Below, in pieces: positions 1 through 64,000 of a stretch of DNA of 64,000 nt. Position numbers and translations under genes: made by a program. The DNA comes from Roseobacter sp. MED193 (lineage in GTDB: Bacteria; Pseudomonadota; Alphaproteobacteria; Rhodobacterales; Rhodobacteraceae), in the NCBI RefSeq assembly GCF_000152965.1, contig NZ_CH902583.1:1859101-1923100 (forward strand). Direction: 5' to 3'. Below the pieces are notes generated by a model. It saw only the letters and a program-made list of their open reading frames with translations, did not search any database and was not told where the DNA came from. The first letter of the stretch is position 1; every line of letters starts with the position of its first letter.

Positions 1-599
<599 letters not shown>

Positions 600-905
600 A
601 AAAGCAATCGCTTGCTTATCCTTGACGTTCGAACCTCTGCACATCTCCAATACTCAAGGCCACCTTTGGGGGCAGGCCTCTATGTCCACCCGGCTAAGGA
701 TTGGACACGTATCGGAAGTCATCTGTTTGATGTACACAGTTTTCATAAGAAAACAGTGAACCGTTCAAACAGTGAAGCTGACACTCTATCATCGCGCTAC
801 CGCTTCGCTACTTGAGCGCCGCAATATTACTAAGAGCGTTGATATACAGACGTTGATCCATCGAAACGAACCAAACCGCCCACATATCTCTTCAGTTTTC
901 ATCAA

Positions 906-917
906 TGTCAAAGAGCT
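906..917 (-). promoter_or_regulatory. boxA-like antitermination element in rRNA leader
   Basis: On the minus strand the rRNA leader carries AGCTCTTTGACA, which matches the boxA consensus (GCTCTTTRACA) recognised by NusB/NusE in rRNA antitermination. It lies about 310 nt upstream of mature 16S and about 110 nt downstream of the proposed promoter, as expected for an rrn leader. Confidence 0.75.
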
Positions 918-1033
918 ACACCCTCGAAGACAAAAATCCCAGCCGCGCCCCAATCTCTTGCTGCGCCGCCGTTCCTTCAGAACCCTCGGTGGTGACCGTC
1001 AGCGCCTCAGCGCCGCCGGTAGAGGGGGTTCTA

Positions 1034-1061
1034 AGTATAACCCCGGGGACCCGCAACCCAA
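1034..1061 (-). promoter_or_regulatory. Putative rRNA operon promoter
   Basis: On the minus strand, TTGGGT (1056-1061) and TATACT (1034-1039) are separated by 16 bp. Upstream is an A/T-rich stretch (about 1065-1110) that could act as an UP element. Transcription would start near 1027, giving a leader of about 430 nt that contains boxA. Position and composition fit an rrn promoter, but the -35 is imperfect and other starts are possible. Confidence 0.5.
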
Positions 1062-1282
1062 AAACCAGTCAAATTCCACTTTTCTGCAAAAGAAATGTGA
1101 TAAGTAAACAAAATCAACGCTCTAACAGGTAACAAAGTCAACTCAACTGACCCTTTTTACAGCACCCCTGCCCCCAAAAGGACCCCAATCCCACGAGTCA
1201 CCCGCACAACCAGAACTTACCCACAGACTTAATCACAGACTCACAAGTGATTCACGGACAAGAATGCGAAACAGGGGCGACC
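1062..1282. other. Intergenic region upstream of rrn promoter
   Basis: No convincing gene is seen. The stretch holds the A/T-rich block next to the rrn promoter, a direct repeat CACAGACT (1222-1229 and 1234-1241) and TTACCCACA (1217-1225), one mismatch from a DnaA box. Short ORFs here and in the leader have no recognisable domains. It separates the rrn operon from the end of the amine-catabolism cluster, which is on the same strand. Confidence 0.5.
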
Positions 1283-3265
1283 TTAAAGTGTCAGCGCCAC
1301 CGATCTGCCCTCATAAATCGCCTGAGCAGCAAGTCGCGGCGCGTTTGCATCCCCGATCAGCTGCGGCGCACACCCTTTTGACAGCAGCGAGTCGCGCAGG
1401 GACATATCAGCAAAATTGGGTGTCGCCATGATCAGATCCTGCGCCAAAATTTCTGAGCGTTGCCCGGTGAGCAATGATTGGATCTCTGCCCCCTGGGCGC
1501 CCCACCGGGTAACGGCTGCCTCTGTCACAAACTGGACGCTCAGTTTGGCCAAAGAACGGCGCAGGTCCGCATCTGTCGCTGAGCGTTGCAATTCTTTGCC
1601 GATAAATGCATCCGGAGTCACTAGGGTCACCTGATGGTTCCTTTCAGCCAAATACCAGGCGGTACCGCAACCACGCCAGTTCCCCCCTTCATCCAGGACC
1701 ACAACGTCTCTGCCCAGTCGAGCCCGCCCAGCCAGAACATCTTCGCAGGACCAGACATGTCCCCGCTCAAGACCCGGCAATGTGGCCACATGGGGAAACG
1801 CTTTCTGAAATCCGGTTCCAACAGGCTGGGAGCCCGTGGCCAAAATCACCCTATCCGCCCGCTGGGCAAGGATGTCGTCCTGATCAAAATATGTGTTGAG
1901 CTGTATTGTAACGCCCAGGCTGCCCAACTGTCGTTCGTACCACTCTATCAGGTCGGTGATCTGGGCACGACGTGGTTGCAGCCCGGCAAGACGGAACTGA
2001 CCGCCAAGGGACGGACCTGCCTCTGCCAGTGTTACCTGGTGCCCGCGCTCGGCGGCGACCCGCGCAGCCTCTAGCCCAGCCGGGCCGCCGCCCACCACCA
2101 AGATCCGTTTGGGCGCCACGGTCGCAGTAAAACGATCTCCGCCCCAATCCGCCTCGCGGCCAACCGAAGGGTTCACCAGACAGGAGATCCAATAATCCCG
2201 TCCCCGTCGGCCCCAACACTGCTGATTACAGGAAAGACAGCCACGTATGTCCCCGCTGCGGCTCTGAGCAGCCTTATTGACCAGATGCGGATCGGCAATC
2301 TGGCCACGGACGATAGAGACCAGATCCGCCTGCCCTGCACCAAGCAGTGTATTGGCGTTCTCGGGGGTTCGAATATGGCTTTCGGCGATCACCAGAGCCT
2401 GCCCCGTCACTGGTCTGAGTGTCTCAGCCAAATCGGCCCCCAGCATCTCTGCCTGCTGGAAACTGGGAATGAGCCGAGAAAAGTCAAAATAGGAGCCAGA
2501 TCCGACGGTCACATAGTCCATCAGCCCCTGCACATCATGCAAGGCGACAATGTCTTTCATACTCTCGCGGCTAAGCGCCACCGCAACGCCCGGCTCGTCA
2601 TTCACTGACAGGCCAATGATGAAATTTTCGCCACAGGCCGCGCGGATGCGGCGCAGGATCTCTCGGGAAAGCCGCGTGCGGTTTTCAAGACTGCCCCCCC
2701 ATTTATCATCGCGCTGATTGGAAAAGGGGGTCCAGAACTGATCCAGCAGACAATGATAAGCAGCCCAGACCTCGACCCCGTCAAAGCCTGCCTTTTGGCA
2801 GCGGATAGCGGCCTGCACGAAACCTTCGATGGTTTCTTCGATTTCCGCCTCAGACATGGCATGGCTGCCATCACTGTCGTGATAGCTGGGCCCACCGGAG
2901 GGTGACCAGGCGGCGTGCCAGGAGTTATCCTGATCGCCGTGCGCCCCAACATGATATAGCTGTTGGATCATCACCGCTCCGGCCTCTTGGCAGGGCTGCA
3001 CCAATTCGCGGAAATGCGGGATCACCGCGTCAGATGAATGTAAGAAATTGCCACGGGTGAGGATCGCCGAAGCATGTACAGGCATCGGCTCCACCACGAT
3101 CATCGCCGCCCCACCTAAGGCGCGTTCCAGATAATAGGCGGAATGGGCCGCGCCCGGAAGGCCGCTACGCGCCATATTGGTGGTGTGAGCGCCAAAGACC
3201 ACGCGGTTGCGCAGGGTTTTGTGGCGTAGTTTTACTGGCTGAAAAATATGAGTGTAGCTTTGCAT
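1283..3265 (-). CDS. FMN/FAD [4Fe-4S] NADH:flavin oxidoreductase (TMADH / dienoyl-CoA reductase family)
   Basis: A 660-residue two-module flavoprotein. The N-terminal half is an Old Yellow Enzyme TIM barrel (LRNRVVFGAHTTNM near the start; NQRDDKWGGSLENR around residue 190). It is followed by a canonical [4Fe-4S] motif C-x2-C-x3-C-x11-C (CLSCNQQC and a Cys 11 residues on) and a C-terminal NAD(P)/FAD module with GGGPAGLEAARVAAERG. This architecture is shared by trimethylamine, dimethylamine and histamine dehydrogenases and by 2,4-dienoyl-CoA reductase. The enzyme is probably cytoplasmic. The start is set by GGAGGGG, which lies inside the 3' end of the upstream gene, with a 2-bp gap, so the genes are probably translationally coupled. 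Last gene of the cluster with the P5CR-like protein, the StcD-like flavoenzyme and the MttB-like protein; oxidative N-demethylation or amine oxidation is inferred. The substrate is unknown. Confidence 0.8.
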   Translation of the reverse strand: MQSYTHIFQPVKLRHKTLRNRVVFGAHTTNMARSGLPGAAHSAYYLERALGGAAMIVVEPMPVHASAILTRGNFLHSSDAVIPHFRELVQPCQEAGAVMIQQLYHVGAHGDQDNSWHAAWSPSGGPSYHDSDGSHAMSEAEIEETIEGFVQAAIRCQKAGFDGVEVWAAYHCLLDQFWTPFSNQRDDKWGGSLENRTRLSREILRRIRAACGENFIIGLSVNDEPGVAVALSRESMKDIVALHDVQGLMDYVTVGSGSYFDFSRLIPSFQQAEMLGADLAETLRPVTGQALVIAESHIRTPENANTLLGAGQADLVSIVRGQIADPHLVNKAAQSRSGDIRGCLSCNQQCWGRRGRDYWISCLVNPSVGREADWGGDRFTATVAPKRILVVGGGPAGLEAARVAAERGHQVTLAEAGPSLGGQFRLAGLQPRRAQITDLIEWYERQLGSLGVTIQLNTYFDQDDILAQRADRVILATGSQPVGTGFQKAFPHVATLPGLERGHVWSCEDVLAGRARLGRDVVVLDEGGNWRGCGTAWYLAERNHQVTLVTPDAFIGKELQRSATDADLRRSLAKLSVQFVTEAAVTRWGAQGAEIQSLLTGQRSEILAQDLIMATPNFADMSLRDSLLSKGCAPQLIGDANAPRLAAQAIYEGRSVALTL

Positions 3266-3267
3266 CT

Positions 3268-3993
3268 TTACCCCTCCAGGGCATCCAGCCCAGCCGCAAG
3301 CTCCGCCCCCATGCCTGCATTCTCCATATGGTGACGCAGGCGCTGGTTATAGCCACCGGGGGTATTCAACGCCTCCAGCAGATCAGCCGCAGAGCTGTCT
3401 GCCAGTGAGCTGGAAATCAGCTTCCGCAAGAAGGCCTCGCCCTGCGCCGGATCTGAGACCCGGGCCGCAAGCCAGTTGCTGGCATCAGAGGTCATGCGCG
3501 CAACCGGCGACAGAATGGCTTGAGCACAGAGATAGGCCTCGAGCTCGCCGGCATCGCGGAGCATGAACAGGGCGTTGTGCGGGGCAAAGATCCGCTCCAA
3601 CAAGTCCTCATCTCCCAGTGCCATGATGGCAGAACCGCCCTGGGCAATGCCCGGAAATGGCATCATCACCGCTGAGACGTGAGCCGGTGCAACCAACCCT
3701 GCGACTTGATCCAGGTCCGCCCCCGCCATAAAGGAGACAACCCGCAGATCTCGCCGGAAAGTCAGCGCTGCCAGGATGGGCGGGGCGGCCTGCAGCATAA
3801 GGCCCAGGAAAACCACATCGCTGTGATCCAGGATCTCTTGCAGCTCGGCGATCTGTACCTCCGCAATATTGGCTGCCAGCACCTCCGAGTTCGCTCTGCT
3901 GCGTGCCGAAATGCGGATCTCATGACCGCGCCCAGCCAGGCCTTGCACAACGGCAGAGGCAATGGTTCCGGTGCCAATAAATCCAAGCCGCAT
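3268..3993 (-). CDS. Pyrroline-5-carboxylate reductase-like NAD(P)-dependent oxidoreductase
   Basis: A 241-residue protein with a Rossmann N-terminus (GFIGTGTIASAVVQGL, dinucleotide-binding glycines at residues 4-9). The C-terminal segment, LNTPGGYNQRLRHHMENAG, resembles the dimerisation and active-site helix of pyrroline-5-carboxylate reductase (family signature SPGGTT-). It is shorter than proC products (about 270 aa) and the signature is degenerate, so it may reduce or oxidise another cyclic imine. ATG lies 1 bp after the TGA of the upstream flavoprotein gene. Being embedded in a putative N-methyl-proline-type pathway, it could handle a pyrroline intermediate; that is inference. A general ProC role is less likely given the operon context. 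Confidence 0.65.
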   Translation of the reverse strand: MRLGFIGTGTIASAVVQGLAGRGHEIRISARSRANSEVLAANIAEVQIAELQEILDHSDVVFLGLMLQAAPPILAALTFRRDLRVVSFMAGADLDQVAGLVAPAHVSAVMMPFPGIAQGGSAIMALGDEDLLERIFAPHNALFMLRDAGELEAYLCAQAILSPVARMTSDASNWLAARVSDPAQGEAFLRKLISSSLADSSAADLLEALNTPGGYNQRLRHHMENAGMGAELAAGLDALEG

Positions 3994-3994
3994 C

Positions 3995-6040
3995 TCAGAT
4001 ATCCTTTAACAGGCGCAGGGCATCGTAGATGGCTGCATGGGTATTGCGCGCGGCCACTGCATCCCCAATGCGAAACAGCTGGAACGCCCCCTCAGGATTG
4101 CTGACAATGGTCTGCGGTTTGCCTTCGATCAGCGCATTTTGGTCCACCTCGCCCCGGTTCGAAGAAAGGTCTTTGAGATCAAAATACAGCTCGTCCAGCG
4201 GCAGTGTCCCGTAGTTCACCACCACCTGGTCATACTGCGCCTCAGAGGTGTGGCTGCTGTAGTCGGTGCCAATGGTCGCCGTCAGCTGATTGCCACTGGG
4301 CGTGACCGAAAGAAGACGGCGCGTAACGGTAAAACGCACATCCTTATCCTGCAACGCGCGCATATAGGGTACCAGGTTCATCGCCATGATATCTGGCGCA
4401 AAGGTTCGGTCCGGTGTCATCACCTCAACCTTTGCCCCGGTATTGGCAGCAACTTCAGCAGACATGACTCCGGGATGATCGCCGCTTTCGTCATAAATCA
4501 GTACATTTGCGCCCGGCTTTACATCTCCCGATATAATGTCCCAGCTGGTCACCACATTTGCAGCCTCCTGCGCGGTTTCATGTAGCATGGTGTTGGGCAT
4601 GCCACCCGTCGCCACGATCACCACATCAGGCTGCAACGCAGTCACATCTGCCGCCTCGGCCCAGGTGTTAAAGCGAAACTCCACATCGCGCGCCGCACAT
4701 TGCGCCATACGCCACTCGATGATCGAGATCATCTCAGCACGGCGGGGGTTCTGCACTGTCAGACGGATCTGGCCACCAGGATCGGGCTGCGCCTCAAACA
4801 CGGTCACTGCATGGCCGCGTTCTGCCGCCACCCGCGCCGCCTCCAGACCGCCAGGGCCGGCCCCGATAACCACAACTTTCTTTTGCTGTTCCGCAGGTGC
4901 AATATCATGGGGCATGGTGACTTCGCGCCCCGTGGCCGGGTTGTGAATGCACAATGCCTCACCCGCCTGATAGATCCGATCCAGACAATAGGTAGCGCCG
5001 ACACAGGGGCGGATATCATCTTCGCGCCCCTCTATGATTTTGCGCACCACATGGGGGTCAGCCATATGGGCACGCGTCATGCCCACCATATCCAACAGTC
5101 CCGAGGCCACCGCATGGCGGGCAGTCGCCACATCCGGAATTTTGGAGGCGTGGAAGGTCGGCATACCCGTGGCAGCGCGCACCGACCCGGCAAAATCCAG
5201 ATGCGGGGCATTCTTCATGCCCTGCACTGGGATCATATCGGTCATCGCCGGATCGGTATGGATACGCCCACGGTTGACGTTGAGATAGTCAACCTGACCC
5301 GTGTCTTTCAGGATCTTGGCGATCTCCACGCCCATCTCAGGCGTGATACCACCCTCGTGGGCCTCATCCGGGGCAAAGCGTACCCCAAGCACAAAATCTT
5401 CGCCAACGCGCTGACGCACCGCGGCAATAATATCCGTGGTGAGCCGCATCCGGCTTTCCAAATGTTCCCGCCCATAGGGGCCATCCAGATCATTGGTCAG
5501 CGGTGAGATAAACTGGTCCAGCAGATGGCCATGGGTCATGATTTCTAACCCGTCCATACCACCAGCCTTCATCCGTTCCGCCGCATCAGCAAAATCCGAG
5601 ATAATGCGCGAGATATCCCAATCCTCAGCCAGTTTAGGAAAGGCGTGATGGGCTGGTTCGCGGTGACGGGTTGAGGACACCGCCGGCAGCCAGTCCCCCT
5701 TATTCCAATGGGTGCGCCGCCCAAGGTGCGTAAGCTGAATCATCACTGCGGCCCCGTGTTCATGCACCTGATCCGTCATATTGCGGATCCACGGCACCAC
5801 CTCATCCTTATAGGCGAGGATATTGTTGAACACCGGCGGGCTGTTGCGCGATACAGCCGCCGAACCCGCTGTCATGGTCAGTGCGACCCCAGCCTTGGCC
5901 CGTTCGGCGTGATAGGCCGCGTAACGCTGTTTTGGCATTCCATCTTCGGGATAGGCCGGTTCATGGCTCGTCGTCATGATCCGATTGCGCAGGGTCAGGT
6001 GTTTTAATGTGTAGGGCTGCAAAAGTGGATCGTTGGACAT
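3995..6040 (-). CDS. N-methylproline demethylase-like flavoprotein (StcD-type, OYE family)
   Basis: A 681-residue flavoenzyme: an OYE barrel (YTLKHLTLRNRIM near the N-terminus, GGMDGLEIMTHGHLLDQF mid-barrel) and a C-terminal FAD/NAD module (VIGAGPGGLEAARVAAERGH). By overall appearance it resembles StcD, the N-methylproline demethylase of Sinorhizobium stachydrine catabolism. The reading frame stays open far upstream, but that 5' part overlaps the mttB-like gene and has no coding character. The start chosen is the ATG preceded by AGGAAAG. The Fe-S motif between the two modules is atypical: C-x5-C-x11-C (CVGATYC) instead of C-x2-C-x3-C-x11-C, so one of the four usual ligands appears to be missing. 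Oxidative removal of an N-methyl group is inferred; the exact substrate is unproven. Confidence 0.75.
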   Translation of the reverse strand: MSNDPLLQPYTLKHLTLRNRIMTTSHEPAYPEDGMPKQRYAAYHAERAKAGVALTMTAGSAAVSRNSPPVFNNILAYKDEVVPWIRNMTDQVHEHGAAVMIQLTHLGRRTHWNKGDWLPAVSSTRHREPAHHAFPKLAEDWDISRIISDFADAAERMKAGGMDGLEIMTHGHLLDQFISPLTNDLDGPYGREHLESRMRLTTDIIAAVRQRVGEDFVLGVRFAPDEAHEGGITPEMGVEIAKILKDTGQVDYLNVNRGRIHTDPAMTDMIPVQGMKNAPHLDFAGSVRAATGMPTFHASKIPDVATARHAVASGLLDMVGMTRAHMADPHVVRKIIEGREDDIRPCVGATYCLDRIYQAGEALCIHNPATGREVTMPHDIAPAEQQKKVVVIGAGPGGLEAARVAAERGHAVTVFEAQPDPGGQIRLTVQNPRRAEMISIIEWRMAQCAARDVEFRFNTWAEAADVTALQPDVVIVATGGMPNTMLHETAQEAANVVTSWDIISGDVKPGANVLIYDESGDHPGVMSAEVAANTGAKVEVMTPDRTFAPDIMAMNLVPYMRALQDKDVRFTVTRRLLSVTPSGNQLTATIGTDYSSHTSEAQYDQVVVNYGTLPLDELYFDLKDLSSNRGEVDQNALIEGKPQTIVSNPEGAFQLFRIGDAVAARNTHAAIYDALRLLKDI

Positions 6041-6101
6041 CGGTTTTTCTTTCCTGGGAAAAGGCCTTGGGTCAGTTGTTAACGAGTAGTCTGAGTGAAA
6101 C

Positions 6102-6135
6102 GGCCCCCGGTGGCTAAATACAGCCCCCAGAGGCC
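6102..6135 (-). promoter_or_regulatory. Intercistronic stem-loop between mttB-like and stcD-like genes
   Basis: In the 106-bp gap between the two genes the minus-strand transcript can form a 14-bp stem (two G-U pairs, one mismatch) closed by a 6-nt GTATTT loop. There is no U-tract, so it is more likely an mRNA-stabilising or processing hairpin than a terminator. It may set different expression levels for the methyltransferase and the downstream flavoenzymes. Confidence 0.5.
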
Positions 6136-6146
6136 CATCAGGGCAA

Positions 6147-7730
6147 TTAATACCAGGCGTCTGGCATTGCAGTTTTGGTCTTGGCGATGAACTCTTGCAG
6201 CGCCTCATCGGTGCCCGGGTCCATATAGGGCGCTTCATAACTGGCCAGCTGCGCCTTCCAGCGTCCGTTGGCGCGGGTCGCAGCATCGATTCCACCTTGC
6301 TCATCCCAGCTCTCCCAGGGTTGGTGGTCATCCAAGGCGCTGTCCCAATAGGCGCTCTGATAATGGCGCAGGGTATGCTGGGTGGCAAAGAGATGTTGCC
6401 CTGGCCCGCCTTCCGCCAGCGCCTCAAATCCCAAAGTATCCTCGTTGATTTCAAACCCTTTGAGGTAGGAGTGCAAAGCACCACAAAGATCGGCGTCGAG
6501 CATGAATTTCTCGTAGGACATAGACAACAGCCCGTCGAGAAAACCGGCTGAATGCAGAATGAAATTGGCACCACAGTGCACCGCAGACATCATCGACATC
6601 ATCGATTGCTGCATCGCCTGTGCATCCGGCAGTTTAGAGGTGGAGAAATTTCCGGCACAGCGTAGGGGCAACTTCAACCGCCGCGCCAATTGCCCCATGG
6701 CCAGCGAACCCAGCGCCGGCTCAGGCGTCCCAAAGGTTGGTGAGCCGGTGCGCAGCGACATGGAGCTAATGAAGGACCCCAAGACAGCAGGAGACCCCGG
6801 GCGCACCAATTGTGTAATTGCGCAAGAGACCATGCTTTCGGCCAAACACTGGGCCACTGATCCTGCGACCGTCAGCGGAGAAACCGCGCCGCCCAGCAAA
6901 AACGGCAAATGGATAGATCCCTGCCCGGCCGCCGCATAGGCACGAATGCCACGAGTGGTTACCCCATCTAACACCATCGGCGAGGTGGTGTTAAAGTTCC
7001 CCATGATCACGCAGTTCTGGTCAACAAACTCAGCACCAAACAGAATACGGCACATCTCGATACTGTCTTCGGCCCGTTCCGGCGCGGTGATCGATCCCAG
7101 GAAGGCACGATCAGAATAGCGCATATGGGCATAGACCATATCCAAATGACGTTTATTCACCGCAACATCGGTCGGCTCGCAGATGGTGCCGCCCGAATGG
7201 TGCAGATTGGGGCTCATCTGTGCCAGTTTTACGAAATTCTCAAAATCCGCAATCGTGCCATAGCGCCGCCCCTTATCGAGATCCATCACAAAGGGTGACC
7301 CATACGAGGGGGCAAAGACCATGGCATCGCCACCGATCTCTACCGTATTTTCCGGATTACGCGCCACTTGGGTGAACCGTTCTGGCGCTGTGCTCAGGAT
7401 TTCGCGGATCATTCCTGGCGCAAACTTTAGGTTCCAACTGTCAGCGGTCAGATCGCTGACCTCAGCGCCGGCCGCGCGAAACAGTTCCACCACTTCAGCG
7501 TCTTCGCGAAATTCGATGCCAATCTCAGCCATGATCCGCTCTGCGGTGGCCTCGATCCGATCCAGGCCTTCCTCCGACAGGATATCATAGGTCGGAATGT
7601 TGCGCGTGATGAAGGCCGTCTTCAGATGTGCGTTCTGCCCCGGTTCTGCACTGCGACCTTCGCCGCGGCGGGATCGACGGCCCCGTGTTTTCAACTGCGC
7701 TTCACTCATGCCATTGGCCTCCCCGGACAT
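6147..7730 (-). CDS. Trimethylamine methyltransferase (MttB) superfamily protein, non-pyrrolysine type
   Basis: A 527-residue protein recognisable as an MttB-superfamily corrinoid methyltransferase (segments EEGLDRIEATAERIMAEIGI, then VFAPSYGSPFVMDLDKGRR, then a TIM barrel rich in small residues). No in-frame amber codon is present, so it belongs to the non-Pyl branch, whose characterised anaerobic members (MtgB, MtpB, MtcB) demethylate glycine betaine, proline betaine or carnitine. The N-terminal 30 residues are basic and probably disordered. A second ATG at 7709 is preceded by GGGGAGG at good spacing and may be the true start. First gene of a minus-strand operon divergent from a TetR gene. 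No corrinoid protein or methyl-acceptor gene lies next to it. The substrate is inferred only from the company it keeps. Confidence 0.85.
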   Translation of the reverse strand: MSGEANGMSEAQLKTRGRRSRRGEGRSAEPGQNAHLKTAFITRNIPTYDILSEEGLDRIEATAERIMAEIGIEFREDAEVVELFRAAGAEVSDLTADSWNLKFAPGMIREILSTAPERFTQVARNPENTVEIGGDAMVFAPSYGSPFVMDLDKGRRYGTIADFENFVKLAQMSPNLHHSGGTICEPTDVAVNKRHLDMVYAHMRYSDRAFLGSITAPERAEDSIEMCRILFGAEFVDQNCVIMGNFNTTSPMVLDGVTTRGIRAYAAAGQGSIHLPFLLGGAVSPLTVAGSVAQCLAESMVSCAITQLVRPGSPAVLGSFISSMSLRTGSPTFGTPEPALGSLAMGQLARRLKLPLRCAGNFSTSKLPDAQAMQQSMMSMMSAVHCGANFILHSAGFLDGLLSMSYEKFMLDADLCGALHSYLKGFEINEDTLGFEALAEGGPGQHLFATQHTLRHYQSAYWDSALDDHQPWESWDEQGGIDAATRANGRWKAQLASYEAPYMDPGTDEALQEFIAKTKTAMPDAWY

Positions 7731-7814
7731 TTGCCTCTCGACACATATGTCAGCAAAACAATCACACCCGTCAACTCCATTGCGACAGTCAGGTGTCGGT
7801 GTTAGGACATTGGC
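7731..7814. promoter_or_regulatory. Divergent promoter/operator region (TetR / mttB-like)
   Basis: The 84-bp gap between divergent genes contains two inverted repeats: ACATATGT (7743-7750) and CGACA-N6-TGTCG (7783-7798). Either could be the operator of the adjacent TetR protein. GACATTGGC precedes the tetR ATG with TAGGA as ribosome-binding site. Autoregulation and control of the amine operon are inferred from the arrangement. Confidence 0.45.
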
Positions 7815-8456
7815 ATGAATATTCAGAACCCTTCCCGCCCACCCACCTCAGAAGAAGCCTGGCTGACAGCCGCTTATGAAGAGCTGACCAACACAGGCGT
7901 AGAAGCGGTAAAAATTATGACGCTCGCCAAACGGCTCGGGGTCTCGCGCACCAGCTTTTACTGGCATTTCAAGGATCGCGGCGCGTTGCTGGAGGCGATG
8001 ATCCGCCACTGGGAAGACAAGAATACCGGCAATCTGGTTGCCCGCACCGAAGCCTATGCGGCCAATGTATCGGAAGCGATCTTCAATCTGTTTGATTGCT
8101 GGCTGGATACAGAGCTCTTCGATTCGGCGTTAGATCTGGCGATCCGAAACTGGGCCCGCAATGATGCCGCCTTACAACCGCGACTGGACCGGGCGGATGC
8201 CCGCCGTGAGACGGCGATGGCGGCGATGCTGGAACGATTTGGATACAGCAAGGATTCAGCCTTGGTGCGGGCGCGGACCATGATCTACACCCAGATCGGC
8301 TATATCTCGATGCAAATCCAACAGCCTGAGGACCGGCGTCTGGCGCGCATGCCCGACTACATCGAAGTCTTTACTGGTCAACGTCCGGCGCAGAACGACA
8401 TTGATCGATTTATGGCCCGCCACCGCTCTCCTAGGGCAGGCTCTGAATCTGGGTAA
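7815..8456 (+). CDS. TetR/AcrR family transcriptional regulator
   Basis: A 213-residue protein with an N-terminal helix-turn-helix (VKIMTLAKRLGVSRTSFYWHFKDRGALLEAMI, about residues 32-63), the strongly conserved TetR signature. The remainder is all-helical and should form the ligand-binding and dimerisation domain. It is divergently transcribed from the mttB-like operon across an 84-bp gap containing inverted repeats, so it most likely represses that operon and responds to a pathway substrate or intermediate. Its 3' end overlaps the convergent LysR gene by 26 bp. Binding site and ligand are inferred, not seen. Confidence 0.88.
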   Translation: MNIQNPSRPPTSEEAWLTAAYEELTNTGVEAVKIMTLAKRLGVSRTSFYWHFKDRGALLEAMIRHWEDKNTGNLVARTEAYAANVSEAIFNLFDCWLDTELFDSALDLAIRNWARNDAALQPRLDRADARRETAMAAMLERFGYSKDSALVRARTMIYTQIGYISMQIQQPEDRRLARMPDYIEVFTGQRPAQNDIDRFMARHRSPRAGSESG

Positions 8457-9318
8457 AATCATCGCGCCGGGTTCGGAAAAACTGCTTCAAAGCCACCTTC
8501 AAGGCCCGAACCTTTGCGGATTGCAACAGATCCTGATGGCTCAACACCCAGATCGGCGCATAGTCCTGCGGCTCCAATCCTGGCAAAGGCTGCAGTTCAG
8601 GGTCGTTGCGCCCCAGATAAACCGGCATGCGTGTGACCCCCAGCCCAGCCTTTGCTGCCGCAATCAGCGAGGTCATATCGTCAAACCGCGCTCGAATGCG
8701 ATAGTTGGGGTAGAGCGCCAAAGCAGATTTTGGTGGGGTAGAATGGCCCGTATAGATGACCCAGTCCAATGTCGCACTGGGATCTGAAATCGCCCCTGCC
8801 ACGATCTCGGGGAGGGCCACGCAGGTGGTTTTTTGATCCGCCAAATGCAAACCAACCAGATTGTCACCAGGGGATTTGCTGATCCGGATCGCCAGATCCG
8901 CCTCCCGCCGCGTCAAATCCAGGACGTCGTTTGTGGCCCGTACCGTCAGTTCGATCTCTGGGTTGTCGCGACAGAACCCGGCCAGAAAGGGCGCGAGATG
9001 AGTCTGAATCAACAATTGCGGCGCCGTCAAGGTCAGGGGACCAGAAAGCCCTTGGTCGCGGCCAGACAAATGGCGAAGTGCCGCCTGCTCCTGCACCTCC
9101 ATCCGCGCCGCAGCTCTGGCCAGCTCTTCTGCTTCTGGACTGGCAAAATACCCCTCGGGACGGCGCTCAAACAGGGGACGGCCCAGCATCTCTTCCGCCC
9201 GTTGTACCCGGCGCGCCACGGTGGTGTAGCTCACCGATAGCGCGTCAGCCGCACCGGCCAGCGTGCCCGCCCGCACCAGAGCCAGAATCGTGCGCATGTC
9301 ATCCCAATTGATCTGCAT
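8431..9318 (-). CDS. LysR family transcriptional regulator
   Basis: A 295-residue LysR-type regulator: winged HTH (MRTILALVRAGTLAGAADALSVSYTTVARRVQRAEEMLG, residues 8-46) and a periplasmic-binding-like effector domain. The open frame extends 26 codons further upstream, but that part has no homology; ATG at 9318 gives the usual LysR N-terminus. It is divergent from the DUF1330 gene. The gap contains repeated TGCAT/ATGCA motifs (9322-9354) that could form its operator. The target is probably the DUF1330 gene, itself, or both. There is no evidence tying it to the amine operon beyond proximity. Confidence 0.88.
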   Translation of the reverse strand: MQINWDDMRTILALVRAGTLAGAADALSVSYTTVARRVQRAEEMLGRPLFERRPEGYFASPEAEELARAAARMEVQEQAALRHLSGRDQGLSGPLTLTAPQLLIQTHLAPFLAGFCRDNPEIELTVRATNDVLDLTRREADLAIRISKSPGDNLVGLHLADQKTTCVALPEIVAGAISDPSATLDWVIYTGHSTPPKSALALYPNYRIRARFDDMTSLIAAAKAGLGVTRMPVYLGRNDPELQPLPGLEPQDYAPIWVLSHQDLLQSAKVRALKVALKQFFRTRRDDFTQIQSLP

Positions 9319-9412
9319 GCGTGCATTTTTGCATGGGTGACACGCAAATGCATGTGTTTTCTTGCCCCTGCAGTCCCTCCATCTCTTTGACATCACAATG
9401 GAAGGATAAAAG

Positions 9413-9694
9413 ATGGCTTATGTATATGTGAATCTCGTGCTGGAAGACCCCGAAACCATGGCGGCCTACCGTGAAAAAGCTGGAGCCGCCCTGCAGAAGC
9501 ACGGTGCCAAACCTTTAGTGTCAACACCGCAGCAAACAGTGATCGAGGGAACCCGTGATGAAACAGGCATTGGCGTGATTTTGCAATTCCCCGACGTCGA
9601 AGCTGCCAAGGCCTGGATCGAGGACCCCGAATTGCAAGAGACCCACGCCCTGCGCCGCGCTGCAGGCCAGTCAGCTATTACGCTGCTGGCCTAG
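9413..9694 (+). CDS. DUF1330 domain protein (dimeric alpha+beta barrel fold)
   Basis: A 93-residue protein (MAYVYVNLVLEDPETMAAYREKA...). The alternation of a YVxxxVxxDPE strand, helix and FPDVEAAKAW segment is typical of the DUF1330 / antibiotic-monooxygenase-like ferredoxin fold that forms homodimers. The biochemical role of the family is largely unknown. A good ribosome-binding site (GGAAGGA) precedes the ATG and a strong terminator follows. It is the sole gene between a divergent LysR regulator and the terminator, so it is probably LysR-controlled. Confidence 0.8.
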   Translation: MAYVYVNLVLEDPETMAAYREKAGAALQKHGAKPLVSTPQQTVIEGTRDETGIGVILQFPDVEAAKAWIEDPELQETHALRRAAGQSAITLLA

Positions 9695-9718
9695 TCTGGC
9701 ACAGGTAGACCAAAAATG

Positions 9719-9749
9719 GTGGCGGCGTCCTGTCGACGCCGCCACTTTT
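9719..9749. terminator. Bidirectional intrinsic terminator between DUF1330 and fdsA
   Basis: An 11-bp perfect GC-rich stem (GTGGCGGCGTC / GACGCCGCCAC) with a 5-nt loop is followed by TTTTC on the plus strand and preceded by AAAAA, so a T-run follows on the minus strand as well. It lies between the 3' ends of two convergent genes and can stop transcription from both sides. Confidence 0.85.
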
Positions 9750-9769
9750 CTACCTCTATGGCCAAGTGG

Positions 9770-12544
9770 CTATTCTGCGGCCAGCTGGCTCTGGGCCTTT
9801 TCGATCTTCACCGCTGAAAATTTGAATTCAGGGATCTTACCGTAAGGATCCAGCGCCGGATTGGTCAGGATATTGGCGGCCGCCTCCACATAGGCGAAAG
9901 GCACAAAGACCATATCCTCGGCAATGGCGCGATCTGCGCGGGCCATGATCTCGATCGATCCGCGACGGGTTGACAGGCGCACCATCTCGCCGGGCTCGAC
10001 CCCCAGGGCACGCAGCGTCTTGGGGTTGAGGGAGCAGTTGGCTTCGGGCTCCACCGCGTCCAAGACCAGCGAGCGGCGTGTCATCGATCCAGTATGCCAA
10101 TGTTCCAACTGTCGGCCCGTGGTCATGATCATCGGGTATTCGGCATCTGGTGCCTCATCCGGCGCGATGACACTGGCAGGCGTGAAGCGCGCGCGACCTT
10201 CGGTGCGCGGGAACCCATCGCCAAACACGATCGCCTGACCGGGGTCGGTCTCATGCAGCGACGGGTAGGTGATGGTCTCGGTCTTCAGACGCTCCCAGGT
10301 GATATTGTCGAGCGACTTCATGTTGAGCTTCATCTCAGCAAAGACCTCGGAAACATCGCTGTAATCCCAGGGCAGGCCAATGCGCTGCGCCAGCTCAACC
10401 GTAATCTTCCAATCCTCACGTGCCTCCCCCGGAGGGGCAACGGCGGGGCGGACCCGCTGCACCTGGCGGTTGGTGTTGGAGACGGTGCCGTTCTTTTCAT
10501 AAAGCGCCGAGGCGGGCAGGATGATATCGGCAAAATTCGCCGTCTCGGTCAGGAAGATATCCTGCACGATCATCAGATCCAGCTTGGCAAAGGCCTCGCG
10601 GGCGTGATCGGCATCAGGGTCCGACATCGCCGGGTTTTCACCCTGAATATACATGCCCTTGATAGTGCCCGCATAGGCTTGATCGACGATCTCGGTCACG
10701 GTGAGGCCCTTCTCGTTCGAGAAGTCGCCACCGCCCCAGACATCGGTAAAGCTCTTGCGGATGCCATCATCCATGACCGACTGATAGTCGGGCAGAAACA
10801 TCGGGATAAGACCCGCGTCCGAGGCCCCCTGCACGTTGTTCTGTCCCCGCAGCGGATGCAGGCCCGCGCCAGGCTTGCCGACATTGCCGGTCATCAGCGC
10901 CAGACTGATCAGGCAGCGCGAATTATCGGTGCCATGGATGTGCTGAGAGATCCCCATGCCCCAAAAGATCAGCCCGGCATTGGAATTGGCAAAGAGACGC
11001 GCCACGCGGCGCAGCTGTTCTGGTTCAATCCCGCAGATCTTTGACATCGCTTCCGGGGTGAACTGCTTTAGGTGCTCTTTCTCCGCCTCCCAGTTTTCGG
11101 TCCAGCGGTGGATATACTGGCTGTCGTAGAGCTCTTCTTCGACGATCACATTCATGATCGCGTTCAGCATCGACACATCGGCGCCGGGGCGGAATTGCAG
11201 CATCTCAGTCGCGTAGCGGCGCATGCCGACGCCGCGCGGATCCATCACGATCAGCTTACCACCGCGTTTGGTGAACTGCTTGAAGTAGGTCGCCGCAACG
11301 GGGTGGTTCTCGATCGGGTTGGAGCCGATGATGATGGCCACATCAGCGTTTTCGATCTCGTTGAAGGTTGCTGTTACCGCACCAGAGCCGACATTCTCGA
11401 TCAGCGCTGCCACGGACGACGCATGGCACAGACGGGTGCAATGATCGACGTTGTTGTGCTTGAAGCCTTGGCGGATGAACTTCTGGAAGAGATATGCCTC
11501 TTCATTGGTGCATTTTGCCGAGCCAAAACCCGCCACTGATTTGGGATCTTCATCGCGCAGGGCTTTTAGGCGTGTACCTGCCAGCTCCATGGCTTCGTCC
11601 CAGGTGGCTTCGCGGAAGTGGGTGGCCAGATCACCAGGATCGACATTGAGCCCTTTGGCAGGCGCGTCGTCGCGGCGGATCAGTGGTTTGGTCAGTCGAT
11701 GGGGGTGGTGGATATAGTCAAAGCCAAAGCGCCCTTTGACGCAAAGACGGCCCTCGTTAGCGGGGCCATTGATGCCTTCGACATGTTTGACCTTGCCGTC
11801 CTTGACTTTGAGGCTGACCTTGCAGCCCACACCACAAAAGGGGCAGACGCTTTCGGTCTCGGAATCATAGTCCTTCAGATCCCCCACGCCCTGATCATCC
11901 AGAACGGCTGCAGGCATCAAGGCTCCTGTTGGGCAGGCCTGAACACATTCACCACAGGCCACACAGGAGGACGCACCCATGTCATCGGCAATATCAAACA
12001 CCGGATAGGCATCATGGCCGCGACCAGCCATGCCGATCACGTCATTGACCTGAACTTCGCGGCAGGCCCGCACACAAAGGCCACAGGAGATACAGGCATC
12101 CAGGTTAACGCTCATCGCAACATGGCTGTCATCGAGCAACGGAATACGGCCCTCTTCCAGCTTGGGGAATCGTGACTCCGAAACCCCGTTGAGCTCGGCC
12201 ATATCCCAAAGATGCGAAGACTTGTCGTGCGCCTCTTCCTGTTTCGGCTGATCGGCAACCAAGAGTTCCATCACCATCTTGCGGGCGCCTTCGGCACGCG
12301 CGTTATTGGTGGTGACAACCATGCCATCAAAGGGTTCGCGAATGCAGGACGCCGCCAACGTGCGCTCTCCTTCGATCTCGACCATACAGGCGCGGCAGTT
12401 GCCGTCGGGGCGATAACCTGGCTGCGGCTTGTGGCACAGGTGCGGGATCTTGAGCCCTCGGCCGTTGGCGACTTCCCAGATGGTCAGCCCCGCATCTGCG
12501 GTGATCTGTTCGCCATCAAGGGTAAAGGTAATTTGCTCAGACAT
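9770..12544 (-). CDS. fdsA: NAD-dependent formate dehydrogenase, molybdo/tungstopterin alpha subunit
   Basis: A 924-residue catalytic subunit that oxidises formate to CO2. Cofactor sites in order: an N-terminal [2Fe-2S] ferredoxin domain (C37, C50, C53, C67); two [4Fe-4S] ferredoxin motifs (C151/154/157/161 and C194/197/200/204); a [4Fe-4S] cluster next to the pterin (C234, C237, C241, C268); and the bis-MGD domain with catalytic Cys373-His374 in HCTRLCH, where selenoenzymes have Sec. The order matches FdsA/Fdh1A of soluble cytoplasmic formate dehydrogenases. Its ATG is 3 bp after the end of the fused NuoE/NuoF-like subunit gene, so both are one operon. No fdsC or fdsD follows; a terminator lies 20 bp downstream. 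Mo versus W cannot be decided from sequence. Probably feeds NADH from C1 oxidation. Confidence 0.95.
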   Translation of the reverse strand: MSEQITFTLDGEQITADAGLTIWEVANGRGLKIPHLCHKPQPGYRPDGNCRACMVEIEGERTLAASCIREPFDGMVVTTNNARAEGARKMVMELLVADQPKQEEAHDKSSHLWDMAELNGVSESRFPKLEEGRIPLLDDSHVAMSVNLDACISCGLCVRACREVQVNDVIGMAGRGHDAYPVFDIADDMGASSCVACGECVQACPTGALMPAAVLDDQGVGDLKDYDSETESVCPFCGVGCKVSLKVKDGKVKHVEGINGPANEGRLCVKGRFGFDYIHHPHRLTKPLIRRDDAPAKGLNVDPGDLATHFREATWDEAMELAGTRLKALRDEDPKSVAGFGSAKCTNEEAYLFQKFIRQGFKHNNVDHCTRLCHASSVAALIENVGSGAVTATFNEIENADVAIIIGSNPIENHPVAATYFKQFTKRGGKLIVMDPRGVGMRRYATEMLQFRPGADVSMLNAIMNVIVEEELYDSQYIHRWTENWEAEKEHLKQFTPEAMSKICGIEPEQLRRVARLFANSNAGLIFWGMGISQHIHGTDNSRCLISLALMTGNVGKPGAGLHPLRGQNNVQGASDAGLIPMFLPDYQSVMDDGIRKSFTDVWGGGDFSNEKGLTVTEIVDQAYAGTIKGMYIQGENPAMSDPDADHAREAFAKLDLMIVQDIFLTETANFADIILPASALYEKNGTVSNTNRQVQRVRPAVAPPGEAREDWKITVELAQRIGLPWDYSDVSEVFAEMKLNMKSLDNITWERLKTETITYPSLHETDPGQAIVFGDGFPRTEGRARFTPASVIAPDEAPDAEYPMIMTTGRQLEHWHTGSMTRRSLVLDAVEPEANCSLNPKTLRALGVEPGEMVRLSTRRGSIEIMARADRAIAEDMVFVPFAYVEAAANILTNPALDPYGKIPEFKFSAVKIEKAQSQLAAE

Positions 12545-12547
12545 AGC

Positions 12548-14236
12548 TCAGACCTCCTCGGGGAAGTGTTTGATGGTCAGACGGATAGGATTGGGCGCGG
12601 CCTGGCCCAGGCCACAGATCGAGGTATCGACCATGGCGGTGCTCAGCTCTTCCAGAAGATCCTGATCCCACTTTTTCTCGCTCATCAGCTTGACGGCTTT
12701 TTCACAGCCCACCCGGCAGGGGGTGCACTGGCCGCAGCTTTCATCCTCGAAAAAGCGCAGCATGTTCAGCGCCGCATCACGGGCCGAGTCCTGATCGGAC
12801 AGGACAACCACAGCGGCCGAACCGATAAAGCTGCCATGCGGCTGCAGAGTGTCAAAATCAAGCGGCACATCATTCATCGAGGCAGGCAATAGGCCCGAAG
12901 AAGGCCCCCCCGGCTGATAGGCCTTGAAGGCATGCCCCTCCAGCATACCGCCGCAGGCCTCGATAATGTCGGTGATGGTGGAGCCGGCGGGCAGCAGATG
13001 CACGCCGGGGTTCTTGACGCGACCAGACACGGAATAGCTGCGCAGACCTTTGCGGCCATTCTTTTCAACCGAATTGAGGCACTCAGGGCCTTCGCGGTTG
13101 ATCTTGCAAACCCAATAAAGCGTCTCGACATTGTGCACCAGCGTTGGGCGGCCAAAGATGCCCACCTGCGCCACAAAGGGCGGACGGTGACGCGGTTCGC
13201 CGCGCTTGCCTTCGATCGATTCAATCATGGCGCTTTCTTCGCCACAGATATAGGCCCCTGCCCCACGGCGCAGGGCGATATAGCCCGGCTCAACGATCGC
13301 GGCCTCTTCCAACGCTGTGATCTCACGGCGCAGAATTTCCAGCACCGCAGGGTATTCGTCGCGCATGTAGATAAAGGCTTTCTCTGCTTCCACAGCCCAG
13401 GCCGCCATCAACATGCCTTCAAGGAAGACATGGGGGGTACGTTCCAGATAGTAGCGATCTTTGAAGGTGCCGGGCTCGCCCTCGTCACCATTCACCGCCA
13501 GATAGCGTGGTCCTTCATTGGCACGTACAAAGCCCCATTTGGTACCTGAGGGAAATCCTGCACCGCCGAGACCGCGCAGACCGGCCTCTTTGACTTTCTC
13601 CTGCACCGCTTCCCAATTGCCACCCCCACGCAGCTCTTTCAGCGTGGCATAGCCGCCTTCGGCCTCATAGGCGGCAAAGGTTTCGTAGTCAGGGATATGC
13701 GCATGAGTGTCATCCGAGGCAATCGCCGCCTCGACCTTTTCTAGCGTCGCGTGGTCGATGTGATTGTGGCCGATTTCCAGCACCGGCGCAGTATCGCAAC
13801 GGCCCATGCAGGGCGCCCGAAGCACACGCACTTGTGAGGCATCCAGCCCGTCTTCCAACGCCTTTTGCAACTGCTCGGCACCGGCCAATTCGCAGGACAG
13901 GGAATCACAGACCCGGATGGTCAGCGCAGGCGGCGGTGTCTCACCTTCCTTCACCACATCAAAATGCGCATAGAAGGACGCAACTTCGTAAATCTCGGCC
14001 TGGCCGGTGCGCATCTCTTCTGCCAGCGCACGGATATGCGGGGCGCTCAGATGACCATAAGCATCCTGAATCAGGTGCAGAAATTCGATCAGCATATCCC
14101 GGCTACGGGGCTGCTCGCCCAGAAGTTCCAGAACCTCGCTATGCGCCTGATCCTCCAGCTGGCGGCCCTTGGGCGTTTTACGCCCTTTGCCTTTGCCGGA
14201 TTTCCAGACGCCCTTGCTATTGTCCAATGGTGCCAC
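12548..14236 (-). CDS. fdsB: Formate dehydrogenase beta subunit, fused NuoE/NuoF-like (diaphorase)
   Basis: A 562-residue fusion. The N-terminal ~180 residues are NuoE/FdsG-like (IQDAYGHLS; [2Fe-2S] ligands in CDSLSC and CMGRC). The rest is NuoF/FdsB-like: FMN/NADH loop GLRGLGGAGFPSGTKW, GAGAYICGEESA, and a [4Fe-4S] motif SCGQCTPCRVGC with a distal Cys in ICGLGQ. The fusion matches the beta subunit of the two-subunit formate dehydrogenase 1 of Methylobacterium rather than the separate fdsG and fdsB of Rhodobacter. It passes electrons from the alpha subunit to NAD+. An upstream GTG at 14275 also keeps the frame open, but GTG at 14236 has GGAGG five bases upstream and is preferred. Confidence 0.93.
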   Translation of the reverse strand: MAPLDNSKGVWKSGKGKGRKTPKGRQLEDQAHSEVLELLGEQPRSRDMLIEFLHLIQDAYGHLSAPHIRALAEEMRTGQAEIYEVASFYAHFDVVKEGETPPPALTIRVCDSLSCELAGAEQLQKALEDGLDASQVRVLRAPCMGRCDTAPVLEIGHNHIDHATLEKVEAAIASDDTHAHIPDYETFAAYEAEGGYATLKELRGGGNWEAVQEKVKEAGLRGLGGAGFPSGTKWGFVRANEGPRYLAVNGDEGEPGTFKDRYYLERTPHVFLEGMLMAAWAVEAEKAFIYMRDEYPAVLEILRREITALEEAAIVEPGYIALRRGAGAYICGEESAMIESIEGKRGEPRHRPPFVAQVGIFGRPTLVHNVETLYWVCKINREGPECLNSVEKNGRKGLRSYSVSGRVKNPGVHLLPAGSTITDIIEACGGMLEGHAFKAYQPGGPSSGLLPASMNDVPLDFDTLQPHGSFIGSAAVVVLSDQDSARDAALNMLRFFEDESCGQCTPCRVGCEKAVKLMSEKKWDQDLLEELSTAMVDTSICGLGQAAPNPIRLTIKHFPEEV

Positions 14237-14333
14237 GCTGACCTCCAAAAATTCGCACGTGCCTTTTCTCGGCACATGTCATCAGGAAATCATATCGTCA
14301 AATCGAATGTGGGAAATGCGCAATAACGAAAAT

Positions 14334-15233
14334 TTATGATGCAAAGGCGGCAACCACTCGCCGCAAAGAGGCAACTGTCGTCAGTTCCGGATCGCGCTGC
14401 AGGCAGGCAAGACAGATCGGACGCGCCTGCGATTCCATCTCCCCAGCACTCACCAATCCCAGCGCGCGGGTTCCGCCGATCGGCCCCAAAGCATCCGCCA
14501 GTGCGCGCGGCAGGATGGTGGCAACCGCGCCTTCGCGGGCCATGATAATTGCCGACATAAATCCACTGGATTCAGACATCACTTCGGGTTTCAACTCCAG
14601 CCCCGCAAAAATCCGGTCAAGAATACGTCGATTCTGCATACCCGGCTCCAACAGACTGAGAGGCAGAGCTGCTGCGTCCTGCCAGCTGATACTATCGCCC
14701 ATCTGGGCCACCATGGTCTCTGGCGCCAGCAGCACATAGCTTTCTTCATAGAGATCAGTAATCGTCACCAATCCGGGCGGCACGCTATCGCTATAGGTCA
14801 CGCCTGCATCAATGGTCCCATCCAGTAGCCGCTGCTGGATGGCCATAGAGGTTGTCACGTCAATATGAACCAGAACGCGCGGATGCACCTCGTGCAGACG
14901 GTTCACCAGTTGTGCGGCAAAGGCCGTCGCCGTGGGCACCACCCCCATCATCAGAGTGCCGGTCACCTCCCCGCGTGAAGCAGCGATCTCCTGATCCAGC
15001 GCCTTGGCGTCGTCAAGAATTCCGCGCGCACGGCGCACGATCATCTCACCTTCCCCGGTTAGCCCCTGGAAGCGGTTGCCACGGCGTACAATGGAGAGAC
15101 CCAATTTCTGCTCTAGATTGCGAATGCGCATCGAAAAGGCGGGCTGCGACATCCCACAGTCTTTGGCCGCTTTGGCAAAATGCTGATGCCGTGCGAGAGC
15201 CGTCAACAATTGGAGATCTCTGAGTTCTATCAT
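14334..15233 (-). CDS. LysR family transcriptional regulator upstream of formate dehydrogenase
   Basis: A 299-residue LysR-type regulator with an N-terminal HTH (LTALARHQHFAKAAKDCGMSQPAFSMRIRNLEQKLG, about residues 8-43) and an effector domain. The ATG giving MIELRDLQLL is chosen; a TTG 12 codons upstream is possible but gives an atypical N-terminus. It lies directly upstream of and co-directional with the two formate dehydrogenase genes, with 97 bp between, so it may be both regulator and first gene of the unit. Control of formate dehydrogenase by a LysR protein is known in other proteobacteria; here it is inferred from position. Confidence 0.88.
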   Translation of the reverse strand: MIELRDLQLLTALARHQHFAKAAKDCGMSQPAFSMRIRNLEQKLGLSIVRRGNRFQGLTGEGEMIVRRARGILDDAKALDQEIAASRGEVTGTLMMGVVPTATAFAAQLVNRLHEVHPRVLVHIDVTTSMAIQQRLLDGTIDAGVTYSDSVPPGLVTITDLYEESYVLLAPETMVAQMGDSISWQDAAALPLSLLEPGMQNRRILDRIFAGLELKPEVMSESSGFMSAIIMAREGAVATILPRALADALGPIGGTRALGLVSAGEMESQARPICLACLQRDPELTTVASLRRVVAAFAS

Positions 15234-15812
15234 CCTGCGACCATAGTGCGGGAAACCGCCAAGACGCAATCAATGCGATGCCCTTTCCCCACAGGCTCAG
15301 AAGACGAGAAAGCCTGGGGCGCGAACATTCCCCACAAGCGCCCATAAAACCGAAGTCTGAGAATCGTGTTTAAGGCCTGGGCGAATTTGAGCCTCAAGCG
15401 AAGAGCAGCGGGACAAGCCGATTCTAAACTTCTTGGGTCCTGTCAAATAGAAATACACCCCTAGGCTGCACTATTTTTGGCTCAGATACTGACTCCTGGC
15501 CCCGTGAAAGCCCAAAGTACAGAGAACTGTATCTAATATTCGTGCGAAATCCGCACCGGGCCGTTGCCGATAAACAGCCCAAAAATCATCTTTTTAGAGG
15601 ACAAAAACACAGCGTAATCAGTATTTTGGTGATAAAGCATCGTACTGATATTACGTTAAGGTCACCTATCCCGAGCCCGCCGTCCAGCCATAAGACCAAG
15701 TCTGTCGCCCCGCTCCCAGCCAGCCTAAAACTTGACCAGTTAAGACCTCGGTAAGTCGCCAACCATACCCTTGAACGACCCAAATTGGACGGACACTGCT
15801 GAGGAGCATCTA
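15234..15812. other. 579-bp intergenic region between divergent LysR and Cache-protein genes
   Basis: No gene is supported. The region is AT-richer than its surroundings in parts. It contains an imperfect inverted repeat (CGTAATCAGTA around 15613 against TACTGATATTACG ending near 15658) that could fold or bind a regulator. Promoters for the LysR gene (minus) and the Cache-protein gene (plus) must lie here, but no clear consensus pair stands out. The short ORFs present lack codon bias and ribosome-binding sites. Confidence 0.4.
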
Positions 15813-16382
15813 ATGCGTACCCTAACGATTGCATCTATTTTTGCCCTATCAACCCTGCCTGCTTTTGCCTCTGACTATCAGGCTGCAATGGCAGGATATC
15901 TTGAAACCAATATCCGCAGCTGGGCTCAATCCCAGGTTCTGGTTGACGCCATTTCTAGCCAAAATGGTGAAACAAATGCCATGGCCCAAGCCGATGTAGA
16001 TGCCCTGGATCTCCAGTGGCGCGCTGAAGTCGGCACAGGCGACTCCGCTTTGATCAACGACGTGCTGAACAACGCAGCGGCAGACTTTCTGCGCGCTCAG
16101 GTTGAAGCCTCAGGTGGCCGGATCACCGAGGTTTTTATCATGGATGGGCAGGGTCTGAATGTTGCGGCCTCTGGTACGACATCTGACATGTGGCAAGGAG
16201 ACGAAGCCAAGTTTCAGAAGACCTATAGCGTTGGTTCGGATGCCGTCCATTTTGGCGAAGTTGAATTGGATGAATCCAGCCGCCGATATCAAGCCCAGAT
16301 CTCCCTGACGATCGTCGATGCGGAGTCCGGTGCCGCCATCGGTGCAATGACTGTAGGCGTCGACGCTGACTCCTTAATGTAA
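15813..16382 (+). CDS. Secreted PDC/Cache-like sensor-domain protein
   Basis: A 189-residue protein with a Sec signal peptide (MRTLTIASIFALSTLPAFA, cleavage after AFA-SD). The mature part resembles the extracytoplasmic Cache/PDC sensor fold seen in chemoreceptors and kinases: a long helix, then EVFIMDGQGLNVAASGTTSDMWQGDE and a terminal strand ending IGAMTVGVD. It has no membrane anchor or output domain, so it should be free in the periplasm. GAGGAG six bases before the ATG fixes the start. It lies 49 bp upstream of a chemoreceptor gene on the same strand, suggesting an operon and possibly a ligand-binding accessory for that receptor. Function is inferred; family members are usually annotated hypothetical. 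Confidence 0.7.
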   Translation: MRTLTIASIFALSTLPAFASDYQAAMAGYLETNIRSWAQSQVLVDAISSQNGETNAMAQADVDALDLQWRAEVGTGDSALINDVLNNAAADFLRAQVEASGGRITEVFIMDGQGLNVAASGTTSDMWQGDEAKFQKTYSVGSDAVHFGEVELDESSRRYQAQISLTIVDAESGAAIGAMTVGVDADSLM

Positions 16383-16431
16383 AACTCAACCAGCAAACAG
16401 CTCACCGCAGATAACGAATGAAGGTTAAAAA

Positions 16432-18279
16432 ATGAAAGCCCGCATACCCTCGATTACAATATTCAAAGGCATGTCAGTCTTCATGAAGTGCTGTTTGCTG
16501 ATCGCCGCAACCACTATGGTTGTGGCTGGCGCTCTCGTGGTCAGAACTGATGCCACCTTTAACGACGCCGTTGAAAAGGGTGTGCATACCCTTGGCAATG
16601 GCGTCACCATCACGGTGGCCGCCCGCAGCGGTGGCTCTATTCGTTTCGGTGACTCTGAGCGCCTCTCGAATGATATCTTGAAAATCCTGGAGCTTTCCGA
16701 CGGGCGCGCCAAGTTTGGCATTGCTGTAAATGCAAAAGGCAAAGTTGTCGCCACCGCCGGAGAAGCAAGTGAAGCAGATATTGAGGCACTGACCGTATTG
16801 GGCAATGCCTCCGCGGAATCCGGTCTCTTGGAAACCAGCCCAGACGGCTACTTCATCGCTGCGCCTGCAATGGCAGGTGCGAATGCTGACGTACTGGTTG
16901 GGTCAATTGCAATGATCTGGTCGCCAGAACGCGCCTTTGCCGAGGCAGCCCCAGGTCAGATGATGACGCATATCTTTGCTGGCGCCGCCTTTGTGATCAT
17001 GTGCCTGCTGTCCGTCATCGCCCTGCGCAGCATTCTGTCGCGGCCGCTGAAAACAGTTGGGGAAACCATCGATGTGATCGCAGATGGCGACTATTCGCAG
17101 CCTGTGCCATTGTTGGATCGCCGGGACGAAATGGGCGCCATCGCCCGTACCATCGACAACTTGAAAACACAGCTCACAGCTGCTCAAGAGGTCGAGGAAG
17201 AGCGCCAAAAGGCACAGGAAGCGCAGAAACATGTGGTGGATCGGTTGAACCGCGCCCTGCAAAGCATGTCCGAAGGCGACCTGACGCAGGTGATCAACAC
17301 CCCCTTCAAGGGCGAGTACGAAAGCCTGCGCACCAATTACAACACCACTCTGTCCACTCTGGTTGGGATCATGAATGCGGTTGTAGAAAGCACCACCCGG
17401 ATCCGCGCCAACGCAGAAGAAATCAGTCAGTCTTCCAGCGATCTATCGCAGCGGACCGAAAGTCAGGCTGCCACCCTGGAAGAAACTGCTGCCGCGATGG
17501 AAGAGCTCACCGTGAGCGTGAAATCCGCAGCCGAGGGCGCCAAGCAAGTCGAGGTCATCGTTGAAGAGGCCCAAAATGGTGCCAAGCAAAGCGGTCAGGT
17601 TGTAACGGATGCAGTTAACGCCATGTCCGAAATCGAGACCTCTTCTAATCAGATTTCGCAGATCATCTCGGTGATTGACGACATCTCCTTCCAGACCAAC
17701 CTTCTGGCGCTCAACGCCGGGGTTGAGGCCGCCCGTGCAGGCGAAGCCGGACGTGGCTTTGCCGTGGTTGCCTCAGAAGTTAGGGCCCTGGCACAGCGGT
17801 CTTCTGATGCGGCTCAGGAAATCAAGCAGCTGATCTCTGAGAGCTCACAACACGTTGCCAAAGGTGTGGATTTGGTTGGCAAGGCTGGTAGTGAACTGGA
17901 CAACATCATCGGTCGTGTAGGCACCATCTCCAATCACGTGGCCGAGATTGCCCAGGGCGCCAGCGAACAATCCACCACATTGCTGGAAATCAACACGGGT
18001 GTTTCGCAACTGGATCACGTCACCCAACACAACGCCGCCATGGTCGAAGAAAGCACCGCGGCCAGCCAAATCCTGCGCAATGATGCAACTGAATTGGCCA
18101 ACCAGGTTGCGGTCTTCAAGACCGGCGCAGAACCAGCTGCCGCACCCCTGCGGTCCGCGTCACCGGCACCTGCGCCTGCGGCCCACGCTGAGTTCCATCA
18201 GGCTGAAGATGATTTCTTTGCCGATGATACCGAAGAATCCTTCGCCCTCCCGAAAGCTGCGGGTTGGGACGATTTCTAA
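16432..18279 (+). CDS. Methyl-accepting chemotaxis protein
   Basis: A 615-residue transmembrane chemoreceptor. TM1 is near residues 14-35, a periplasmic domain of about 140 residues follows, TM2 is near 178-200 ([21 protein letters not shown]), then HAMP and a long methyl-accepting coiled coil. The tip contains the near-invariant [40 protein letters not shown] region. The C-terminus ends in a flexible linker and GWDDF, fitting the xWxxF pentapeptide that tethers CheR/CheB. It signals to the CheA/CheW array at the inner membrane. No che genes are nearby, so it is an orphan receptor; the upstream secreted Cache-like protein may belong to it. A strong terminator follows. The ligand is unknown. 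Confidence 0.95.
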
Positions 18280-18299
18280 ATCGGCCAACTCGCTCTGAC

Positions 18300-18338
18300 G
18301 AAAAACCGCGCGTGCTTCGGCTCGCGCGGTTTTTTTTC
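18300..18338 (+). terminator. Intrinsic terminator after chemoreceptor gene
   Basis: Inverted repeat AACCGCGCG...CGCGCGGTT around a GC-rich TTCGG loop region, followed by eight T residues. It sits about 20 bp after the receptor stop codon and is a textbook rho-independent terminator. Confidence 0.93.
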
Positions 18339-18516
18339 GTGTACGTGCAAAGGAACAAACTTCAATTTCAAGTGACCCTACGGCTCTGGGCATGGAAACT
18401 CACGTGTAGCTCCCCTATCTAAGCCACACAATCGCACCAAAACACCTTCATGGCGTCGTATCTCAGACCCCACGCCAGGAATGGCACCTCAGTTGCCACA
18501 CGAAAGGATCCACCGC

Positions 18517-19200
18517 ATGAGCCTTCAAGACAGGTCTCCAGCAGACCAAGACGCACCCGCCCCTCTGCGCATCGATGTGGTCTCAGACGTGATGTGCCCC
18601 TGGTGTATCATTGGCTATCGCCAACTTGCCTCCGCATTGGAGGCCACAGGGACGGACTATGAGCTGCATTGGCACCCCTTTGAGCTGAACCCGAACATGC
18701 CTGCCGAGGGCCAGAACCTGCGCGAGCACCTTGTCGAGAAATATGGAGTCACCCCAGAACAATCCGAACAAAACCGCGCACAGATGACCAAAATTGGCGC
18801 CGATCTGGGCTTTGACTTCCGCTTTGATCCTGAAATGCGGATGCACAACACCTTTGCCGCCCATCAATTGCTGCACTGGGCAGAGACCCAAGACCGCAAG
18901 GCTGATCTGAAACAGGCGCTATTCACAGCCCATTTCACGCACCATCGTGATCTATCAGACAGCGGCGTTCTGGCCGATATCGCCGGTGAAATTGGCCTGA
19001 ACCGAGACGAGGCCCGGGCCGTGTTAGAAGATCAGCGCTTTGCAAGCACTGTACGGGAAGTACAGAGTTTTTGGCACAGCCAGGGCATTCAGAGCGTACC
19101 GGCGGTTATCTTTGACCAAAAACACCTGGTTAGCGGTGCACAGGGGATTGAGAATTTCACCAATATACTGGGGCAACTGGCACAGATGCGTCAGGCCTGA
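18517..19200 (+). CDS. DsbA family oxidoreductase (FrnE-like)
   Basis: A 227-residue thioredoxin-fold protein with CPWC near residue 29 (VVSDVMCPWCIIGYRQL) and a large helical insertion (MHNTFAAHQLLHWAE) typical of the FrnE / 2-hydroxychromene-2-carboxylate isomerase-like branch of DsbA proteins. The cis-Pro region is SVPAVIFDQKHLVSGAQG. There is no signal peptide, so unlike true DsbA it should work in the cytoplasm, probably as a dithiol oxidoreductase; FrnE homologues have been linked to oxidative-stress tolerance. The frame is open 12 codons upstream, but ATG at 18517 is preceded by AAAGGA and gives the usual N-terminus. Apparently monocistronic. Confidence 0.88.
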   Translation: MSLQDRSPADQDAPAPLRIDVVSDVMCPWCIIGYRQLASALEATGTDYELHWHPFELNPNMPAEGQNLREHLVEKYGVTPEQSEQNRAQMTKIGADLGFDFRFDPEMRMHNTFAAHQLLHWAETQDRKADLKQALFTAHFTHHRDLSDSGVLADIAGEIGLNRDEARAVLEDQRFASTVREVQSFWHSQGIQSVPAVIFDQKHLVSGAQGIENFTNILGQLAQMRQA

Positions 19201-19371
19201 TCACGGCTATCACCCAGTCAATTGCCAAAGCAGCGTGACGGAGGGCTAACACCGCCTGTCGGCCAAAGAGAGCCCCACGGCCCAATGTCACACACTTTGG
19301 GGCGAGGTTGCACTTGTCCTCCAGCGCAGTTTGCACAAGAATCTGTCCGAATTTGACTGGAGGATTTTCTG

Positions 19372-19761
19372 ATGCACCTTGCAAAAACGCTAACGGCAGC
19401 CGTCGCGGCGCTCGCCCTTTCCGCCCCCTTGGCTTTAGCCGATGAGCTACTGGCGGACTACGTGGCCTTTATCGGGCGCGATGATCTGTACAATTCCAAA
19501 GGCGCGCGGCTCAGAGAGCCATGGCAGATCCTGCGCCAGGACCGGGCAAACTATCACCGCTTTGGCATTTCACAGCCCGGTGATGAATGGGACCCGATTT
19601 TCAAGGACAAGGGTAACCGCGCCATTATGGAGCGCATGGTGCAACACGGGAATATCGAAGCCTCCGCTGGGCGCGGTATCGTACAAGGCGGTGTCATGGT
19701 GCGGGTCAAAGTCTACGACAACGGCAGCCGCGACTATGTGCGTGTCACCGTCACCCGCTAG
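19372..19761 (+). CDS. Secreted hypothetical protein
   Basis: A 129-residue protein with a clear Sec signal peptide (MHLAKTLTAAVAALALSAPLALA, cleavage before DELL). The mature ~105 residues start DELLADYVAFIGRDDLYNSKGARLREPWQILRQDRANYH and end in a beta-rich VQGGVMVRVKVYDNGSRDYVRVTVTR. No cysteine is left in the mature form. I do not recognise the family; it looks like a small periplasmic domain conserved in Roseobacter-type genomes. GGAGGA precedes the ATG. The last 11 bp overlap the 3' end of the convergent ydcF-like gene. Confidence 0.75.
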   Translation: MHLAKTLTAAVAALALSAPLALADELLADYVAFIGRDDLYNSKGARLREPWQILRQDRANYHRFGISQPGDEWDPIFKDKGNRAIMERMVQHGNIEASAGRGIVQGGVMVRVKVYDNGSRDYVRVTVTR

Positions 19762-20241
19762 ACTGTTTGTCAAGGCTCCTAAGGCGCCACCAATAGTAGA
19801 TCAGTGCAGGTGCTTCCCGCAGCCAGGATTTCAGCACCCTGAACCTTGAGGTATCGCTTGGAGGTGGACAGGAGGCTTGGGCCTGAAACCCAAAATGGCG
19901 CGCCACCATCAGCGCGCGCCATTTGTGGTAGCGATCCGTCACAAGAACGATATTCGGTTGGTCGAGCCTCGCTAGGAGCGCGCGGATATTGGCCAGGTTT
20001 TCAAGGGTCGTCCTGGACTGATCCTCCAGCAGGATTGCACTGTCCGGCACCCCGGCCTCCCGACAAATCTGCCGCATGACCTCGGCCTCGCTAGGGGGGT
20101 GTTGACCCAGCCCCCCACAACAAATCACATGGCTGACCCTGCCCCGGCGAAACAGTTTTGCTGCTTGCAGGCAACGCCGCCGAAGGGTCGGAGAGGGCCG
20201 CCCCCCGGGCCAGACGGCAGCTCCCAACACAACGGCAACGC

Positions 20242-20245
<4 letters not shown>
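19751..20245 (-). CDS. YdcF family (DUF218) protein
   Basis: A 164-residue protein with the DUF218/YdcF pattern: an N-terminal VVLGAAVWPGGRPSPTLRRRC strand-helix, GRVSHVICCGGLG, SEAEVMRQ, LLEDQSRTTLENL, and IVLVTDRYHKWRA. The family includes E. coli YdcF (binds S-adenosylmethionine) and ElyC/SanA envelope proteins. This copy lacks the N-terminal membrane helix of SanA and ElyC, so it looks like a soluble short form. It starts inside the uvrB stop codon (ATGA overlap), meaning coupled translation with uvrB. Its function is not established. Confidence 0.8.
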
Positions 20246-22467
<2,222 letters not shown>

Positions 22468-22655
22468 CCGGCTCTCCTGTGAGTCGTGCTGATTTTGGTC
22501 TGTTTTTGTTCTTGTTCAAGGGGCATTCGACGCAATTCTGGCGGCCCGCCTGTTGCTGCCCTGCAAAACCTGTTGAATGCGCAGGATTTGTCACCTTGTG
22601 GCACAGGGCTATTCGGCGCATATATGGGCTAAGTCGAGTCACGAGGAGAGCCCCC

Positions 22656-22967
22656 ATGCGAGCGCGGATTTACCGGCCAGCCAGAAATGCCATGACCTCT
22701 GGAATGGCCAAGACCCGTAAATGGGTTTTGGACTACGCCCAGGCCAGCGCCCGTGAAGTTGACCCCTTGATGGGATGGACCTCTTCGTCTGATACGCAAA
22801 GCCAGGTTCGCCTCCGTTTTGACAGCAAAGAGGCGGCGCTGGAATATGCCCAGGATCACGGCATCGACGCCGAAGTGGTCGAGCCCAAACCCCGCAAGGC
22901 CAACCTGCGCCCCGGCGGCTATGGTGAAAACTTCGCCACCAATCGCCGCGTACCCTGGACCCATTGA
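22656..22967 (+). CDS. NADH dehydrogenase NDUFS4-like accessory subunit (ETC complex I subunit)
   Basis: A 103-residue homologue of the mitochondrial complex I 18-kDa subunit NDUFS4. Recognisable are [25 protein letters not shown] near the N-terminus, the [19 protein letters not shown] core and the terminal [26 protein letters not shown]. In alphaproteobacteria this protein binds the peripheral arm of complex I and helps assembly or stability. It is encoded away from the nuo operon, as is usual. GAGGAGAG precedes the ATG. Its stop overlaps the TTG start of the GNAT gene. Confidence 0.9.
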
Positions 22968-23455
22968 ACCAGGCCCCTTTGATAGAGGTCCGCCGCGCCG
23001 ACCCGGCCTGTCCCAAGGTGCGCCCATTGATTGAGGGCAACCAGAGCCATGGAGCTTTGGCAACGGATGCCAGCAGCGACCACACCTTTGGTGTAGAGGC
23101 GCTTTGCAATTCAGAAGTACGTTTCTTTGCGGCTTTTGATGGTGACAGAGCCTTGGGCTGCGGCGCCTACAAAGCGCTAAGCAATGGCACCGCAGAGGTG
23201 AAATCAGTCTACGTCGCTCAAACAGCGCGTGGACGGGGCGTCGCCCGCATTTTGATGGATCATCTCGCAAACCAGGCGCGACGGGAAGGGTTCTCCGCGC
23301 TGGTTTTGGAAACCGGTTCTGCCCTTTGCCCAGAGTATGACGCTGCCCGCACCCTATATGAGAATCTGCGCTACAGCTATTGCCCCCCCTTTGAGGGCTA
23401 TGAAGCTGATCCAATGAGTGTATTTATGCGCCTTCCCCTCACAGACCAGACATAA
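22964..23455 (+). CDS. GNAT family N-acetyltransferase
   Basis: A 163-residue acetyltransferase. The acetyl-CoA loop is [18 protein letters not shown] (Q/R-x-x-G-x-G/A, about residues 84-101), preceded by the beta4 strand AEVKSVYV and followed by [30 protein letters not shown] start is proposed because it overlaps the TGA of the preceding NDUFS4-like gene (TTGA), giving coupled translation. A later start would remove the conserved first strand (LIEVRRADP). The substrate is unknown, and a link to complex I is only positional. Confidence 0.82.
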
Positions 23456-23622
23456 GTTCACAGAGCTTTCTTTGAAAGAATGGCCTCTCTAACCCGCTCA
23501 TAGTTCAACAAAATGTCTACAGGCTTGTCCGGCAGGGCACAGGTCTTGACGGGGTTTGGTTCCAACTTTTGAACTCAAAGGAAATTTGCCTCGGGCAGTG
23601 TCGGAGACATTGGGACGACAAT

Positions 23623-24630
23623 TTATTGAATGACCGCATTTGACCATTCCTGGATGAAGGTCCTTCGTTTCAACTTGTCGAGATAAGTCATCAACGCCGG
23701 TTCCAACGGGATCACCGTCGGGTTCCTGCCCTCAGGATACAAACCAAGCTGCGGAAGCGAAGAGGTGTTTAGACCAGTCGCAAAGTAACGCCCATCTACC
23801 AAATGTCGGACAAATCTTTCTGCTGCCACGGGGTGCTTGGTTTCTTTTGAAACGAACCCCGTGCGCATCATCGTGGTTGGAAAGTCAGACGGCAGAATGA
23901 TCTCAAACCGATCGTCCTGCAACTGACGCGCAGCAGCGTAGCTGCCGAGCACATTGTAGGCCACCAGAAGTTCACCAGAGGCCACATGGTCGATCATATC
24001 TCCAGAGCAGCAATAGAGACGCAGCTTCAACCCGCCCATCACCTCCATTAACCGCCAGAAGGTTTCCGAGGCACGGGCATCCTGTGTCGCAAAGAGATAG
24101 CCAACTCCGGAGCTCCGCACATCATAGGTTCCCAACTTACCATCAAATACCTCCGGGGCCTCTCTGAGCGCCCTGATCAGCTCTTGCCGGTTGGCAGGAA
24201 TAGATTTGCCTCGAAACGCGGAGCGATTAACAACAATGGTTGCAGGTTCAGAGGTGAAGGCAAACAGGCTCTGGCGCCACTGCGCCCAATCAGGGTGGCT
24301 GATGCTTGGCAGCTTGAGAGCAAAACCGTCATTGACCAGTTTTACCTGAAGGTCCATTGCGCTGGAGATAACAACATCATAGCTCTGAGGCGACTGTTGA
24401 AGAATAGCACTGATATCGGCGGTGCCTGTAACCAGATATTCGACATTCCAATCAGGGTTCGCCGCTAAAAAGCTCTGGATGATCGGGGAGAAGAACCCTG
24501 TGTCGGTGCTCGACAGAACACGCAATGTCTGAACCGGGTTTTCCCCTTTGAACAATTGCTGATCTTCCCAGGCCTGGGCATTGATGAGCATCGGCCACAA
24601 TAGGCCAATTACAACGAGAATGTAACGCAT
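23623..24630 (-). CDS. Periplasmic solute-binding protein encoded with TctDE sensor system
   Basis: A 335-residue protein with a signal peptide (MRYILVVIGLLWPMLINAQA). The mature part resembles class II extracellular solute-binding proteins (AfuA/PotD-like): LRVLSSTDTGFFSPIIQSFLAANPDWNVEYLVTG, then DVVISSAMD, then GELLVAYNVLGSYAA. The frame is open upstream inside the kinase gene, but the ATG at 24630 has GGAGG six bases before it and yields the signal sequence. It overlaps the end of the sensor kinase gene by 22 bp, so it is the third gene of the response regulator / kinase / SBP operon. No ABC permease or ATPase is present, so a role as a co-sensor delivering a ligand to the kinase is more likely than uptake. 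That role is inferred. Confidence 0.82.
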   Translation of the reverse strand: MRYILVVIGLLWPMLINAQAWEDQQLFKGENPVQTLRVLSSTDTGFFSPIIQSFLAANPDWNVEYLVTGTADISAILQQSPQSYDVVISSAMDLQVKLVNDGFALKLPSISHPDWAQWRQSLFAFTSEPATIVVNRSAFRGKSIPANRQELIRALREAPEVFDGKLGTYDVRSSGVGYLFATQDARASETFWRLMEVMGGLKLRLYCCSGDMIDHVASGELLVAYNVLGSYAAARQLQDDRFEIILPSDFPTTMMRTGFVSKETKHPVAAERFVRHLVDGRYFATGLNTSSLPQLGLYPEGRNPTVIPLEPALMTYLDKLKRRTFIQEWSNAVIQ

Positions 24631-25976
24631 GCGCCGCCTCCAGGTAGGTTCGATAGCTTGAGTGCTCCACCATGAGCCTCGGCCACATCCTGTGCAATCG
24701 CCAAACCCAGACCCGAACCGATGATCCCCTTGGCGTTGTCGCCACGTGAAAATCGTGAGGAAAGATTGGCAATCTGATCTGGTGGGAACCCTGCCCCCTG
24801 ATCCCAAATTTCGATTGTTGGGGTCGGGCTGGCGCTAACTCGGATCGTGATCTCGCTTTCCATCGGCGAGTATTTCAGCGCATTATCAATGAGGTTACGG
24901 ATCGCGTTTTGTAAGAGAATGGCATCCGCCGACACCAGTACCGGCTCCGTGTTCTCGACCAACAGGCTGATGTCTTTCATCTCAGCCACGGGGGTGAGCC
25001 GCTGTACCAGTTCTTGCAATAGATCCGTCAGGTTTAATTCTTCGCGTTCCAAATGATCGGTGCGAAATGTGATCATGGCATGATCCAGCAATTGCCCCGC
25101 AGCGCGCGAACTTTCGTCGATAGCGCGCACCATCGCGCGCAGAGCCTTTCGGTTTTCATCCCGGTCCACCCGGTGCAGCATGGCTTCGGCGTGGGAGCGA
25201 ACGGTCGCCAGTGGCGTGCGCACGCGGTGGGCAGCTTCGGCAATGAACTCTTCGGACTGGGACAGCGCCTTGTCGAGACGCCCCATCAACCGGTTCAACG
25301 ACTCCACAAGTGACACCATTTCCGATGGCACCGGGCTGGCAACTGGGCTGAGATCCTGCGGGCCACGCCGCGCAATCGAGGAGGTCAGGCGCCGGATCGG
25401 TGTGATGGTCGAGGCGCTGGCCCAAAATGACAAAAGTGCCGACAGGCAAAAGAAACCCGCACCAAACAGGGCAACCCTTCGGGAAATATCGTTCAACGTC
25501 ACCTGCAAGGCCTCTTGGGTCTGGGCCACGAAGACTGTGATGACTGTTCGGGTGTCCGCCCCGACCAAAGTGCGCGAGTCACTGGCCACTCTGATCAGCG
25601 CCCCATCAGGTGTTTCCGCCATGAATGTGCCGGTTGTGGGAAAGCTGCCATTTGGCGGTGACAGATGCTTGTAACCCGACAATAGCGTCTGATCCTGCAG
25701 GATTGCATAGAATACCCGGTCATCTGAGGTGGTACTCAGCATAGAAAGCGCAGCATAGGGGAAATCCACCACGACAGCGCCATCACGCAGGACCGCAGCG
25801 TCCAGCATTGAGGTCACCGAGGCCGATAAAATGCTGTCCTGTCCCTGCTGCGCAATCTGTGCCGCATAGAGACGGACCACTGCAAAGAGAACAACTGCCA
25901 AGACCGCGGCACCACCAATCAACGTCAGTGTCAGACGGCGGCGCAGGGAGCCGGAGACATTGACGGTCTCAGTCAT
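24609..25976 (-). CDS. tctE: Sensor histidine kinase, TctE-like
   Basis: A 455-residue membrane kinase. TM1 is near residues 12-34 and TM2 near 165-187, flanking a ~130-residue periplasmic sensor domain. Then come HAMP, a DHp helix with the phospho-acceptor His in EEFIAEAAHRVRTPLA (about residue 248), and a HATPase domain (N box AIRNLIDNALKYSP, G1 DQGAGFPPDQI, G2 GSGLGLAIAQDVAEAHGG). It should phosphorylate the TctD-like regulator, whose gene overlaps by 8 bp upstream. The partner promoter drives tctCBA divergently. The system probably senses a carboxylate; the ligand cannot be read from sequence. Confidence 0.92.
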   Translation of the reverse strand: MTETVNVSGSLRRRLTLTLIGGAAVLAVVLFAVVRLYAAQIAQQGQDSILSASVTSMLDAAVLRDGAVVVDFPYAALSMLSTTSDDRVFYAILQDQTLLSGYKHLSPPNGSFPTTGTFMAETPDGALIRVASDSRTLVGADTRTVITVFVAQTQEALQVTLNDISRRVALFGAGFFCLSALLSFWASASTITPIRRLTSSIARRGPQDLSPVASPVPSEMVSLVESLNRLMGRLDKALSQSEEFIAEAAHRVRTPLATVRSHAEAMLHRVDRDENRKALRAMVRAIDESSRAAGQLLDHAMITFRTDHLEREELNLTDLLQELVQRLTPVAEMKDISLLVENTEPVLVSADAILLQNAIRNLIDNALKYSPMESEITIRVSASPTPTIEIWDQGAGFPPDQIANLSSRFSRGDNAKGIIGSGLGLAIAQDVAEAHGGALKLSNLPGGGACVTFSL

Positions 25977-26634
25977 AATCCAGCCTATACCCGAGGCCCC
26001 GCAGGGTGGTGATGCGCAGCGATGAGGGATCGAGATGCTTGCGCAATCGGCCGATGTAGACCTCTATTGCGTTTTCCGACACATCTTCGTCATAGGAAAA
26101 CAGCCTGTCAAAAAGTTTGTGTTTGGGGAACACCTGACCTGGAGAATTAATCAGAAGCTCAAGCAGCCGCAACTCCCGATTGCGCAGCGTGATCGCCACT
26201 CCGTCAACAATCAGGCTACCTGCGACCGGGTCAAAGGCGATATTTCCCAGCCTAACCGTCGTCTGCGCTGTGCCCGATTTCCGGCGCAGAACCGCGCGGC
26301 ACCGCGCCTGTAATTCCTCGTGATCGAAGGGCTTGGTGACATAATCGTCCGCCCCCAAATCGAGCATGCTGATTCTGTCTGAAACCTGCGAGCGCGCCGT
26401 CAAAACGATGACAGGTGTGTCCTTTTTCCCGGCCCTGTGGCGTTTTAGAAAGCTGCGTCCGTCTCCGTCCGGCAACATTATATCCAGCAAGATCAGATCA
26501 TATTCCCCGGTTTCCGAATAGGCAAAGGCATCCTGTAATCTTGCTGCGTGATCAACAACATGACCGTCTTGTTTCATGCGAGAACAGATGGCTTGCGCCA
26601 AGTCAAAGTTGTCCTCGATCAGCAAGAATTTCAT
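25969..26634 (-). CDS. tctD: OmpR-family response regulator, TctD-like
   Basis: A 221-residue regulator: receiver domain with acidic pair E7/D8, phospho-acceptor D51 (LILLDIMLPDGDG), T79 and K101, followed by a winged-helix DNA-binding domain (TLRNRELRLLELLINSPGQVF ... NAIEVYIGRLRKHL ... ITTLRGLGYRL). Cytoplasmic; phosphorylated by the adjacent TctE-like kinase. Its gene is divergent from tctC with 108 bp between, and an inverted repeat there is a candidate binding site. It likely activates tctCBA when the substrate is sensed. Confidence 0.94.
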   Translation of the reverse strand: MKFLLIEDNFDLAQAICSRMKQDGHVVDHAARLQDAFAYSETGEYDLILLDIMLPDGDGRSFLKRHRAGKKDTPVIVLTARSQVSDRISMLDLGADDYVTKPFDHEELQARCRAVLRRKSGTAQTTVRLGNIAFDPVAGSLIVDGVAITLRNRELRLLELLINSPGQVFPKHKLFDRLFSYDEDVSENAIEVYIGRLRKHLDPSSLRITTLRGLGYRLDYD

Positions 26635-26742
26635 GGCGGTTTTAACCTTTGAACGGCGATGACAGGTCTGTGTCAGGTTGAAGTGCTTTGCTACTGCAAC
26701 TGAGCTGCCTTTCGCACAGTTGTCAATTTCTGGGAGGAAACC
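26635..26742. promoter_or_regulatory. tctD / tctC divergent control region
   Basis: The 108-bp gap contains an inverted repeat TGACA-N6-TGTCA (26660-26675) roughly in the middle, a plausible TctD operator. GGGAGGAAACC gives tctC a strong ribosome-binding site. No good sigma-70 pair is evident for tctC, fitting an activator-dependent promoter. Confidence 0.5.
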
Positions 26743-27729
26743 ATGTCGACATTAACAATGGGCCGTCGGGCTCTAATCGCCGCTGCGCTGGCCACAATGA
26801 CCTTTGCTTCACCGACCCTGGCTGAAGGAAACAAGGTAATGGACAGCATCCATTTCCTGATCCCCGGCGGAGCAGGCGGCGGATGGGATGGAACCGCACG
26901 CGGCACCGGAGAAGCCCTAACCAAGGCAGGCCTTGTTGGCTCCGCGTCTTATGAAAACATGTCCGGTGGTGGCGGTGGTAAGGCGATCGGTTACCTGATC
27001 GAAAACTCTGCCAGCAACCACGGCACCCTGATGGTCAATTCGACCCCAATCGTGATCCGGTCGCTCACCGGCGTATTCCCGCATAACTTCCGCGACCTGA
27101 CGCTGGTTGCAGGCACCATCGGTGATTACGCGGCAGTTGTCGTGGGCAAAGACAGCCCCATCAACTCGATGGACGATCTTATGGCCGCCTATGATGCGGA
27201 TCCTCGCAACACCGCTATCGGCGGCGGATCGGTTCCAGGGGGCATGGATCACTTGGTTGCCGCCATGGTGTTTGAAGCAGCAGGCAAAGATGCCCTTGCG
27301 GTGAAATACATCCCCTATGACGCCGGTGGCAAAGCCATGGCAGCCTTGTTGTCCGGTGAGATTGCGGCCCTTTCAACCGGGTTCTCCGAAGCTGTGGATC
27401 TGGCTGCGGCGGGAGAGGTCAAAATCATTGGTGTCACGTCGGATGATCGTGTCCCTGCCGCGCCTGATGCCATGACCATGAAAGAACAGGGGATTGATAC
27501 GTCCTTTGTGAACTGGCGTGGTTTCTTCGCCGCTCCAGATCTGCCGGCCGATCAGCTGGCCCAGTACCAAAAGGCGCTGAGCGAGATGTATGCCACCCCT
27601 GAATGGGAAGCTGTGCGGGCCCGCAACGGCTGGGTCAACATCCACAATTCAGGTGATGAATTCAAAACCTTCCTCGAAGGCCAGGAAAAGGTCATCGGTG
27701 ATTTGATGAAGAAACTGGGCTTCCTCTGA
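26743..27729 (+). CDS. tctC: Tripartite tricarboxylate transporter substrate-binding protein TctC
   Basis: A 328-residue periplasmic Bug/TctC-family receptor. Signal peptide MSTLTMGRRALIAAALATMTFASPTLA; the mature protein has the family hallmarks HFLIPGGAGGGWDGTARGTGEAL, YENMSGGGGGKAIGYL and VPGGMDHLVAAMVFEAAG. It captures a carboxylate-type solute and hands it to the TctAB membrane complex. First gene of tctCBA. A stem-loop follows before tctB. The ligand is undetermined; family members bind citrate, other carboxylates, amino acids or aromatic acids. Confidence 0.94.
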   Translation: MSTLTMGRRALIAAALATMTFASPTLAEGNKVMDSIHFLIPGGAGGGWDGTARGTGEALTKAGLVGSASYENMSGGGGGKAIGYLIENSASNHGTLMVNSTPIVIRSLTGVFPHNFRDLTLVAGTIGDYAAVVVGKDSPINSMDDLMAAYDADPRNTAIGGGSVPGGMDHLVAAMVFEAAGKDALAVKYIPYDAGGKAMAALLSGEIAALSTGFSEAVDLAAAGEVKIIGVTSDDRVPAAPDAMTMKEQGIDTSFVNWRGFFAAPDLPADQLAQYQKALSEMYATPEWEAVRARNGWVNIHNSGDEFKTFLEGQEKVIGDLMKKLGFL

Positions 27730-27740
27730 AGCCACAGGTT

Positions 27741-27762
27741 GCAGAGCGGGAAACCGCTCTGC
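27741..27762 (+). promoter_or_regulatory. Intercistronic stem-loop between tctC and tctB
   Basis: A perfect 9-bp stem GCAGAGCGG / CCGCTCTGC capped by a GAAA tetraloop starts 12 bp after the tctC stop. No T-run follows. Such hairpins after binding-protein genes commonly protect the upstream message so that the receptor is made in excess over the membrane subunits. Confidence 0.75.
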
Positions 27763-27787
27763 ATTGCTCATCTAAGGGAGGGGAAAG

Positions 27788-28270
27788 ATGGCACTTGATC
27801 GTTGGATCGCACTTATTCTTGCCGGGGTCTGCCTGACCTACGGTTATACGGCCTGGTTCACGATGGATGGCGGATTAGCGCCCTTCATGCAACGCAACCC
27901 AATTTGGCCCAGCACCTTTCCCAAGACCCTGTCTATCATCGGATTGGCGGCCTCTTTGGTCATCCTGCTGGGCCTCGAGAAGGCCGAGGCACGCGAAGGT
28001 GAAATCAACTATCGCCGCCTGACAGATTACAATCTAGGGCAAGCGCTGCTGTTGCTCGGGCTCATGGTTGCCTATGCGCTATGCCTGCGCCCTCTTGGGT
28101 TCCTTTTTTCCACCGCGGCCTTCCTGATGCTTGGCTCTTTCATACTGGGAGAGCGGAAATACTTGGTGATGTTGCTCGTCTCTGTGTTGGCGACCGGAAT
28201 CGTCTGGTACCTGGTGCAACAGGTCCTCGGCATCTATCTGCGCCCCCTGCCTGATTTCATCGGAGGATAA
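27788..28270 (+). CDS. tctB: Tripartite tricarboxylate transporter small membrane subunit TctB
   Basis: A 160-residue inner-membrane protein with four predicted helices (about residues 6-24, 42-60, 82-102 and 110-150 as a split pair) and a cytoplasmic charged loop (LEKAEAREGEINYRRLTDYN). Size, position between tctC and tctA, and the ALCLRPLGFLFSTAAFLMLGSFILGERK segment fit TctB. AAGGGAGGGGAAAG is a strong ribosome-binding site. It forms the membrane complex with TctA. Confidence 0.9.
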   Translation: MALDRWIALILAGVCLTYGYTAWFTMDGGLAPFMQRNPIWPSTFPKTLSIIGLAASLVILLGLEKAEAREGEINYRRLTDYNLGQALLLLGLMVAYALCLRPLGFLFSTAAFLMLGSFILGERKYLVMLLVSVLATGIVWYLVQQVLGIYLRPLPDFIGG

Positions 28271-28274
28271 CCCA

Positions 28275-29786
28275 ATGCTTGAAGGACTGTTGATCGGCCT
28301 GCAAACGGCCTTTTCGATCCAAAACCTGCTGATGGTTATCGGTGGCTGCCTGATCGGTACATTTATTGGCATGCTACCGGGGCTTGGGCCGATGTCTATC
28401 ATCGCCATTATGATCCCGGTGGCCATTTCGATGGGCGATCCCTCTGCCGCACTCATCCTTTTGGCGGGCGTCTATTATGGGGCAATCTTTGGCGGCTCGA
28501 CGTCCTCCATCCTGCTCAATGCGCCGGGTGTTGCAGGCACGGTTGCCTCCAGTTTCGACGGCTACCCCATGGCCAAACAGGGAAAGGCGGGCAAGGCCCT
28601 GACCATTGCTGCAATCGCCAGCTTTGCAGGTGGCAGCATTGGCGCCCTATTGCTGATGATCTTTGCGCCCGCCCTGTCTTCTGTCGCCTTGCTGTTCCAT
28701 TCGGCGGAATATTTCGCCCTGATGGTCGTTGGGCTCTCGGCCATTGCAGCCTTTGCTGGAACAGGGCAGGTGGCCAAGGCCCTGATGATGACCACGCTGG
28801 GACTGATCATGGCAACGGTGGGAGAGGGCGCACTGTTCAACCTACCCCGTTTCACCATGGGGATCATGGACCTGCAATCCGGCTTTGGCTTTATCACCTT
28901 AGCGATGGCAATGTTTGCGCTGCCCGAGGCGCTGTTTCTGGTGCTGAAACCGAAAATTCAAGTGGGCAAGGGCGAAGAAATCAAAGACCTGCGTATCACC
29001 CGCCAAGAAGCAAAATCTATCGCTCCAGTCATTGGCCGCCAATCGATTCAGGGCTTCTTCATCGGGGTTCTGCCCGGCGCGGGCGCGACGATTGCCAGCT
29101 TTTTGGGTTACGCTGTGGAACGCAATATCGCCACTAAGGCAGAACAAGAAGCCTTTGGAAAAGGGTCGATCAAAGGGCTTGCAGCACCTGAAACTGCAAA
29201 TAATGCGGCCTGCACAGGTTCGTTTGTGCCTTTGCTGACGCTGGGCATTCCCGGCTCGGGCACCACCGCCATTTTGCTGGGGGCGCTTATCGCGCTCAAT
29301 GTCACACCAGGTCCGCGTCTTATGATCGACGAGCCGCAGATATTCTGGGCAGTGATCATGTCGATGTTCATTGGCAATCTGGTTCTACTGATCCTCAACC
29401 TGCCACTGATCCCCTATATCGCCAAAGTATTGACCATTCCGCGCAACTATCTGATCCCATTCATCCTGTTCTTCACTTTGATGGGTGCCTACATCGGGCA
29501 GAACAATGCAACCGAACTGTTGCTACTGGTTGGTTTCGGGATCTGTGCGACGGCTCTGCGCTTTGCCGATTACCCTTTGGCGCCACTGTTGATCGGCTTC
29601 ATTCTGGGCGGCATGTTGGAGGATAATTTCGCCCGCTCGATGCAGCTCTATGACGGTATTGCATTCATTTGGGAGCGTCCGATGACACTCGGGTTATTGG
29701 CAATTGCTGCCTTGCTGATTGTTTTGCCCAGCTATCGCAACCGAAGGGCCCGGTTGCGCATGCAGGGAATCGCGGATGGAGATTGA
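28275..29786 (+). CDS. tctA: Tripartite tricarboxylate transporter large permease subunit TctA
   Basis: A 503-residue polytopic permease with 10-12 membrane helices. Family motifs: IGTFIGMLPGLGPMSIIAIMIP and YYGAIFGGSTSSILLNAPG in the first half, and the repeat-like FFIGVLPGAGATIASFLGY and GIPGSGTTAILLGALIALN in the second; these paired glycine-rich loops are the TctA signature. It couples solute uptake to an ion gradient. GGAGG precedes the ATG, 4 bp after tctB. No obvious terminator follows before the integrase remnant. Confidence 0.95.
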   Translation: MLEGLLIGLQTAFSIQNLLMVIGGCLIGTFIGMLPGLGPMSIIAIMIPVAISMGDPSAALILLAGVYYGAIFGGSTSSILLNAPGVAGTVASSFDGYPMAKQGKAGKALTIAAIASFAGGSIGALLLMIFAPALSSVALLFHSAEYFALMVVGLSAIAAFAGTGQVAKALMMTTLGLIMATVGEGALFNLPRFTMGIMDLQSGFGFITLAMAMFALPEALFLVLKPKIQVGKGEEIKDLRITRQEAKSIAPVIGRQSIQGFFIGVLPGAGATIASFLGYAVERNIATKAEQEAFGKGSIKGLAAPETANNAACTGSFVPLLTLGIPGSGTTAILLGALIALNVTPGPRLMIDEPQIFWAVIMSMFIGNLVLLILNLPLIPYIAKVLTIPRNYLIPFILFFTLMGAYIGQNNATELLLLVGFGICATALRFADYPLAPLLIGFILGGMLEDNFARSMQLYDGIAFIWERPMTLGLLAIAALLIVLPSYRNRRARLRMQGIADGD

Positions 29787-29935
29787 TCTTTAAACCCTTC
29801 CAACCTTTGGGGAATGCGAACTGCTCCGCCCTGGTAGATTGCCAGATAACACCTGGTCAAAAACGTGGGCAAATCACGCAGAGCGCATTCCCGACACCGC
29901 AATAATCATCCAAAATCGCTGTCAATGAAGCATAG

Positions 29936-30139
29936 GTCTGCGCGGATCACTTGGCAGATGCTGGCTGGGCTCTGCCCCAAACAGGTCACAAAACGCTGAC
30001 TTTGGTGCAACTCTACACGGAAGCAGCAGGGCGCGAAGAACTGGAAAATTCTGCGATGAAAAAGCTGATCGCTCGGCCCAATGGCACCGCAATAATGGCG
30101 AACCGAAACGTAAAGTTCGCCACCCCACTAACACTCTGA
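29936..30139 (+). pseudogene. Remnant of a tyrosine recombinase (integrase) C-terminus
   Basis: After an in-frame stop the frame reads VCADHLADAGWALPQTGHKTLTLVQLYTEAAGREEL and continues for about 30 residues to a TGA. This matches the end of phage-type integrases: the LADAG helix, the conserved H in GHKTL (box III), the catalytic Tyr in LYTEAA, and a trailing charged helix ending K-F. The catalytic Arg and the whole N-terminal part are missing, and no start with a ribosome-binding site exists. The fragment ends 24 bp from the 3' end of tRNA-Arg, the usual site for such elements, so it is read as the scar of an excised or decayed integrative element. Confidence 0.7.
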
Positions 30140-30163
30140 AATAAACAGACTAATGAAAATATA

Positions 30164-30241
30164 TGGCGAGCCGTGGAGGACTCGAACCCCCGACCTGAGA
30201 ATTAGAAGTTCCCTGCTCTAATCCAGCTGAGCTAACGGCCC
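30164..30241 (-). tRNA. tRNA-Arg (anticodon TCT)
   Basis: The minus strand folds as a complete cloverleaf: acceptor GGGCCGT / ACGGCTC, D-arm with GCTCAGCTGGATTAGAGC, anticodon stem GGGAA / TTCTC around loop CTTCTAA (anticodon TCT, reading AGA/AGG), T-arm GGGGGTTCGAGTCCTCC, discriminator G and encoded CCA. It is preceded by a good sigma-70 promoter. An integrase remnant abuts its 3' end. Confidence 0.95.
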
Positions 30242-30255
30242 GCACATGTCTCCGG

Positions 30256-30284
30256 TGTATCAGGCAAATGCTACTTCGTGTCAA
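30256..30284 (-). promoter_or_regulatory. tRNA-Arg promoter
   Basis: On the minus strand TTGACA (30279-30284) and GATACA (30256-30261) are 17 bp apart, ending 14 bp before the tRNA 5' end. This is a near-consensus sigma-70 promoter. Confidence 0.8.
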
Positions 30285-30588
30285 CTTGGTTGATCACTCA
30301 GTTTTCGGTCTAAATCACCACCGTAACATATTGTTTGAAACCAGGGGCTGGCTGAACCCAGAGAGCGTGTCTATGCCACTTTGCGTTGGAACGCTCAGGG
30401 GCTGTGCCCGCCCACGAAACGCGCGGTTCCTACCGCCCCTGTTGCGAGCAGAGCTTGAGACACTGAGGTCGGAAAACAGGCTTAACGCGACATTGTAAGG
30501 CAAGAAAATTGCACCTTGCGCAGGAGGACCTAAAAGTACCAAATCATCTGCCGAGTGATTTCCATCAAACCAGAACGAAGGCATCCCC
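30285..30588. other. Intergenic region between tRNA-Arg promoter and rlmF
   Basis: About 300 bp without a supported gene. ORFs on both strands are short and have no domain or codon bias. No direct repeat of the tRNA 3' end was recognised here. The rlmF promoter is probably in the last 100 bp. Confidence 0.4.
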
Positions 30589-31515
30589 ATGGCCACCAAG
30601 ACGAAACTGCACCCCCGCAATCAACATTCAGAAGGCTACGACTTCTCGCGTTTGCTGGCACAGACACCCGAGCTTGCGGCCTGTACGATCTTGAACCCTG
30701 CGGGCCGATCGACGATTGATTTTCAAGATGTGAACGCCGTTCGTATGCTCAATCGGGCGTTGCTGAAAGCGCATTACGACATTGATTTTTGGGACATTCC
30801 TGACGGCTACTTGTGCCCGGCTATTCCAGGCCGCGTCGACTACATCCACTATCTTGCAGACCTGTTGGCGGACGGCAACAACCAAGAGGTCCCGCGTGGG
30901 CGGGAGATCAAGATCTTGGATATCGGCACGGGGGCCAGCTTGGTTTACCCCCTGACGGGCCAGAGCGAATACGGCTGGCACTTTACTGGGGTCGATATCG
31001 ACGCGGGCGCGATCAAATCGGCACAGCGGATTTGTGAACTCAACCGATTGGAAATTTCTCTTAGGCGCCAAAGCAACCCTGAGAGTATTTTTCGCGGCGT
31101 GATCCGGCCCAAGGATGTTTTCCATGCAACCCTGTGCAATCCACCGTTCCACGGATCTTTGGAACAAGCGCATAAGGGGAGCCAGCGCAAGTGGGCGAAC
31201 CTTGGCAAGGGACATTCAACCAAGTTCAACTTTGGCGGTCAAAATGCGGAACTTTGGTGCCCAGGTGGCGAAATAGGCTTTGTCTCGCGCATGATTGAGC
31301 AGAGCCTGGAGTTTGCCGACCAGTGCCACTGGTTCACCTGCCTGGTGTCAAAAAAAGATAACCTCCCGCCCCTCCGCCGGGTTCTAAAGAAGGCTCGTGT
31401 GTCTGATTACAAAATCGTCGAAATGGCACAGGGGCAAAAGATCAGCCGTTTCATTGCCTGGACGTTTCTGAGCAAAAAGCAGCGCAGCGCCTTCTTACAG
31501 ACGGCTCAGACATAG
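30589..31515 (+). CDS. rlmF: 23S rRNA (adenine(1618)-N(6))-methyltransferase RlmF
   Basis: A 308-residue SAM-dependent methyltransferase of the YbiN/RlmF family, which methylates A1618 of 23S rRNA. Visible are the N-terminal LHPRNQHSEGYDFSRLL block, SAM motif I KILDIGTGASLVYPLTG (about residues 105-121), VDIDAGAI, the catalytic N6-adenine motif NPPF in ATLCNPPFHGS, and WCPGGEIGFVSRMI. Length matches E. coli RlmF (308 aa). The family is common in gammaproteobacteria and Bacteroidetes and, to my knowledge, patchy in alphaproteobacteria. Its location beside tRNA-Arg and an integrase scar hints at acquisition by transfer, but base composition looks similar to the neighbours. Monocistronic. Confidence 0.93.
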   Translation: MATKTKLHPRNQHSEGYDFSRLLAQTPELAACTILNPAGRSTIDFQDVNAVRMLNRALLKAHYDIDFWDIPDGYLCPAIPGRVDYIHYLADLLADGNNQEVPRGREIKILDIGTGASLVYPLTGQSEYGWHFTGVDIDAGAIKSAQRICELNRLEISLRRQSNPESIFRGVIRPKDVFHATLCNPPFHGSLEQAHKGSQRKWANLGKGHSTKFNFGGQNAELWCPGGEIGFVSRMIEQSLEFADQCHWFTCLVSKKDNLPPLRRVLKKARVSDYKIVEMAQGQKISRFIAWTFLSKKQRSAFLQTAQT

Positions 31516-31672
31516 GGGGCCTGTGGTCACGTTCTGAAGCGCCATTCCTGTCTCATTGGGGCAAAACACCGCTGAATGAGGCGCTCCCCAGCGCCGCCAA
31601 ACCGAGCCATCAAGCCGCCAAACCGGATTTCAGCAGCTGTGGGCATGACTAATATTAGGGCAGGGATAAGGT

Positions 31673-31766
31673 GAGAGGTTGGACATCGACCCAAGCGGGG
31701 CTCGTTGTGGCTGCTTCCTTCCGGATCTGACCAGGTTGGCGAGGCGCCTGCCCGCGCCAACCTCTC
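31673..31766 (-). ncRNA. ffs: Signal recognition particle RNA (4.5S)
   Basis: The minus strand contains the invariant SRP domain IV segment CAGATCCGGAAGGAAGCAGCC with its GGAA loop and asymmetric bulge. The ends pair perfectly (GAGAGGTTGG / CCAACCTCTC), giving a small bacterial-type hairpin RNA of about 94 nt. It binds Ffh and FtsY for cotranslational membrane targeting. A canonical promoter lies just upstream. Ends are set by the closing stem and could be a few bases longer. Confidence 0.95.
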
Positions 31767-31773
31767 GGAACTC

Positions 31774-31802
31774 GATATAGGCAGAGTTTTGTGCAATGAC
31801 AA
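31774..31802 (-). promoter_or_regulatory. Promoter of SRP RNA
   Basis: On the minus strand TTGTCA (31797-31802) and TATATC (31774-31779) are separated by 17 bp. The start would fall at or within a few bases of the RNA 5' end at 31766. Confidence 0.8.
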
Positions 31803-31900
31803 GAGCGATGCGCCAATCCCGGCAGGAAACTAACCAGCAGGCAGAACGACCCTGCTGCCCTTTGCAGCGGTAGCAGGCCGCGCAGGCTGACCACAGAATG

Positions 31901-33829
31901 TCACAAGCTTAGCCGCAGTTTCAGGAAGCCATTTGGTGTCACACCTTGATCTTCCACCTGTCCCTTGGGCAACTCATCCAAGTAGTTGCGTGCCACTGGC
32001 CCGGTGTAGACTGTCACCCGCTTTCCCGGCAAGGGCGCCAACCGCCAGGGATATGCGGAATTTTCAAGCGCATCCTTAGGCAAACGTCCCGAAACATAAT
32101 CGCAAATCGCATCGCGGATCTTAACACCCGGCAGGTTCAATTGCTCTGCCTCTTGCACCATTTTGAAATTGCCGCCACCGCTGACACGATAGCTACTGGT
32201 CGCAACTGAAAACTGCTGCCCACTGACGACAGGTGAACCATTCCAGCGCAGGTTTTTTATTCTATGTGCATCCGGGTTGATCAACAGCCCAGAAGAGGAA
32301 AACCGTGGCGGCTGTGTGACGTCGATCTCATAGTCCAGACCAAAAATGACATCAAAGTTATGCCCAGCGCGTTCCAGATTGACCAATTCAGGAGTGCGGC
32401 CTTCTGGAGAAATTTGATTGAACATCCCTGCGGACATTTCCAACCAATCCCGCAACTGATCGCCATTGACTTTAACCCCCCAGATTGCATTTGGGAAAAC
32501 CTGCAGATCCGCGACATTACGCATATATAGATCTCCAGCGGCGATATCCGTGTAATTCTCCGGTCCCGACCGGCCGCCAAATTTCCCAGAGGACACCGCG
32601 GAAAGCAAAGGCAGGTCCCCCGCCGCCGTCCCGGCGAGCATTGGCCGTATTGCCGCCATCTGCGCGCAGGCCGTCAAGGCGAGCCCCCGGTCCTGGCCAA
32701 AGAAAATAAAGTAGGAATGCAGGGCTTCGGAACAATGGCCGACGGGTTCTTTCATCTGCGCCTGTGTCTGCGCATCCGCCATCGCCAAAATCTGAACAAT
32801 ATCACGGTCTTCCTCGACCAATGGACTCAACTTTCCCCAGGCATCGCGACGCGATATGGGCAGAGCACTGGCCTGCCAGGTCTCGATCTGCCAGCCCTCC
32901 GCGTCATAACGCAGGTGCAGGTCGATTTGTCCCAAATGCGAGCCATGTGCGCCGGGCATAACCACGGGTTTCGCAAAGGCATGTTCAGGATCTGGCAAAA
33001 CCAGGTGCGTATGGCCACCAATCACGGCATCAATGCCGGCGGTTGCCACGATGGGGCGAAGTGCGTTTTCCATGTTGGGTACTGAAAGCTCCCCGCCCAC
33101 GCCGGTATGCGCCAGAGCAATAACCAAATCGCAGCCAGTTTTTCGCAACTCAGCTGCGCTTGCGGCAGCGGCCTGCACCATGTCCTGCACACGGACTCTT
33201 CCCTCCAGAAGATGTGCATCCCAGATCATCGTCTGTGGTGGCAGTACCGATAGAATTCCAATCCGCAGGCTTGGGGCCTCAGGCAAGGCCGCAAGGCGCC
33301 GCTCGACAATCACAGTCTTAACGAAAGGCAGCGCAAGATCAGGCAAAACGGAATGCATATTGGAGCAAAGAACCGCACAGGGCGCATCCTGTAAAACGGC
33401 GTCTAGCACAGGCAGGCCAAAGTTGAAATCATGATTGCCAAGCCCCAGGGCATCATATTCCAAAGCCTTGAAGGCAGACATCAATGGATGTGTAACCTTT
33501 GGGCAATCAGATGGGGCCTCTAGATCCGCTTTCAGCGCTGTATCCCCAATCGGGGACCCCTGCAAAGCGTCGCCATTATCCAGCATTAGGGTTGCTCCGC
33601 CCTGGGCCTGGATATGGTTGCGCGCTTCTGCAATGAGGCTCGCCAAGCGCGACAACCCCACGCCAGGATCCTCACGATCAGCATAGTAGTCTCGGCTGAG
33701 CAGATGGCAATGCAAGTCTGTCGTCGCAAGAATACGCAACACACCGGTGGCCTTTGACTTGGAAGGTGTCAACTCTGTCATTGTGGTTAAATCGCAGCCG
33801 TCACTGCCTGGTCCGATCTCTTGCTTCAC
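31901..33829 (-). CDS. cpdB: 2',3'-cyclic-nucleotide 2'-phosphodiesterase / 3'-nucleotidase (CpdB-like)
   Basis: A 642-residue UshA/CpdB-type metallophosphoesterase. The N-terminal domain has the dinuclear metal motifs LATTDLHCHLL, MLDNGDALQGSPIGD, GLGNHDFNFG and later IALAHTG and IGGHTHL. The C-terminal 5'-nucleotidase domain (about residues 360-600) ends in SSYRVSGGGNFKMV. It hydrolyses 2',3'-cyclic nucleotides and 3'-nucleotides. Unlike E. coli CpdB, no signal peptide can be seen after either candidate start: GTG at 33829 (GGAAG upstream) or ATG at 33781. The protein may therefore be cytoplasmic, or the true start may differ. Divergent from nudC. Confidence 0.88.
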   Translation of the reverse strand: MKQEIGPGSDGCDLTTMTELTPSKSKATGVLRILATTDLHCHLLSRDYYADREDPGVGLSRLASLIAEARNHIQAQGGATLMLDNGDALQGSPIGDTALKADLEAPSDCPKVTHPLMSAFKALEYDALGLGNHDFNFGLPVLDAVLQDAPCAVLCSNMHSVLPDLALPFVKTVIVERRLAALPEAPSLRIGILSVLPPQTMIWDAHLLEGRVRVQDMVQAAAASAAELRKTGCDLVIALAHTGVGGELSVPNMENALRPIVATAGIDAVIGGHTHLVLPDPEHAFAKPVVMPGAHGSHLGQIDLHLRYDAEGWQIETWQASALPISRRDAWGKLSPLVEEDRDIVQILAMADAQTQAQMKEPVGHCSEALHSYFIFFGQDRGLALTACAQMAAIRPMLAGTAAGDLPLLSAVSSGKFGGRSGPENYTDIAAGDLYMRNVADLQVFPNAIWGVKVNGDQLRDWLEMSAGMFNQISPEGRTPELVNLERAGHNFDVIFGLDYEIDVTQPPRFSSSGLLINPDAHRIKNLRWNGSPVVSGQQFSVATSSYRVSGGGNFKMVQEAEQLNLPGVKIRDAICDYVSGRLPKDALENSAYPWRLAPLPGKRVTVYTGPVARNYLDELPKGQVEDQGVTPNGFLKLRLSL

Positions 33830-34104
33830 CAGCTTCCTTTCTGGGAACTGCCCCTCCTATGAAACAGCGTTTCAAGGATTTGCAAAGCCTCCAAATACAT
33901 CACCTTTAAGAAAAATTAACCAAGTGGCAGAGCAGCTAGCTCAGAGCGAACCAAAGTCAAGACAGCAAGTTCACCACCCGCGCGGCGCAAAATACAGAGA
34001 TAGTCTGGTATTTCGTGCCCTGAGGGGTCATCAATCTGCCTGAATGTGTCAAACCGCAGAGCGCTTCTCGGTATAGGCACAACAAACAGTGCAGGGAGCG
34101 GCGA

Positions 34105-35091
34105 ATGAAACGTGCAGAAGAGGTTACCTTTGGTGGCGGTGGCGGTTTAGACCGCAAGGCGCAGCTGAGAGAAGACCCCGCAGCCCTCGACGCGGCCTGG
34201 AGCACTGCAGGGACCCTGGTTTTGATGACCTGGCGCGGCAAGGTTCTCAGCCAGCGCTCGGACCCAGATCGCGGGCCTGACGGGCTGGCCTGGATCGCCT
34301 CCAATCATCCCCTGGCAGAGGACCATCGCCGCGCAGCACTTTATCTTGGCATGGCACCAGACGGAACAGAGCGGTTTGCCTGTGACCTTGGCACCTGGCA
34401 ACCGGATGCCCTGGATGAAATGGCGCTCGCCAGTTTTGCAGATTTGAGCGAACAGCAGCATCCAGAGCTGCCCGCGGGTTACGTCTTTGCCGAACTGCGC
34501 CGCATCATGGCCCGACTCTGCCCCTTGGAGGCAGAGCTGGCCGCGACCGCCAAGGCGCTGTTGTCTTGGCATCAATCACATCAGTTTTGCGCCCGTTGCG
34601 GTGAGAAAACTCAGGTCAGCCAAGCCGGCTGGCAGCGCAAATGCCCCAGCTGCAAGGCGCTGCATTTTCCACGAACCGATCCGGTTGTCATCATGCTGAT
34701 CACCCATGGCGACGATGTCCTGATGGGACGTTCCCCCGGCTGGCCAGAAGGCATGTACTCACTCTTGGCTGGCTTTGTCGAACCTGGAGAAACACTAGAG
34801 GCTGCCGTGCGACGGGAGGTATTTGAAGAAACCGGCGTTTCTGTGGCCGAAGTGGGCTATCTCTCTAGTCAGCCCTGGCCTTTTCCGATGTCGTTGATGT
34901 TTGGATGCAGCGGCCAGGCCACCAGCCGCGACATAACCATCGACCCGCATGAAATCGAAGATGCAATCTGGGTAAGCCGTCAGGATATGATGACAGTCTT
35001 TGCAGGCGAGCACCCTGTCATCAAACCGGCGAGAAAGGGGGCAATTGCGCATTTTCTTCTGGAAAACTGGCTTGCGGACACCTTGGATTAA
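34105..35091 (+). CDS. nudC: NAD(+)/NADH pyrophosphatase NudC
   Basis: A 328-residue Nudix hydrolase that cleaves NADH to NMNH and AMP and can remove NAD caps from RNA. It has an N-terminal divergent Nudix-like domain, a zinc ribbon (two CxxC pairs, FCARCGEK and KCPSCKA, about residues 167-190), and the Nudix box G-x5-E-x7-REVFEETGV beginning GFVEPGETLEAA (about residues 222-244). The NudC-specific SQPWPFPMSLM tag follows 15 residues later. GGGAG precedes the ATG. The closely following SRPBCC gene (67 bp) may be co-transcribed. Divergent from the cpdB-like gene, so two nucleotide-cleaving enzymes share a promoter region. Confidence 0.96.
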   Translation: MKRAEEVTFGGGGGLDRKAQLREDPAALDAAWSTAGTLVLMTWRGKVLSQRSDPDRGPDGLAWIASNHPLAEDHRRAALYLGMAPDGTERFACDLGTWQPDALDEMALASFADLSEQQHPELPAGYVFAELRRIMARLCPLEAELAATAKALLSWHQSHQFCARCGEKTQVSQAGWQRKCPSCKALHFPRTDPVVIMLITHGDDVLMGRSPGWPEGMYSLLAGFVEPGETLEAAVRREVFEETGVSVAEVGYLSSQPWPFPMSLMFGCSGQATSRDITIDPHEIEDAIWVSRQDMMTVFAGEHPVIKPARKGAIAHFLLENWLADTLD

Positions 35092-35158
35092 GGAGATTAT
35101 TCTATCACCAAATCCAATAAGAAACTTTGAGGACTGACCAGAGGTCAGGCGGCACATT

Positions 35159-35626
35159 ATGGAATTAACGAGCAAAGAAGACGTAGACGCGCCTCTTGCA
35201 GAAGTCTTTGAAGCGATTTCTGATTTTTCCAGTTTTGAACGCTCGGCCATCCGACGCGGCGTCGAGGTGCAGCGCCTGAGCGAAGACGTGACGCCGCAGG
35301 TTGGCATGGCTTGGGATGTGCGCGCAGATTTTCGCGGCAAACCCCGAGAATTGCGCCTGTCCCTATCAGCCTATGAACCTGCGACACTGATCGGTCTGAT
35401 CGGTGAGAGCAACAGCCTCACGGGCAAGGGACAGATTGAACTTCTGGCTCTTTCCCCACGGCGCACCCGTCTTTCCGTCAAGGTCAAGGTCGAGGCAAAG
35501 ACACTCTCTGGGCGGCTGTTGTTGCAATCAATGAAACTGGCGCGATCCAAGGTCAATAAACGTTTCAAGCATCGCGTGGCCGAGTTTGCCAGCCTGACAG
35601 AAGAGCGATTGACTGGCAGCGCTTAA
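35159..35626 (+). CDS. SRPBCC (START-like) family protein
   Basis: A 155-residue protein starting MELTSKEDVDAPLAEVFEAISDFSSFERSAIRRG, the first-strand/helix pattern of the SRPBCC/polyketide-cyclase fold. There follow beta strands (LRLSLSAYEPATLIGLIGES, RTRLSVKVKVEAKTLSGRLLLQSMK) and a C-terminal helix. Such proteins bind hydrophobic ligands in a deep cavity. No signal or membrane segment is present. It probably belongs with nudC in one transcript, though a functional link is unknown. Confidence 0.82.
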   Translation: MELTSKEDVDAPLAEVFEAISDFSSFERSAIRRGVEVQRLSEDVTPQVGMAWDVRADFRGKPRELRLSLSAYEPATLIGLIGESNSLTGKGQIELLALSPRRTRLSVKVKVEAKTLSGRLLLQSMKLARSKVNKRFKHRVAEFASLTEERLTGSA

Positions 35627-35642
35627 ACCCACCCTAGTTTTT

Positions 35643-35673
35643 GGTTGGGCCCTGTCTGGCATTGGGCCCAACC
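35643..35673 (+). terminator. Strong hairpin after SRPBCC gene, no T-run
   Basis: A perfect 10-bp inverted repeat GGTTGGGCCC / GGGCCCAACC with an 11-nt loop starts 16 bp after the stop codon. There is no run of T afterwards, so it may be a weak or factor-assisted terminator or a 3' stabiliser. Confidence 0.45.
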
Positions 35674-35804
35674 TGCCTTACGACGTGCTCTGACCTCCAT
35701 CGGCGCTCTCGCCCGCATCTGCCAGGCAACAGGCATTTTGCTGAGGGCGGACCGCACCTCACTTCTTGATTGACGACTCATCCCGGTCAGCGATAGCCGT
35801 GTAA

Positions 35805-36007
35805 CGGATGGTTCTTGCGACGCATAAATCTAGTGTCCGGGATGAAAAGGGAACGTGGTGCGGAGAGGTTAGTTCAGCCGATCCAATTCCACGACTGCCC
35901 CCGCAACTGTAAGCGGTGAGCGCTTCGGATTAACCACTGGTACAGGGACATGATCCCCGGCTGGGAAGGACCGAAATCGCGTTGACCCGCAAGTCAGGAG
36001 ACCTGCC
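35805..36007 (+). promoter_or_regulatory. Cobalamin (B12) riboswitch aptamer
   Basis: The plus strand carries the conserved order of the AdoCbl/cobalamin aptamer: an AAAAGGGAA-type junction (about 35846), GTGG, ACTGCCCCCGCAACTGTAAGCGG (the B12-box core, about 35893-35915), CCACTGG, GGGAAGG, and GACCCGCAAGTCAGGAGACC near the 3' end. Spacing is that of class I cobalamin riboswitches. It precedes a possible terminator-like structure and a small uncharacterised gene, which should therefore be repressed when B12 is abundant. Boundaries are approximate. Confidence 0.95.
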
Positions 36008-36079
36008 ATCACGTATGAAACTCGAAACTGGGCGGGGAGCCCGGGCGAGTGCATGAGATGTGATCGGCGGACCTTTTTC
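36008..36079 (+). promoter_or_regulatory. Probable expression platform of the cobalamin riboswitch
   Basis: Right after the aptamer the transcript can form a nested hairpin: ATCAC/GTGAT (36008-36012 with 36060-36064), ACTCG/CGAGT (36020-36024 with 36046-36050) and GGGC/GCCC (36030-36033 with 36039-36042). A CCTTTTTCT tract follows (36072-36079). This could be a transcription terminator controlled by B12 binding; the alternative antiterminator was not worked out. Confidence 0.5.
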
Positions 36080-36134
36080 TATGCGTCGAATCTCTTGCCT
36101 TCGTCTGGTATCCCAGCCATCGCGCGGAGGGCGC

Positions 36135-36542
36135 ATGATGACACCGATGGATCACAGAACGACCGAACAAACCCATCACTTTTCCCAAAGCATCTGTATG
36201 CATCATGGCGCACCTTGTCCCGCCCTCGCCCGAATGCTCACGGCGCTGGCCGGGGCGGTAGACAAGGCCCGTCCGGTTACAACAGCAGAATTTGAACTTT
36301 GCGGCGAAAGCCTGATGGATGGCTGTGCCCGCCATTGCCCCGCCCGTTTCATTGCCACGCATGACCGCATTCGGGTGTTTTGTGACGTCACCGAGACGAC
36401 CGAGACCCAAGCTCTAGACCGTTTTGCGGACAGCTTGTTTCAGGCCAATAGCCCGGCATTTTCCGCCGCGAAACTGGAGCGACGCCCCTGCGCTATGGGG
36501 GAGGCCCTAGCGAAATCCGGGCGCTATCAGCCAAACGCATAG
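36135..36542 (+). CDS. Cobalamin-riboswitch-controlled Cys/His-rich small protein, function unknown
   Basis: A 135-residue soluble protein. After a His-rich N-terminus (TTEQTHHFSQSICMHHGAPCPALARML) come a helix, then FELCGESLMDGCARHCPARFIATHDRIRVFCDV. Two cysteine groups, C-x5-C (with two His inside) and C-x7-C-x3-C, plus the alternating strand/helix layout suggest a thioredoxin-like metal- or Fe-S-binding fold. The match to any named family is not secure. The frame is open from a GTG at 36060, but ATG 36135 (or 36138) has GGAGG at good spacing. The upstream cobalamin riboswitch makes it part of the B12 regulon, so cobalt/cobalamin acquisition or a B12-replaceable function is plausible. The gene following is convergent, so it is transcribed alone. 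Confidence 0.8.
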   Translation: MMTPMDHRTTEQTHHFSQSICMHHGAPCPALARMLTALAGAVDKARPVTTAEFELCGESLMDGCARHCPARFIATHDRIRVFCDVTETTETQALDRFADSLFQANSPAFSAAKLERRPCAMGEALAKSGRYQPNA

Positions 36543-36602
36543 GCGGTCTGCGTGTTTTCCAGGCGCAGCAAACGGCAAATAATCCACCAGAGCATGCCTG
36601 CG

Positions 36603-37142
36603 TCACTCAGACCTTTGAGGAGCTGCGCCAATTACGGATCCAACCGCCCAGCTCATCTGGTCATCGGTCTCTACCGCGCAAGCACGCACTGCGCGCAACC
36701 TTCGCAGGGCTATGTCGGGCGCTTCTCCGGCTTCAATCATCAGACGCAGAACAACCATGCCTGAGCGCCCACAACCGCCCTTGCAGTGTACCAGAACGCG
36801 CCCCCCGCCCCGCAGCGCCTGAAGCGCCAAAGCGCTGACCTCGGGCCATTGCCTCAGCATGTCTTTTGTGGGGGCAGAGAAATCTGGCAGTGGCAGGTGT
36901 ATCCAGCGACATCCCATGGCCTGAAAATCCTGCCCCAAAGTGGCCGCGCCGACGCTGACATGTTCGACCTCGGTCGTCATAGAGATCACCAATCCTGGCT
37001 GCCAGTCATGCAAATGATCCATATCGCCCTTGTAGTCGCCGCCGCTGCCAGGAAGCGGGCAAAGCGCTAGAATGCCGTCTTGCACACTCAAGGCGTGCAG
37101 GGTGAGAGGGCGCGGGGCTGGGCCGGTCAGGTGATCATCCAT
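36603..37142 (-). CDS. Cyclin-dependent-kinase-inhibitor/dual-specificity-type protein phosphatase
   Basis: A 179-residue protein with the cysteine phosphatase P-loop HCKGGCGRSG (C-x5-R, about residues 119-128) preceded by GGGRVLVHC. An upstream conserved Asp-containing loop LPLPDFSAPT (about 84-93) likely supplies the general acid. The RLMIEAGEAPDIALRRLRAVR helix after the P-loop is typical of KAP/DSP-like phosphatases. Cytoplasmic; the substrate (protein phosphotyrosine or other phosphoester) is unknown. AAAGGGA precedes the ATG. It is convergent with the B12-controlled gene and divergent from dnaX. Confidence 0.82.
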   Translation of the reverse strand: MDDHLTGPAPRPLTLHALSVQDGILALCPLPGSGGDYKGDMDHLHDWQPGLVISMTTEVEHVSVGAATLGQDFQAMGCRWIHLPLPDFSAPTKDMLRQWPEVSALALQALRGGGRVLVHCKGGCGRSGMVVLRLMIEAGEAPDIALRRLRAVRACAVETDDQMSWAVGSVIGAAPQRSE

Positions 37143-37456
37143 GCCACGTCCCTTTCTGTCGCGCCGGAAAGCAGGACAACGAAACCAAGCCGCCCCTGCA
37201 AAGCTCGGTGTTTTTAGACCATGGCGTATTCATTGCAAACAACCCGGATACACACACTCAACATAAGGCCCAGAAAGCTGACCCACAGGGCCACAACAAC
37301 AGCCCTCAATATGGGCCTAGACCTGGCACCAAAGCGGGCACCGCCCCGAAACTCTGGCCCGCGAACCCCCAGTTGGTCAACAGCGGTGGACGAAGCCCGC
37401 CCACCCGCGTACCTTGCGCGGACGCGATCCCGCCTTCCGAATCCGGCAAGAGACCT

Positions 37457-39283
37457 ATGAACGACAGCACAAGCGACAGCAGCCAGCCCCAGTATCAAGT
37501 CCTGGCGCGGAAATACCGCCCCGAGACATTTGCCGATCTGGTCGGTCAGGACGCCATGGTGAGAACGCTGAAAAATGCCTTTGAAACCAATCGCATCGCC
37601 CAGGCATTTGTCATGACCGGCATCCGCGGAACCGGTAAAACCACCACAGCGCGGATCATCGCCAAAGGGATGAACTGCATCGGCCCTGATGGCACCGGAC
37701 AGCCGACCACCGAACCCTGCGGTGTCTGTGAACATTGCACCGCGATCATGGAAGGCCGCCATGTCGATGTGATGGAGATGGATGCTGCCAGCCGCACCGG
37801 TGTAGGCGACATTCGCGAAATTATCGATTCGGTCCAGTATCGCGCGGCCTCGGCCCGCTATAAGATCTATATCATCGATGAGGTGCATATGCTCTCCACC
37901 AGCGCCTTTAACGCGCTGCTGAAAACCCTGGAAGAGCCGCCCGCCCACGTCAAATTCATCTTTGCCACAACCGAAATCCGCAAAGTGCCCGTGACTGTTC
38001 TGTCCCGATGTCAACGCTATGATCTGCGCCGGATTGAGCCCGAAGTGATGATCGCGCTGATGCGCAAGATTGCCACAGCGGAGGGCGCTGAGATCACCGA
38101 GGATGCCCTGGCGCTGATCACCCGCGCCGCAGAAGGATCCGTGCGCGATGCCACCTCGCTGCTGGATCAGGCGATTTCTCACGGTGCAGGCGAAACCACT
38201 GCCGATCAGGTCCGCGCCATGCTGGGTCTGGCTGACCGGGGGCGGGTACTGGATTTGATGGATATGGTCCTGCGCGGTGATGCTGCCGGAGCCCTGACCG
38301 AATTGAGCGCCCAATACGCCGAGGGGGCCGACCCGCTGGCCGTGCTGCGCGATCTGGCAGAGATCACCCATTGGGTTTCAGTGGTGAAGATCACCCCTGA
38401 TGCCGCGGAAGACCCCACGGTCAGCCCGGATGAACGGGCCCGAGGTCAGCACATGGCTGAAACCTTGGCGATGCGGGTGTTGACTCGAATGTGGCAGATG
38501 CTGCTCAAGGCACTGGAAGAGGTCGCCGCTGCACCCAACGCCATGATGGCCGCTGAAATGGCTGTGATCCGCCTCACCCATGTGGCCGATCTGCCCAGCC
38601 CGGAAGAGCTGATTCGAAAGCTACAGGACACCCCGCCGCCCCCTCCCAACGGTCCAGGCGGCGGCATGAGTTCTGGCGGCTATGGCACGACCTCCGCACC
38701 CATGCAGAACATGGCATCGCCTGCGGCGGGCGGCGGCGCTCCTAAAGGAGCGCCCATGGCATCCGGTGGCGCGCCTCACGGCGCGCCGGTTGCGCAGGGC
38801 GGCAATGGCACCGCGACAGCGCTGGCCCCGGAAACACTACAGGCTCTGGCCCGCTACCCCAGTTTTGAACATGTGGTTGAGCTGATCCGCCAGCGTCGCG
38901 ATGGGCTATTGCTGGAATATGTGAAAACCTATCTACGTCTCGTCTCTTATCAACCAGGTCGGATCACCATTCAGCCCACCCAGGATGCGCCCAAGGACCT
39001 GGCCGCCCGATTGGGGCAGCAACTGCAGAACTGGACCCATGCCCGCTGGATCATCTCGCTGGAGAATGAGGGCGGCGGCGACACCATCACCGAGCTGGAA
39101 AATGCCGCAGAAAACGCCCTGCGTGCCAAGGCCAGCGAACACCCGCTGGTGCAGGCGGTGATGGAGAACTTCCCTAAGGCCAAGATCACCCGCATCCGTA
39201 CCGCACAGGAACTGGCCGCCGAGGTCGAAGCCGAAGCCCTGCCTGAGGTGGAAGACGAGTGGGATCCCTTCGAGGAAGACTAG
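37457..39283 (+). CDS. dnaX: DNA polymerase III subunit gamma/tau
   Basis: A 608-residue clamp-loader ATPase. The N-terminal AAA+ module has QVLARKYRPETFADLVGQ, Walker A GIRGTGKTTTAR, a zinc module with four Cys (CIGPDG..., CGVCEHC), YIIDEVHMLS and SRC sensor regions. The central Gly/Pro/Ala-rich linker (about residues 395-450) and C-terminal tau domain end LPEVEDEWDPFEED. The frame is open 83 codons upstream, but that part has no homology. ATG 37457 gives the standard N-terminus (about 15 residues before YQVLARKYRP). The linker contains no obvious long A-run for programmed frameshifting to gamma. Followed by a small membrane protein gene and ybaB. Confidence 0.96.
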   Translation: MNDSTSDSSQPQYQVLARKYRPETFADLVGQDAMVRTLKNAFETNRIAQAFVMTGIRGTGKTTTARIIAKGMNCIGPDGTGQPTTEPCGVCEHCTAIMEGRHVDVMEMDAASRTGVGDIREIIDSVQYRAASARYKIYIIDEVHMLSTSAFNALLKTLEEPPAHVKFIFATTEIRKVPVTVLSRCQRYDLRRIEPEVMIALMRKIATAEGAEITEDALALITRAAEGSVRDATSLLDQAISHGAGETTADQVRAMLGLADRGRVLDLMDMVLRGDAAGALTELSAQYAEGADPLAVLRDLAEITHWVSVVKITPDAAEDPTVSPDERARGQHMAETLAMRVLTRMWQMLLKALEEVAAAPNAMMAAEMAVIRLTHVADLPSPEELIRKLQDTPPPPPNGPGGGMSSGGYGTTSAPMQNMASPAAGGGAPKGAPMASGGAPHGAPVAQGGNGTATALAPETLQALARYPSFEHVVELIRQRRDGLLLEYVKTYLRLVSYQPGRITIQPTQDAPKDLAARLGQQLQNWTHARWIISLENEGGGDTITELENAAENALRAKASEHPLVQAVMENFPKAKITRIRTAQELAAEVEAEALPEVEDEWDPFEED

Positions 39284-39672
39284 CTCTCCTTAGGGCATCA
39301 GCCGCGCTGTTCCCCTCTGCCGCCGTGGCAGAGGTTTGCGACAAGATACGCCCCTTGTGGTCCCCCTCCTCCGGTCCGGCCTCTGCTTGGGATGAGCTTA
39401 TTGCCCTATCCAGCCTGCCCATAACCCTGTCACTGAGTGCCCTGACGATCCTGGCGCTTCTCACACGGTGGCGCCTGCTCGCGGCGGTCACTGCGCTTCT
39501 TTGGGCTGGGCTGGCGACAATTGTCGCCTATGACAATTATGGCCCCATTCTCGACGATGTCCGCTACTTTGCCATTAAAGAAGGCTGCATCGGGTCACCG
39601 CACTTGTTCATCGCGCTTGCAATTGCGATATGTGCGGGGATGATTTACGGCGCGCTGCGCCACCGTAGTTAG
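39259..39672 (+). CDS. Small membrane protein between dnaX and ybaB
   Basis: A 137-residue predicted membrane protein in a different frame from dnaX, overlapping its last 25 bp. A GTG start preceded by GGTGGAAG is proposed. The first ~25 residues look like a signal/TM segment (LALLRASAALFPSAAVA). Further hydrophobic stretches lie near residues 50-68, 72-90 and 113-131, separated by an acidic loop (DNYGPILDDVRYFAIKEGC). No family was recognised. Its tight fit between dnaX and ybaB (10 bp before the latter) argues that it is real and co-transcribed. A function in replication is not implied. Confidence 0.55.
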   Translation: MGSLRGRLALLRASAALFPSAAVAEVCDKIRPLWSPSSGPASAWDELIALSSLPITLSLSALTILALLTRWRLLAAVTALLWAGLATIVAYDNYGPILDDVRYFAIKEGCIGSPHLFIALAIAICAGMIYGALRHRS

Positions 39673-39682
39673 GAGAATACAG

Positions 39683-40027
39683 ATGCTCAAAGGCCTCGGC
39701 GGTCTTGGCGATATGGCCAAGATGATGAAATCGGCACAAGAATTGCAGACCAAAATGGCTGAGATGCAGGAAGAGCTGCACAATGTCATGGTGGTGGGCG
39801 AAGCAGGTGCTGGCCTGGTCAAGGCTACGGCCTCGGCCAAGGGTGAGTTGAAAGAGCTCGACATTGATCCGTCGATCTTTTCTGGCGATGACAAAGAAGT
39901 TGTTGAGGATCTGATCCTGGCCGCGATCAAGGATGCCCAGTCCAAAGCCGCCGTGAAGGCGCAGGAAGAAATGGCCAACCTCACCGAGAGCATGGGCCTG
40001 CCCAAAGATATCAAGCTGCCGTTCTAA
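39683..40027 (+). CDS. ybaB: YbaB/EbfC family nucleoid-associated protein
   Basis: A 114-residue DNA-binding protein. Hallmarks are MLKGLGGLGDMAKMMKSAQELQTKMAEMQEEL, VVGEAGAGLVKATASAKGELKELDIDPSIF and a C-terminal helix ending MGLPKDIKLPF. It dimerises into a tweezer-like fold that binds duplex DNA. Location after dnaX and before recR is widely conserved in bacteria, though here a cold-shock gene on the other strand separates it from recR. AGGAGA precedes the ATG and a terminator follows. Confidence 0.95.
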   Translation: MLKGLGGLGDMAKMMKSAQELQTKMAEMQEELHNVMVVGEAGAGLVKATASAKGELKELDIDPSIFSGDDKEVVEDLILAAIKDAQSKAAVKAQEEMANLTESMGLPKDIKLPF

Positions 40028-40053
40028 GCTCGCGGCATTGAGATCAGACCTAG

Positions 40054-40080
40054 AAAGGCGGCCCACTGGGGTCGCCTTTT
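40054..40080 (+). terminator. Intrinsic terminator after ybaB
   Basis: Stem AAAGGCG / CGCCTTT (with GAC variation) around a GC-rich loop, ending in TTTT, 26 bp after the ybaB stop. Confidence 0.8.
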
Positions 40081-40136
40081 GCGATTAAAGCTTGGGCCGC
40101 TGCATAGCCAAGCCCTACCTTTAGGAACAGCGGAAA

Positions 40137-40173
40137 GAAAAACGCGGCCTCCACAGGGGAGACCGCGTTTTCC
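40137..40173 (-). terminator. Intrinsic terminator after cold-shock gene
   Basis: On the minus strand, AAAACGCGGTCTCC pairs with GGAGGCCGCGTTTT around a short CCTGT loop, followed by further T residues. It begins about 20 bp after the cspA-family stop codon. Confidence 0.85.
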
Positions 40174-40193
40174 GAATTCTGTCTCGAAAAGGC

Positions 40194-40400
40194 TTAGGCC
40201 AGTTCGAGGTTCACAGCGGACTCACGACCGTCGCGGCCGGGTTCGATGTCGAATGTCACTTTCTGGTTGTCGGCCAGACCGGTCAGACCGGAACGCTCAA
40301 CAGCAGAAATGTGAACAAATACGTCTTTGCTGCCGCCATCGGGTGCGATGAAGCCGAAGCCTTTGGTCGAGTTAAACCATTTTACGGTGCCTGAAGCCAT
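40194..40400 (-). CDS. Cold-shock family protein (CspA-type)
   Basis: A 68-residue OB-fold nucleic-acid-binding protein with RNP1 KGFGFIAPD and RNP2 VFVHISAV. It acts as an RNA chaperone in the cytoplasm. TAGGAGA precedes the ATG. A long upstream region (about 530 bp to recR) leaves room for the structured 5' UTR common to cold-shock genes, although no specific element was identified. Roseobacter genomes carry several paralogues, so no specific symbol is assigned. Confidence 0.96.
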
Positions 40401-40931
40401 GTCCGTAATCTCCTATAATTTGCTGCCCGCGTTGGTGCGGCAGCCCGGCGTGGTAGGTCTGGATCGAAAGACTGAACGCCGTGAACAGGAGACAGTGGGT
40501 CGAAAAAGAAAAACGTAAGCAAGGCCTATATGCGCGCAGGCACTTCACTTTTCAAGGGTGAATATACAATCAGCGCCCCTGGTCATATCTGCGAACAAGC
40601 CGAGACTTCGATCGCAGATGGCCTTTCGCGCTCATAAATAGGACCGACCGCGTGATTGACCCCTGTCCCATCTGGGTCTCATTCCGTCCTCCGTCTCTCG
40701 CTCGAGCCAGAGTGTGGCGGCGGTGCAAAGGGGCCTTTGGAACCGAAACACCCAAGCTATGATTCGAAGTCCAGTTACGGTGAAGCCAAAATACGCATGG
40801 GGCCGTGAAGGAGCGCCACTCGCCTGCGCTGTCGGTGTCCAACATGAAACAGTCCTCCAGAGTTGGACCATGGGCCTTGCAGCCCGCTGTGTCTTTGCGC
40901 CTATATGCAACATTCGTAGAGGACCCAAAAC
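40401..40931. other. 531-bp intergenic region between cspA-family gene and recR
   Basis: The region should carry the divergent cold-shock and recR promoters. It contains an inverted repeat ATCTGCG...CGCAGAT (40587-40619, 19-nt loop). A minus-strand ORF here includes the peptide FMSAKGHLRSK, reminiscent of spurious ORFs often predicted in alphaproteobacterial intergenic repeats. No supported protein gene is seen. Confidence 0.4.
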
Positions 40932-41531
40932 ATGAACGACGACAGCATCAGCGAGATCGAGCACCTGATTGCTCTGATGGCGAAATTGCCCGGCATGGGC
41001 CCACGATCGGCGCGTCGTGCGGTTCTGCACCTTATTCGCAAACGAACGCTGCTGCTTACGCCGCTAGCGGAGAGCCTGAGCCAGGTGGCCTCGAGTGCGC
41101 GCGAATGCCTGAACTGTGGCAATGTCGGCACCCAAGACATCTGCGGAATCTGCTCTGATGAGAGGCGCGCGAATGGGGAAATCTGCGTGGTTGAAACGGT
41201 CTCGGACCTCTGGGCGATGGAGCGCGCTGCCAGCTTTAAGGGCCGCTATCATGTCTTGGGCGGCACCCTGTCGGCGCTGGACGCCATTGGCCCCGATGAG
41301 CTGCGCATTCCACGTCTGGTGGACCGGGTCGCGAGTGAAGGCGTCCGCGAGGTTATTCTCGCGCTCAACGCCACCATCGACGGACAGACCACGGCCCACT
41401 ACATCGCTGACCAATTGGAAGGTCAGGTGCAGCTCACCACCTTAGCCCAAGGGGTACCCATCGGCGGCGAGCTGGACTATCTGGATGATGGCACCATCAT
41501 TGCAGCTCTTAAGGCGCGCAAAACCCTTTAG
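40932..41531 (+). CDS. recR: Recombination protein RecR
   Basis: A 199-residue recombination mediator. It has an N-terminal helix-hairpin-helix ([21 protein letters not shown]), a C4 zinc finger ([16 protein letters not shown], about residues 57-72), a Toprim domain ([43 protein letters not shown]) and a C-terminal Walker-B-like segment [20 protein letters not shown]. With RecF/RecO it loads RecA on gapped DNA. AGGACC precedes the ATG. It ends 55 bp before a bidirectional terminator shared with trcR. Confidence 0.97.
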
Positions 41532-41587
41532 GGCTTGGCGGTTCTACTCACCCCTCTCCCCCGGACCTGGAACGCAAACCTCCCAAT

Positions 41588-41621
41588 AAAAAAGGCCATA
41601 CCCTTCGGGTATGGCCTTTAG
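41588..41621. terminator. Bidirectional terminator between recR and trcR
   Basis: Near-perfect 13-bp stem AAAGGCCATACCC / GGGTATGGCCTTT with a TTC loop, A-run on the left and T-rich on the right, between the 3' ends of two convergent genes. Confidence 0.88.
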
Positions 41622-41644
41622 AACTCGCACGATGGAAGTGCAAA

Positions 41645-42412
41645 TTAACTACGGGGATCGTCGGAGTTGTCGTCCTCGTCCTCATCACTGGCGTCGGGCA
41701 GATTAAAGAAGCTATCCGCATCGGCCATCGGGTCAGATGTGGGGCGCGGGCTCTCGCTACCGCCCAGAGAAAAGCCTTCCAGACCTTCGATCCCGGCAGG
41801 GATCTTGGGCTCAGCATCCATGCCAAGCGACTGCTCGGTTGAAACCAGCTTGCGGCGCTCGTCGTCGCTCATCACCCCGCCTTCGGCAGCCTTTTTGGCA
41901 GCGGCCTTCTGCACGATCATGTCCAGCTCTGACTGCTTACACAGGCCCAGTGCAACCGGATCAATCGGCTGCATATTGGAAATGTTCCAATGGGTGCGCT
42001 CGCGGATCGACTGAATGGTTGGCTTGGTGGTGCCGACCAGTTTGGCAATCTGGCCGTCCGACAACTCAGGATGAAACTTCACCAGCCAAAGGATCGAATT
42101 GGGCCGGTCCTGACGTTTGGACAGCGGCGTATAGCGCGGACCACGGCGTTTTTCTTCGCCAGCGGCTGCAGCGTTGAACTTTAGCTTCAGCTTGTGGAGC
42201 GGGTTGGCCTCTGCCTTGTCGATCTCATCCTGGGTCAGCTGGTTGTTGGTCACGGGATCAAACCCTTTGACGCCTGTGGCCACATCCCCATCAGCGATGC
42301 CTTGAATTTCCAACTCGTGCATGCCGACGAAATCTGCAATCTGCTTGAAGCTGATCGTTGTATTGTCCACCAGCCACACGGCGGTTGCCTTGGTCATCAA
42401 TGGTTTTGCCAT
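41645..42412 (-). CDS. trcR: Cell cycle transcriptional regulator TrcR (DUF1013)
   Basis: A 255-residue protein characteristic of alphaproteobacteria. The core has MAKPLMTKATAVWLVDNTTISFKQIADFVGMHELEIQGIADGD, a first HTH-like unit, and WLVKFHPELSDGQIAKLVGTTKPTIQSIRERTHWN, a second. Family members bind DNA and associate with RNA polymerase at cell-cycle genes in Caulobacter. The C-terminal ~70 residues are acidic and low-complexity (DASDEDEDDNSDD). ATG 42412 is preceded by AGGAG; an in-frame start 11 codons upstream is less likely. Convergent with recR. Confidence 0.92.
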   Translation of the reverse strand: MAKPLMTKATAVWLVDNTTISFKQIADFVGMHELEIQGIADGDVATGVKGFDPVTNNQLTQDEIDKAEANPLHKLKLKFNAAAAGEEKRRGPRYTPLSKRQDRPNSILWLVKFHPELSDGQIAKLVGTTKPTIQSIRERTHWNISNMQPIDPVALGLCKQSELDMIVQKAAAKKAAEGGVMSDDERRKLVSTEQSLGMDAEPKIPAGIEGLEGFSLGGSESPRPTSDPMADADSFFNLPDASDEDEDDNSDDPRS

Positions 42413-42558
42413 GTGCTCATCTCCTAAACCTACATCTTGCCCCAAAATACAACTTTCCCGCCGCCTGAATTAGGCTGCCCCGGTGGTTTGGGGTCGGTTT
42501 CCATTGTCGGGGAACTTCAGTCCTATATAGTCGCGCTGTTTTCATAAGGAAAGAGGCG

Positions 42559-43206
42559 ATGCACAGGTTCTTGTTCGCAGCAATTTTGGCCCTCACCGGG
42601 ATCTTTGCCCCTGCTGCTTGGGCAGATGGTGAAAAGGCGGGTGAATTCGACTATTATGTTCTGGCGCTCAGCTGGTCGCCCAATTGGTGTGAGATCGAAG
42701 GCGATGCAAAGGGGTCTGACCAATGTGACCCACGGCATGATTTTGGCTGGACCCTGCATGGGCTCTGGCCGCAGTTTCACCGGGGATGGCCCAGCTATTG
42801 CAACACGCCCGAGGCCCCACCCCGACGCAGCGAGACCGCCGAAATGGCTGATATCATGGGAACTCCTGGCCTAGCTTGGCATCAATGGAAGAAACACGGC
42901 ACTTGTTCAGGCCTGTCAGCTCATGGCTATCTGGATCTATCGCGCCACGCCTATGAAAGCGTCAACCGCCCCGCAATCTTTCGCAAGCTTGACCGATCCG
43001 TGACCCTGCCTGCCAGCCTGATCGAAGAGGCCTTTCTCCAGGCCAACCCCGAATTTAACGCCGACAGTGTCACGGTAACCTGCCGGGACCACCACATACA
43101 GGAAGTTCGCCTGTGCCTGTCACGCGATATGCAGCCCGTGCCCTGTGGCCGGGATGTAATCAAGGATTGCTCGCTAAAGGACGCGCTGTTTACCCCAGTC
43201 CGTTAG
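42559..43206 (+). CDS. Secreted ribonuclease T2 family protein
   Basis: A 215-residue protein with a signal peptide (MHRFLFAAILALTGIFAPAAWA). Both catalytic segments of RNase T2 are present: CAS-I TLHGLWPQ (about residues 65-72) and CAS-II WHQWKKHGTC (about 112-121). Cysteines (WCEIEG, QCDP, YCNT, GTC, TCRD, LCLS, PCGRD, DCSL) can form the usual disulfides. It should be a periplasmic, non-specific endoribonuclease yielding 2',3'-cyclic products. AAGGAAAGAGG precedes the ATG. Single gene with its own terminator. Its product type is the substrate class of the CpdB-like enzyme encoded 9 kb away, though compartments may not match. Confidence 0.93.
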   Translation: MHRFLFAAILALTGIFAPAAWADGEKAGEFDYYVLALSWSPNWCEIEGDAKGSDQCDPRHDFGWTLHGLWPQFHRGWPSYCNTPEAPPRRSETAEMADIMGTPGLAWHQWKKHGTCSGLSAHGYLDLSRHAYESVNRPAIFRKLDRSVTLPASLIEEAFLQANPEFNADSVTVTCRDHHIQEVRLCLSRDMQPVPCGRDVIKDCSLKDALFTPVR

Positions 43207-43252
43207 GTTAAGGAACTGACGCATAGAATCATGGTTTGGGTCTCAAAACGCA

Positions 43253-43283
43253 AAAAGGCGCGCTCTTCACAGGGCGCGCCTTT
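43253..43283 (+). terminator. Intrinsic terminator after RNase T2 gene
   Basis: Perfect 10-bp stem AAAGGCGCGC / GCGCGCCTTT with a 10-nt loop; A-run before and T-run in the stem end suggest bidirectional action toward the convergent quinone oxidoreductase gene. Confidence 0.85.
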
Positions 43284-43307
43284 GTCCGTTCGCGACCGAT
43301 GGCCCGC

Positions 43308-44303
43308 TTAATCGGCATCCCCCGCTACCTTCAGCACGATCTTGCCGATATGGCCCGAGCTCTCCATCCGCGCATGCGCCGCTGCGGCCTCTTCGAGAGA
43401 GAACTCACTGTCCATCACCGGCGCCAGTTTGCCCGCCTCAATCAGCGGCCAAACCACCTCGAACAGATCCTGGGCAATGCGGGCCTTGGCCAAATCGCTT
43501 TGTGGCCGCAGGGTGGAACCTGTCACCGTCAGGCGGCGCGCCATGATCTGGGCAAAGTTCAACTCAGCCTTGGGGCCGGACAGAAAGGCGATGTGGACCA
43601 TGCGGCCATCATCTGCGAGGGTTTTGATATTGCGAGGAATATAGTCGCCGCCCACCATGTCGAGGATGAGGTTCGCGCCACCCTCAGCCCGCAGCACCTC
43701 AACAAAATCCTCATTCTTGTAATTGATGGCGCGTTCTGCCCCAAGATCCAGACAGGCCTGGCATTTCTCATCCGACCCCACAGTAGTAAAAACCCGCGTC
43801 CCCAGGGCCGAGGCCAGTTGGATCGCTGTCGTGCCAATGCCGGACGATCCGCCATGGACCAAGAACCGCTCGCCAGCCTCCAGCCCGCCACGGGTGAAGA
43901 CATTGGACCAGACGGTAAAGCAGGTTTCCGGTAGGCAGGCCGCCTGTTTCAGGCTCAGACCGTCCGGAATGGGCAGGCAATGGGCCGCCGGGGTCGCCAC
44001 GTATTCAGCATAACCGCCGCCGGGAAGCAGCGCACAGACCCGATCGCCAATTTCCAATCCCGTGACACCAGCGCCCAGAGCAACAACCTCACCTGCCGCC
44101 TCCAGACCCGGCAGATCACTGGCGCCGGGGGGCGGGTTATAGGCGCCGGCCCGTTGCAGCGCATCCGGACGGTTGACGCCTGCATAGGCGACCTTCAACA
44201 CAACCTGTCCATGGCCTGGCACAGGCATGGGGCGCTGGGTGAGGGTCAGAACCTCCGGCCCGCCGGGGGTGGAAATTTCAATGGCACGCATCATGTCGCT
44301 CAT
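43308..44303 (-). CDS. NAD(P)H-quinone oxidoreductase, zinc-independent MDR (PIG3-like)
   Basis: A 331-residue medium-chain dehydrogenase/reductase. It starts MMRAIEISTPGGPEVL and continues VLKVAYAGVNRPDALQRAGAYNPPPGASDLPGLEAAGEVVALG. The nucleotide-binding motif is LVHGGSSGIGTTAIQLASALG (about residues 140-160). It lacks the cysteine cluster of zinc alcohol dehydrogenases. The pattern fits the PIG3/QOR branch that reduces quinones with NADPH. ATG 44303 has AAGGAG upstream; the open frame before it is not coding. Divergently oriented genes are absent; it is followed 126 bp upstream by the COQ9-like gene on the same strand, which may hint at a shared quinone context. Confidence 0.9.
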   Translation of the reverse strand: MSDMMRAIEISTPGGPEVLTLTQRPMPVPGHGQVVLKVAYAGVNRPDALQRAGAYNPPPGASDLPGLEAAGEVVALGAGVTGLEIGDRVCALLPGGGYAEYVATPAAHCLPIPDGLSLKQAACLPETCFTVWSNVFTRGGLEAGERFLVHGGSSGIGTTAIQLASALGTRVFTTVGSDEKCQACLDLGAERAINYKNEDFVEVLRAEGGANLILDMVGGDYIPRNIKTLADDGRMVHIAFLSGPKAELNFAQIMARRLTVTGSTLRPQSDLAKARIAQDLFEVVWPLIEAGKLAPVMDSEFSLEEAAAAHARMESSGHIGKIVLKVAGDAD

Positions 44304-44429
44304 TCGCGGACTCCTTGTTGTCCCGGCCCGGCGCTCAGAGCCCGGCCTCATGTATTTTGCACACCATCCTGATAGGAATGTGAGGCAATGCCCAGCCTAT
44401 AGCTACGTCACAAAACAGAGTTGCCGAGC

Positions 44430-45128
44430 CTAATCCTGGCGCCCGGGCAGGTCATCGCGGGCCGCAGGAGCTTTGATTTGGGTCGACAGCCACTCTGGCC
44501 CCGCCAACAAAGGTTTGAGCAGGGGGTTCTTCCGCAGGCCTGCCTTCACCTTTTCAAACTGCATTACATTGTCGATCCGTCGATCCAGAAATGCCCAGGT
44601 CGCCTGATGATCGGGGCTGTCGTCCCCAAGCCAATAGAGCAGCGTTGAAGAGTAGACGCCCGATAGGATGGTGCGTTTGCTATACCAGTTCAAATCATCC
44701 GATGTGTCGCCCAGCGCGGTCCAGATTGCATCGCAGGTGCCCCAGAGCGCCTTGGCCCCAGAGGCTGCATATTGAGGCAGAGCAAAGAGCGTCACCCCAC
44801 GACGCACCGCCTCCTTATCCTCCGCCGCCTCAAGCCGGTAGCGAACCATGGTGGCGATTCGGTCGCGAAATTTAAGATCTGACAGGTCTGCCTCTGCTAA
44901 CCGAGCCAACATTATCTGATCACCACGCCGGTGATAGGCTAGGGCTAGATCAACCGCCCCGCGCGGGCAAATCGCGCGCGCAAGTACCGGATTGATACCG
45001 GTATCAGTGATGGCGGCCTCAAATGTAGCCTCAGACCAGCCATCAAACACCACATGCAGCAGGGCTGCATCCAGCAATTGGGCCACCAGTTCGCGAGAAT
45101 GATCTGTATGATTTTCCTGGCTATCCAT
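44430..45128 (-). CDS. COQ9 family protein (ubiquinone biosynthesis)
   Basis: A 232-residue homologue of mitochondrial COQ9, which has a TetR-like fold, binds lipids and presents substrate to the COQ7 hydroxylase. Visible are LLDAALLHVVFDGWSEATFEAAITDTGI (TetR-like helices), ICPRGAVDLALAYHRRGD, and the C-terminal LNWYSKRTILSGVYSSTLLYWLGDDSPDHQATWAFLDRRIDNVMQFEK that is diagnostic of the family. Proline-rich tail. GGAAG precedes the ATG. Peripheral inner-membrane action is inferred from the family. Divergent from rpsU. Confidence 0.93.
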   Translation of the reverse strand: MDSQENHTDHSRELVAQLLDAALLHVVFDGWSEATFEAAITDTGINPVLARAICPRGAVDLALAYHRRGDQIMLARLAEADLSDLKFRDRIATMVRYRLEAAEDKEAVRRGVTLFALPQYAASGAKALWGTCDAIWTALGDTSDDLNWYSKRTILSGVYSSTLLYWLGDDSPDHQATWAFLDRRIDNVMQFEKVKAGLRKNPLLKPLLAGPEWLSTQIKAPAARDDLPGRQD

Positions 45129-45262
45129 GGGGATTCTTCCGATCTGAATTTACGCGGTCTTCCGCAGTTATATGGGGAGTCACGCTTGATATCACAGTAC
45201 TAGACAAGAAACCGGAGCTTTGCTATATGGCCACTTCCTGCAAATCCTTGCAACTCTATCTA

Positions 45263-45284
45263 GAAAGGTGGTGAAAACCACATG
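45263..45284 (+). promoter_or_regulatory. rpsU ribosome-binding-site hairpin
   Basis: GTGGT-GAAA-ACCAC (45268-45281) forms a 5-bp stem with a GNRA loop whose 3' side abuts the rpsU ATG, and whose 5' side contains part of the AAGG Shine-Dalgarno. It could regulate translation initiation, for example by temperature or by a binding protein. Confidence 0.5.
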
Positions 45285-45488
45285 CAGGTTAGTGTTCGTG
45301 ACAACAATGTCGATCAGGCGCTCCGCGCTCTGAAGAAAAAGCTGCAGCGTGAAGGCGTCTTCCGCGAAATGAAGCTCAAGCAACATTTCGAAAAGCCGTC
45401 CGAGAAAAAAGCGCGCGAGAAAGCTGAAGCGATCCGCCGTGCCCGTAAACTGGCACGTAAGAAAGCACAGCGCGAAGGTATGCTCTAA
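45282..45488 (+). CDS. rpsU: 30S ribosomal protein S21
   Basis: A 68-residue basic protein, [61 protein letters not shown]: the canonical bS21 sequence with coil-forming basic C-terminus. S21 helps mRNA-16S pairing near the anti-Shine-Dalgarno. It is transcribed alone, with a hairpin at its ribosome-binding site and a terminator 55 bp downstream. Confidence 0.97.
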
Positions 45489-45541
45489 GCTCCTTCTATC
45501 CGCCTTTTGGCTTCCAGGTCTTTTCTGGACACACAGTTGAT

Positions 45542-45569
45542 GACCCCCGCGCCCTGGGCTCGGGGGTTT
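45542..45569 (+). terminator. Intrinsic terminator after rpsU
   Basis: GC-rich stem ACCCCCG / CGGGGGT with loop CGCCCTGGGCT region, followed by TTG TC; it lies about 55 bp after the rpsU stop. Confidence 0.75.
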
Positions 45570-45730
45570 GTCATTTCTGATCATAGCTTGCTCAGGGCTG
45601 CACCACCAATCATGGCGGCATAGAGCCACGACAAAATCAAAAAGACCCGTCTTGGGCCGTTTACGAAATATTTCCGCCCATTATAAACTTTAGCGTGTAT
45701 TTATCTTCCCAAACCCCCTATACTGGTTGA

Positions 45731-45890
45731 ACTGGACGGCACCTCTGGGTTTCCCCGTCCATGTGCTTGCAGCCGGACCTGGAACACCCGGCTCTACCCG
45801 AGGTGACATAGCGTCCCCCCCTATATTTGCGGCGCGCCTTGCTCCCCTGCGCTCAAGGCAAATGTCACCTCGGGGCCCTACCCCCAAAAA
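45731..45890 (+). ncRNA. Candidate structured small RNA (three consecutive stem-loops)
   Basis: In the convergent gap between rpsU and the P450 gene, three inverted repeats follow one another: TGGACGG/CCGTCCA (45733-45761), AGCCGG/CCGGCT (45771-45793) and a perfect 13-bp CCCGAGGTGACAT/ATGTCACCTCGGG (45797-45874) enclosing a nested GCCTTG/CAAGGC. A TATACT hexamer at 45719-45724 would start transcription at about 45731, at the base of the first hairpin; the -35 is weak. An ORF spanning the region is out of keeping with such structure. The 3' end is undefined and no known RNA family was recognised. An alternative is that the long hairpin is a 3' element of the P450 mRNA. Confidence 0.4.
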
Positions 45891-45936
45891 ACGCCACCCC
45901 AAGAAGGTAAGGGATAAGCTACTTAGCTTGGTTGTC

Positions 45937-47106
45937 TCATTGGCCCTTCTCCCAGGCAACCGGGACGGACAAAGGCCCCCGAAAGGCCCACCCGCCAAAC
46001 TGCGCCTCAGCCGTAAGACGAAGGCCCGGCATCGTCTCAAATAACATCGGCAGGGCAACTTGGCCTATCAATGCTTTAGATACCCAAGCCCCCGCGCAAA
46101 AGTGTGGGCCGGCACCAAACGAGATCGATGCGGAACAATCCTGATGTAAATCAAAGCTGTCAGGGCGCGCAAAGACCCGTTCATCGCGATTTCCGCAACT
46201 GTACATCAAAAACACCCGGTCTTGGGAACGCAGTGTCACACCGTGCAACTCGTATTCTTTGGCAACCCGACGCGGCGACATGCCGATCGGTGAGATCCAA
46301 CGCGCATATTCCTCAAAGGCCTGTCCCCAACTGGCCTGCCCCGCCAGTACCTCTGCCAACTGGTCACGGTGCTGTAGCAGCGCCCAAACTGTACCGGCAA
46401 TGGCGTCGCGCGGCTCGTTCTGCCCACCAGAGATGGCGAGTTTGATATTCGCCCTTATCCGGGGCTCGTCCAGTCCAGCCCGCCGCTGCACCGCCAAGAG
46501 AGAAAGGTCATCAGCCTCCAAAGGCTGCGCCAGACACTCACTGATGCAGGCATCAATCTTTGCGGTTGCCGCATGGCAGCGCTGCTCTACCTCGGCCACC
46601 GCAGCATAGTTGGCACAGCCATCAATCATATGTTGGCTCACCTGATCCATTTCATAGGCCGTCAGATTTGTCAGACCAGTGATCCGCCTCAAAGCCTCGC
46701 CTGAAACAACCATGGCGTAGTCACGCACCAGATCGCAGCCCCCTTTCGGTCGCAACTCCGCCAGGATATTCTGCGTCAACTTTCGAAACTCCGCCATCCA
46801 GTGGTCTCGCACTGTTTTGGGGGAGACCGTGGGGAAAATGGCCCGGCGCTCGTTCATATGCGCCTCCCCATCTTTGCGCATCATGTTCTCGCCCATCAAC
46901 TGGACCATCAAGCCCTCTGGCTGCTCTGACGAGAATATCTCCACCTTTTTTTCTTCACGAAAGATGTCGTCACGGCGTGTCAACAAGAAGGCCTGAAGCT
47001 GCGGCACATAGACGACCGGGGCTAGCGCCCGCATCTGCGTAAGATCAGGGTAGGGGTCCTGCCAGAACTGGCCAGGGTTAATATCATAGTATTCAGCCCG
47101 CGCCAT
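45937..47106 (-). CDS. Cytochrome P450
   Basis: A 389-residue soluble bacterial P450. The heme-binding loop is FGAGPHFCAGAW with the proximal Cys near residue 337. The ExxR motif is in FEEYARW, and SPRRVAKEYELHGVTL precedes the usual DRVFLMYSCGNRDERVF block. The I-helix region reads AISGGQNEPRDA, where the common acid-Thr pair (AGxxT) is Glu-Pro, so the catalytic Thr is missing. Two ATGs start the frame; the second (47106) has GGGAGG five bases upstream. No ferredoxin or reductase gene is adjacent. It is divergent from a MarR regulator with a perfect inverted repeat between, so it is probably MarR-repressed. Substrate unknown. Confidence 0.92.
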   Translation of the reverse strand: MARAEYYDINPGQFWQDPYPDLTQMRALAPVVYVPQLQAFLLTRRDDIFREEKKVEIFSSEQPEGLMVQLMGENMMRKDGEAHMNERRAIFPTVSPKTVRDHWMAEFRKLTQNILAELRPKGGCDLVRDYAMVVSGEALRRITGLTNLTAYEMDQVSQHMIDGCANYAAVAEVEQRCHAATAKIDACISECLAQPLEADDLSLLAVQRRAGLDEPRIRANIKLAISGGQNEPRDAIAGTVWALLQHRDQLAEVLAGQASWGQAFEEYARWISPIGMSPRRVAKEYELHGVTLRSQDRVFLMYSCGNRDERVFARPDSFDLHQDCSASISFGAGPHFCAGAWVSKALIGQVALPMLFETMPGLRLTAEAQFGGWAFRGPLSVPVAWEKGQ

Positions 47107-47150
47107 CATAGCCTCCCATGGAACTTGCTGACTGTACTGAATGATGAATG

Positions 47151-47166
47151 TGTTGATGTGTCAACA
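47151..47166. promoter_or_regulatory. Probable MarR operator
   Basis: Perfect palindrome TGTTGA-TGTG-TCAACA in the 75-bp gap between the P450 and marR start codons. Its size and position (16 bp upstream of the marR ATG) are typical for a MarR-family binding site controlling both genes. Confidence 0.65.
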
Positions 47167-47181
47167 CGCCCCATCTAGTAT

Positions 47182-47700
47182 ATGCCCATGACTGATACAG
47201 CCTCCCTACCTGAAGATATGTTCCTGGTCACCGCTACTGGCCGCCCAGATGATCCAGCTGCGCCAACCCTAAGCCTAAGCAACAGCCCGGTTGTACTGGT
47301 AACCTTTGCTGGCAATCGGCTGACACGGGACGCAACCCGCGCCTATCAAGCCGAGTTTGGAATTGGCGTGATGGATTGGCGGATGCTGGTGATGATGACA
47401 CGCAGCCCCGGCTGCTCTGTCGCTCAAGCTGCGCGCCTCACAGGGATCGACAAGGCAGCCGTCAGTCGGTCTTTGCAACGATTAGAAAGCAACGGGCTGG
47501 CGCAATCTATTGCCTTGGCGGGGGACGAGCGCCGCAAATCGTGGAGCCTTACCCCTAGCGGGCAAGATCTGCACAGCAAAATTTTGCCCCGTGCGCTGGA
47601 ACGTCAGAACGATCTACTGAAAGGGTTCTCGCAGGATGAGATCGCCCATTTCACCGATTATCTGAGACGGTTCCTGGCCAATACCGAAGCTTCAAAGTAG
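47182..47700 (+). CDS. MarR family transcriptional regulator
   Basis: A 172-residue winged-helix regulator. It has the FGIGVMDWRMLVMMTRSPGCSVAQAARLTGIDKAAVSRSLQRLESNGLAQ DNA-binding core (about residues 52-101), the wing with DERRKSWSLTPSGQDL, and C-terminal dimerisation helices. It begins with an unusual ~40-residue N-terminal extension. Divergent from the P450 gene and beside a TGTTGA/TCAACA palindrome, so it likely represses the P450 gene and itself until a phenolic or similar ligand binds (inferred from family behaviour). Confidence 0.92.
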   Translation: MPMTDTASLPEDMFLVTATGRPDDPAAPTLSLSNSPVVLVTFAGNRLTRDATRAYQAEFGIGVMDWRMLVMMTRSPGCSVAQAARLTGIDKAAVSRSLQRLESNGLAQSIALAGDERRKSWSLTPSGQDLHSKILPRALERQNDLLKGFSQDEIAHFTDYLRRFLANTEASK

Positions 47701-47797
47701 CCCAACCGCCCCCCTTTAGTACCCCGTCGCGGCAGATCACTGCGGAACCTGCGTCAGAACGGCGCGATATTGGCGAAAAGACCCCGCCCTTTTACCC

Positions 47798-48715
47798 TCA
47801 ATAGATTTTGGGAACATATAGCTCATCCGGCAGAACCTGGCGCTCGTAATCGGGGTTATATTCCCGATCCGGCAAGGACACCTTCTCGCTAGTCACTTCT
47901 TGATAGGGGATCTTGCTCAATAGATGTTCGATGCAATTTAGGCGTTCACGCTTTTTATCGTTGCCTTCAACAATGTACCAAGGCGCCTCAGGGATATTGG
48001 TGCGCTCAAACATCTCTTCTTTGGATTTGGTATATTGCTCCCAGCGGATCCGGCTTTCTAGGTCCATCGGCGACAGCTTCCACTGTTTCATCGGGTCATG
48101 GATGCGCATCATGAAGCGCAGCTGCTGCTCCTCGTCGGTGATCGAGAACCAGTATTTCAACACGATGGTGTTTGACCGTACCAGCATGCGTTCAAATTCC
48201 GGCACATCTCGAAAGAAGGTTTCCACCTGGTCTTCATCGGCAAAGCCCATCACCCGTTCTACCCCGGCCCGGTTGTACCAAGAGCGATCAAACAGAACGA
48301 TCTCGCCGCCAGCGGGCAGATGCGGGACGTAGCGTTGGAAATACCACTGGCTTTGTTCTCGTCGGCTGGGGGCTGGCAGCGCCACTACCCTTGCGACCCG
48401 TGGGTTCAGCCGCTGGGTGATCCGTTTGATCACACCACCTTTGCCCGCACTGTCGCGCCCCTCCATGATCACCAGAACCTTTGCCCCAGTTTTGACCACC
48501 CAATCCTGGAGCTTGATCAGTTCAGCCTGCAACCGCAAAAGATTGCGGAAATAGACTTTGCGGTCCAGCATCTCGGGATGCTGCTCGCGGTAAATCTTAC
48601 GCAGCTCCATGGACAGCATTGGTTCGGCAAATTCAATTTCGATATCCTCGTCCAAAGTGTCCTGAAGCTCTGCCTCAAGCCAATCAAAAGAGTCGGAGTC
48701 GATATTGCTGGTCAC
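47798..48715 (-). CDS. ppk2: Polyphosphate kinase 2 (PPK2)
   Basis: A 305-residue P-loop kinase that transfers phosphate between polyphosphate and nucleotides. Walker A is EGRDSAGKGG (residues 85-94), Walker B is LFDRSWYNRAGVERVMGF (about 141-158), and the lid module SPMDLESRIRWEQYTKSKEEMFERT follows. Single-domain length fits class I PPK2, which usually favours GDP/ADP phosphorylation from polyP. A GTG start with AAGGA upstream. It is transcribed alone toward the marR gene. Confidence 0.94.
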   Translation of the reverse strand: MTSNIDSDSFDWLEAELQDTLDEDIEIEFAEPMLSMELRKIYREQHPEMLDRKVYFRNLLRLQAELIKLQDWVVKTGAKVLVIMEGRDSAGKGGVIKRITQRLNPRVARVVALPAPSRREQSQWYFQRYVPHLPAGGEIVLFDRSWYNRAGVERVMGFADEDQVETFFRDVPEFERMLVRSNTIVLKYWFSITDEEQQLRFMMRIHDPMKQWKLSPMDLESRIRWEQYTKSKEEMFERTNIPEAPWYIVEGNDKKRERLNCIEHLLSKIPYQEVTSEKVSLPDREYNPDYERQVLPDELYVPKIY

Positions 48716-49039
48716 GGGAGTATTCCTTTAATGTGTTACCTTTGCGGACCCCACTATCAGATCAGTGTGATCCTTTGATGTCACGCGCGACAATCCAGCC
48801 GTCTCGTGACGCTTGGGGAGGTCTCTGACTGCGCAACAAAGACACGAAGCAGCGACCCGCTATTCGCTAATGGAACCCGGTTTACCCAGGAGGTGCAACC
48901 GCAATTCCTGCGGTTGCGACTTACCGGCATCACTGCCCGCCGCCATCGCCCAAACAAACGGCACCAGGTATGTCACCACGGTTTGATCCGCCATGTTTGT
49001 CAGCTCTTTCGTAGCGTAGTTTTTGGACAAGTTGCGCAG
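48716..49039. other. 324-bp region between lrp-like and ppk2 genes
   Basis: Both flanking genes are on the minus strand. The region contains a strong hairpin GCAACCGCA / TGCGGTTGC (about 48896-48918, 4-5-nt loop) without a T-run, possibly the 3' end structure of the lrp-like mRNA. No gene is supported; open frames lack ribosome-binding sites and homology. Confidence 0.4.
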
Positions 49040-49498
49040 CTAGACGGGCAAGGCGGTGGTCTTGAACACGGTGCGCAGGGCAAAACTCGATTGCATCTGT
49101 GCCACCCCAGGCAGACGGGTCAGATGTTGGCGGTGGATGCGGGCGAAGTCCTCGGTGTTTTCAGCAACCACCTTGAGCAAATAGTCCGCAGATCCCGCCA
49201 TCAAATGACATTCCAACACATCGGGAATACGTGCTACTGCGCGTTCAAAGGCATCCAGCAGCTCATCCGCTTGGCTTTGCAGCGTGATCTCGACAAAAAC
49301 CGTGGTAGGCACCACCATCTTGCGGGCATCCAGCAAGGCAACGTAGTCCTTGATATAGCCATCACTTTCCAGCCGCTGCACGCGCCGGTGACAGGCAGAA
49401 GCAGACAGATTGACCCGCTCGCTAAGCTCAGCGTTAGAGATCCGCCCCTGCCGTTGCAGCACCCGCAGAATCCGACGATCCGTGTTATCCAGAGACAT
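49040..49498 (-). CDS. Lrp/AsnC family transcriptional regulator of alanine dehydrogenase
   Basis: A 152-residue feast/famine regulator: an N-terminal HTH (LDNTDRRILRVLQRQGRISNAELSERVNLSASACHRRVQRLESDGYI) and a C-terminal RAM ligand-binding domain (VFVEITLQSQADELLDAFERA ... LMAGSADYLLKVVAEN). It is divergent from ald with 136 bp between, the standard AldR/ald arrangement, so it probably responds to alanine and activates ald. Confidence 0.94.
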   Translation of the reverse strand: MSLDNTDRRILRVLQRQGRISNAELSERVNLSASACHRRVQRLESDGYIKDYVALLDARKMVVPTTVFVEITLQSQADELLDAFERAVARIPDVLECHLMAGSADYLLKVVAENTEDFARIHRQHLTRLPGVAQMQSSFALRTVFKTTALPV

Positions 49499-49634
49499 TT
49501 CTTCAAAGATCCTTGCTAGATTTCGCCGTTTTAGGTGAAGAATCTTCGAATGTCATGTTTTTATTATGCCCAAAAAAGCAGCATATTTTTTCAGATCTGC
49601 GTCAGACTGACGCAAAGGAAACGGAGGAGAGATC

Positions 49635-50753
49635 ATGAAAATCGGTTGCCCCACAGAGATCAAGCCACAGGAATTCCGTGTTGGAATGACGCCCGACGCT
49701 GCCCGCGAAGCTGTGAATCACGGCCATAAGGCGCTTATTCAAAAGGGCGCTGGCCTAGGCGCTGGCTTTACCGATGCGGATTACATCGCTGCTGGTGCTG
49801 TGATTATCGACACAGCCGAAGAGGTCTTTGCCACAGCCGATATGATCGTCAAGGTTAAGGAACCACAGGCGGTTGAACGTAAGATGCTGCGTGAAGGTCA
49901 GTTGCTGTTCACCTATCTGCACCTGGCGCCCGATCCTGACCAGACCCATGATCTGTTAGAGAGCGGTTGCACCGCCATCGCCTACGAAACCGTCACCGAT
50001 GCCAATGGCGGTCTGCCGCTGCTGGCTCCGATGTCCGAGGTTGCCGGTCGTCTGGCGCCACAGGTAGGCGCCTGGACCCTGCAAAAGGCCAATGGCGGCC
50101 GTGGTATCCTGATGGGGGGCGTCCCCGGTGTGGCCCCTGCCAAGGTTGTGGTTATTGGCGGCGGTGTAGTTGGCACCCACGCAGCCAAGATCGCTGCAGG
50201 CATGGGCGCGGATGTGACCATTCTGGACCGCTCCCTGCCCCGGCTGAAATACCTCGACGATGTGTTTGGGCATGTTTTCAAAAACCAGTATTCCACCGCT
50301 GGCGCCACCGCCGATCTGGTGCGCGAAGCCGATATGGTCATTGGCGCAGTGCTGATCCCCGGTGCCGAAGCTCCCAAGCTGGTGTCCCGTGCCATGCTCA
50401 GCGAGATGAAGCCCGGCGCTGCGCTGGTGGATGTGGCCATCGACCAGGGCGGCTGTTTTGAGACCTCCCGCGCCACCACCCACGCTGACCCGATCTATGA
50501 GGTCGACGGCATCATGCATTACTGCGTTGCCAATATGCCCGGCGCCGTGGCCCGCACGTCCACTCAGGCGCTTGGCAATGCCACCCTGCCCTTCATGCTG
50601 AACCTGGCCAACAAAGGCTGGCGGCAGGCCTGCGAGGATGACCCTCATCTGCTCAATGGGTTAAACGTCCACGCGGGCAAGCTGACCTATTTTGCCGTAG
50701 GCAAGGCCTTGGGGCTTGACGTGACTTCCCCGAGCTTAGCGCTGAAATCCTGA
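49635..50753 (+). CDS. ald: Alanine dehydrogenase
   Basis: A 372-residue enzyme for reversible NAD-dependent deamination of L-alanine to pyruvate and ammonia. It begins MKIGCPTEIKPQEFRVGMTPDAA; catalytic Lys is in DMIVKVKEPQ and His in YLHLAPD (about residue 96). The NAD loop is VVVIGGGVVGTHAAKIAAGMGADVTILDRS (about 170-199). Length is normal for the hexameric enzyme. GGAGGAGAG precedes the ATG. Monocistronic with a strong terminator; likely controlled by the divergent Lrp-type gene. Confidence 0.98.
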   Translation: MKIGCPTEIKPQEFRVGMTPDAAREAVNHGHKALIQKGAGLGAGFTDADYIAAGAVIIDTAEEVFATADMIVKVKEPQAVERKMLREGQLLFTYLHLAPDPDQTHDLLESGCTAIAYETVTDANGGLPLLAPMSEVAGRLAPQVGAWTLQKANGGRGILMGGVPGVAPAKVVVIGGGVVGTHAAKIAAGMGADVTILDRSLPRLKYLDDVFGHVFKNQYSTAGATADLVREADMVIGAVLIPGAEAPKLVSRAMLSEMKPGAALVDVAIDQGGCFETSRATTHADPIYEVDGIMHYCVANMPGAVARTSTQALGNATLPFMLNLANKGWRQACEDDPHLLNGLNVHAGKLTYFAVGKALGLDVTSPSLALKS

Positions 50754-50775
50754 TTGCAGCCCACTAAAGCTCACC

Positions 50776-50811
50776 GCCCGCCAGTTCCTCCCGACTGGCG
50801 GGCTTTTTTGT
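50776..50811 (+). terminator. Intrinsic terminator after ald
   Basis: Perfect stem GCCCGCCAGT / ACTGGCGGGC with a TCCTCCCG loop and six T residues, 23 bp after the ald stop. Confidence 0.95.
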
Positions 50812-50952
50812 GCCCCAAAGGCCCTAAACACAGCGCAGGATACAGGCACCTGAATTTTCCCCTAGCCTTAAGATATATTTTGCACTTCCCTTAACTCGGC
50901 GCATCCATGGGGCAAGATCCTAAAAGACGCCGACAACAACAGGGGAAAAACT

Positions 50953-51387
50953 ATGCTCTCAGAATTCAAGGACTTCATCGCCAAGGGCAATGTGATGGAT
51001 ATGGCCGTTGGTATCATCATCGGCGCGGCCTTTACCGCCATTGTCAAATCCATGGTTGGGGATCTGATCAACCCGATCATCGGGCTGTTCACCGGCGGCG
51101 TTGATTTCACCAATTCCTATATCGTGCTCTCCGGCGAGGTTGCGGCGGGCGCCAGCCTGGAAGCCGCCCGCGAAGCCGGGGCTGCGGTCTTTGCCCATGG
51201 TGCCTTTATCATGGCTGTCATCAACTTCCTGATCATCGCCTTTGTCGTCTTTATGCTGGTCCGCTACGTCAATCAGGTGAAAGAGGCCGCCGCCCGCAAG
51301 GAAGAGGCAGCCCCTGAGCCAGAGGCCCCGGCAGGCCCCAGCGAGTTGGATATTCTGATGGAAATCCGGGACGCTTTGAAAAAATAG
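50953..51387 (+). CDS. mscL: Large-conductance mechanosensitive channel MscL
   Basis: A 144-residue inner-membrane channel that opens on hypo-osmotic shock. [45 protein letters not shown] contains the amphipathic N-helix and pore-lining TM1; TM2 is [27 protein letters not shown] (about residues 87-113). The C-terminal bundle helix ends [15 protein letters not shown]. Slightly longer than E. coli MscL because of a Pro/Ala/Glu linker. AGGGG precedes the ATG. An mscS-like gene follows 137 bp downstream. Confidence 0.97.
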
Positions 51388-51524
51388 ATCCCCTAACAGA
51401 GAGGATGACACCTGGCCTCCCTTGCCTTTAGGGGGGCCTTTTCCTGCCGCTCTCCCCCTTGCCGGAGCCCATGCGGATGTGCTTCATCCGCGCAAAACCA
51501 CAAAACCGGAAGAGAGACACGGAT

Positions 51525-52331
51525 ATGGAAGACATTATTGAACAGGGCTTTGCCTATTGGCCCATGGTTCTGAACGGCTGCAAGGCTCTGGCGGTTCTGA
51601 TCATCGGCTGGATGGCGGCTGGCATGGTGAGCCGCGCCATTCGCAATCGGATCAATGCAACCCCTGAAATCGACCCGACCTTAGGTAATTTTGTAGCCAG
51701 CATGATCCGCTGGGTGTTGATTGCTGTCGTGCTGATTGCCGTGCTGGGCATCTTTGGGATCGAGGCCACCAGCCTGGTGGCAATGATGGGTGCTGCGACT
51801 CTGGCCATTGGTCTGGCCCTGCAGGGCACATTGAGCGATCTGGCGGCTGGCTTTATGCTGGTGCTGTTTCGCCCCTATAAGATTGGTCAATATGTCGACA
51901 TCGGCGGCACCGCAGGCACGGTCAAGGATCTGAACCTGTTTGTGACCGAGCTGGCGACCCCGGACAATGTTCAGATCATCATTCCCAATGGTCAGGCCTG
52001 GGGCGCGGTGATCACCAATTTCTCGCATCACGAGACGCGCCGGGTGGATCTGGTCTTTGGCATTGATTACAGCGACAGCGCCGATGCGGCCAAAGCGATC
52101 ATTCTCGAACAGGCCGCGGCTGACAGTCGGGTCAAACAAGACCCTGAACCCTGGGTCCGCGTAACCAATCTTGGTGATAGCTCGGTCGACCTCACGACCC
52201 GCATCTGGGTAGATGCCGCAGACTATTGGGAAGTGAAGTTTTCCATGACACAGGCAGTTAAGGAAGCCTTTGACGCCAAAGGCATCTCGATCCCCTATCC
52301 CCACACAGTGGAGATCAAACGCGAGGGGTAG
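51525..52331 (+). CDS. Small-conductance mechanosensitive channel (MscS family)
   Basis: A 268-residue minimal MscS. Three TM segments fall near residues 15-33, 55-78 and 80-110. The pore helix TM3 has the Gly/Ala pattern MMGAATLAIGLALQGTLSDLAAGFMLVLFRPYKIGQYVDIGG, nearly identical to the E. coli MscS pore. The beta and alpha/beta vestibule domains follow, with LVTELATPDNVQIIIPNG and ITNFSHHETRRVDLVFGIDY. ATG 51525 is chosen over upstream starts for its agreement with the family. Forms a heptamer in the inner membrane. In tandem with mscL. Confidence 0.95.
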   Translation: MEDIIEQGFAYWPMVLNGCKALAVLIIGWMAAGMVSRAIRNRINATPEIDPTLGNFVASMIRWVLIAVVLIAVLGIFGIEATSLVAMMGAATLAIGLALQGTLSDLAAGFMLVLFRPYKIGQYVDIGGTAGTVKDLNLFVTELATPDNVQIIIPNGQAWGAVITNFSHHETRRVDLVFGIDYSDSADAAKAIILEQAAADSRVKQDPEPWVRVTNLGDSSVDLTTRIWVDAADYWEVKFSMTQAVKEAFDAKGISIPYPHTVEIKREG

Positions 52332-52384
52332 CCCTCCCGTCCGTCATCGGGATTTTGAAAAAGCCCTCTTCCCGTTGGGCTCGG

Positions 52385-52409
52385 CACCCCGCCTTTGGCG
52401 GGGTGTTTT
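52385..52409 (+). terminator. Intrinsic terminator after mscS-family gene
   Basis: Perfect 9-bp stem CACCCCGCC / GGCGGGGTG with TTT loop and TTTT tail, 54 bp after the stop codon. Confidence 0.92.
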
Positions 52410-52861
52410 CACGCAAACGGAGGGCGCCCGCCCAAATTGGTCATACCATCGGCGTCTGAGAAGGCCCAACGTGAGGCCAGAAGTTGAAAACTCTTGTGAT
52501 CCCAGCCAGAAACATCTCGCTGAAAACGAGACCGCCACGACCCTTCGATACGGATGGCAAGGCGAATTTGATTGACCTCTGGTGGCGGGGTCCCAGCCTT
52601 TACTGCAGCTTGATTGGCACGGACATACATGGCCTTGAGGCGACTCTCGACTGCCACGGCATCCTTGGCCCGTCTCCCGGCAAAAATCACAAAAATCTCA
52701 CGTTTGCCATTGAGATAACCCCGCACCACGAGATCACCGCGACTACTGCGCTTGATATGTGGCACCAAAGATACCCCAAACTGGCCCAGCTCTTTTTTGA
52801 ACAGCCCCTGGTCCTCACTTTTGTGGGAAATGTCTTTGGGCGCGCGTCGACGGTTTTGCAT
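52409..52861 (-). CDS. Hypothetical basic protein
   Basis: A 150-residue soluble, basic protein with no signal or membrane segment. It runs MQNRRRAPKDISHKSEDQGLFKKELGQFG, a strand-rich middle (DLVVRGYLNGKREIFVIFAGRRAKDAVAVESRLKAMY), then PPPEVNQIRLAIRIEGSWRSRFQRDVSGWDHKSFQLLASRWAF. The composition and codon positions look coding, better than the overlapping plus-strand frame. I do not recognise a family. There is no strong ribosome-binding site, so the start is uncertain. Its stop falls within the preceding convergent terminator. Confidence 0.6.
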   Translation of the reverse strand: MQNRRRAPKDISHKSEDQGLFKKELGQFGVSLVPHIKRSSRGDLVVRGYLNGKREIFVIFAGRRAKDAVAVESRLKAMYVRANQAAVKAGTPPPEVNQIRLAIRIEGSWRSRFQRDVSGWDHKSFQLLASRWAFSDADGMTNLGGRPPFA

Positions 52862-52978
52862 AGGTATTGTCCATTCGGGCCCCAGCGAAGAAGCCCAGCA
52901 AGTGATGGGGTAGAAGTGTGCTGCGCCACATTCTAATCACTGCCTGTTAACGAGTGGTTTTCACTTCCTTTCCCACCA

Positions 52979-53512
52979 TCAAACTGACGCGCCTTTTTTG
53001 CGGGACATGACCAGGATTTGGTCATCAAAATAGGTTGCCTCACCGCAGGTTTGATACCCCTGCTTTGCCGCGACCTGCTGCGAGGCTGCATGTTCAGGTG
53101 CAAAAATCGCAACCGTCTGCGCCCAGTTCTGCATCTGGTCGACCCAAGTGTGGATGCAGGCGACCGCTTCGCTGGCCAAGCCGCGCCCGTGGGCTTTTGT
53201 CGCCAGAACCCAGCCCGCTTCGGGAACATCCGGCAATGGCGGACTGACAGCACGGCGAAAGTTGGCAAAGCCGACCTCCCCCAAGAAAGCTCCGCTCTTG
53301 CGATCACAGACAGCCCAATAGCCAAAGCCCATGGCCTGCCAATGGCCCATGTAGCGCAGCAACCGCGCCCAGGACTGCTCAGGACTGCTGGGAGTGCCGC
53401 CAATGTATTTTACCACTATGGGGTCAGCCCAAAGCGCCGCCACATCGTCGAAATCCTGCACCCCATGTGGGCGCAGAATCAGCCGCTCTGTCCGCAAGGT
53501 TGGTGCGCTCAT
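52979..53512 (-). CDS. GNAT family acetyltransferase (RimJ/RimL type)
   Basis: A 177-residue protein with the RimJ/RimL-type start LRTERLILRPHGVQDFDDVAALWADPIVVKYIGG. The strand FGYWAVCDRKSGAFLGEVGF and the acetyl-CoA loop region GWVLATKAHGRGLASEAVACIHTWV (about residues 99-123) are clear. It may acetylate an amino-terminal or small-molecule amine. Its ATG overlaps the ytoQ stop (ATGA), so the two are translated together. Confidence 0.87.
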   Translation of the reverse strand: MSAPTLRTERLILRPHGVQDFDDVAALWADPIVVKYIGGTPSSPEQSWARLLRYMGHWQAMGFGYWAVCDRKSGAFLGEVGFANFRRAVSPPLPDVPEAGWVLATKAHGRGLASEAVACIHTWVDQMQNWAQTVAIFAPEHAASQQVAAKQGYQTCGEATYFDDQILVMSRKKGASV

Positions 53513-53958
53513 TTGGGCAGCGCGCCCTGCAACACATAGGTCAGAATCTCGACCACCTGGCGCGGCTCATCCGTCACTGCCAGGGCTCCGGCATGGACCT
53601 CTTTCAGGGCGTGCTGATGCTCGGGCTGGCTGAGCACGATGATGGATTTGCCCAAGGCCGCCGCATAGCCCGCATCGAATGCGGCGTTCCATTGCTTGTA
53701 TTTCTCGCCAAAGCGCACCACCACCACATCAGCATCCTCTAGCCCCTTGCGGGTGCGGATCGCATTGAGCTTGGCGCCCTTATGGTCATGCCAGAATTTG
53801 TTGTCCTCAGCCCCCATAATGGACACACCGCAATCATCACTGGCAGCATGGTCTGTCACCGGGCTTTGAAAGCTCACATCCAGCCCCTTAGCACCTTCGA
53901 TGATCTGCTCGCGCCAATCGGTGTGGATCTCGCCGGAAAGATAAACGTTGAGTTTCAT
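53509..53958 (-). CDS. YtoQ family protein
   Basis: A 149-residue protein of the YtoQ family (MKLNVYLSGEIHTDWREQIIEGAKGLDVSFQSPVTDHAASDDCG, then DNKFWHDHKGAKLNAIRTRKGLEDADVVVVRFGEKYKQWNAAFDAGYAAALGKSIIVL). The fold resembles nucleoside 2-deoxyribosyltransferases, with the conserved D in DADVVVVRFG and a W/N-rich active-site-like stretch. Biochemical function has not been assigned, to my knowledge. It is the first gene of a two-gene unit with the GNAT gene (4-bp overlap). Confidence 0.88.
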   Translation of the reverse strand: MKLNVYLSGEIHTDWREQIIEGAKGLDVSFQSPVTDHAASDDCGVSIMGAEDNKFWHDHKGAKLNAIRTRKGLEDADVVVVRFGEKYKQWNAAFDAGYAAALGKSIIVLSQPEHQHALKEVHAGALAVTDEPRQVVEILTYVLQGALPK

Positions 53959-54136
53959 AAATGCGGTTCCTTCTGTGCTGGCCTTAGCCTGATTTGGACA
54001 ATGGATAGACCGGATCCACAGCTGAGACCAGTCGCGCCGGAACTGCCCTGCCCAGAGAACACTATGCGGCTATCGCAACTGTTAAAGATGCGCCCTCTAG
54101 AGTTTCGGCAAGATCAACGCTGAGGGTGTCTACAGT

Positions 54137-54676
54137 CTACCAAATACTCGGATCTCTCAGGGCTGGAACACATGTGCAACGCCCTCGTAAGGGGGCCAAA
54201 GTAGCACCATTCAAGGACTGCCCAATCCACCCTCCAGGGAGACTAAGTGGCAAAGGCGATGCCGCGTCCGCCTCGCTCAGAACCTTGAACCCGACTTTGC
54301 TGTAAAACGCGGGGTCCCCATAGGTGATCGCCACATCAACCCCGCCCGAACGAAGCACAGTGAGGGCATGGTTCAATAACGCCTGCCCGACCCCTTTGCC
54401 CTGCCATTCAGTCGCGACGGCCATGGGCGACAGGATAAAGACTTGCCGGGGATCATCCGTATAAGCCAGACGGGAGAAAATTGCGCCACCTACCAAGTCC
54501 GCCTTCTCAAATCCGGTAAAAATATGGATGTCTTCGGGTGGGGTATCGCGCATCAGGTTACGCACCAGCCTTCCGATTACGCCCCCCTCCTCCGCGCCCT
54601 CTGATACCGTAAATACTCGCTCAAACAAGTCGACGAGCTGCGGCTCATCCGCGCCTGTAGCATTGAAGAATTCCAC
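54137..54676 (-). CDS. GNAT family N-acetyltransferase
   Basis: A 179-residue acetyltransferase of the YhbS-like type: FILSPMAVATEWQGKGVGQALLNHALTVLRSGGVDVAITYGDPAFYSKVGFKVL contains the acetyl-CoA loop (Q-G-K-G-V-G) and the PxFYxxxGF signature. GTG 54676 is preferred because GGAGGGG lies nine bases upstream; a TTG six codons earlier sits on that Shine-Dalgarno. It is transcribed alone in the minus direction. Substrate unknown. Confidence 0.85.
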   Translation of the reverse strand: MEFFNATGADEPQLVDLFERVFTVSEGAEEGGVIGRLVRNLMRDTPPEDIHIFTGFEKADLVGGAIFSRLAYTDDPRQVFILSPMAVATEWQGKGVGQALLNHALTVLRSGGVDVAITYGDPAFYSKVGFKVLSEADAASPLPLSLPGGWIGQSLNGATLAPLRGRCTCVPALRDPSIW

Positions 54677-54802
54677 TGTTTCAAACCCCTCCAAAGATTA
54701 CGTTCGTTCAAATGGCAAGCAATGCCTGTCCGCCTTCCCAATCAAAAGCGCGCAGGGATAGTCCCAATGATTGCAGATTTAGACCACCTGCGTACAGCTA
54801 TG

Positions 54803-54835
54803 AAAAAAGGCGCGTCCCAGGGGACACGCCTTTTC
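54803..54835 (-). terminator. Intrinsic terminator after pheT
   Basis: On the minus strand AAAAGGCGTGTCC pairs with GGACGCGCCTTTT around a CCT loop, with further T residues, 24 bp after the pheT stop. Confidence 0.9.
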
Positions 54836-54858
54836 ATCCAATAATATGGCGACAGGTC

Positions 54859-57255
54859 TCACCCCCGTAGGGTACCGCCTGTGGCCTTGGTCACCTTGGC
54901 GATAATCTTCTCGCTCACTGCCTCGATGTCCTTTTCTTTCAGCGTCTTGTCGCTGGGCTGCAGACGCACGGTCAGGGCCAGGCTCTTTTTGCCCTCGCCC
55001 AGTGACCCACCAATGAATTCGTCAAAGATACGCACATCGGTGATCAGCGCCTTGTCAGCACCAGAGGCGGCATTGACCAGGGTCAGCGCCTCAACCTCGG
55101 CATCAACCACAAAGGCAAAATCACGCTCGACCGCCTGCAGATCGCTTTGACCCAGCGCCGACCGGGTGGCGCCGCTCTTGCGGGGCAATGGCACCTCGTC
55201 TGGCCAGATGGTGAAGGCCACAACCGGGCCCTTGACGCCCATCGCGTTGATCACTTTGGGGTGCAGTTCCCCAAAGATGCCCAGCACCTTTTTCGGACCC
55301 AAACAGATCTTGCCGTGACGGCCCGGATGCCACCAATCCTGCGCACCGCGCAGGATCTGCACCTTGGCCGGGGCACCGATGGCGGCCAGGATGGCCTCGA
55401 TATCGGCCTTGGCGTCAAAGGTATCAACGCCGCGCGCCGCGCCATGCACATCTTTGGGGCCGGTGTTGCCGACCAGAATGCCAGTGATCAGATTGTGCTG
55501 CTCGCCCGGCTCGCCGCCATGGAAGGCAGGACCGACCTCAAACAACGCAAGATCCATGAAGCCACGCGCCTGATTGCGGGCCGCAGCCTGCAACAGGCCC
55601 GGCAGCAGGGCCGGGCGCATATGCGACATCTCGGACGAGATCGGATTGGCCAGCATGGTGGCGTCATCGCCACCGCCAAACAATGCAGCTGACGCCTGGT
55701 CGATGAAAGTATAGCTCACCACCTCGTTATAGCCGAGGCTGGCGGCCGTACGCCGTGCCATCTGCTGGCGGCGCTGCTGCGAGGTCATCACTGCCTTGGG
55801 GATACCATCGGTCATCCGCGCCAACGGCTTTCCTTGCAATTTGGTCAGCGAGGCAATGCGGGCGACCTCTTCCACCAGATCCGCCTCGCCCTGCACATCG
55901 GGACGCCAGCTGGGGACGTTGGCCATATTGCCTTCCAGGCGGAAACCAAGGCGGGTCAAGGTCTGACGCTGGTCGCTTTCGGGGATATCCATCCCCACCA
56001 GCGACTGAACGCGCTCGGCGTCCAGTTTGTAGGCGCGCGCATGATCCGGCACATCACCAGCAATCACCACCTCTGAGGCCTCGCCACCGCAAAGTTCGAG
56101 GATCATCTGGGTCGCCAGATGCAGCCCCTGGATGGTAAATTCGGGGTCTACGCCACGCTCAAAACGATAGCGCGCATCCGAGTTGATTTTGAGCGCGCGG
56201 CCCGCAAGGGCGATCTGCACGTGATCCCAAAAGGCGCTTTCAAGGAAAACATCCACGGTTTCCTCGGTGCAGCCGGTTTCCTCACCGCCCATGATGCCGG
56301 CGATGCTCTCGGCGCCATTGTCATCCGAGATCACCATCTGCCCCGGCCCAAAGGTATATTCCTTCTCGTCCAGCGCTTTCAGGACCTCGCCACCTGCAGC
56401 GCGATGCACCCGCAAATCGCCAGAAACCTTGGCCGCGTCAAAGACATGCAGCGGGCGGTTCTGGTCAAAGGTGAAAAAGTTGGTGATATCGACCAATGCC
56501 GAGATGGGGCGCAGACCAATCGCGGTCAGCCGATCCTGCAGCCACTGCGGGCTGGGACCATTCTTGACGCCTTTGATCACACGGCCAGAGAACAGCGGAC
56601 AACCATCCAGCGTGTCCTCGTCGATGGTGACATTGATCGGACAGGGGAAGCTGCCGGTAACTGGCGCAAATTCAGGTGTTTTGAGCGTGCCAAGACCACG
56701 GGCTGCCAGATCGCGCGCGATGCCATAAATGCCCAGCGCGTCGGGGCGGTTCGGGGTGATGGCGATCTCGATCATCGGATCTACCTTGGCGGGCTGGTTT
56801 TCCGCCAACCAATCAACAAAGCGATCACCCACTGCGCCCGAGGGCAGCTCGATAATGCCGTCGTGTTCGTCCGACAGCTCCAGCTCGCGCTCAGAGGCCA
56901 TCATGCCAAAGCTTTCGACGCCGCGGATCTTGCCCACACCGATGGTGATGTCGAGACCAGGGACATACATGCCCGGCTTGCAGACCACCACGGTGATGCC
57001 TTCCCGCGCGTTGGGGGCGCCGCAGATGATCTGCATTTCGCCCTCATCCGTGTCCACGGTGCAAACCCGCAGCTTATCCGCATCGGGGTGCTTTTCGGCG
57101 TGTTTCACATAGCCCAGGGTAAAATCCTTGAGCCGATCGCCGGGGTTGCTGATCTCTTCGACCTCAAGGCCAAGGTCAGTCAGGGTTTCAGCGATCTCAT
57201 CCACTGATGCGTCAGTGTCGAGGTGATCTTTCAGCCAGGAAAGAGTGAATTTCAT
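54859..57255 (-). CDS. pheT: Phenylalanyl-tRNA synthetase beta subunit
   Basis: A 798-residue bacterial PheRS beta chain. It has an N-terminal tRNA-binding (EMAP-like) domain (FTLGYVKHAEKHPDADKLRVCTVDTDEGEMQIICGAPN), a B3/B4 editing domain (ALVDITNFFTFDQNRPLHVFDAAKV), a B5 domain, a catalytic-like core (NEVVSYTFIDQASAALFGG) and a C-terminal anticodon-binding FDX domain (FDEFIGGSLGEGKKSLALTVRLQPSDKTL). It forms an alpha2beta2 enzyme with PheS. Unusually, about 550 bp separate it from pheS upstream on the same strand. A terminator follows. Confidence 0.98.
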   Translation of the reverse strand: MKFTLSWLKDHLDTDASVDEIAETLTDLGLEVEEISNPGDRLKDFTLGYVKHAEKHPDADKLRVCTVDTDEGEMQIICGAPNAREGITVVVCKPGMYVPGLDITIGVGKIRGVESFGMMASERELELSDEHDGIIELPSGAVGDRFVDWLAENQPAKVDPMIEIAITPNRPDALGIYGIARDLAARGLGTLKTPEFAPVTGSFPCPINVTIDEDTLDGCPLFSGRVIKGVKNGPSPQWLQDRLTAIGLRPISALVDITNFFTFDQNRPLHVFDAAKVSGDLRVHRAAGGEVLKALDEKEYTFGPGQMVISDDNGAESIAGIMGGEETGCTEETVDVFLESAFWDHVQIALAGRALKINSDARYRFERGVDPEFTIQGLHLATQMILELCGGEASEVVIAGDVPDHARAYKLDAERVQSLVGMDIPESDQRQTLTRLGFRLEGNMANVPSWRPDVQGEADLVEEVARIASLTKLQGKPLARMTDGIPKAVMTSQQRRQQMARRTAASLGYNEVVSYTFIDQASAALFGGGDDATMLANPISSEMSHMRPALLPGLLQAAARNQARGFMDLALFEVGPAFHGGEPGEQHNLITGILVGNTGPKDVHGAARGVDTFDAKADIEAILAAIGAPAKVQILRGAQDWWHPGRHGKICLGPKKVLGIFGELHPKVINAMGVKGPVVAFTIWPDEVPLPRKSGATRSALGQSDLQAVERDFAFVVDAEVEALTLVNAASGADKALITDVRIFDEFIGGSLGEGKKSLALTVRLQPSDKTLKEKDIEAVSEKIIAKVTKATGGTLRG

Positions 57256-57804
57256 CGGTCAAGGGTCCTATGGCAAGCCATGCGTATACAGCCATAGGCA
57301 ATGACAAAGATTGCCGCCCGGCGCAAGTCTTGCTGGCCTCACCCTGACCGTCAGCACGCAACTGCGGCTGAAATGCGTGGCGAAAATCTATCGCAACCGA
57401 AAGGAATTAAGAAAAGGGCAGTGCCTGACCTTGGGGAGGTGCAAAGCGCCTTCCCGGGGGGAAGGTCAGGCGCGGCCCGGCGGTACCGCCGGGCGGAAGA
57501 TCTGCCTACTTGTGCCTGAAGCCTCCAAGCAGGCCTTGAGTCTTGCGGAGTTGCGCACTGGCGTGCCTTTTTTGCCGCGCCCGTTCCCTCCGTGCGCGTC
57601 GATCCCGTTCCAAGAACAGGCTGATTGGAGCCCCTGCGAGAAAGACTATTGGCCACGCCATTTTTCGGGCGGCGCAGCAATGAGAACGACGGCCATCGCA
57701 AAACACAACAGCCCCGCCAGATTGATTTTCCAGCGGGGCGTTTGTTTTGAAACTACCTGACACCAGTTCACATAGCGCGAGCGGTACAGGCTGAGCACAT
57801 AAAT
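57256..57804 (-). other. 549-bp pheS-pheT spacer with large palindromes
   Basis: This spacer between two normally adjacent genes contains a 9-bp inverted repeat CCTGACCTT/AAGGTCAGG (57424-57470) with an internal C/G-rich hairpin, and directly beside it a perfect 20-bp palindrome of GCCCGGCGGT and its complement (57475-57494). Downstream toward pheT it is less structured. One short hydrophobic ORF (57646-57771, listed separately) is the only plausible coding content. Confidence 0.55.
57646..57771 (-). CDS. Possible 41-residue single-span membrane peptide
   Basis: In the pheS-pheT spacer a GTG-started frame encodes about 41 residues: a short polar N-terminus, a basic RWK, a hydrophobic stretch INLAGLLCFAMAVVLIAAPP, and EKWRGQ at the end. 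This is a credible single transmembrane topology. No clear Shine-Dalgarno is seen and no homologue is recognised; the larger overlapping frame on the same strand is Arg-rich and looks non-coding. Listed as a candidate only. Confidence 0.25.
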   Translation of the reverse strand: MNWCQVVSKQTPRWKINLAGLLCFAMAVVLIAAPPEKWRGQ

Positions 57805-58878
57805 CTAGCGGCTCAGGCCACCATGCAGCGTTGGCACATCCAGGCACTGGAAGCCGTAGTGGCGCAGCCAGCGCAGGTCGCTGTCGAAGAAGGCGCGCAG
57901 GTCGGGGATGCCGTATTTCAGCATCGCCAGACGGTCGATGCCGATGCCAAAGGCAAAGCCCTGATAGATATCCGGGTCGATCCCGCCAGCCGCGATCACC
58001 TTGGGGTGCACCATGCCAGAGCCGAGGATCTCCATCCAGTCGTCGCCTTCGCCGATCTTCAGCTGGCCATTGTCCCAGCTGCAACGAATATCGACCTCGG
58101 CCGATGGCTCGGTGAAAGGGAAATGCGAGGCGCGGAAACGCAGTTCGACGTCATCCACCTCAAAGAAGCTTTTGACAAACTCTTCCAGCACCCATTTCAG
58201 GTTCGCCATAGAGATGTCCTTGTCCAACGCCAGGCCTTCGACCTGGTGGAACATCGGCGTGTGGGTCTGGTCATAGTCAGCGCGATACACACCACCGGGA
58301 CAGATGATACGCAACGGCGCGCCCATTTTCTCCATCGAGCGGATCTGTACGGGGCTGGTATGGGTGCGCAGCACATGCGGCGGACGGTCGTCCCCCTCGG
58401 CGCGGTGCATATAAAACGTATCCATCTCGGCCCGCGCAGGGTGGTGGCTGGGAATGTTCAGCGCATCAAAGTTATACCAATCAGTATCAATACGCGGACC
58501 CTCGGCAACGGAGAACCCCAGCTCGGCAAAGATTGCGGTCAGCTCTTCCTGGGCCTGGCTGATCGGGTGCAGGCTCCCCTGACGCGAGGGGCGGACCGGC
58601 AGGGTCACATCCAGCCACTCGGTGCGCAGACGCTCATCCAGGGCGGCATCGGCCAGACCGGCCTTTTTGGCGGCGAGGGCCGAGTTGATCTCATCTTTCA
58701 GCGCATTTAGCGCCGGGCCAGCCACCTGGCGCTCTTCGGGCGCCATCTTGCCCAGCTCGCGCATCTTCAGTGCGACTTCGCCTTTTTTACCAACGGCGGC
58801 GAGACGGATGGTCTCCAGCGCGTTTTCGTCGGAGGCATCGGCGATCTGCCCTAGATATTTTGCTTTAAGATCGTCCAT
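57805..58878 (-). CDS. pheS: Phenylalanyl-tRNA synthetase alpha subunit
   Basis: A 357-residue catalytic subunit. An N-terminal coiled coil ([26 protein letters not shown]...) precedes the class II core: motif 1 around [28 protein letters not shown], motif 2 in [29 protein letters not shown], and motif 3 [22 protein letters not shown]. It attaches phenylalanine to tRNA-Phe with PheT. Ends LHGGLSR, slightly longer than average. First gene of the pheS/pheT pair. Confidence 0.98.
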
Positions 58879-59065
58879 GACGGTCCCCTGAGTTTGAGCT
58901 TATGCTCTGCTACCACAGGTACGCGCGAAAGCAAGACCATGGGTGCTTTCTGGGAGGGGATGAAACCGGTTGAACGGCAACATTTGCACATGAAGCGGAG
59001 TTGACGCTTGCATCCTGCAGTCGAGCGCCCCATCTTTGCACCGCAGGCGTGAGGAATTTGGTGCC

Positions 59066-60094
59066 GTGTCCCCAAAAGTAATTCGTAAACTGACAACAAT
59101 TTTGGCCGCTGATGCGCAGTCCTTCAGCACTGCTATGACCCGTGATGAGCTCGGCACGTACACCGATTTGCAAGCCGCACGGGACGTGTTTTTCAAACTG
59201 ATCGACCGCCATGGCGGACGCGTGGCAAATACCGCCGGAGACGGGTTGATCGCAGATTTTCCCTCGGTTGTAGAGGCAGTGCATTGCGCCACCGAAGTGC
59301 AGCAGGAGCTAACACAAAAGGACAGCAGCTTGAGGTTTCGCATTGGCCTGCATCTTGGCGATGTAATCTGCGACGGAGATGATCTCATCGGCGAGGGCGT
59401 CAACCTTGCCGCCCGGTTGCAAACCATGGCGGACCCCGGTGGGGTTTTGATCTCACAGCAGGTCTATGATCAGGTCCGTAACAAGCTCTCTGTTGGGTTC
59501 GAATTCCTCGGCGACAAACGCCCACGGAATATGGTCGAAGACGTGCCAGTCTATCGCTTGGCTCTTGGCCAGCCTATCAACATTGATAGGGCAGCGGGTG
59601 AGGCCGCAGGTGACGCGGCGCCAAAACGCCGTAGTCGCGTGTCACAGGTCTGGAGCGATCCTGAGCCTGAGATGCCAGGGTCATCCCCCAGTCAATCTAC
59701 CGGTCGGCCAGATCTACTCTCAGATGATACAGCCTCAGAGACCGGCGCCGCCCATCCGCAGGGCGCTCTGTCCTCCGAGGTCAGAGGCAAACGCCTGCGG
59801 TATATGGGAATTGGTACTGGCGCGGCCGTGCTGCTCAATATGATCAGCGGCGGGTCATTCTGGCCAGCCTGGCCGATTCTGGTAGCCGCTGGACTATACG
59901 GGCTCCATAGCGGCGCAGCGCTGCTGGGCAAAAGCCACATAAAGGGGATTCCCCTGAACCTGTGGGTCATTTCCGCCTTTCTGGTCTGCGTAAACTTGAT
60001 GACCTGGTCGGGCACCGCCTGGGTTCTCTGGCCCCTTGCGGGCATACTCGGCATCGGTTTTTTGACGCGCAAGAAGCAAACCAACGAGAGCTAG
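59066..60094 (+). CDS. Class III adenylate/guanylate cyclase with C-terminal membrane domain
   Basis: A 342-residue protein. The N-terminal ~165 residues are a class III cyclase domain: metal-binding Asp in TTILAADAQSFS, second Asp in NTAGDGLIADFPS, and transition-state Asn/Arg in GEGVNLAARLQ. A Pro/Ser-rich linker (about 170-240) leads to 3-4 hydrophobic segments (MGIGTGAAVLLNMI, PAWPILVAAGLYGL, LWVISAFLVCVNLM, GTAWVLWPLAGILGIGF). The catalytic domain thus precedes the membrane anchor, the reverse of most membrane cyclases. GTG 59066 with GAGGAA upstream is preferred to the TTG 10 codons earlier. The product is probably cAMP. No receptor domain is evident. Convergent with the lipoprotein genes. 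Confidence 0.85.
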   Translation: MSPKVIRKLTTILAADAQSFSTAMTRDELGTYTDLQAARDVFFKLIDRHGGRVANTAGDGLIADFPSVVEAVHCATEVQQELTQKDSSLRFRIGLHLGDVICDGDDLIGEGVNLAARLQTMADPGGVLISQQVYDQVRNKLSVGFEFLGDKRPRNMVEDVPVYRLALGQPINIDRAAGEAAGDAAPKRRSRVSQVWSDPEPEMPGSSPSQSTGRPDLLSDDTASETGAAHPQGALSSEVRGKRLRYMGIGTGAAVLLNMISGGSFWPAWPILVAAGLYGLHSGAALLGKSHIKGIPLNLWVISAFLVCVNLMTWSGTAWVLWPLAGILGIGFLTRKKQTNES

Positions 60095-60272
60095 GGGCGA
60101 TCGCCTGCGCTACTTCACGCGACCGGACAATTTTTTCTGCGCAAAGGCACCATCGTTCCTACCTTCGCATGTTGCCAGGGTTTCATAGAACAAGGCCGCC
60201 CCAGAGCTAAGGAGCGGCCTGAAACACCCAAGCAGGCCAAAATCTGATCGGCCCGGGTTTTGATATTCTGAT

Positions 60273-60665
60273 CTAGTTCACAAATTTGACGGCTGTTCCG
60301 GTGGACACCCGACAGGCCCAGCTAAAGGGACAGACCTGGACAGTGCCGATCTGTGCATTGATGACAGCATCCGCGCCCAGTTCTGCGGCTTCGACCTGCA
60401 ATTTCCTGCGCGCCTGATCTGCCGTTGGATTGGGATGAAAGGCCGTGGCCTTTGCAACGGTGGTAGAGAGCTCAGCCAAGACCTGGAACTTGCCGCCATT
60501 GACCGTGTCCGACACCAATACTGGAAGTTGCTCGACCGGCGTCTGGCTCACTTGCTCTATCGCTTGGACATCACGTTCAATCCCAGCCGGGTAAGTCACT
60601 TGATCGCCACAGGCCGCTAGGAACACGGGCAGTGCAAAAAGAATTCGTTTCATCATTCGTTCCAT
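60273..60665 (-). CDS. Lipoprotein with YbjQ-like domain
   Basis: A 130-residue predicted lipoprotein: hydrophobic leader ILFALPVFLAAC with lipobox LAAC (Cys near residue 19). The mature domain has FQVLAELSTTVAKATAFHPNPTADQARRKLQVEAAELGADAVINAQIG and ends VQVCPFSWACRVSTGTAVKFVN. The ELGADAVINAQI...GTAVKF segment resembles the YbjQ/UPF0145 heavy-metal-binding-like fold and related outer-membrane lipoproteins. Start may be ATG 60665, 60656 or 60653. It lies 32 bp downstream of another lipoprotein gene on the same strand, so they are probably one operon. Confidence 0.78.
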   Translation of the reverse strand: MERMMKRILFALPVFLAACGDQVTYPAGIERDVQAIEQVSQTPVEQLPVLVSDTVNGGKFQVLAELSTTVAKATAFHPNPTADQARRKLQVEAAELGADAVINAQIGTVQVCPFSWACRVSTGTAVKFVN

Positions 60666-60697
60666 TTAGACATTTCGAAGTGGATCAACGCGACCGC

Positions 60698-60964
60698 TTA
60701 GGACTTTAGGCAAGCGGTAAACAGGGCATGCTGGCTTTTGGACAAAACGCCCCCTGGCTGAATTCCAGCGGCCTCTTCTGGGCTCATGAACTTGTACAAA
60801 TCCCCTTTGATACCCGCCTGTTTCCAACAAGTTTCGATCTGGGCCTTGGTAATTTTGCCCCCTTGATCCTGCACCGGCCTGGCTACCACTGATTCTCCGC
60901 CGCCGCTGCTGACGCAGCCAGAGAGCAATACCGCAGTCACGACACATATACCTTTGATATTCAT
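60698..60964 (-). CDS. Small lipoprotein, function unknown
   Basis: An 88-residue protein with a lipobox LLSGC at residues 13-17 (MNIKGICVVTAVLLSGCVSSGGGESVV). The mature part is short and helical (KITKAQIETCWKQAGIKGDLYKFMSPEEAAGIQPGGVLSKSQHALFTACLKS) with two Cys that could form a disulfide. No family recognised. It probably forms an operon with the downstream YbjQ-like lipoprotein gene. Confidence 0.75.
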   Translation of the reverse strand: MNIKGICVVTAVLLSGCVSSGGGESVVARPVQDQGGKITKAQIETCWKQAGIKGDLYKFMSPEEAAGIQPGGVLSKSQHALFTACLKS

Positions 60965-61095
60965 AAGTTTTTGCCTACCCCAAGAGTGTTTCGCGAAGAA
61001 CTGTATCGAAACAAATCACGCAGGCAACTGGAAATTGAACTGAATACAACCAGCCACCCCCACTAGTGTCTATTCCAGCCGTAGAGCGTCAGACA

Positions 61096-61127
61096 CAAAA
61101 AAGGCCGCCCCGAAGGAGCGGCCTTTC
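61096..61127 (-). terminator. Intrinsic terminator after rplT
   Basis: On the minus strand AAAGGCCGCTCC / GGGGCGGCCTTT around TTC, followed by TTTTTTG, 23 bp after the rplT stop. Confidence 0.92.
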
Positions 61128-61149
61128 AAATCTACAAAGCGGTAAAGCC

Positions 61150-61515
61150 TTAGGCTGCCAGAGCAGACTGGGCCTGGCGCACGATGGCACCAAAAGCTTC
61201 GGGCTCGTGCACGGCCAGATCGGCCAGAACTTTACGGTCAACTTCGATGCCGGCCAGGTTCAGGCCATTGATGAAGCGGCTGTATGTCAGTGCTTCGTCG
61301 TGGCTGCGTACGGCGGCGTTGATACGCTGGATCCACAGAGCGCGGAAATTGCGCTTACGCTGCTTCCGGTCACGTGTTGCGTATTGATTTGCCTTGTCGA
61401 CGGCCTGACGGGCGACTTTAAAGGTGCTCTTACGGCGGCCATAATAACCTTTGGCTGCCTTGATTACCTTTTTGTGACGGGCGTGGGTTACGGTACCACC
61501 TTTAACGCGGGACAT
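61150..61515 (-). CDS. rplT: 50S ribosomal protein L20
   Basis: A 121-residue bL20: [70 protein letters not shown] is the canonical sequence. It binds 23S rRNA early in 50S assembly and can repress its own operon. GGAG precedes the ATG. It follows rpmI by 14 bp and ends in a terminator. infC, the usual first gene of this operon, is not present upstream. Confidence 0.98.
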
Positions 61516-61529
61516 ATCTCAAACTCCTC

Positions 61530-61730
61530 TTAGCGGTCGTAGGGCATGTAGCCCTTGACGATCTTGGCGTCGGGAGCGGAGAGCTCCGAGGTGCCGCGTG
61601 CGTTACGGATGAATTTCTTGGTGCGCTTGATCATGCCGTGCTGTTTGCCGGCCTGAGCTGCCAGGACCTTGCCGGTCGCTGTCACCTTGAAGCGCTTTTT
61701 GGCGCTCGATTTGGTCTTCATTTTGGGCAT
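61530..61730 (-). CDS. rpmI: 50S ribosomal protein L35
   Basis: A 66-residue bL35 ([66 protein letters not shown]). ATG 61730 gives the universal [14 protein letters not shown] start and has GGAGACGG upstream; the frame is open five codons further. First gene of rpmI-rplT. The 115-bp region before it should hold the promoter and possibly an L20-binding leader. Confidence 0.97.
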
Positions 61731-61845
61731 TTCCGTCTCCTTCAATGCGGGTTCGGTCTATGCGCGACTCGGCATGCCACTTCCGGCCGGCCACGCGAAC
61801 AGGTGCGCCATGTACGAAAGCTGTGGCCAAAGGGCAAGCGATTTA

Positions 61846-62067
61846 TCAGATAAAACGTCCCAGAACTGTGAAAAAAACATCCGGTATCTGTTCCAGGCGA
61901 TATCCCCCCGGATGTGACACCATCGCATAGGCAATCAACCCCGCCGCCGCAAGCAGCATAAGGCTGGAGGTACGCGGCGGACGAGTTTCACTAATAGCTG
62001 ACAGGATCGAGGGTATGGACAGACCACCCAGGACAATCCCCAGGATCAGGGCCAGATCAGTATCCAT
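61846..62067 (-). CDS. Small membrane protein
   Basis: A 73-residue protein with two hydrophobic segments (LALILGIVLGGLSIPSILSAI, about residues 5-25, and SLMLLAAAGLIAYAMV, about 35-50) joined by a short basic loop (SETRPPRTS), ending LEQIPDVFFTVLGRFI. GGGAGAAGG precedes the ATG, 41 bp after pyk on the same strand, so it is probably co-transcribed with pyk. No family recognised. A similar small gene in this place is common in Rhodobacterales by my recollection. Confidence 0.7.
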   Translation of the reverse strand: MDTDLALILGIVLGGLSIPSILSAISETRPPRTSSLMLLAAAGLIAYAMVSHPGGYRLEQIPDVFFTVLGRFI

Positions 62068-62108
62068 GTCACCTTCTCCCCCCTCATCAAAACGACCGTA
62101 ACCTCAGG

Positions 62109-63554
62109 CTACTCTGGGTCGGTGCTGTAAATCAAACGCTCATCACAGGGGGCAACCCGCAGGATATTGGTGGTACCCGGAACATTGAAGGGCACGCCGG
62201 CAGTTACCACGATCTGATCCGTCTCAGTGGCAAAGCCCCCTGCCCGCGCGGCCCGCGCGGCGCTGACAACCGCTCCTTTGAACCGAGACTGGTCCGGAGT
62301 CAGGACGCAGTAGCAACCCCAGCTCAGCGCCAAACGTCGGGCGGTTTTTGCCAATGGAGTCAACGCAATGATTGGCACGCCTGGGCGCTCACGCGCGGTT
62401 AACAGGGCTGTGGTGCCGCTTTGGGTAAAGCAGCAGATCGCCTTGATCTCGGTTTTCTCCGCAATCTCGCGCGCGGCAGAGACCATAGCATCCGCAACGG
62501 TATCACCCTTAGCGGAACGAGAGGCGGCTATGATCTGGCTATAGGTAGGATCCGCTTCCACCTCTGTCGCAACCCGATCCATGGTCTGCACGGCCTCAAT
62601 CGGGTAGCTGCCCGCAGCAGATTCGGCGCTCAGCATGATGGCATCGGTGCCTTCATAGATCGCAGTGGCAACGTCTGACACCTCAGCACGGGTGGGCATC
62701 GGGCTTTCAATCATGCTTTCCAGCATCTGAGTCGCTACGATCACCGGCTTGGCCGCCGCGCGGCATTTACGCACCAAACGTTTCTGGATCGGTGGTACCG
62801 CAGCCACTGGCAGCTCCACGCCAAGATCGCCGCGCGCCACCATGATCCCATCTGAAGCATCAAGAATTTCGCCAAAGCGCTCAACCGCTGAAGGTTTTTC
62901 AATTTTCGAAAGCACCGCCGCGCGGCCATCGGCCAAGCCTTTGGCCTCAAAGACATCCTTGGCCCGCTGGACAAAGGACAATGCCAGCCAATCAACGCCA
63001 AGGTTGCAGGCAAATTCCAGATCTGCACGGTCTTTCTCGGACAGTGCCGCCAGTGGCAAGACGACATCTGGCACATTGACGCCCTTGCGGTTGGAGATTG
63101 TACCGCCAATCACCACTTCGCAATCGGCAAAATCAGCACCACAGCTCATCACTTTAAGGCGGATCTTGCCATCATTGACCAAAAGATGCGCGCCCGGCTC
63201 CAAAGCCGCAAAGATTTCTGGGTGCGGCAGACATACACGGGACAGATCGCCCTCCGCCTCGTCCAGATCCATCCGAAAGGCCGCGCCCGGCTCTAACTCC
63301 TCTGATCCATTGGCAAACACGCCAACCCTAAGCTTTGGCCCCTGAAGGTCCGCCAAGATGCCAATCGTGCGGTCCAGATCCTGTTCGACCTGCCGAATGA
63401 TCGCATGTTTTTCAGCAATTTCGGGATGGGTGCCGTGGGACATATTCAAACGAAACACATCAGCTCCAGCCTCAAACAGTGCCCGGATGGTTTCATAGGT
63501 TTCCGATGCGGGTCCCAGAGTGGCGACAATCTTTACGTTGCGCGAGCGTTTCAT
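62109..63554 (-). CDS. pyk: Pyruvate kinase
   Basis: A 481-residue glycolytic enzyme converting phosphoenolpyruvate and ADP to pyruvate and ATP. Barrel motifs: KIVATLGPASETYETIRALFEAGADVFRLNMSHGTH, the catalytic Lys in AAVLSKIEKPSAVERFGEILDASDGIMVARGDLGVELP, and ATQMLESMIESPMPTRAEVSDVATAIYEGTDAIMLSAESAAGSYPIEAVQTM. The C-terminal allosteric domain (AICCFTQSGTTALLTARERPGVPIIALTP) is complete. GAGGAGACC precedes the ATG. Likely operonic with the small membrane protein gene downstream. Confidence 0.98.
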   Translation of the reverse strand: MKRSRNVKIVATLGPASETYETIRALFEAGADVFRLNMSHGTHPEIAEKHAIIRQVEQDLDRTIGILADLQGPKLRVGVFANGSEELEPGAAFRMDLDEAEGDLSRVCLPHPEIFAALEPGAHLLVNDGKIRLKVMSCGADFADCEVVIGGTISNRKGVNVPDVVLPLAALSEKDRADLEFACNLGVDWLALSFVQRAKDVFEAKGLADGRAAVLSKIEKPSAVERFGEILDASDGIMVARGDLGVELPVAAVPPIQKRLVRKCRAAAKPVIVATQMLESMIESPMPTRAEVSDVATAIYEGTDAIMLSAESAAGSYPIEAVQTMDRVATEVEADPTYSQIIAASRSAKGDTVADAMVSAAREIAEKTEIKAICCFTQSGTTALLTARERPGVPIIALTPLAKTARRLALSWGCYCVLTPDQSRFKGAVVSAARAARAGGFATETDQIVVTAGVPFNVPGTTNILRVAPCDERLIYSTDPE

Positions 63555-63707
63555 CGGGGGTCTCCTCTAGGGTAAATCACGGGTCACTGTGCAGAACAGG
63601 TGACACCAAGGCAAATGTTACCGCAAACAGCATTGAGGGGCTTATCGCCCAATTCCCATTCTGCTGCAACTGCAGTAAAGCTATTCTCAACAACAGGCGA
63701 CAAATCC

Positions 63708-64000
63708 ATGACATATAGACCATTCACAATCGAAGGGGGCAACCGCCCTGGCCGGTGGCTCATCACCTGCGACCACGCGAGCAATGTGGTGCCGCCCTTT
63801 GTTGGCGGAGGGGATCTGGGCCTGCCAGAGGCTGATATGCAACGCCATATCGCCTATGATCCCGGCGCCCTGGCGGTTTGCCAGCTATTGGGTAAACGCC
63901 TGAACGCCCCGGTGGTGGCCTCAAATTTCTCGCGCCTAGTGATCGACCCAAACCGCGGCGAAGATGATCCCACTCTGCTAATGCAACTCTATGACGGGAC
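63708..64000 (+). CDS. N-formylglutamate amidohydrolase, N-terminal part (cut by window edge)
   Basis: The first 97 residues of an FGase-family hydrolase: RWLITCDHASNVVPPFVGGGDLGLPEADMQRHIAYDPGALAVCQLLGKRLNAPVVASNFSRLVIDPNRGEDDPTLLMQLYDG. The TCDHASNxVP metal-binding start, HIAYDPGA and SRLVIDPNR are diagnostic. The family hydrolyses N-formyl-L-glutamate, classically at the end of histidine degradation. It is divergent from pyk. Weak ribosome-binding site; the remainder lies beyond base 64000. Confidence 0.9.
   Translation, partial: MTYRPFTIEGGNRPGRWLITCDHASNVVPPFVGGGDLGLPEADMQRHIAYDPGALAVCQLLGKRLNAPVVASNFSRLVIDPNRGEDDPTLLMQLYDG

Follow-up and report, generated by a model that had tools for sequence, protein, structure and literature searches.

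The locus lies in a window of 64,000 nucleotides from Roseobacter sp. MED193 (contig NZ_CH902583.1, positions 1,859,101 to 1,923,100), the term denoting the whole stretch of DNA that was analysed. It combines a cobalamin (B12) riboswitch, one downstream gene and a convergent neighbour, with the following features:

35792–36024, plus strand: cobalamin riboswitch aptamer (RF00174, 116.2 bits, E 1.9e-28)
35898–35903, plus strand: loop L5, CCCCCG (sequence and Rfam alignment)
36028–36044, plus strand: L13-type hairpin, CTGGGC-GGGGA-GCCCGG (conserved in aligned leaders)
36111–36118, plus strand: C-rich tract, predicted anti-L13 (minimum-free-energy and constrained folds)
36122–36134, plus strand: hairpin GCGC-GGAGG-GCGC with the Shine–Dalgarno (SD) sequence, 36126–36130, in its loop (covariation, 40 distinct rows)
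36135–36542, plus strand: gene for a putative divergent DUF1636-like four-cysteine protein (open reading frame, homologues and profile comparison)
36603–37142, minus strand: small protein-phosphatase-like gene, convergent with the riboswitch gene (DSP/PTP-type Pfam matches)

The aptamer, already recognised as complete in a preliminary description of this DNA, spans the whole RF00174 model (positions 1–189 of 189) and scores above the curated threshold of 31.5 bits. It is one of four RF00174 aptamers found in the MED193 genome. The second stands upstream of genes for a CbiM-like cobalt importer and then a tetrapyrrole methylase; the third precedes a periplasmic-binding-protein and FecCD-type transporter, which we read as BtuF–BtuC; and the fourth precedes an ordinary DUF1636 gene (L022), cobW and cobN.

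The reading frame downstream of the window aptamer runs from an ATG at 36135 to a stop at 36542 and encodes 135 amino acids, as the preliminary description had it. A second ATG at 36138 (134 amino acids) lies 7 nucleotides (nt) 3′ of the GGAGG and is the more likely true start, because close relatives start 7–8 nt after GGAGG. Searches of Pfam and NCBIfam with the single protein gave no match, in keeping with its earlier labelling as an uncharacterised Cys-rich protein. A search of the PDB returned one chance match (E 0.6), and the 29-row class profile found nothing there better than E 0.22. In the literature on DUF1636, COG5469, B12 riboswitches, Rhodobacterales and Roseobacter, judged by titles and the beginnings of abstracts, we found no study of this gene class; supplementary regulon tables may list the gene.

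Searching with the window protein alone found relatives in 17 of 149 genomes of the family, itself included, and a six-row class profile found matches in 63 of 394. With that profile, 14 of the 394 genomes gave strong matches (>130 bits), followed by outer members; besides the window, five of the 14 were themselves in the profile. Two weak rows were dropped before counting (L021, with an internal stop, and L121, from an actinomycete metagenome-assembled genome), both without a riboswitch. Beyond the family, the window class turned up once in 385 genomes sampled from the taxonomic class, a few of them from the same family: this sole find, G540, scores 84.5 bits and has a riboswitch upstream.

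The six-row profile also reaches ordinary DUF1636 genes, at about 45–61 bits. The DUF1636 genes examined fall into two classes. In the first, represented here by L022, the DUF1636 gene lies directly 5′ of cobW in all of the best 30 PF07845 loci, fetched from 148 genomes searched, whereas the window gene has no cobW neighbour; 28 of the 30 proteins entered the alignment, L046 and L050 being left out as too short. The second comprises stand-alone DUF1636 genes of Rhodobacteraceae (for example, L015), with no cobW in the fetched stretch, and these proteins resemble the window class in size and are homologous to it over their length. Because the stand-alone rows came up as the weaker hits in searches with the window protein or the class profile, they do not form a random sample. 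Several family genomes (for example, at G038:C11:878382-878705 and G073:C2:298674-298994) have a further DUF1636 gene, scoring about 55–70 bits, at a distance of about 15 kb from the one with the higher score; it possibly represents another class.

Comparison of profiles with hhalign aligned the window class with stand-alone DUF1636 at 98.8% (E 1.2e-15). The value was 97.7% against the two DUF1636 classes pooled and 4.8% against cobW-linked DUF1636 alone, and the two DUF1636 classes matched each other at 99.6%. Direct searches at family level gave less: PF07845 (DUF1636) gives no match at all with the window protein, and it matches 9 of 29 class rows weakly (best E 0.0045), the best row tried alone, L076, reaching 24.5 bits, under the Pfam cut-off of 31.6 bits. 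The unrelated-looking DGC domain also matches 9 of the 29 rows weakly (best 0.042). In a tree of 82 rows, from which six near-copies were omitted, a 100/100 branch separates the window class, together with five outer rows, from the remainder; the tree rests on few columns, and rows L016, L017 and L077 are long, the last of them being placed within the class. By profile comparison, then, the window protein represents a diverged sister branch to DUF1636, along the lead to DUF1636 and thioredoxin-like ferredoxins that the preliminary description had suggested. That description also held that the protein looks like nothing related to B12, which does not survive, as the protein is a distant homologue of a family whose gene precedes cobW and cobN in this genome. 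Because DUF1636 is itself of unknown function, homology to it does not amount to the confident match to a characterised family that the preliminary description had set against its own view. An expectation that stand-alone DUF1636 and the window class exclude one another was dropped: G200 has both, by eye, and their co-occurrence is at about chance level.

A joint alignment of 91 rows defines six cysteine positions, C1–C6. In the 39 distinct window-class sequences, collapsed from 42 class rows, C2, C3, C5 and C6 are invariant (39 of 39), C1 occurs once and C4 never. The conserved cysteines of the window protein are C21, C28, C64 and C68. Stand-alone DUF1636 proteins pass the Pfam cut-off and carry all six cysteines in 14 of 14 rows. 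The cobW-linked proteins share C2 (28 of 28), C5 (28 of 28) and C6 (27 of 28) with the window class but have C1 (27 of 28) and C4 (28 of 28) and lack C3, which occurs in 1 of 28. Among the DUF1636 rows pooled, C1 is therefore present in 41 and C4 in all of 42, and the window class fails on both, so that by Pfam score and by its cysteines the window protein is to be placed outside DUF1636. Of seven outer rows, none has C4 and four keep C1, a pattern suggesting that the loss of C4 preceded that of C1. The window class has its own motif, H-x-R-I-R-x-F/Y-C, and further conserved residues in C83, H14 and H76 (36 of 39 each) and C119 (33 of 39). The motifs proposed earlier need revision. The C-x5-C with an HH inside is in fact C-x6-C (C21 and C28), its HH unconserved; of the C-x7-C-x3-C, C64 and C68 stand, and C56 is found, among the named loci, only in the nearest relatives L093–L098. 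With C2, C3, C5 and C6 invariant and C1 and C4 gone, the tetra-cysteine set has shifted, and we infer that C21, C28, C64 and C68 hold a putative metal ion or Fe–S centre with ligands displaced from the DUF1636 set.

Part of PMC4520260 describes a model of DUF1636 built on the thioredoxin-like [2Fe-2S] ferredoxin of Aquifex, in which three of the four ligands are kept and another cysteine acts as substitute, and in which Cys9 and Cys55 form a rigid, conserved pair. In our weak profile alignment (E 0.43), C1, C3, C4 and C5 coincide with cysteines of that ferredoxin (1f37/1m2a), C1 and C4 with Cys9 and Cys55. On that same weak alignment, the C3 and C5 positions are common to the ferredoxin and the window class, whereas two of its four ligand positions, C1 and C4, are absent from the class. 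An AlphaFold model from 29 rows (pLDDT 82.8, pTM 0.78) predicts, in order, a strand, a helix, three strands, a helix and a strand, presumably similar to the order in the ferredoxin. A Foldseek search with the predicted model returned no hit as good as E 0.001, and the best VIA hit reached Z 3.9, so that neither tied the model convincingly to a solved fold. A solved relative exists on the cobW-linked side, PDB entry 9jn8 (‘ORF378’), matched by the DUF1636 profile at E 2.3e-40; among the titles listed, we found no paper on it.

Linkage of the window class to the riboswitch is uniform. In all 14 strong class genomes, the window included, an RF00174 aptamer immediately precedes the gene in the same orientation, and it immediately precedes the gene in 28 of 28 named loci (L093–L120), two sets that overlap in some species. 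The aptamer is likewise directly upstream of 14 of 14 stand-alone DUF1636 genes, and upstream in 20 of 20 cobW-linked loci scanned, of the 30 fetched. Outer rows L011, L014, L077, L078 and L122 have it too; the outer relative in G040 (L017) does not. Judged on this conservation, the window gene is a real, conserved target of the B12 riboswitch. Two loci differ in riboswitch arrangement: at L011, cobalamin riboswitches lie both before and after the outer-member gene, and at L125 a DUF1636-like gene is preceded by two of them, one after the other.

The neighbourhood of the window gene contains the phosphatase-like gene, a START/cyclase-like gene, a NUDIX gene and dnaX; none of the neighbours identified is a B12 gene. 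dnaX lies downstream in 28 of 28 named loci, with the phosphatase-like gene between on the opposite strand, and the NUDIX/START pair further upstream is inverted or was not found in several of them. All 14 class genomes carry a CobN (TIGR02257) match with an E-value no higher than 1e-172; across the 394 family genomes, 279 exceed the cut-off and 340 show a match of any strength. The over-cut-off flag was seen for seven of the 14 and taken for the other seven from similar E-values; assuming all 14 to be over the cut-off, and without correction for kinship, the co-occurrence has P 0.007. The outer genome G153 has the riboswitch and lacks a CobN match, and in G040 the match reaches just 1.9e-87.

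The leader between aptamer and gene bears on how the riboswitch may act. The letters of L5 are identical in 42 of 42 window-class leaders. The stem of the L13-type hairpin in relatives reads GGGC/GCCC or GGAC/GTCC around a GGGG loop, and this G-rich loop is complementary to the CCCCCG of L5, both loops being conserved. Kissing loops are a known component of B12 riboswitches, as part of PMC7689651 sets out, and L5 and L13 may kiss in the window leader. Among 91 leaders scanned, a hairpin enclosing the SD is present in all 42 of the window class, in 12 of the 14 from stand-alone DUF1636 genes and in all 7 outer rows, L016 and L017 having a different shape. The cobW-linked leaders differ, with 2 of 28 positive, both weak.

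In its common shape, over 40 distinct rows, the SD hairpin pairs in 97.5% of cells, and its covariation is 0.342 versus 0.089 in shuffles, a value reached by 0 of 500; versions slid along the alignment give at most 0.091. Two of five covariation measures were not unusual: the pairs changed on both sides were matched by 230 of 500 shuffles and the pair types by 56 of 500. Variation lies mostly between the stand-alone DUF1636 rows and the window-class rows; within the class it consists of GTGC/GCAC in L099, L100 and L113. Of the two matches for L087, the second was taken. The row set excluded L016, L017, L091, L092 and the cobW-linked class, and the presence of the hairpin in 59 of 59 rows is no independent count, because the rows were chosen after the scan had shown it to be absent from most of those excluded.

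These features bear directly on the preliminary description, which had proposed a terminator-type platform, with a T-tract after the aptamer, through which the riboswitch would act on transcription. There is indeed a run of five Ts at 36074–36078. However, a simple consensus scan of 35600–36700 found 0 terminator-like sites, against 1.1 expected in shuffles, and the T-run is not conserved among 21 aligned relatives; what is conserved instead is the covarying SD hairpin. For want of a terminator-like site and of a conserved T-run, the terminator finds no support. The scan used leaves room for other kinds of termination, and we regard control by a terminator as highly improbable. The conserved platform looks translational, with an L13 hairpin facing L5 and a covarying hairpin around the SD.

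Folding in silico points the same way. When L13 was held with its loop blocked, access to the SD dropped in 28 of 32 class leaders, from a mean of 0.55 to 0.22, and in the window leader from 0.79 to 0.03. Over 30 leaders the mean fall was 0.34; with the middle of the leader shuffled it was 0.073 (s.d. 0.042), and 0 of 30 shuffled sets reached 0.34. Individual leaders varied, and in 12 of the 30 access fell by less than 0.1 or rose. Stand-alone DUF1636 leaders barely responded (0.30 to 0.26, 10 leaders); the folds with L13 held did not include L090. In the free fold of the window leader, 36031–36033 pair with 36116–36118 and 36035–36038 with 36111–36114; the folding energy of that leader as a whole is unremarkable (z −0.95). 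These folds support, without proving, a translational OFF switch. In the absence of B12, the C-rich tract (36111–36118) would pair with the L13 strand and the SD would stay accessible in its hairpin loop, allowing translation; with B12 bound, L13 would kiss L5, the C-rich tract would be released and the SD would be buried. Repression of the window gene by B12 is expected by analogy with the riboswitch class. The predicted arrangement resembles that of the Escherichia coli btuB-type translational riboswitch, which, as described in part of PMC7689651, likewise joins an RF00174 aptamer to L5, a partner hairpin and occlusion of the ribosome site; the window leader differs in that the SD itself sits in the loop of a covarying hairpin and in having a target gene outside every named family.

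Taken together, we propose that the riboswitch represses, at the level of translation, a monocistronic mRNA encoding a four-cysteine sister of DUF1636 that serves a cobalt or corrin step at low B12, a reading in which our confidence is evenly balanced. When B12 is scarce, the protein would be made and would most likely serve such a step, by cobalt delivery or electron supply. Its best-supported role is that of a metal or Fe–S protein acting in that step under B12 shortage. The cobalt-, corrinoid- or Fe–S-related protein of the preliminary description is retained in this form as a hypothesis.

Within this explanation two roles are conceivable. One is electron transfer, the protein being a [2Fe-2S] protein with exchanged ligands that would supply the electrons to reduce corrin-bound cobalt, or for a similar step, under B12 shortage. 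The ferredoxin-based model of DUF1636 in PMC4520260, the weak alignment of C1, C3, C4 and C5 with the ferredoxin cysteines and the four cysteines that are still invariant speak for it; yet the class has lost precisely the C1 and C4 that align with the rigid pair Cys9/Cys55, and neither Foldseek nor VIA confirmed a thioredoxin-like fold, and we rate this role as possible and somewhat doubtful. The other is cobalt or zinc handling, in which a putative mononuclear Cys4 site would make the protein a cobalt chaperone or buffer for the CobW–CobN step. Two ferredoxin-type ligand positions lost while four cysteines of another set are kept would suit such a site, as would the conservation of H14, H76 and C83; moreover, the same genome places the riboswitch before its cobalt-importer and cobW–cobN units, and all 14 class genomes have a CobN match. 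Against it, no cobalt gene adjoins the window gene; we rate this role, too, as possible and somewhat doubtful. A stronger version seems to us unlikely: a paralogue of a ferredoxin-like protein, carrying the riboswitch, would have exchanged a metal-binding set that included C1 and C4 for C2/C3/C5/C6, and an Fe–S protein would thereby have become a dedicated chaperone for cobalt (or a corrinoid), produced only once B12 is exhausted. It would then be a Roseobacter B12-starvation factor, one that we know from no description of a B12 pathway.

Outside this explanation, the gene could be a regulatory or decayed paralogue: a zinc-stabilised partner binder, or a weakly selected gene, with no role in the cobalt step. 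Its stand-alone position, patchy distribution (strong in 14 of 394 family genomes) and large sequence drift would fit, but the invariant cysteines and other conserved residues across 39 distinct sequences, and a riboswitch link unbroken in the class examined, argue against it, and we think it quite unlikely.

B12 riboswitches point well to unknown steps in cobalt and corrin handling, and the one described here accompanies all examined members of a protein class whose representative in the window goes unrecognised by Pfam and NCBIfam. The host group was noted in the preliminary description for both making and trading B12. Three riboswitch-linked classes with differing cysteine sets offer a direct route to the role of DUF1636 and to the question of whether its metal site was re-plumbed in evolution.

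Three further observations concern records and features apart from the riboswitch gene. Locus L117 (JAHVJD010000004.1), titled Nocardioides marinus, is of Rhodobacteraceae type: its protein and that of family genome G238 have the final 100 residues in common, and the dnaX and phosphatase neighbours are present, the record probably being a mislabelled or mixed assembly. The start of the window (1–599, minus strand) lies inside a 16S ribosomal RNA gene (RF00177), and positions 29310–29437 on the minus strand match RF02646, the Ruegeria cis8 small RNA, at 90.2 bits.
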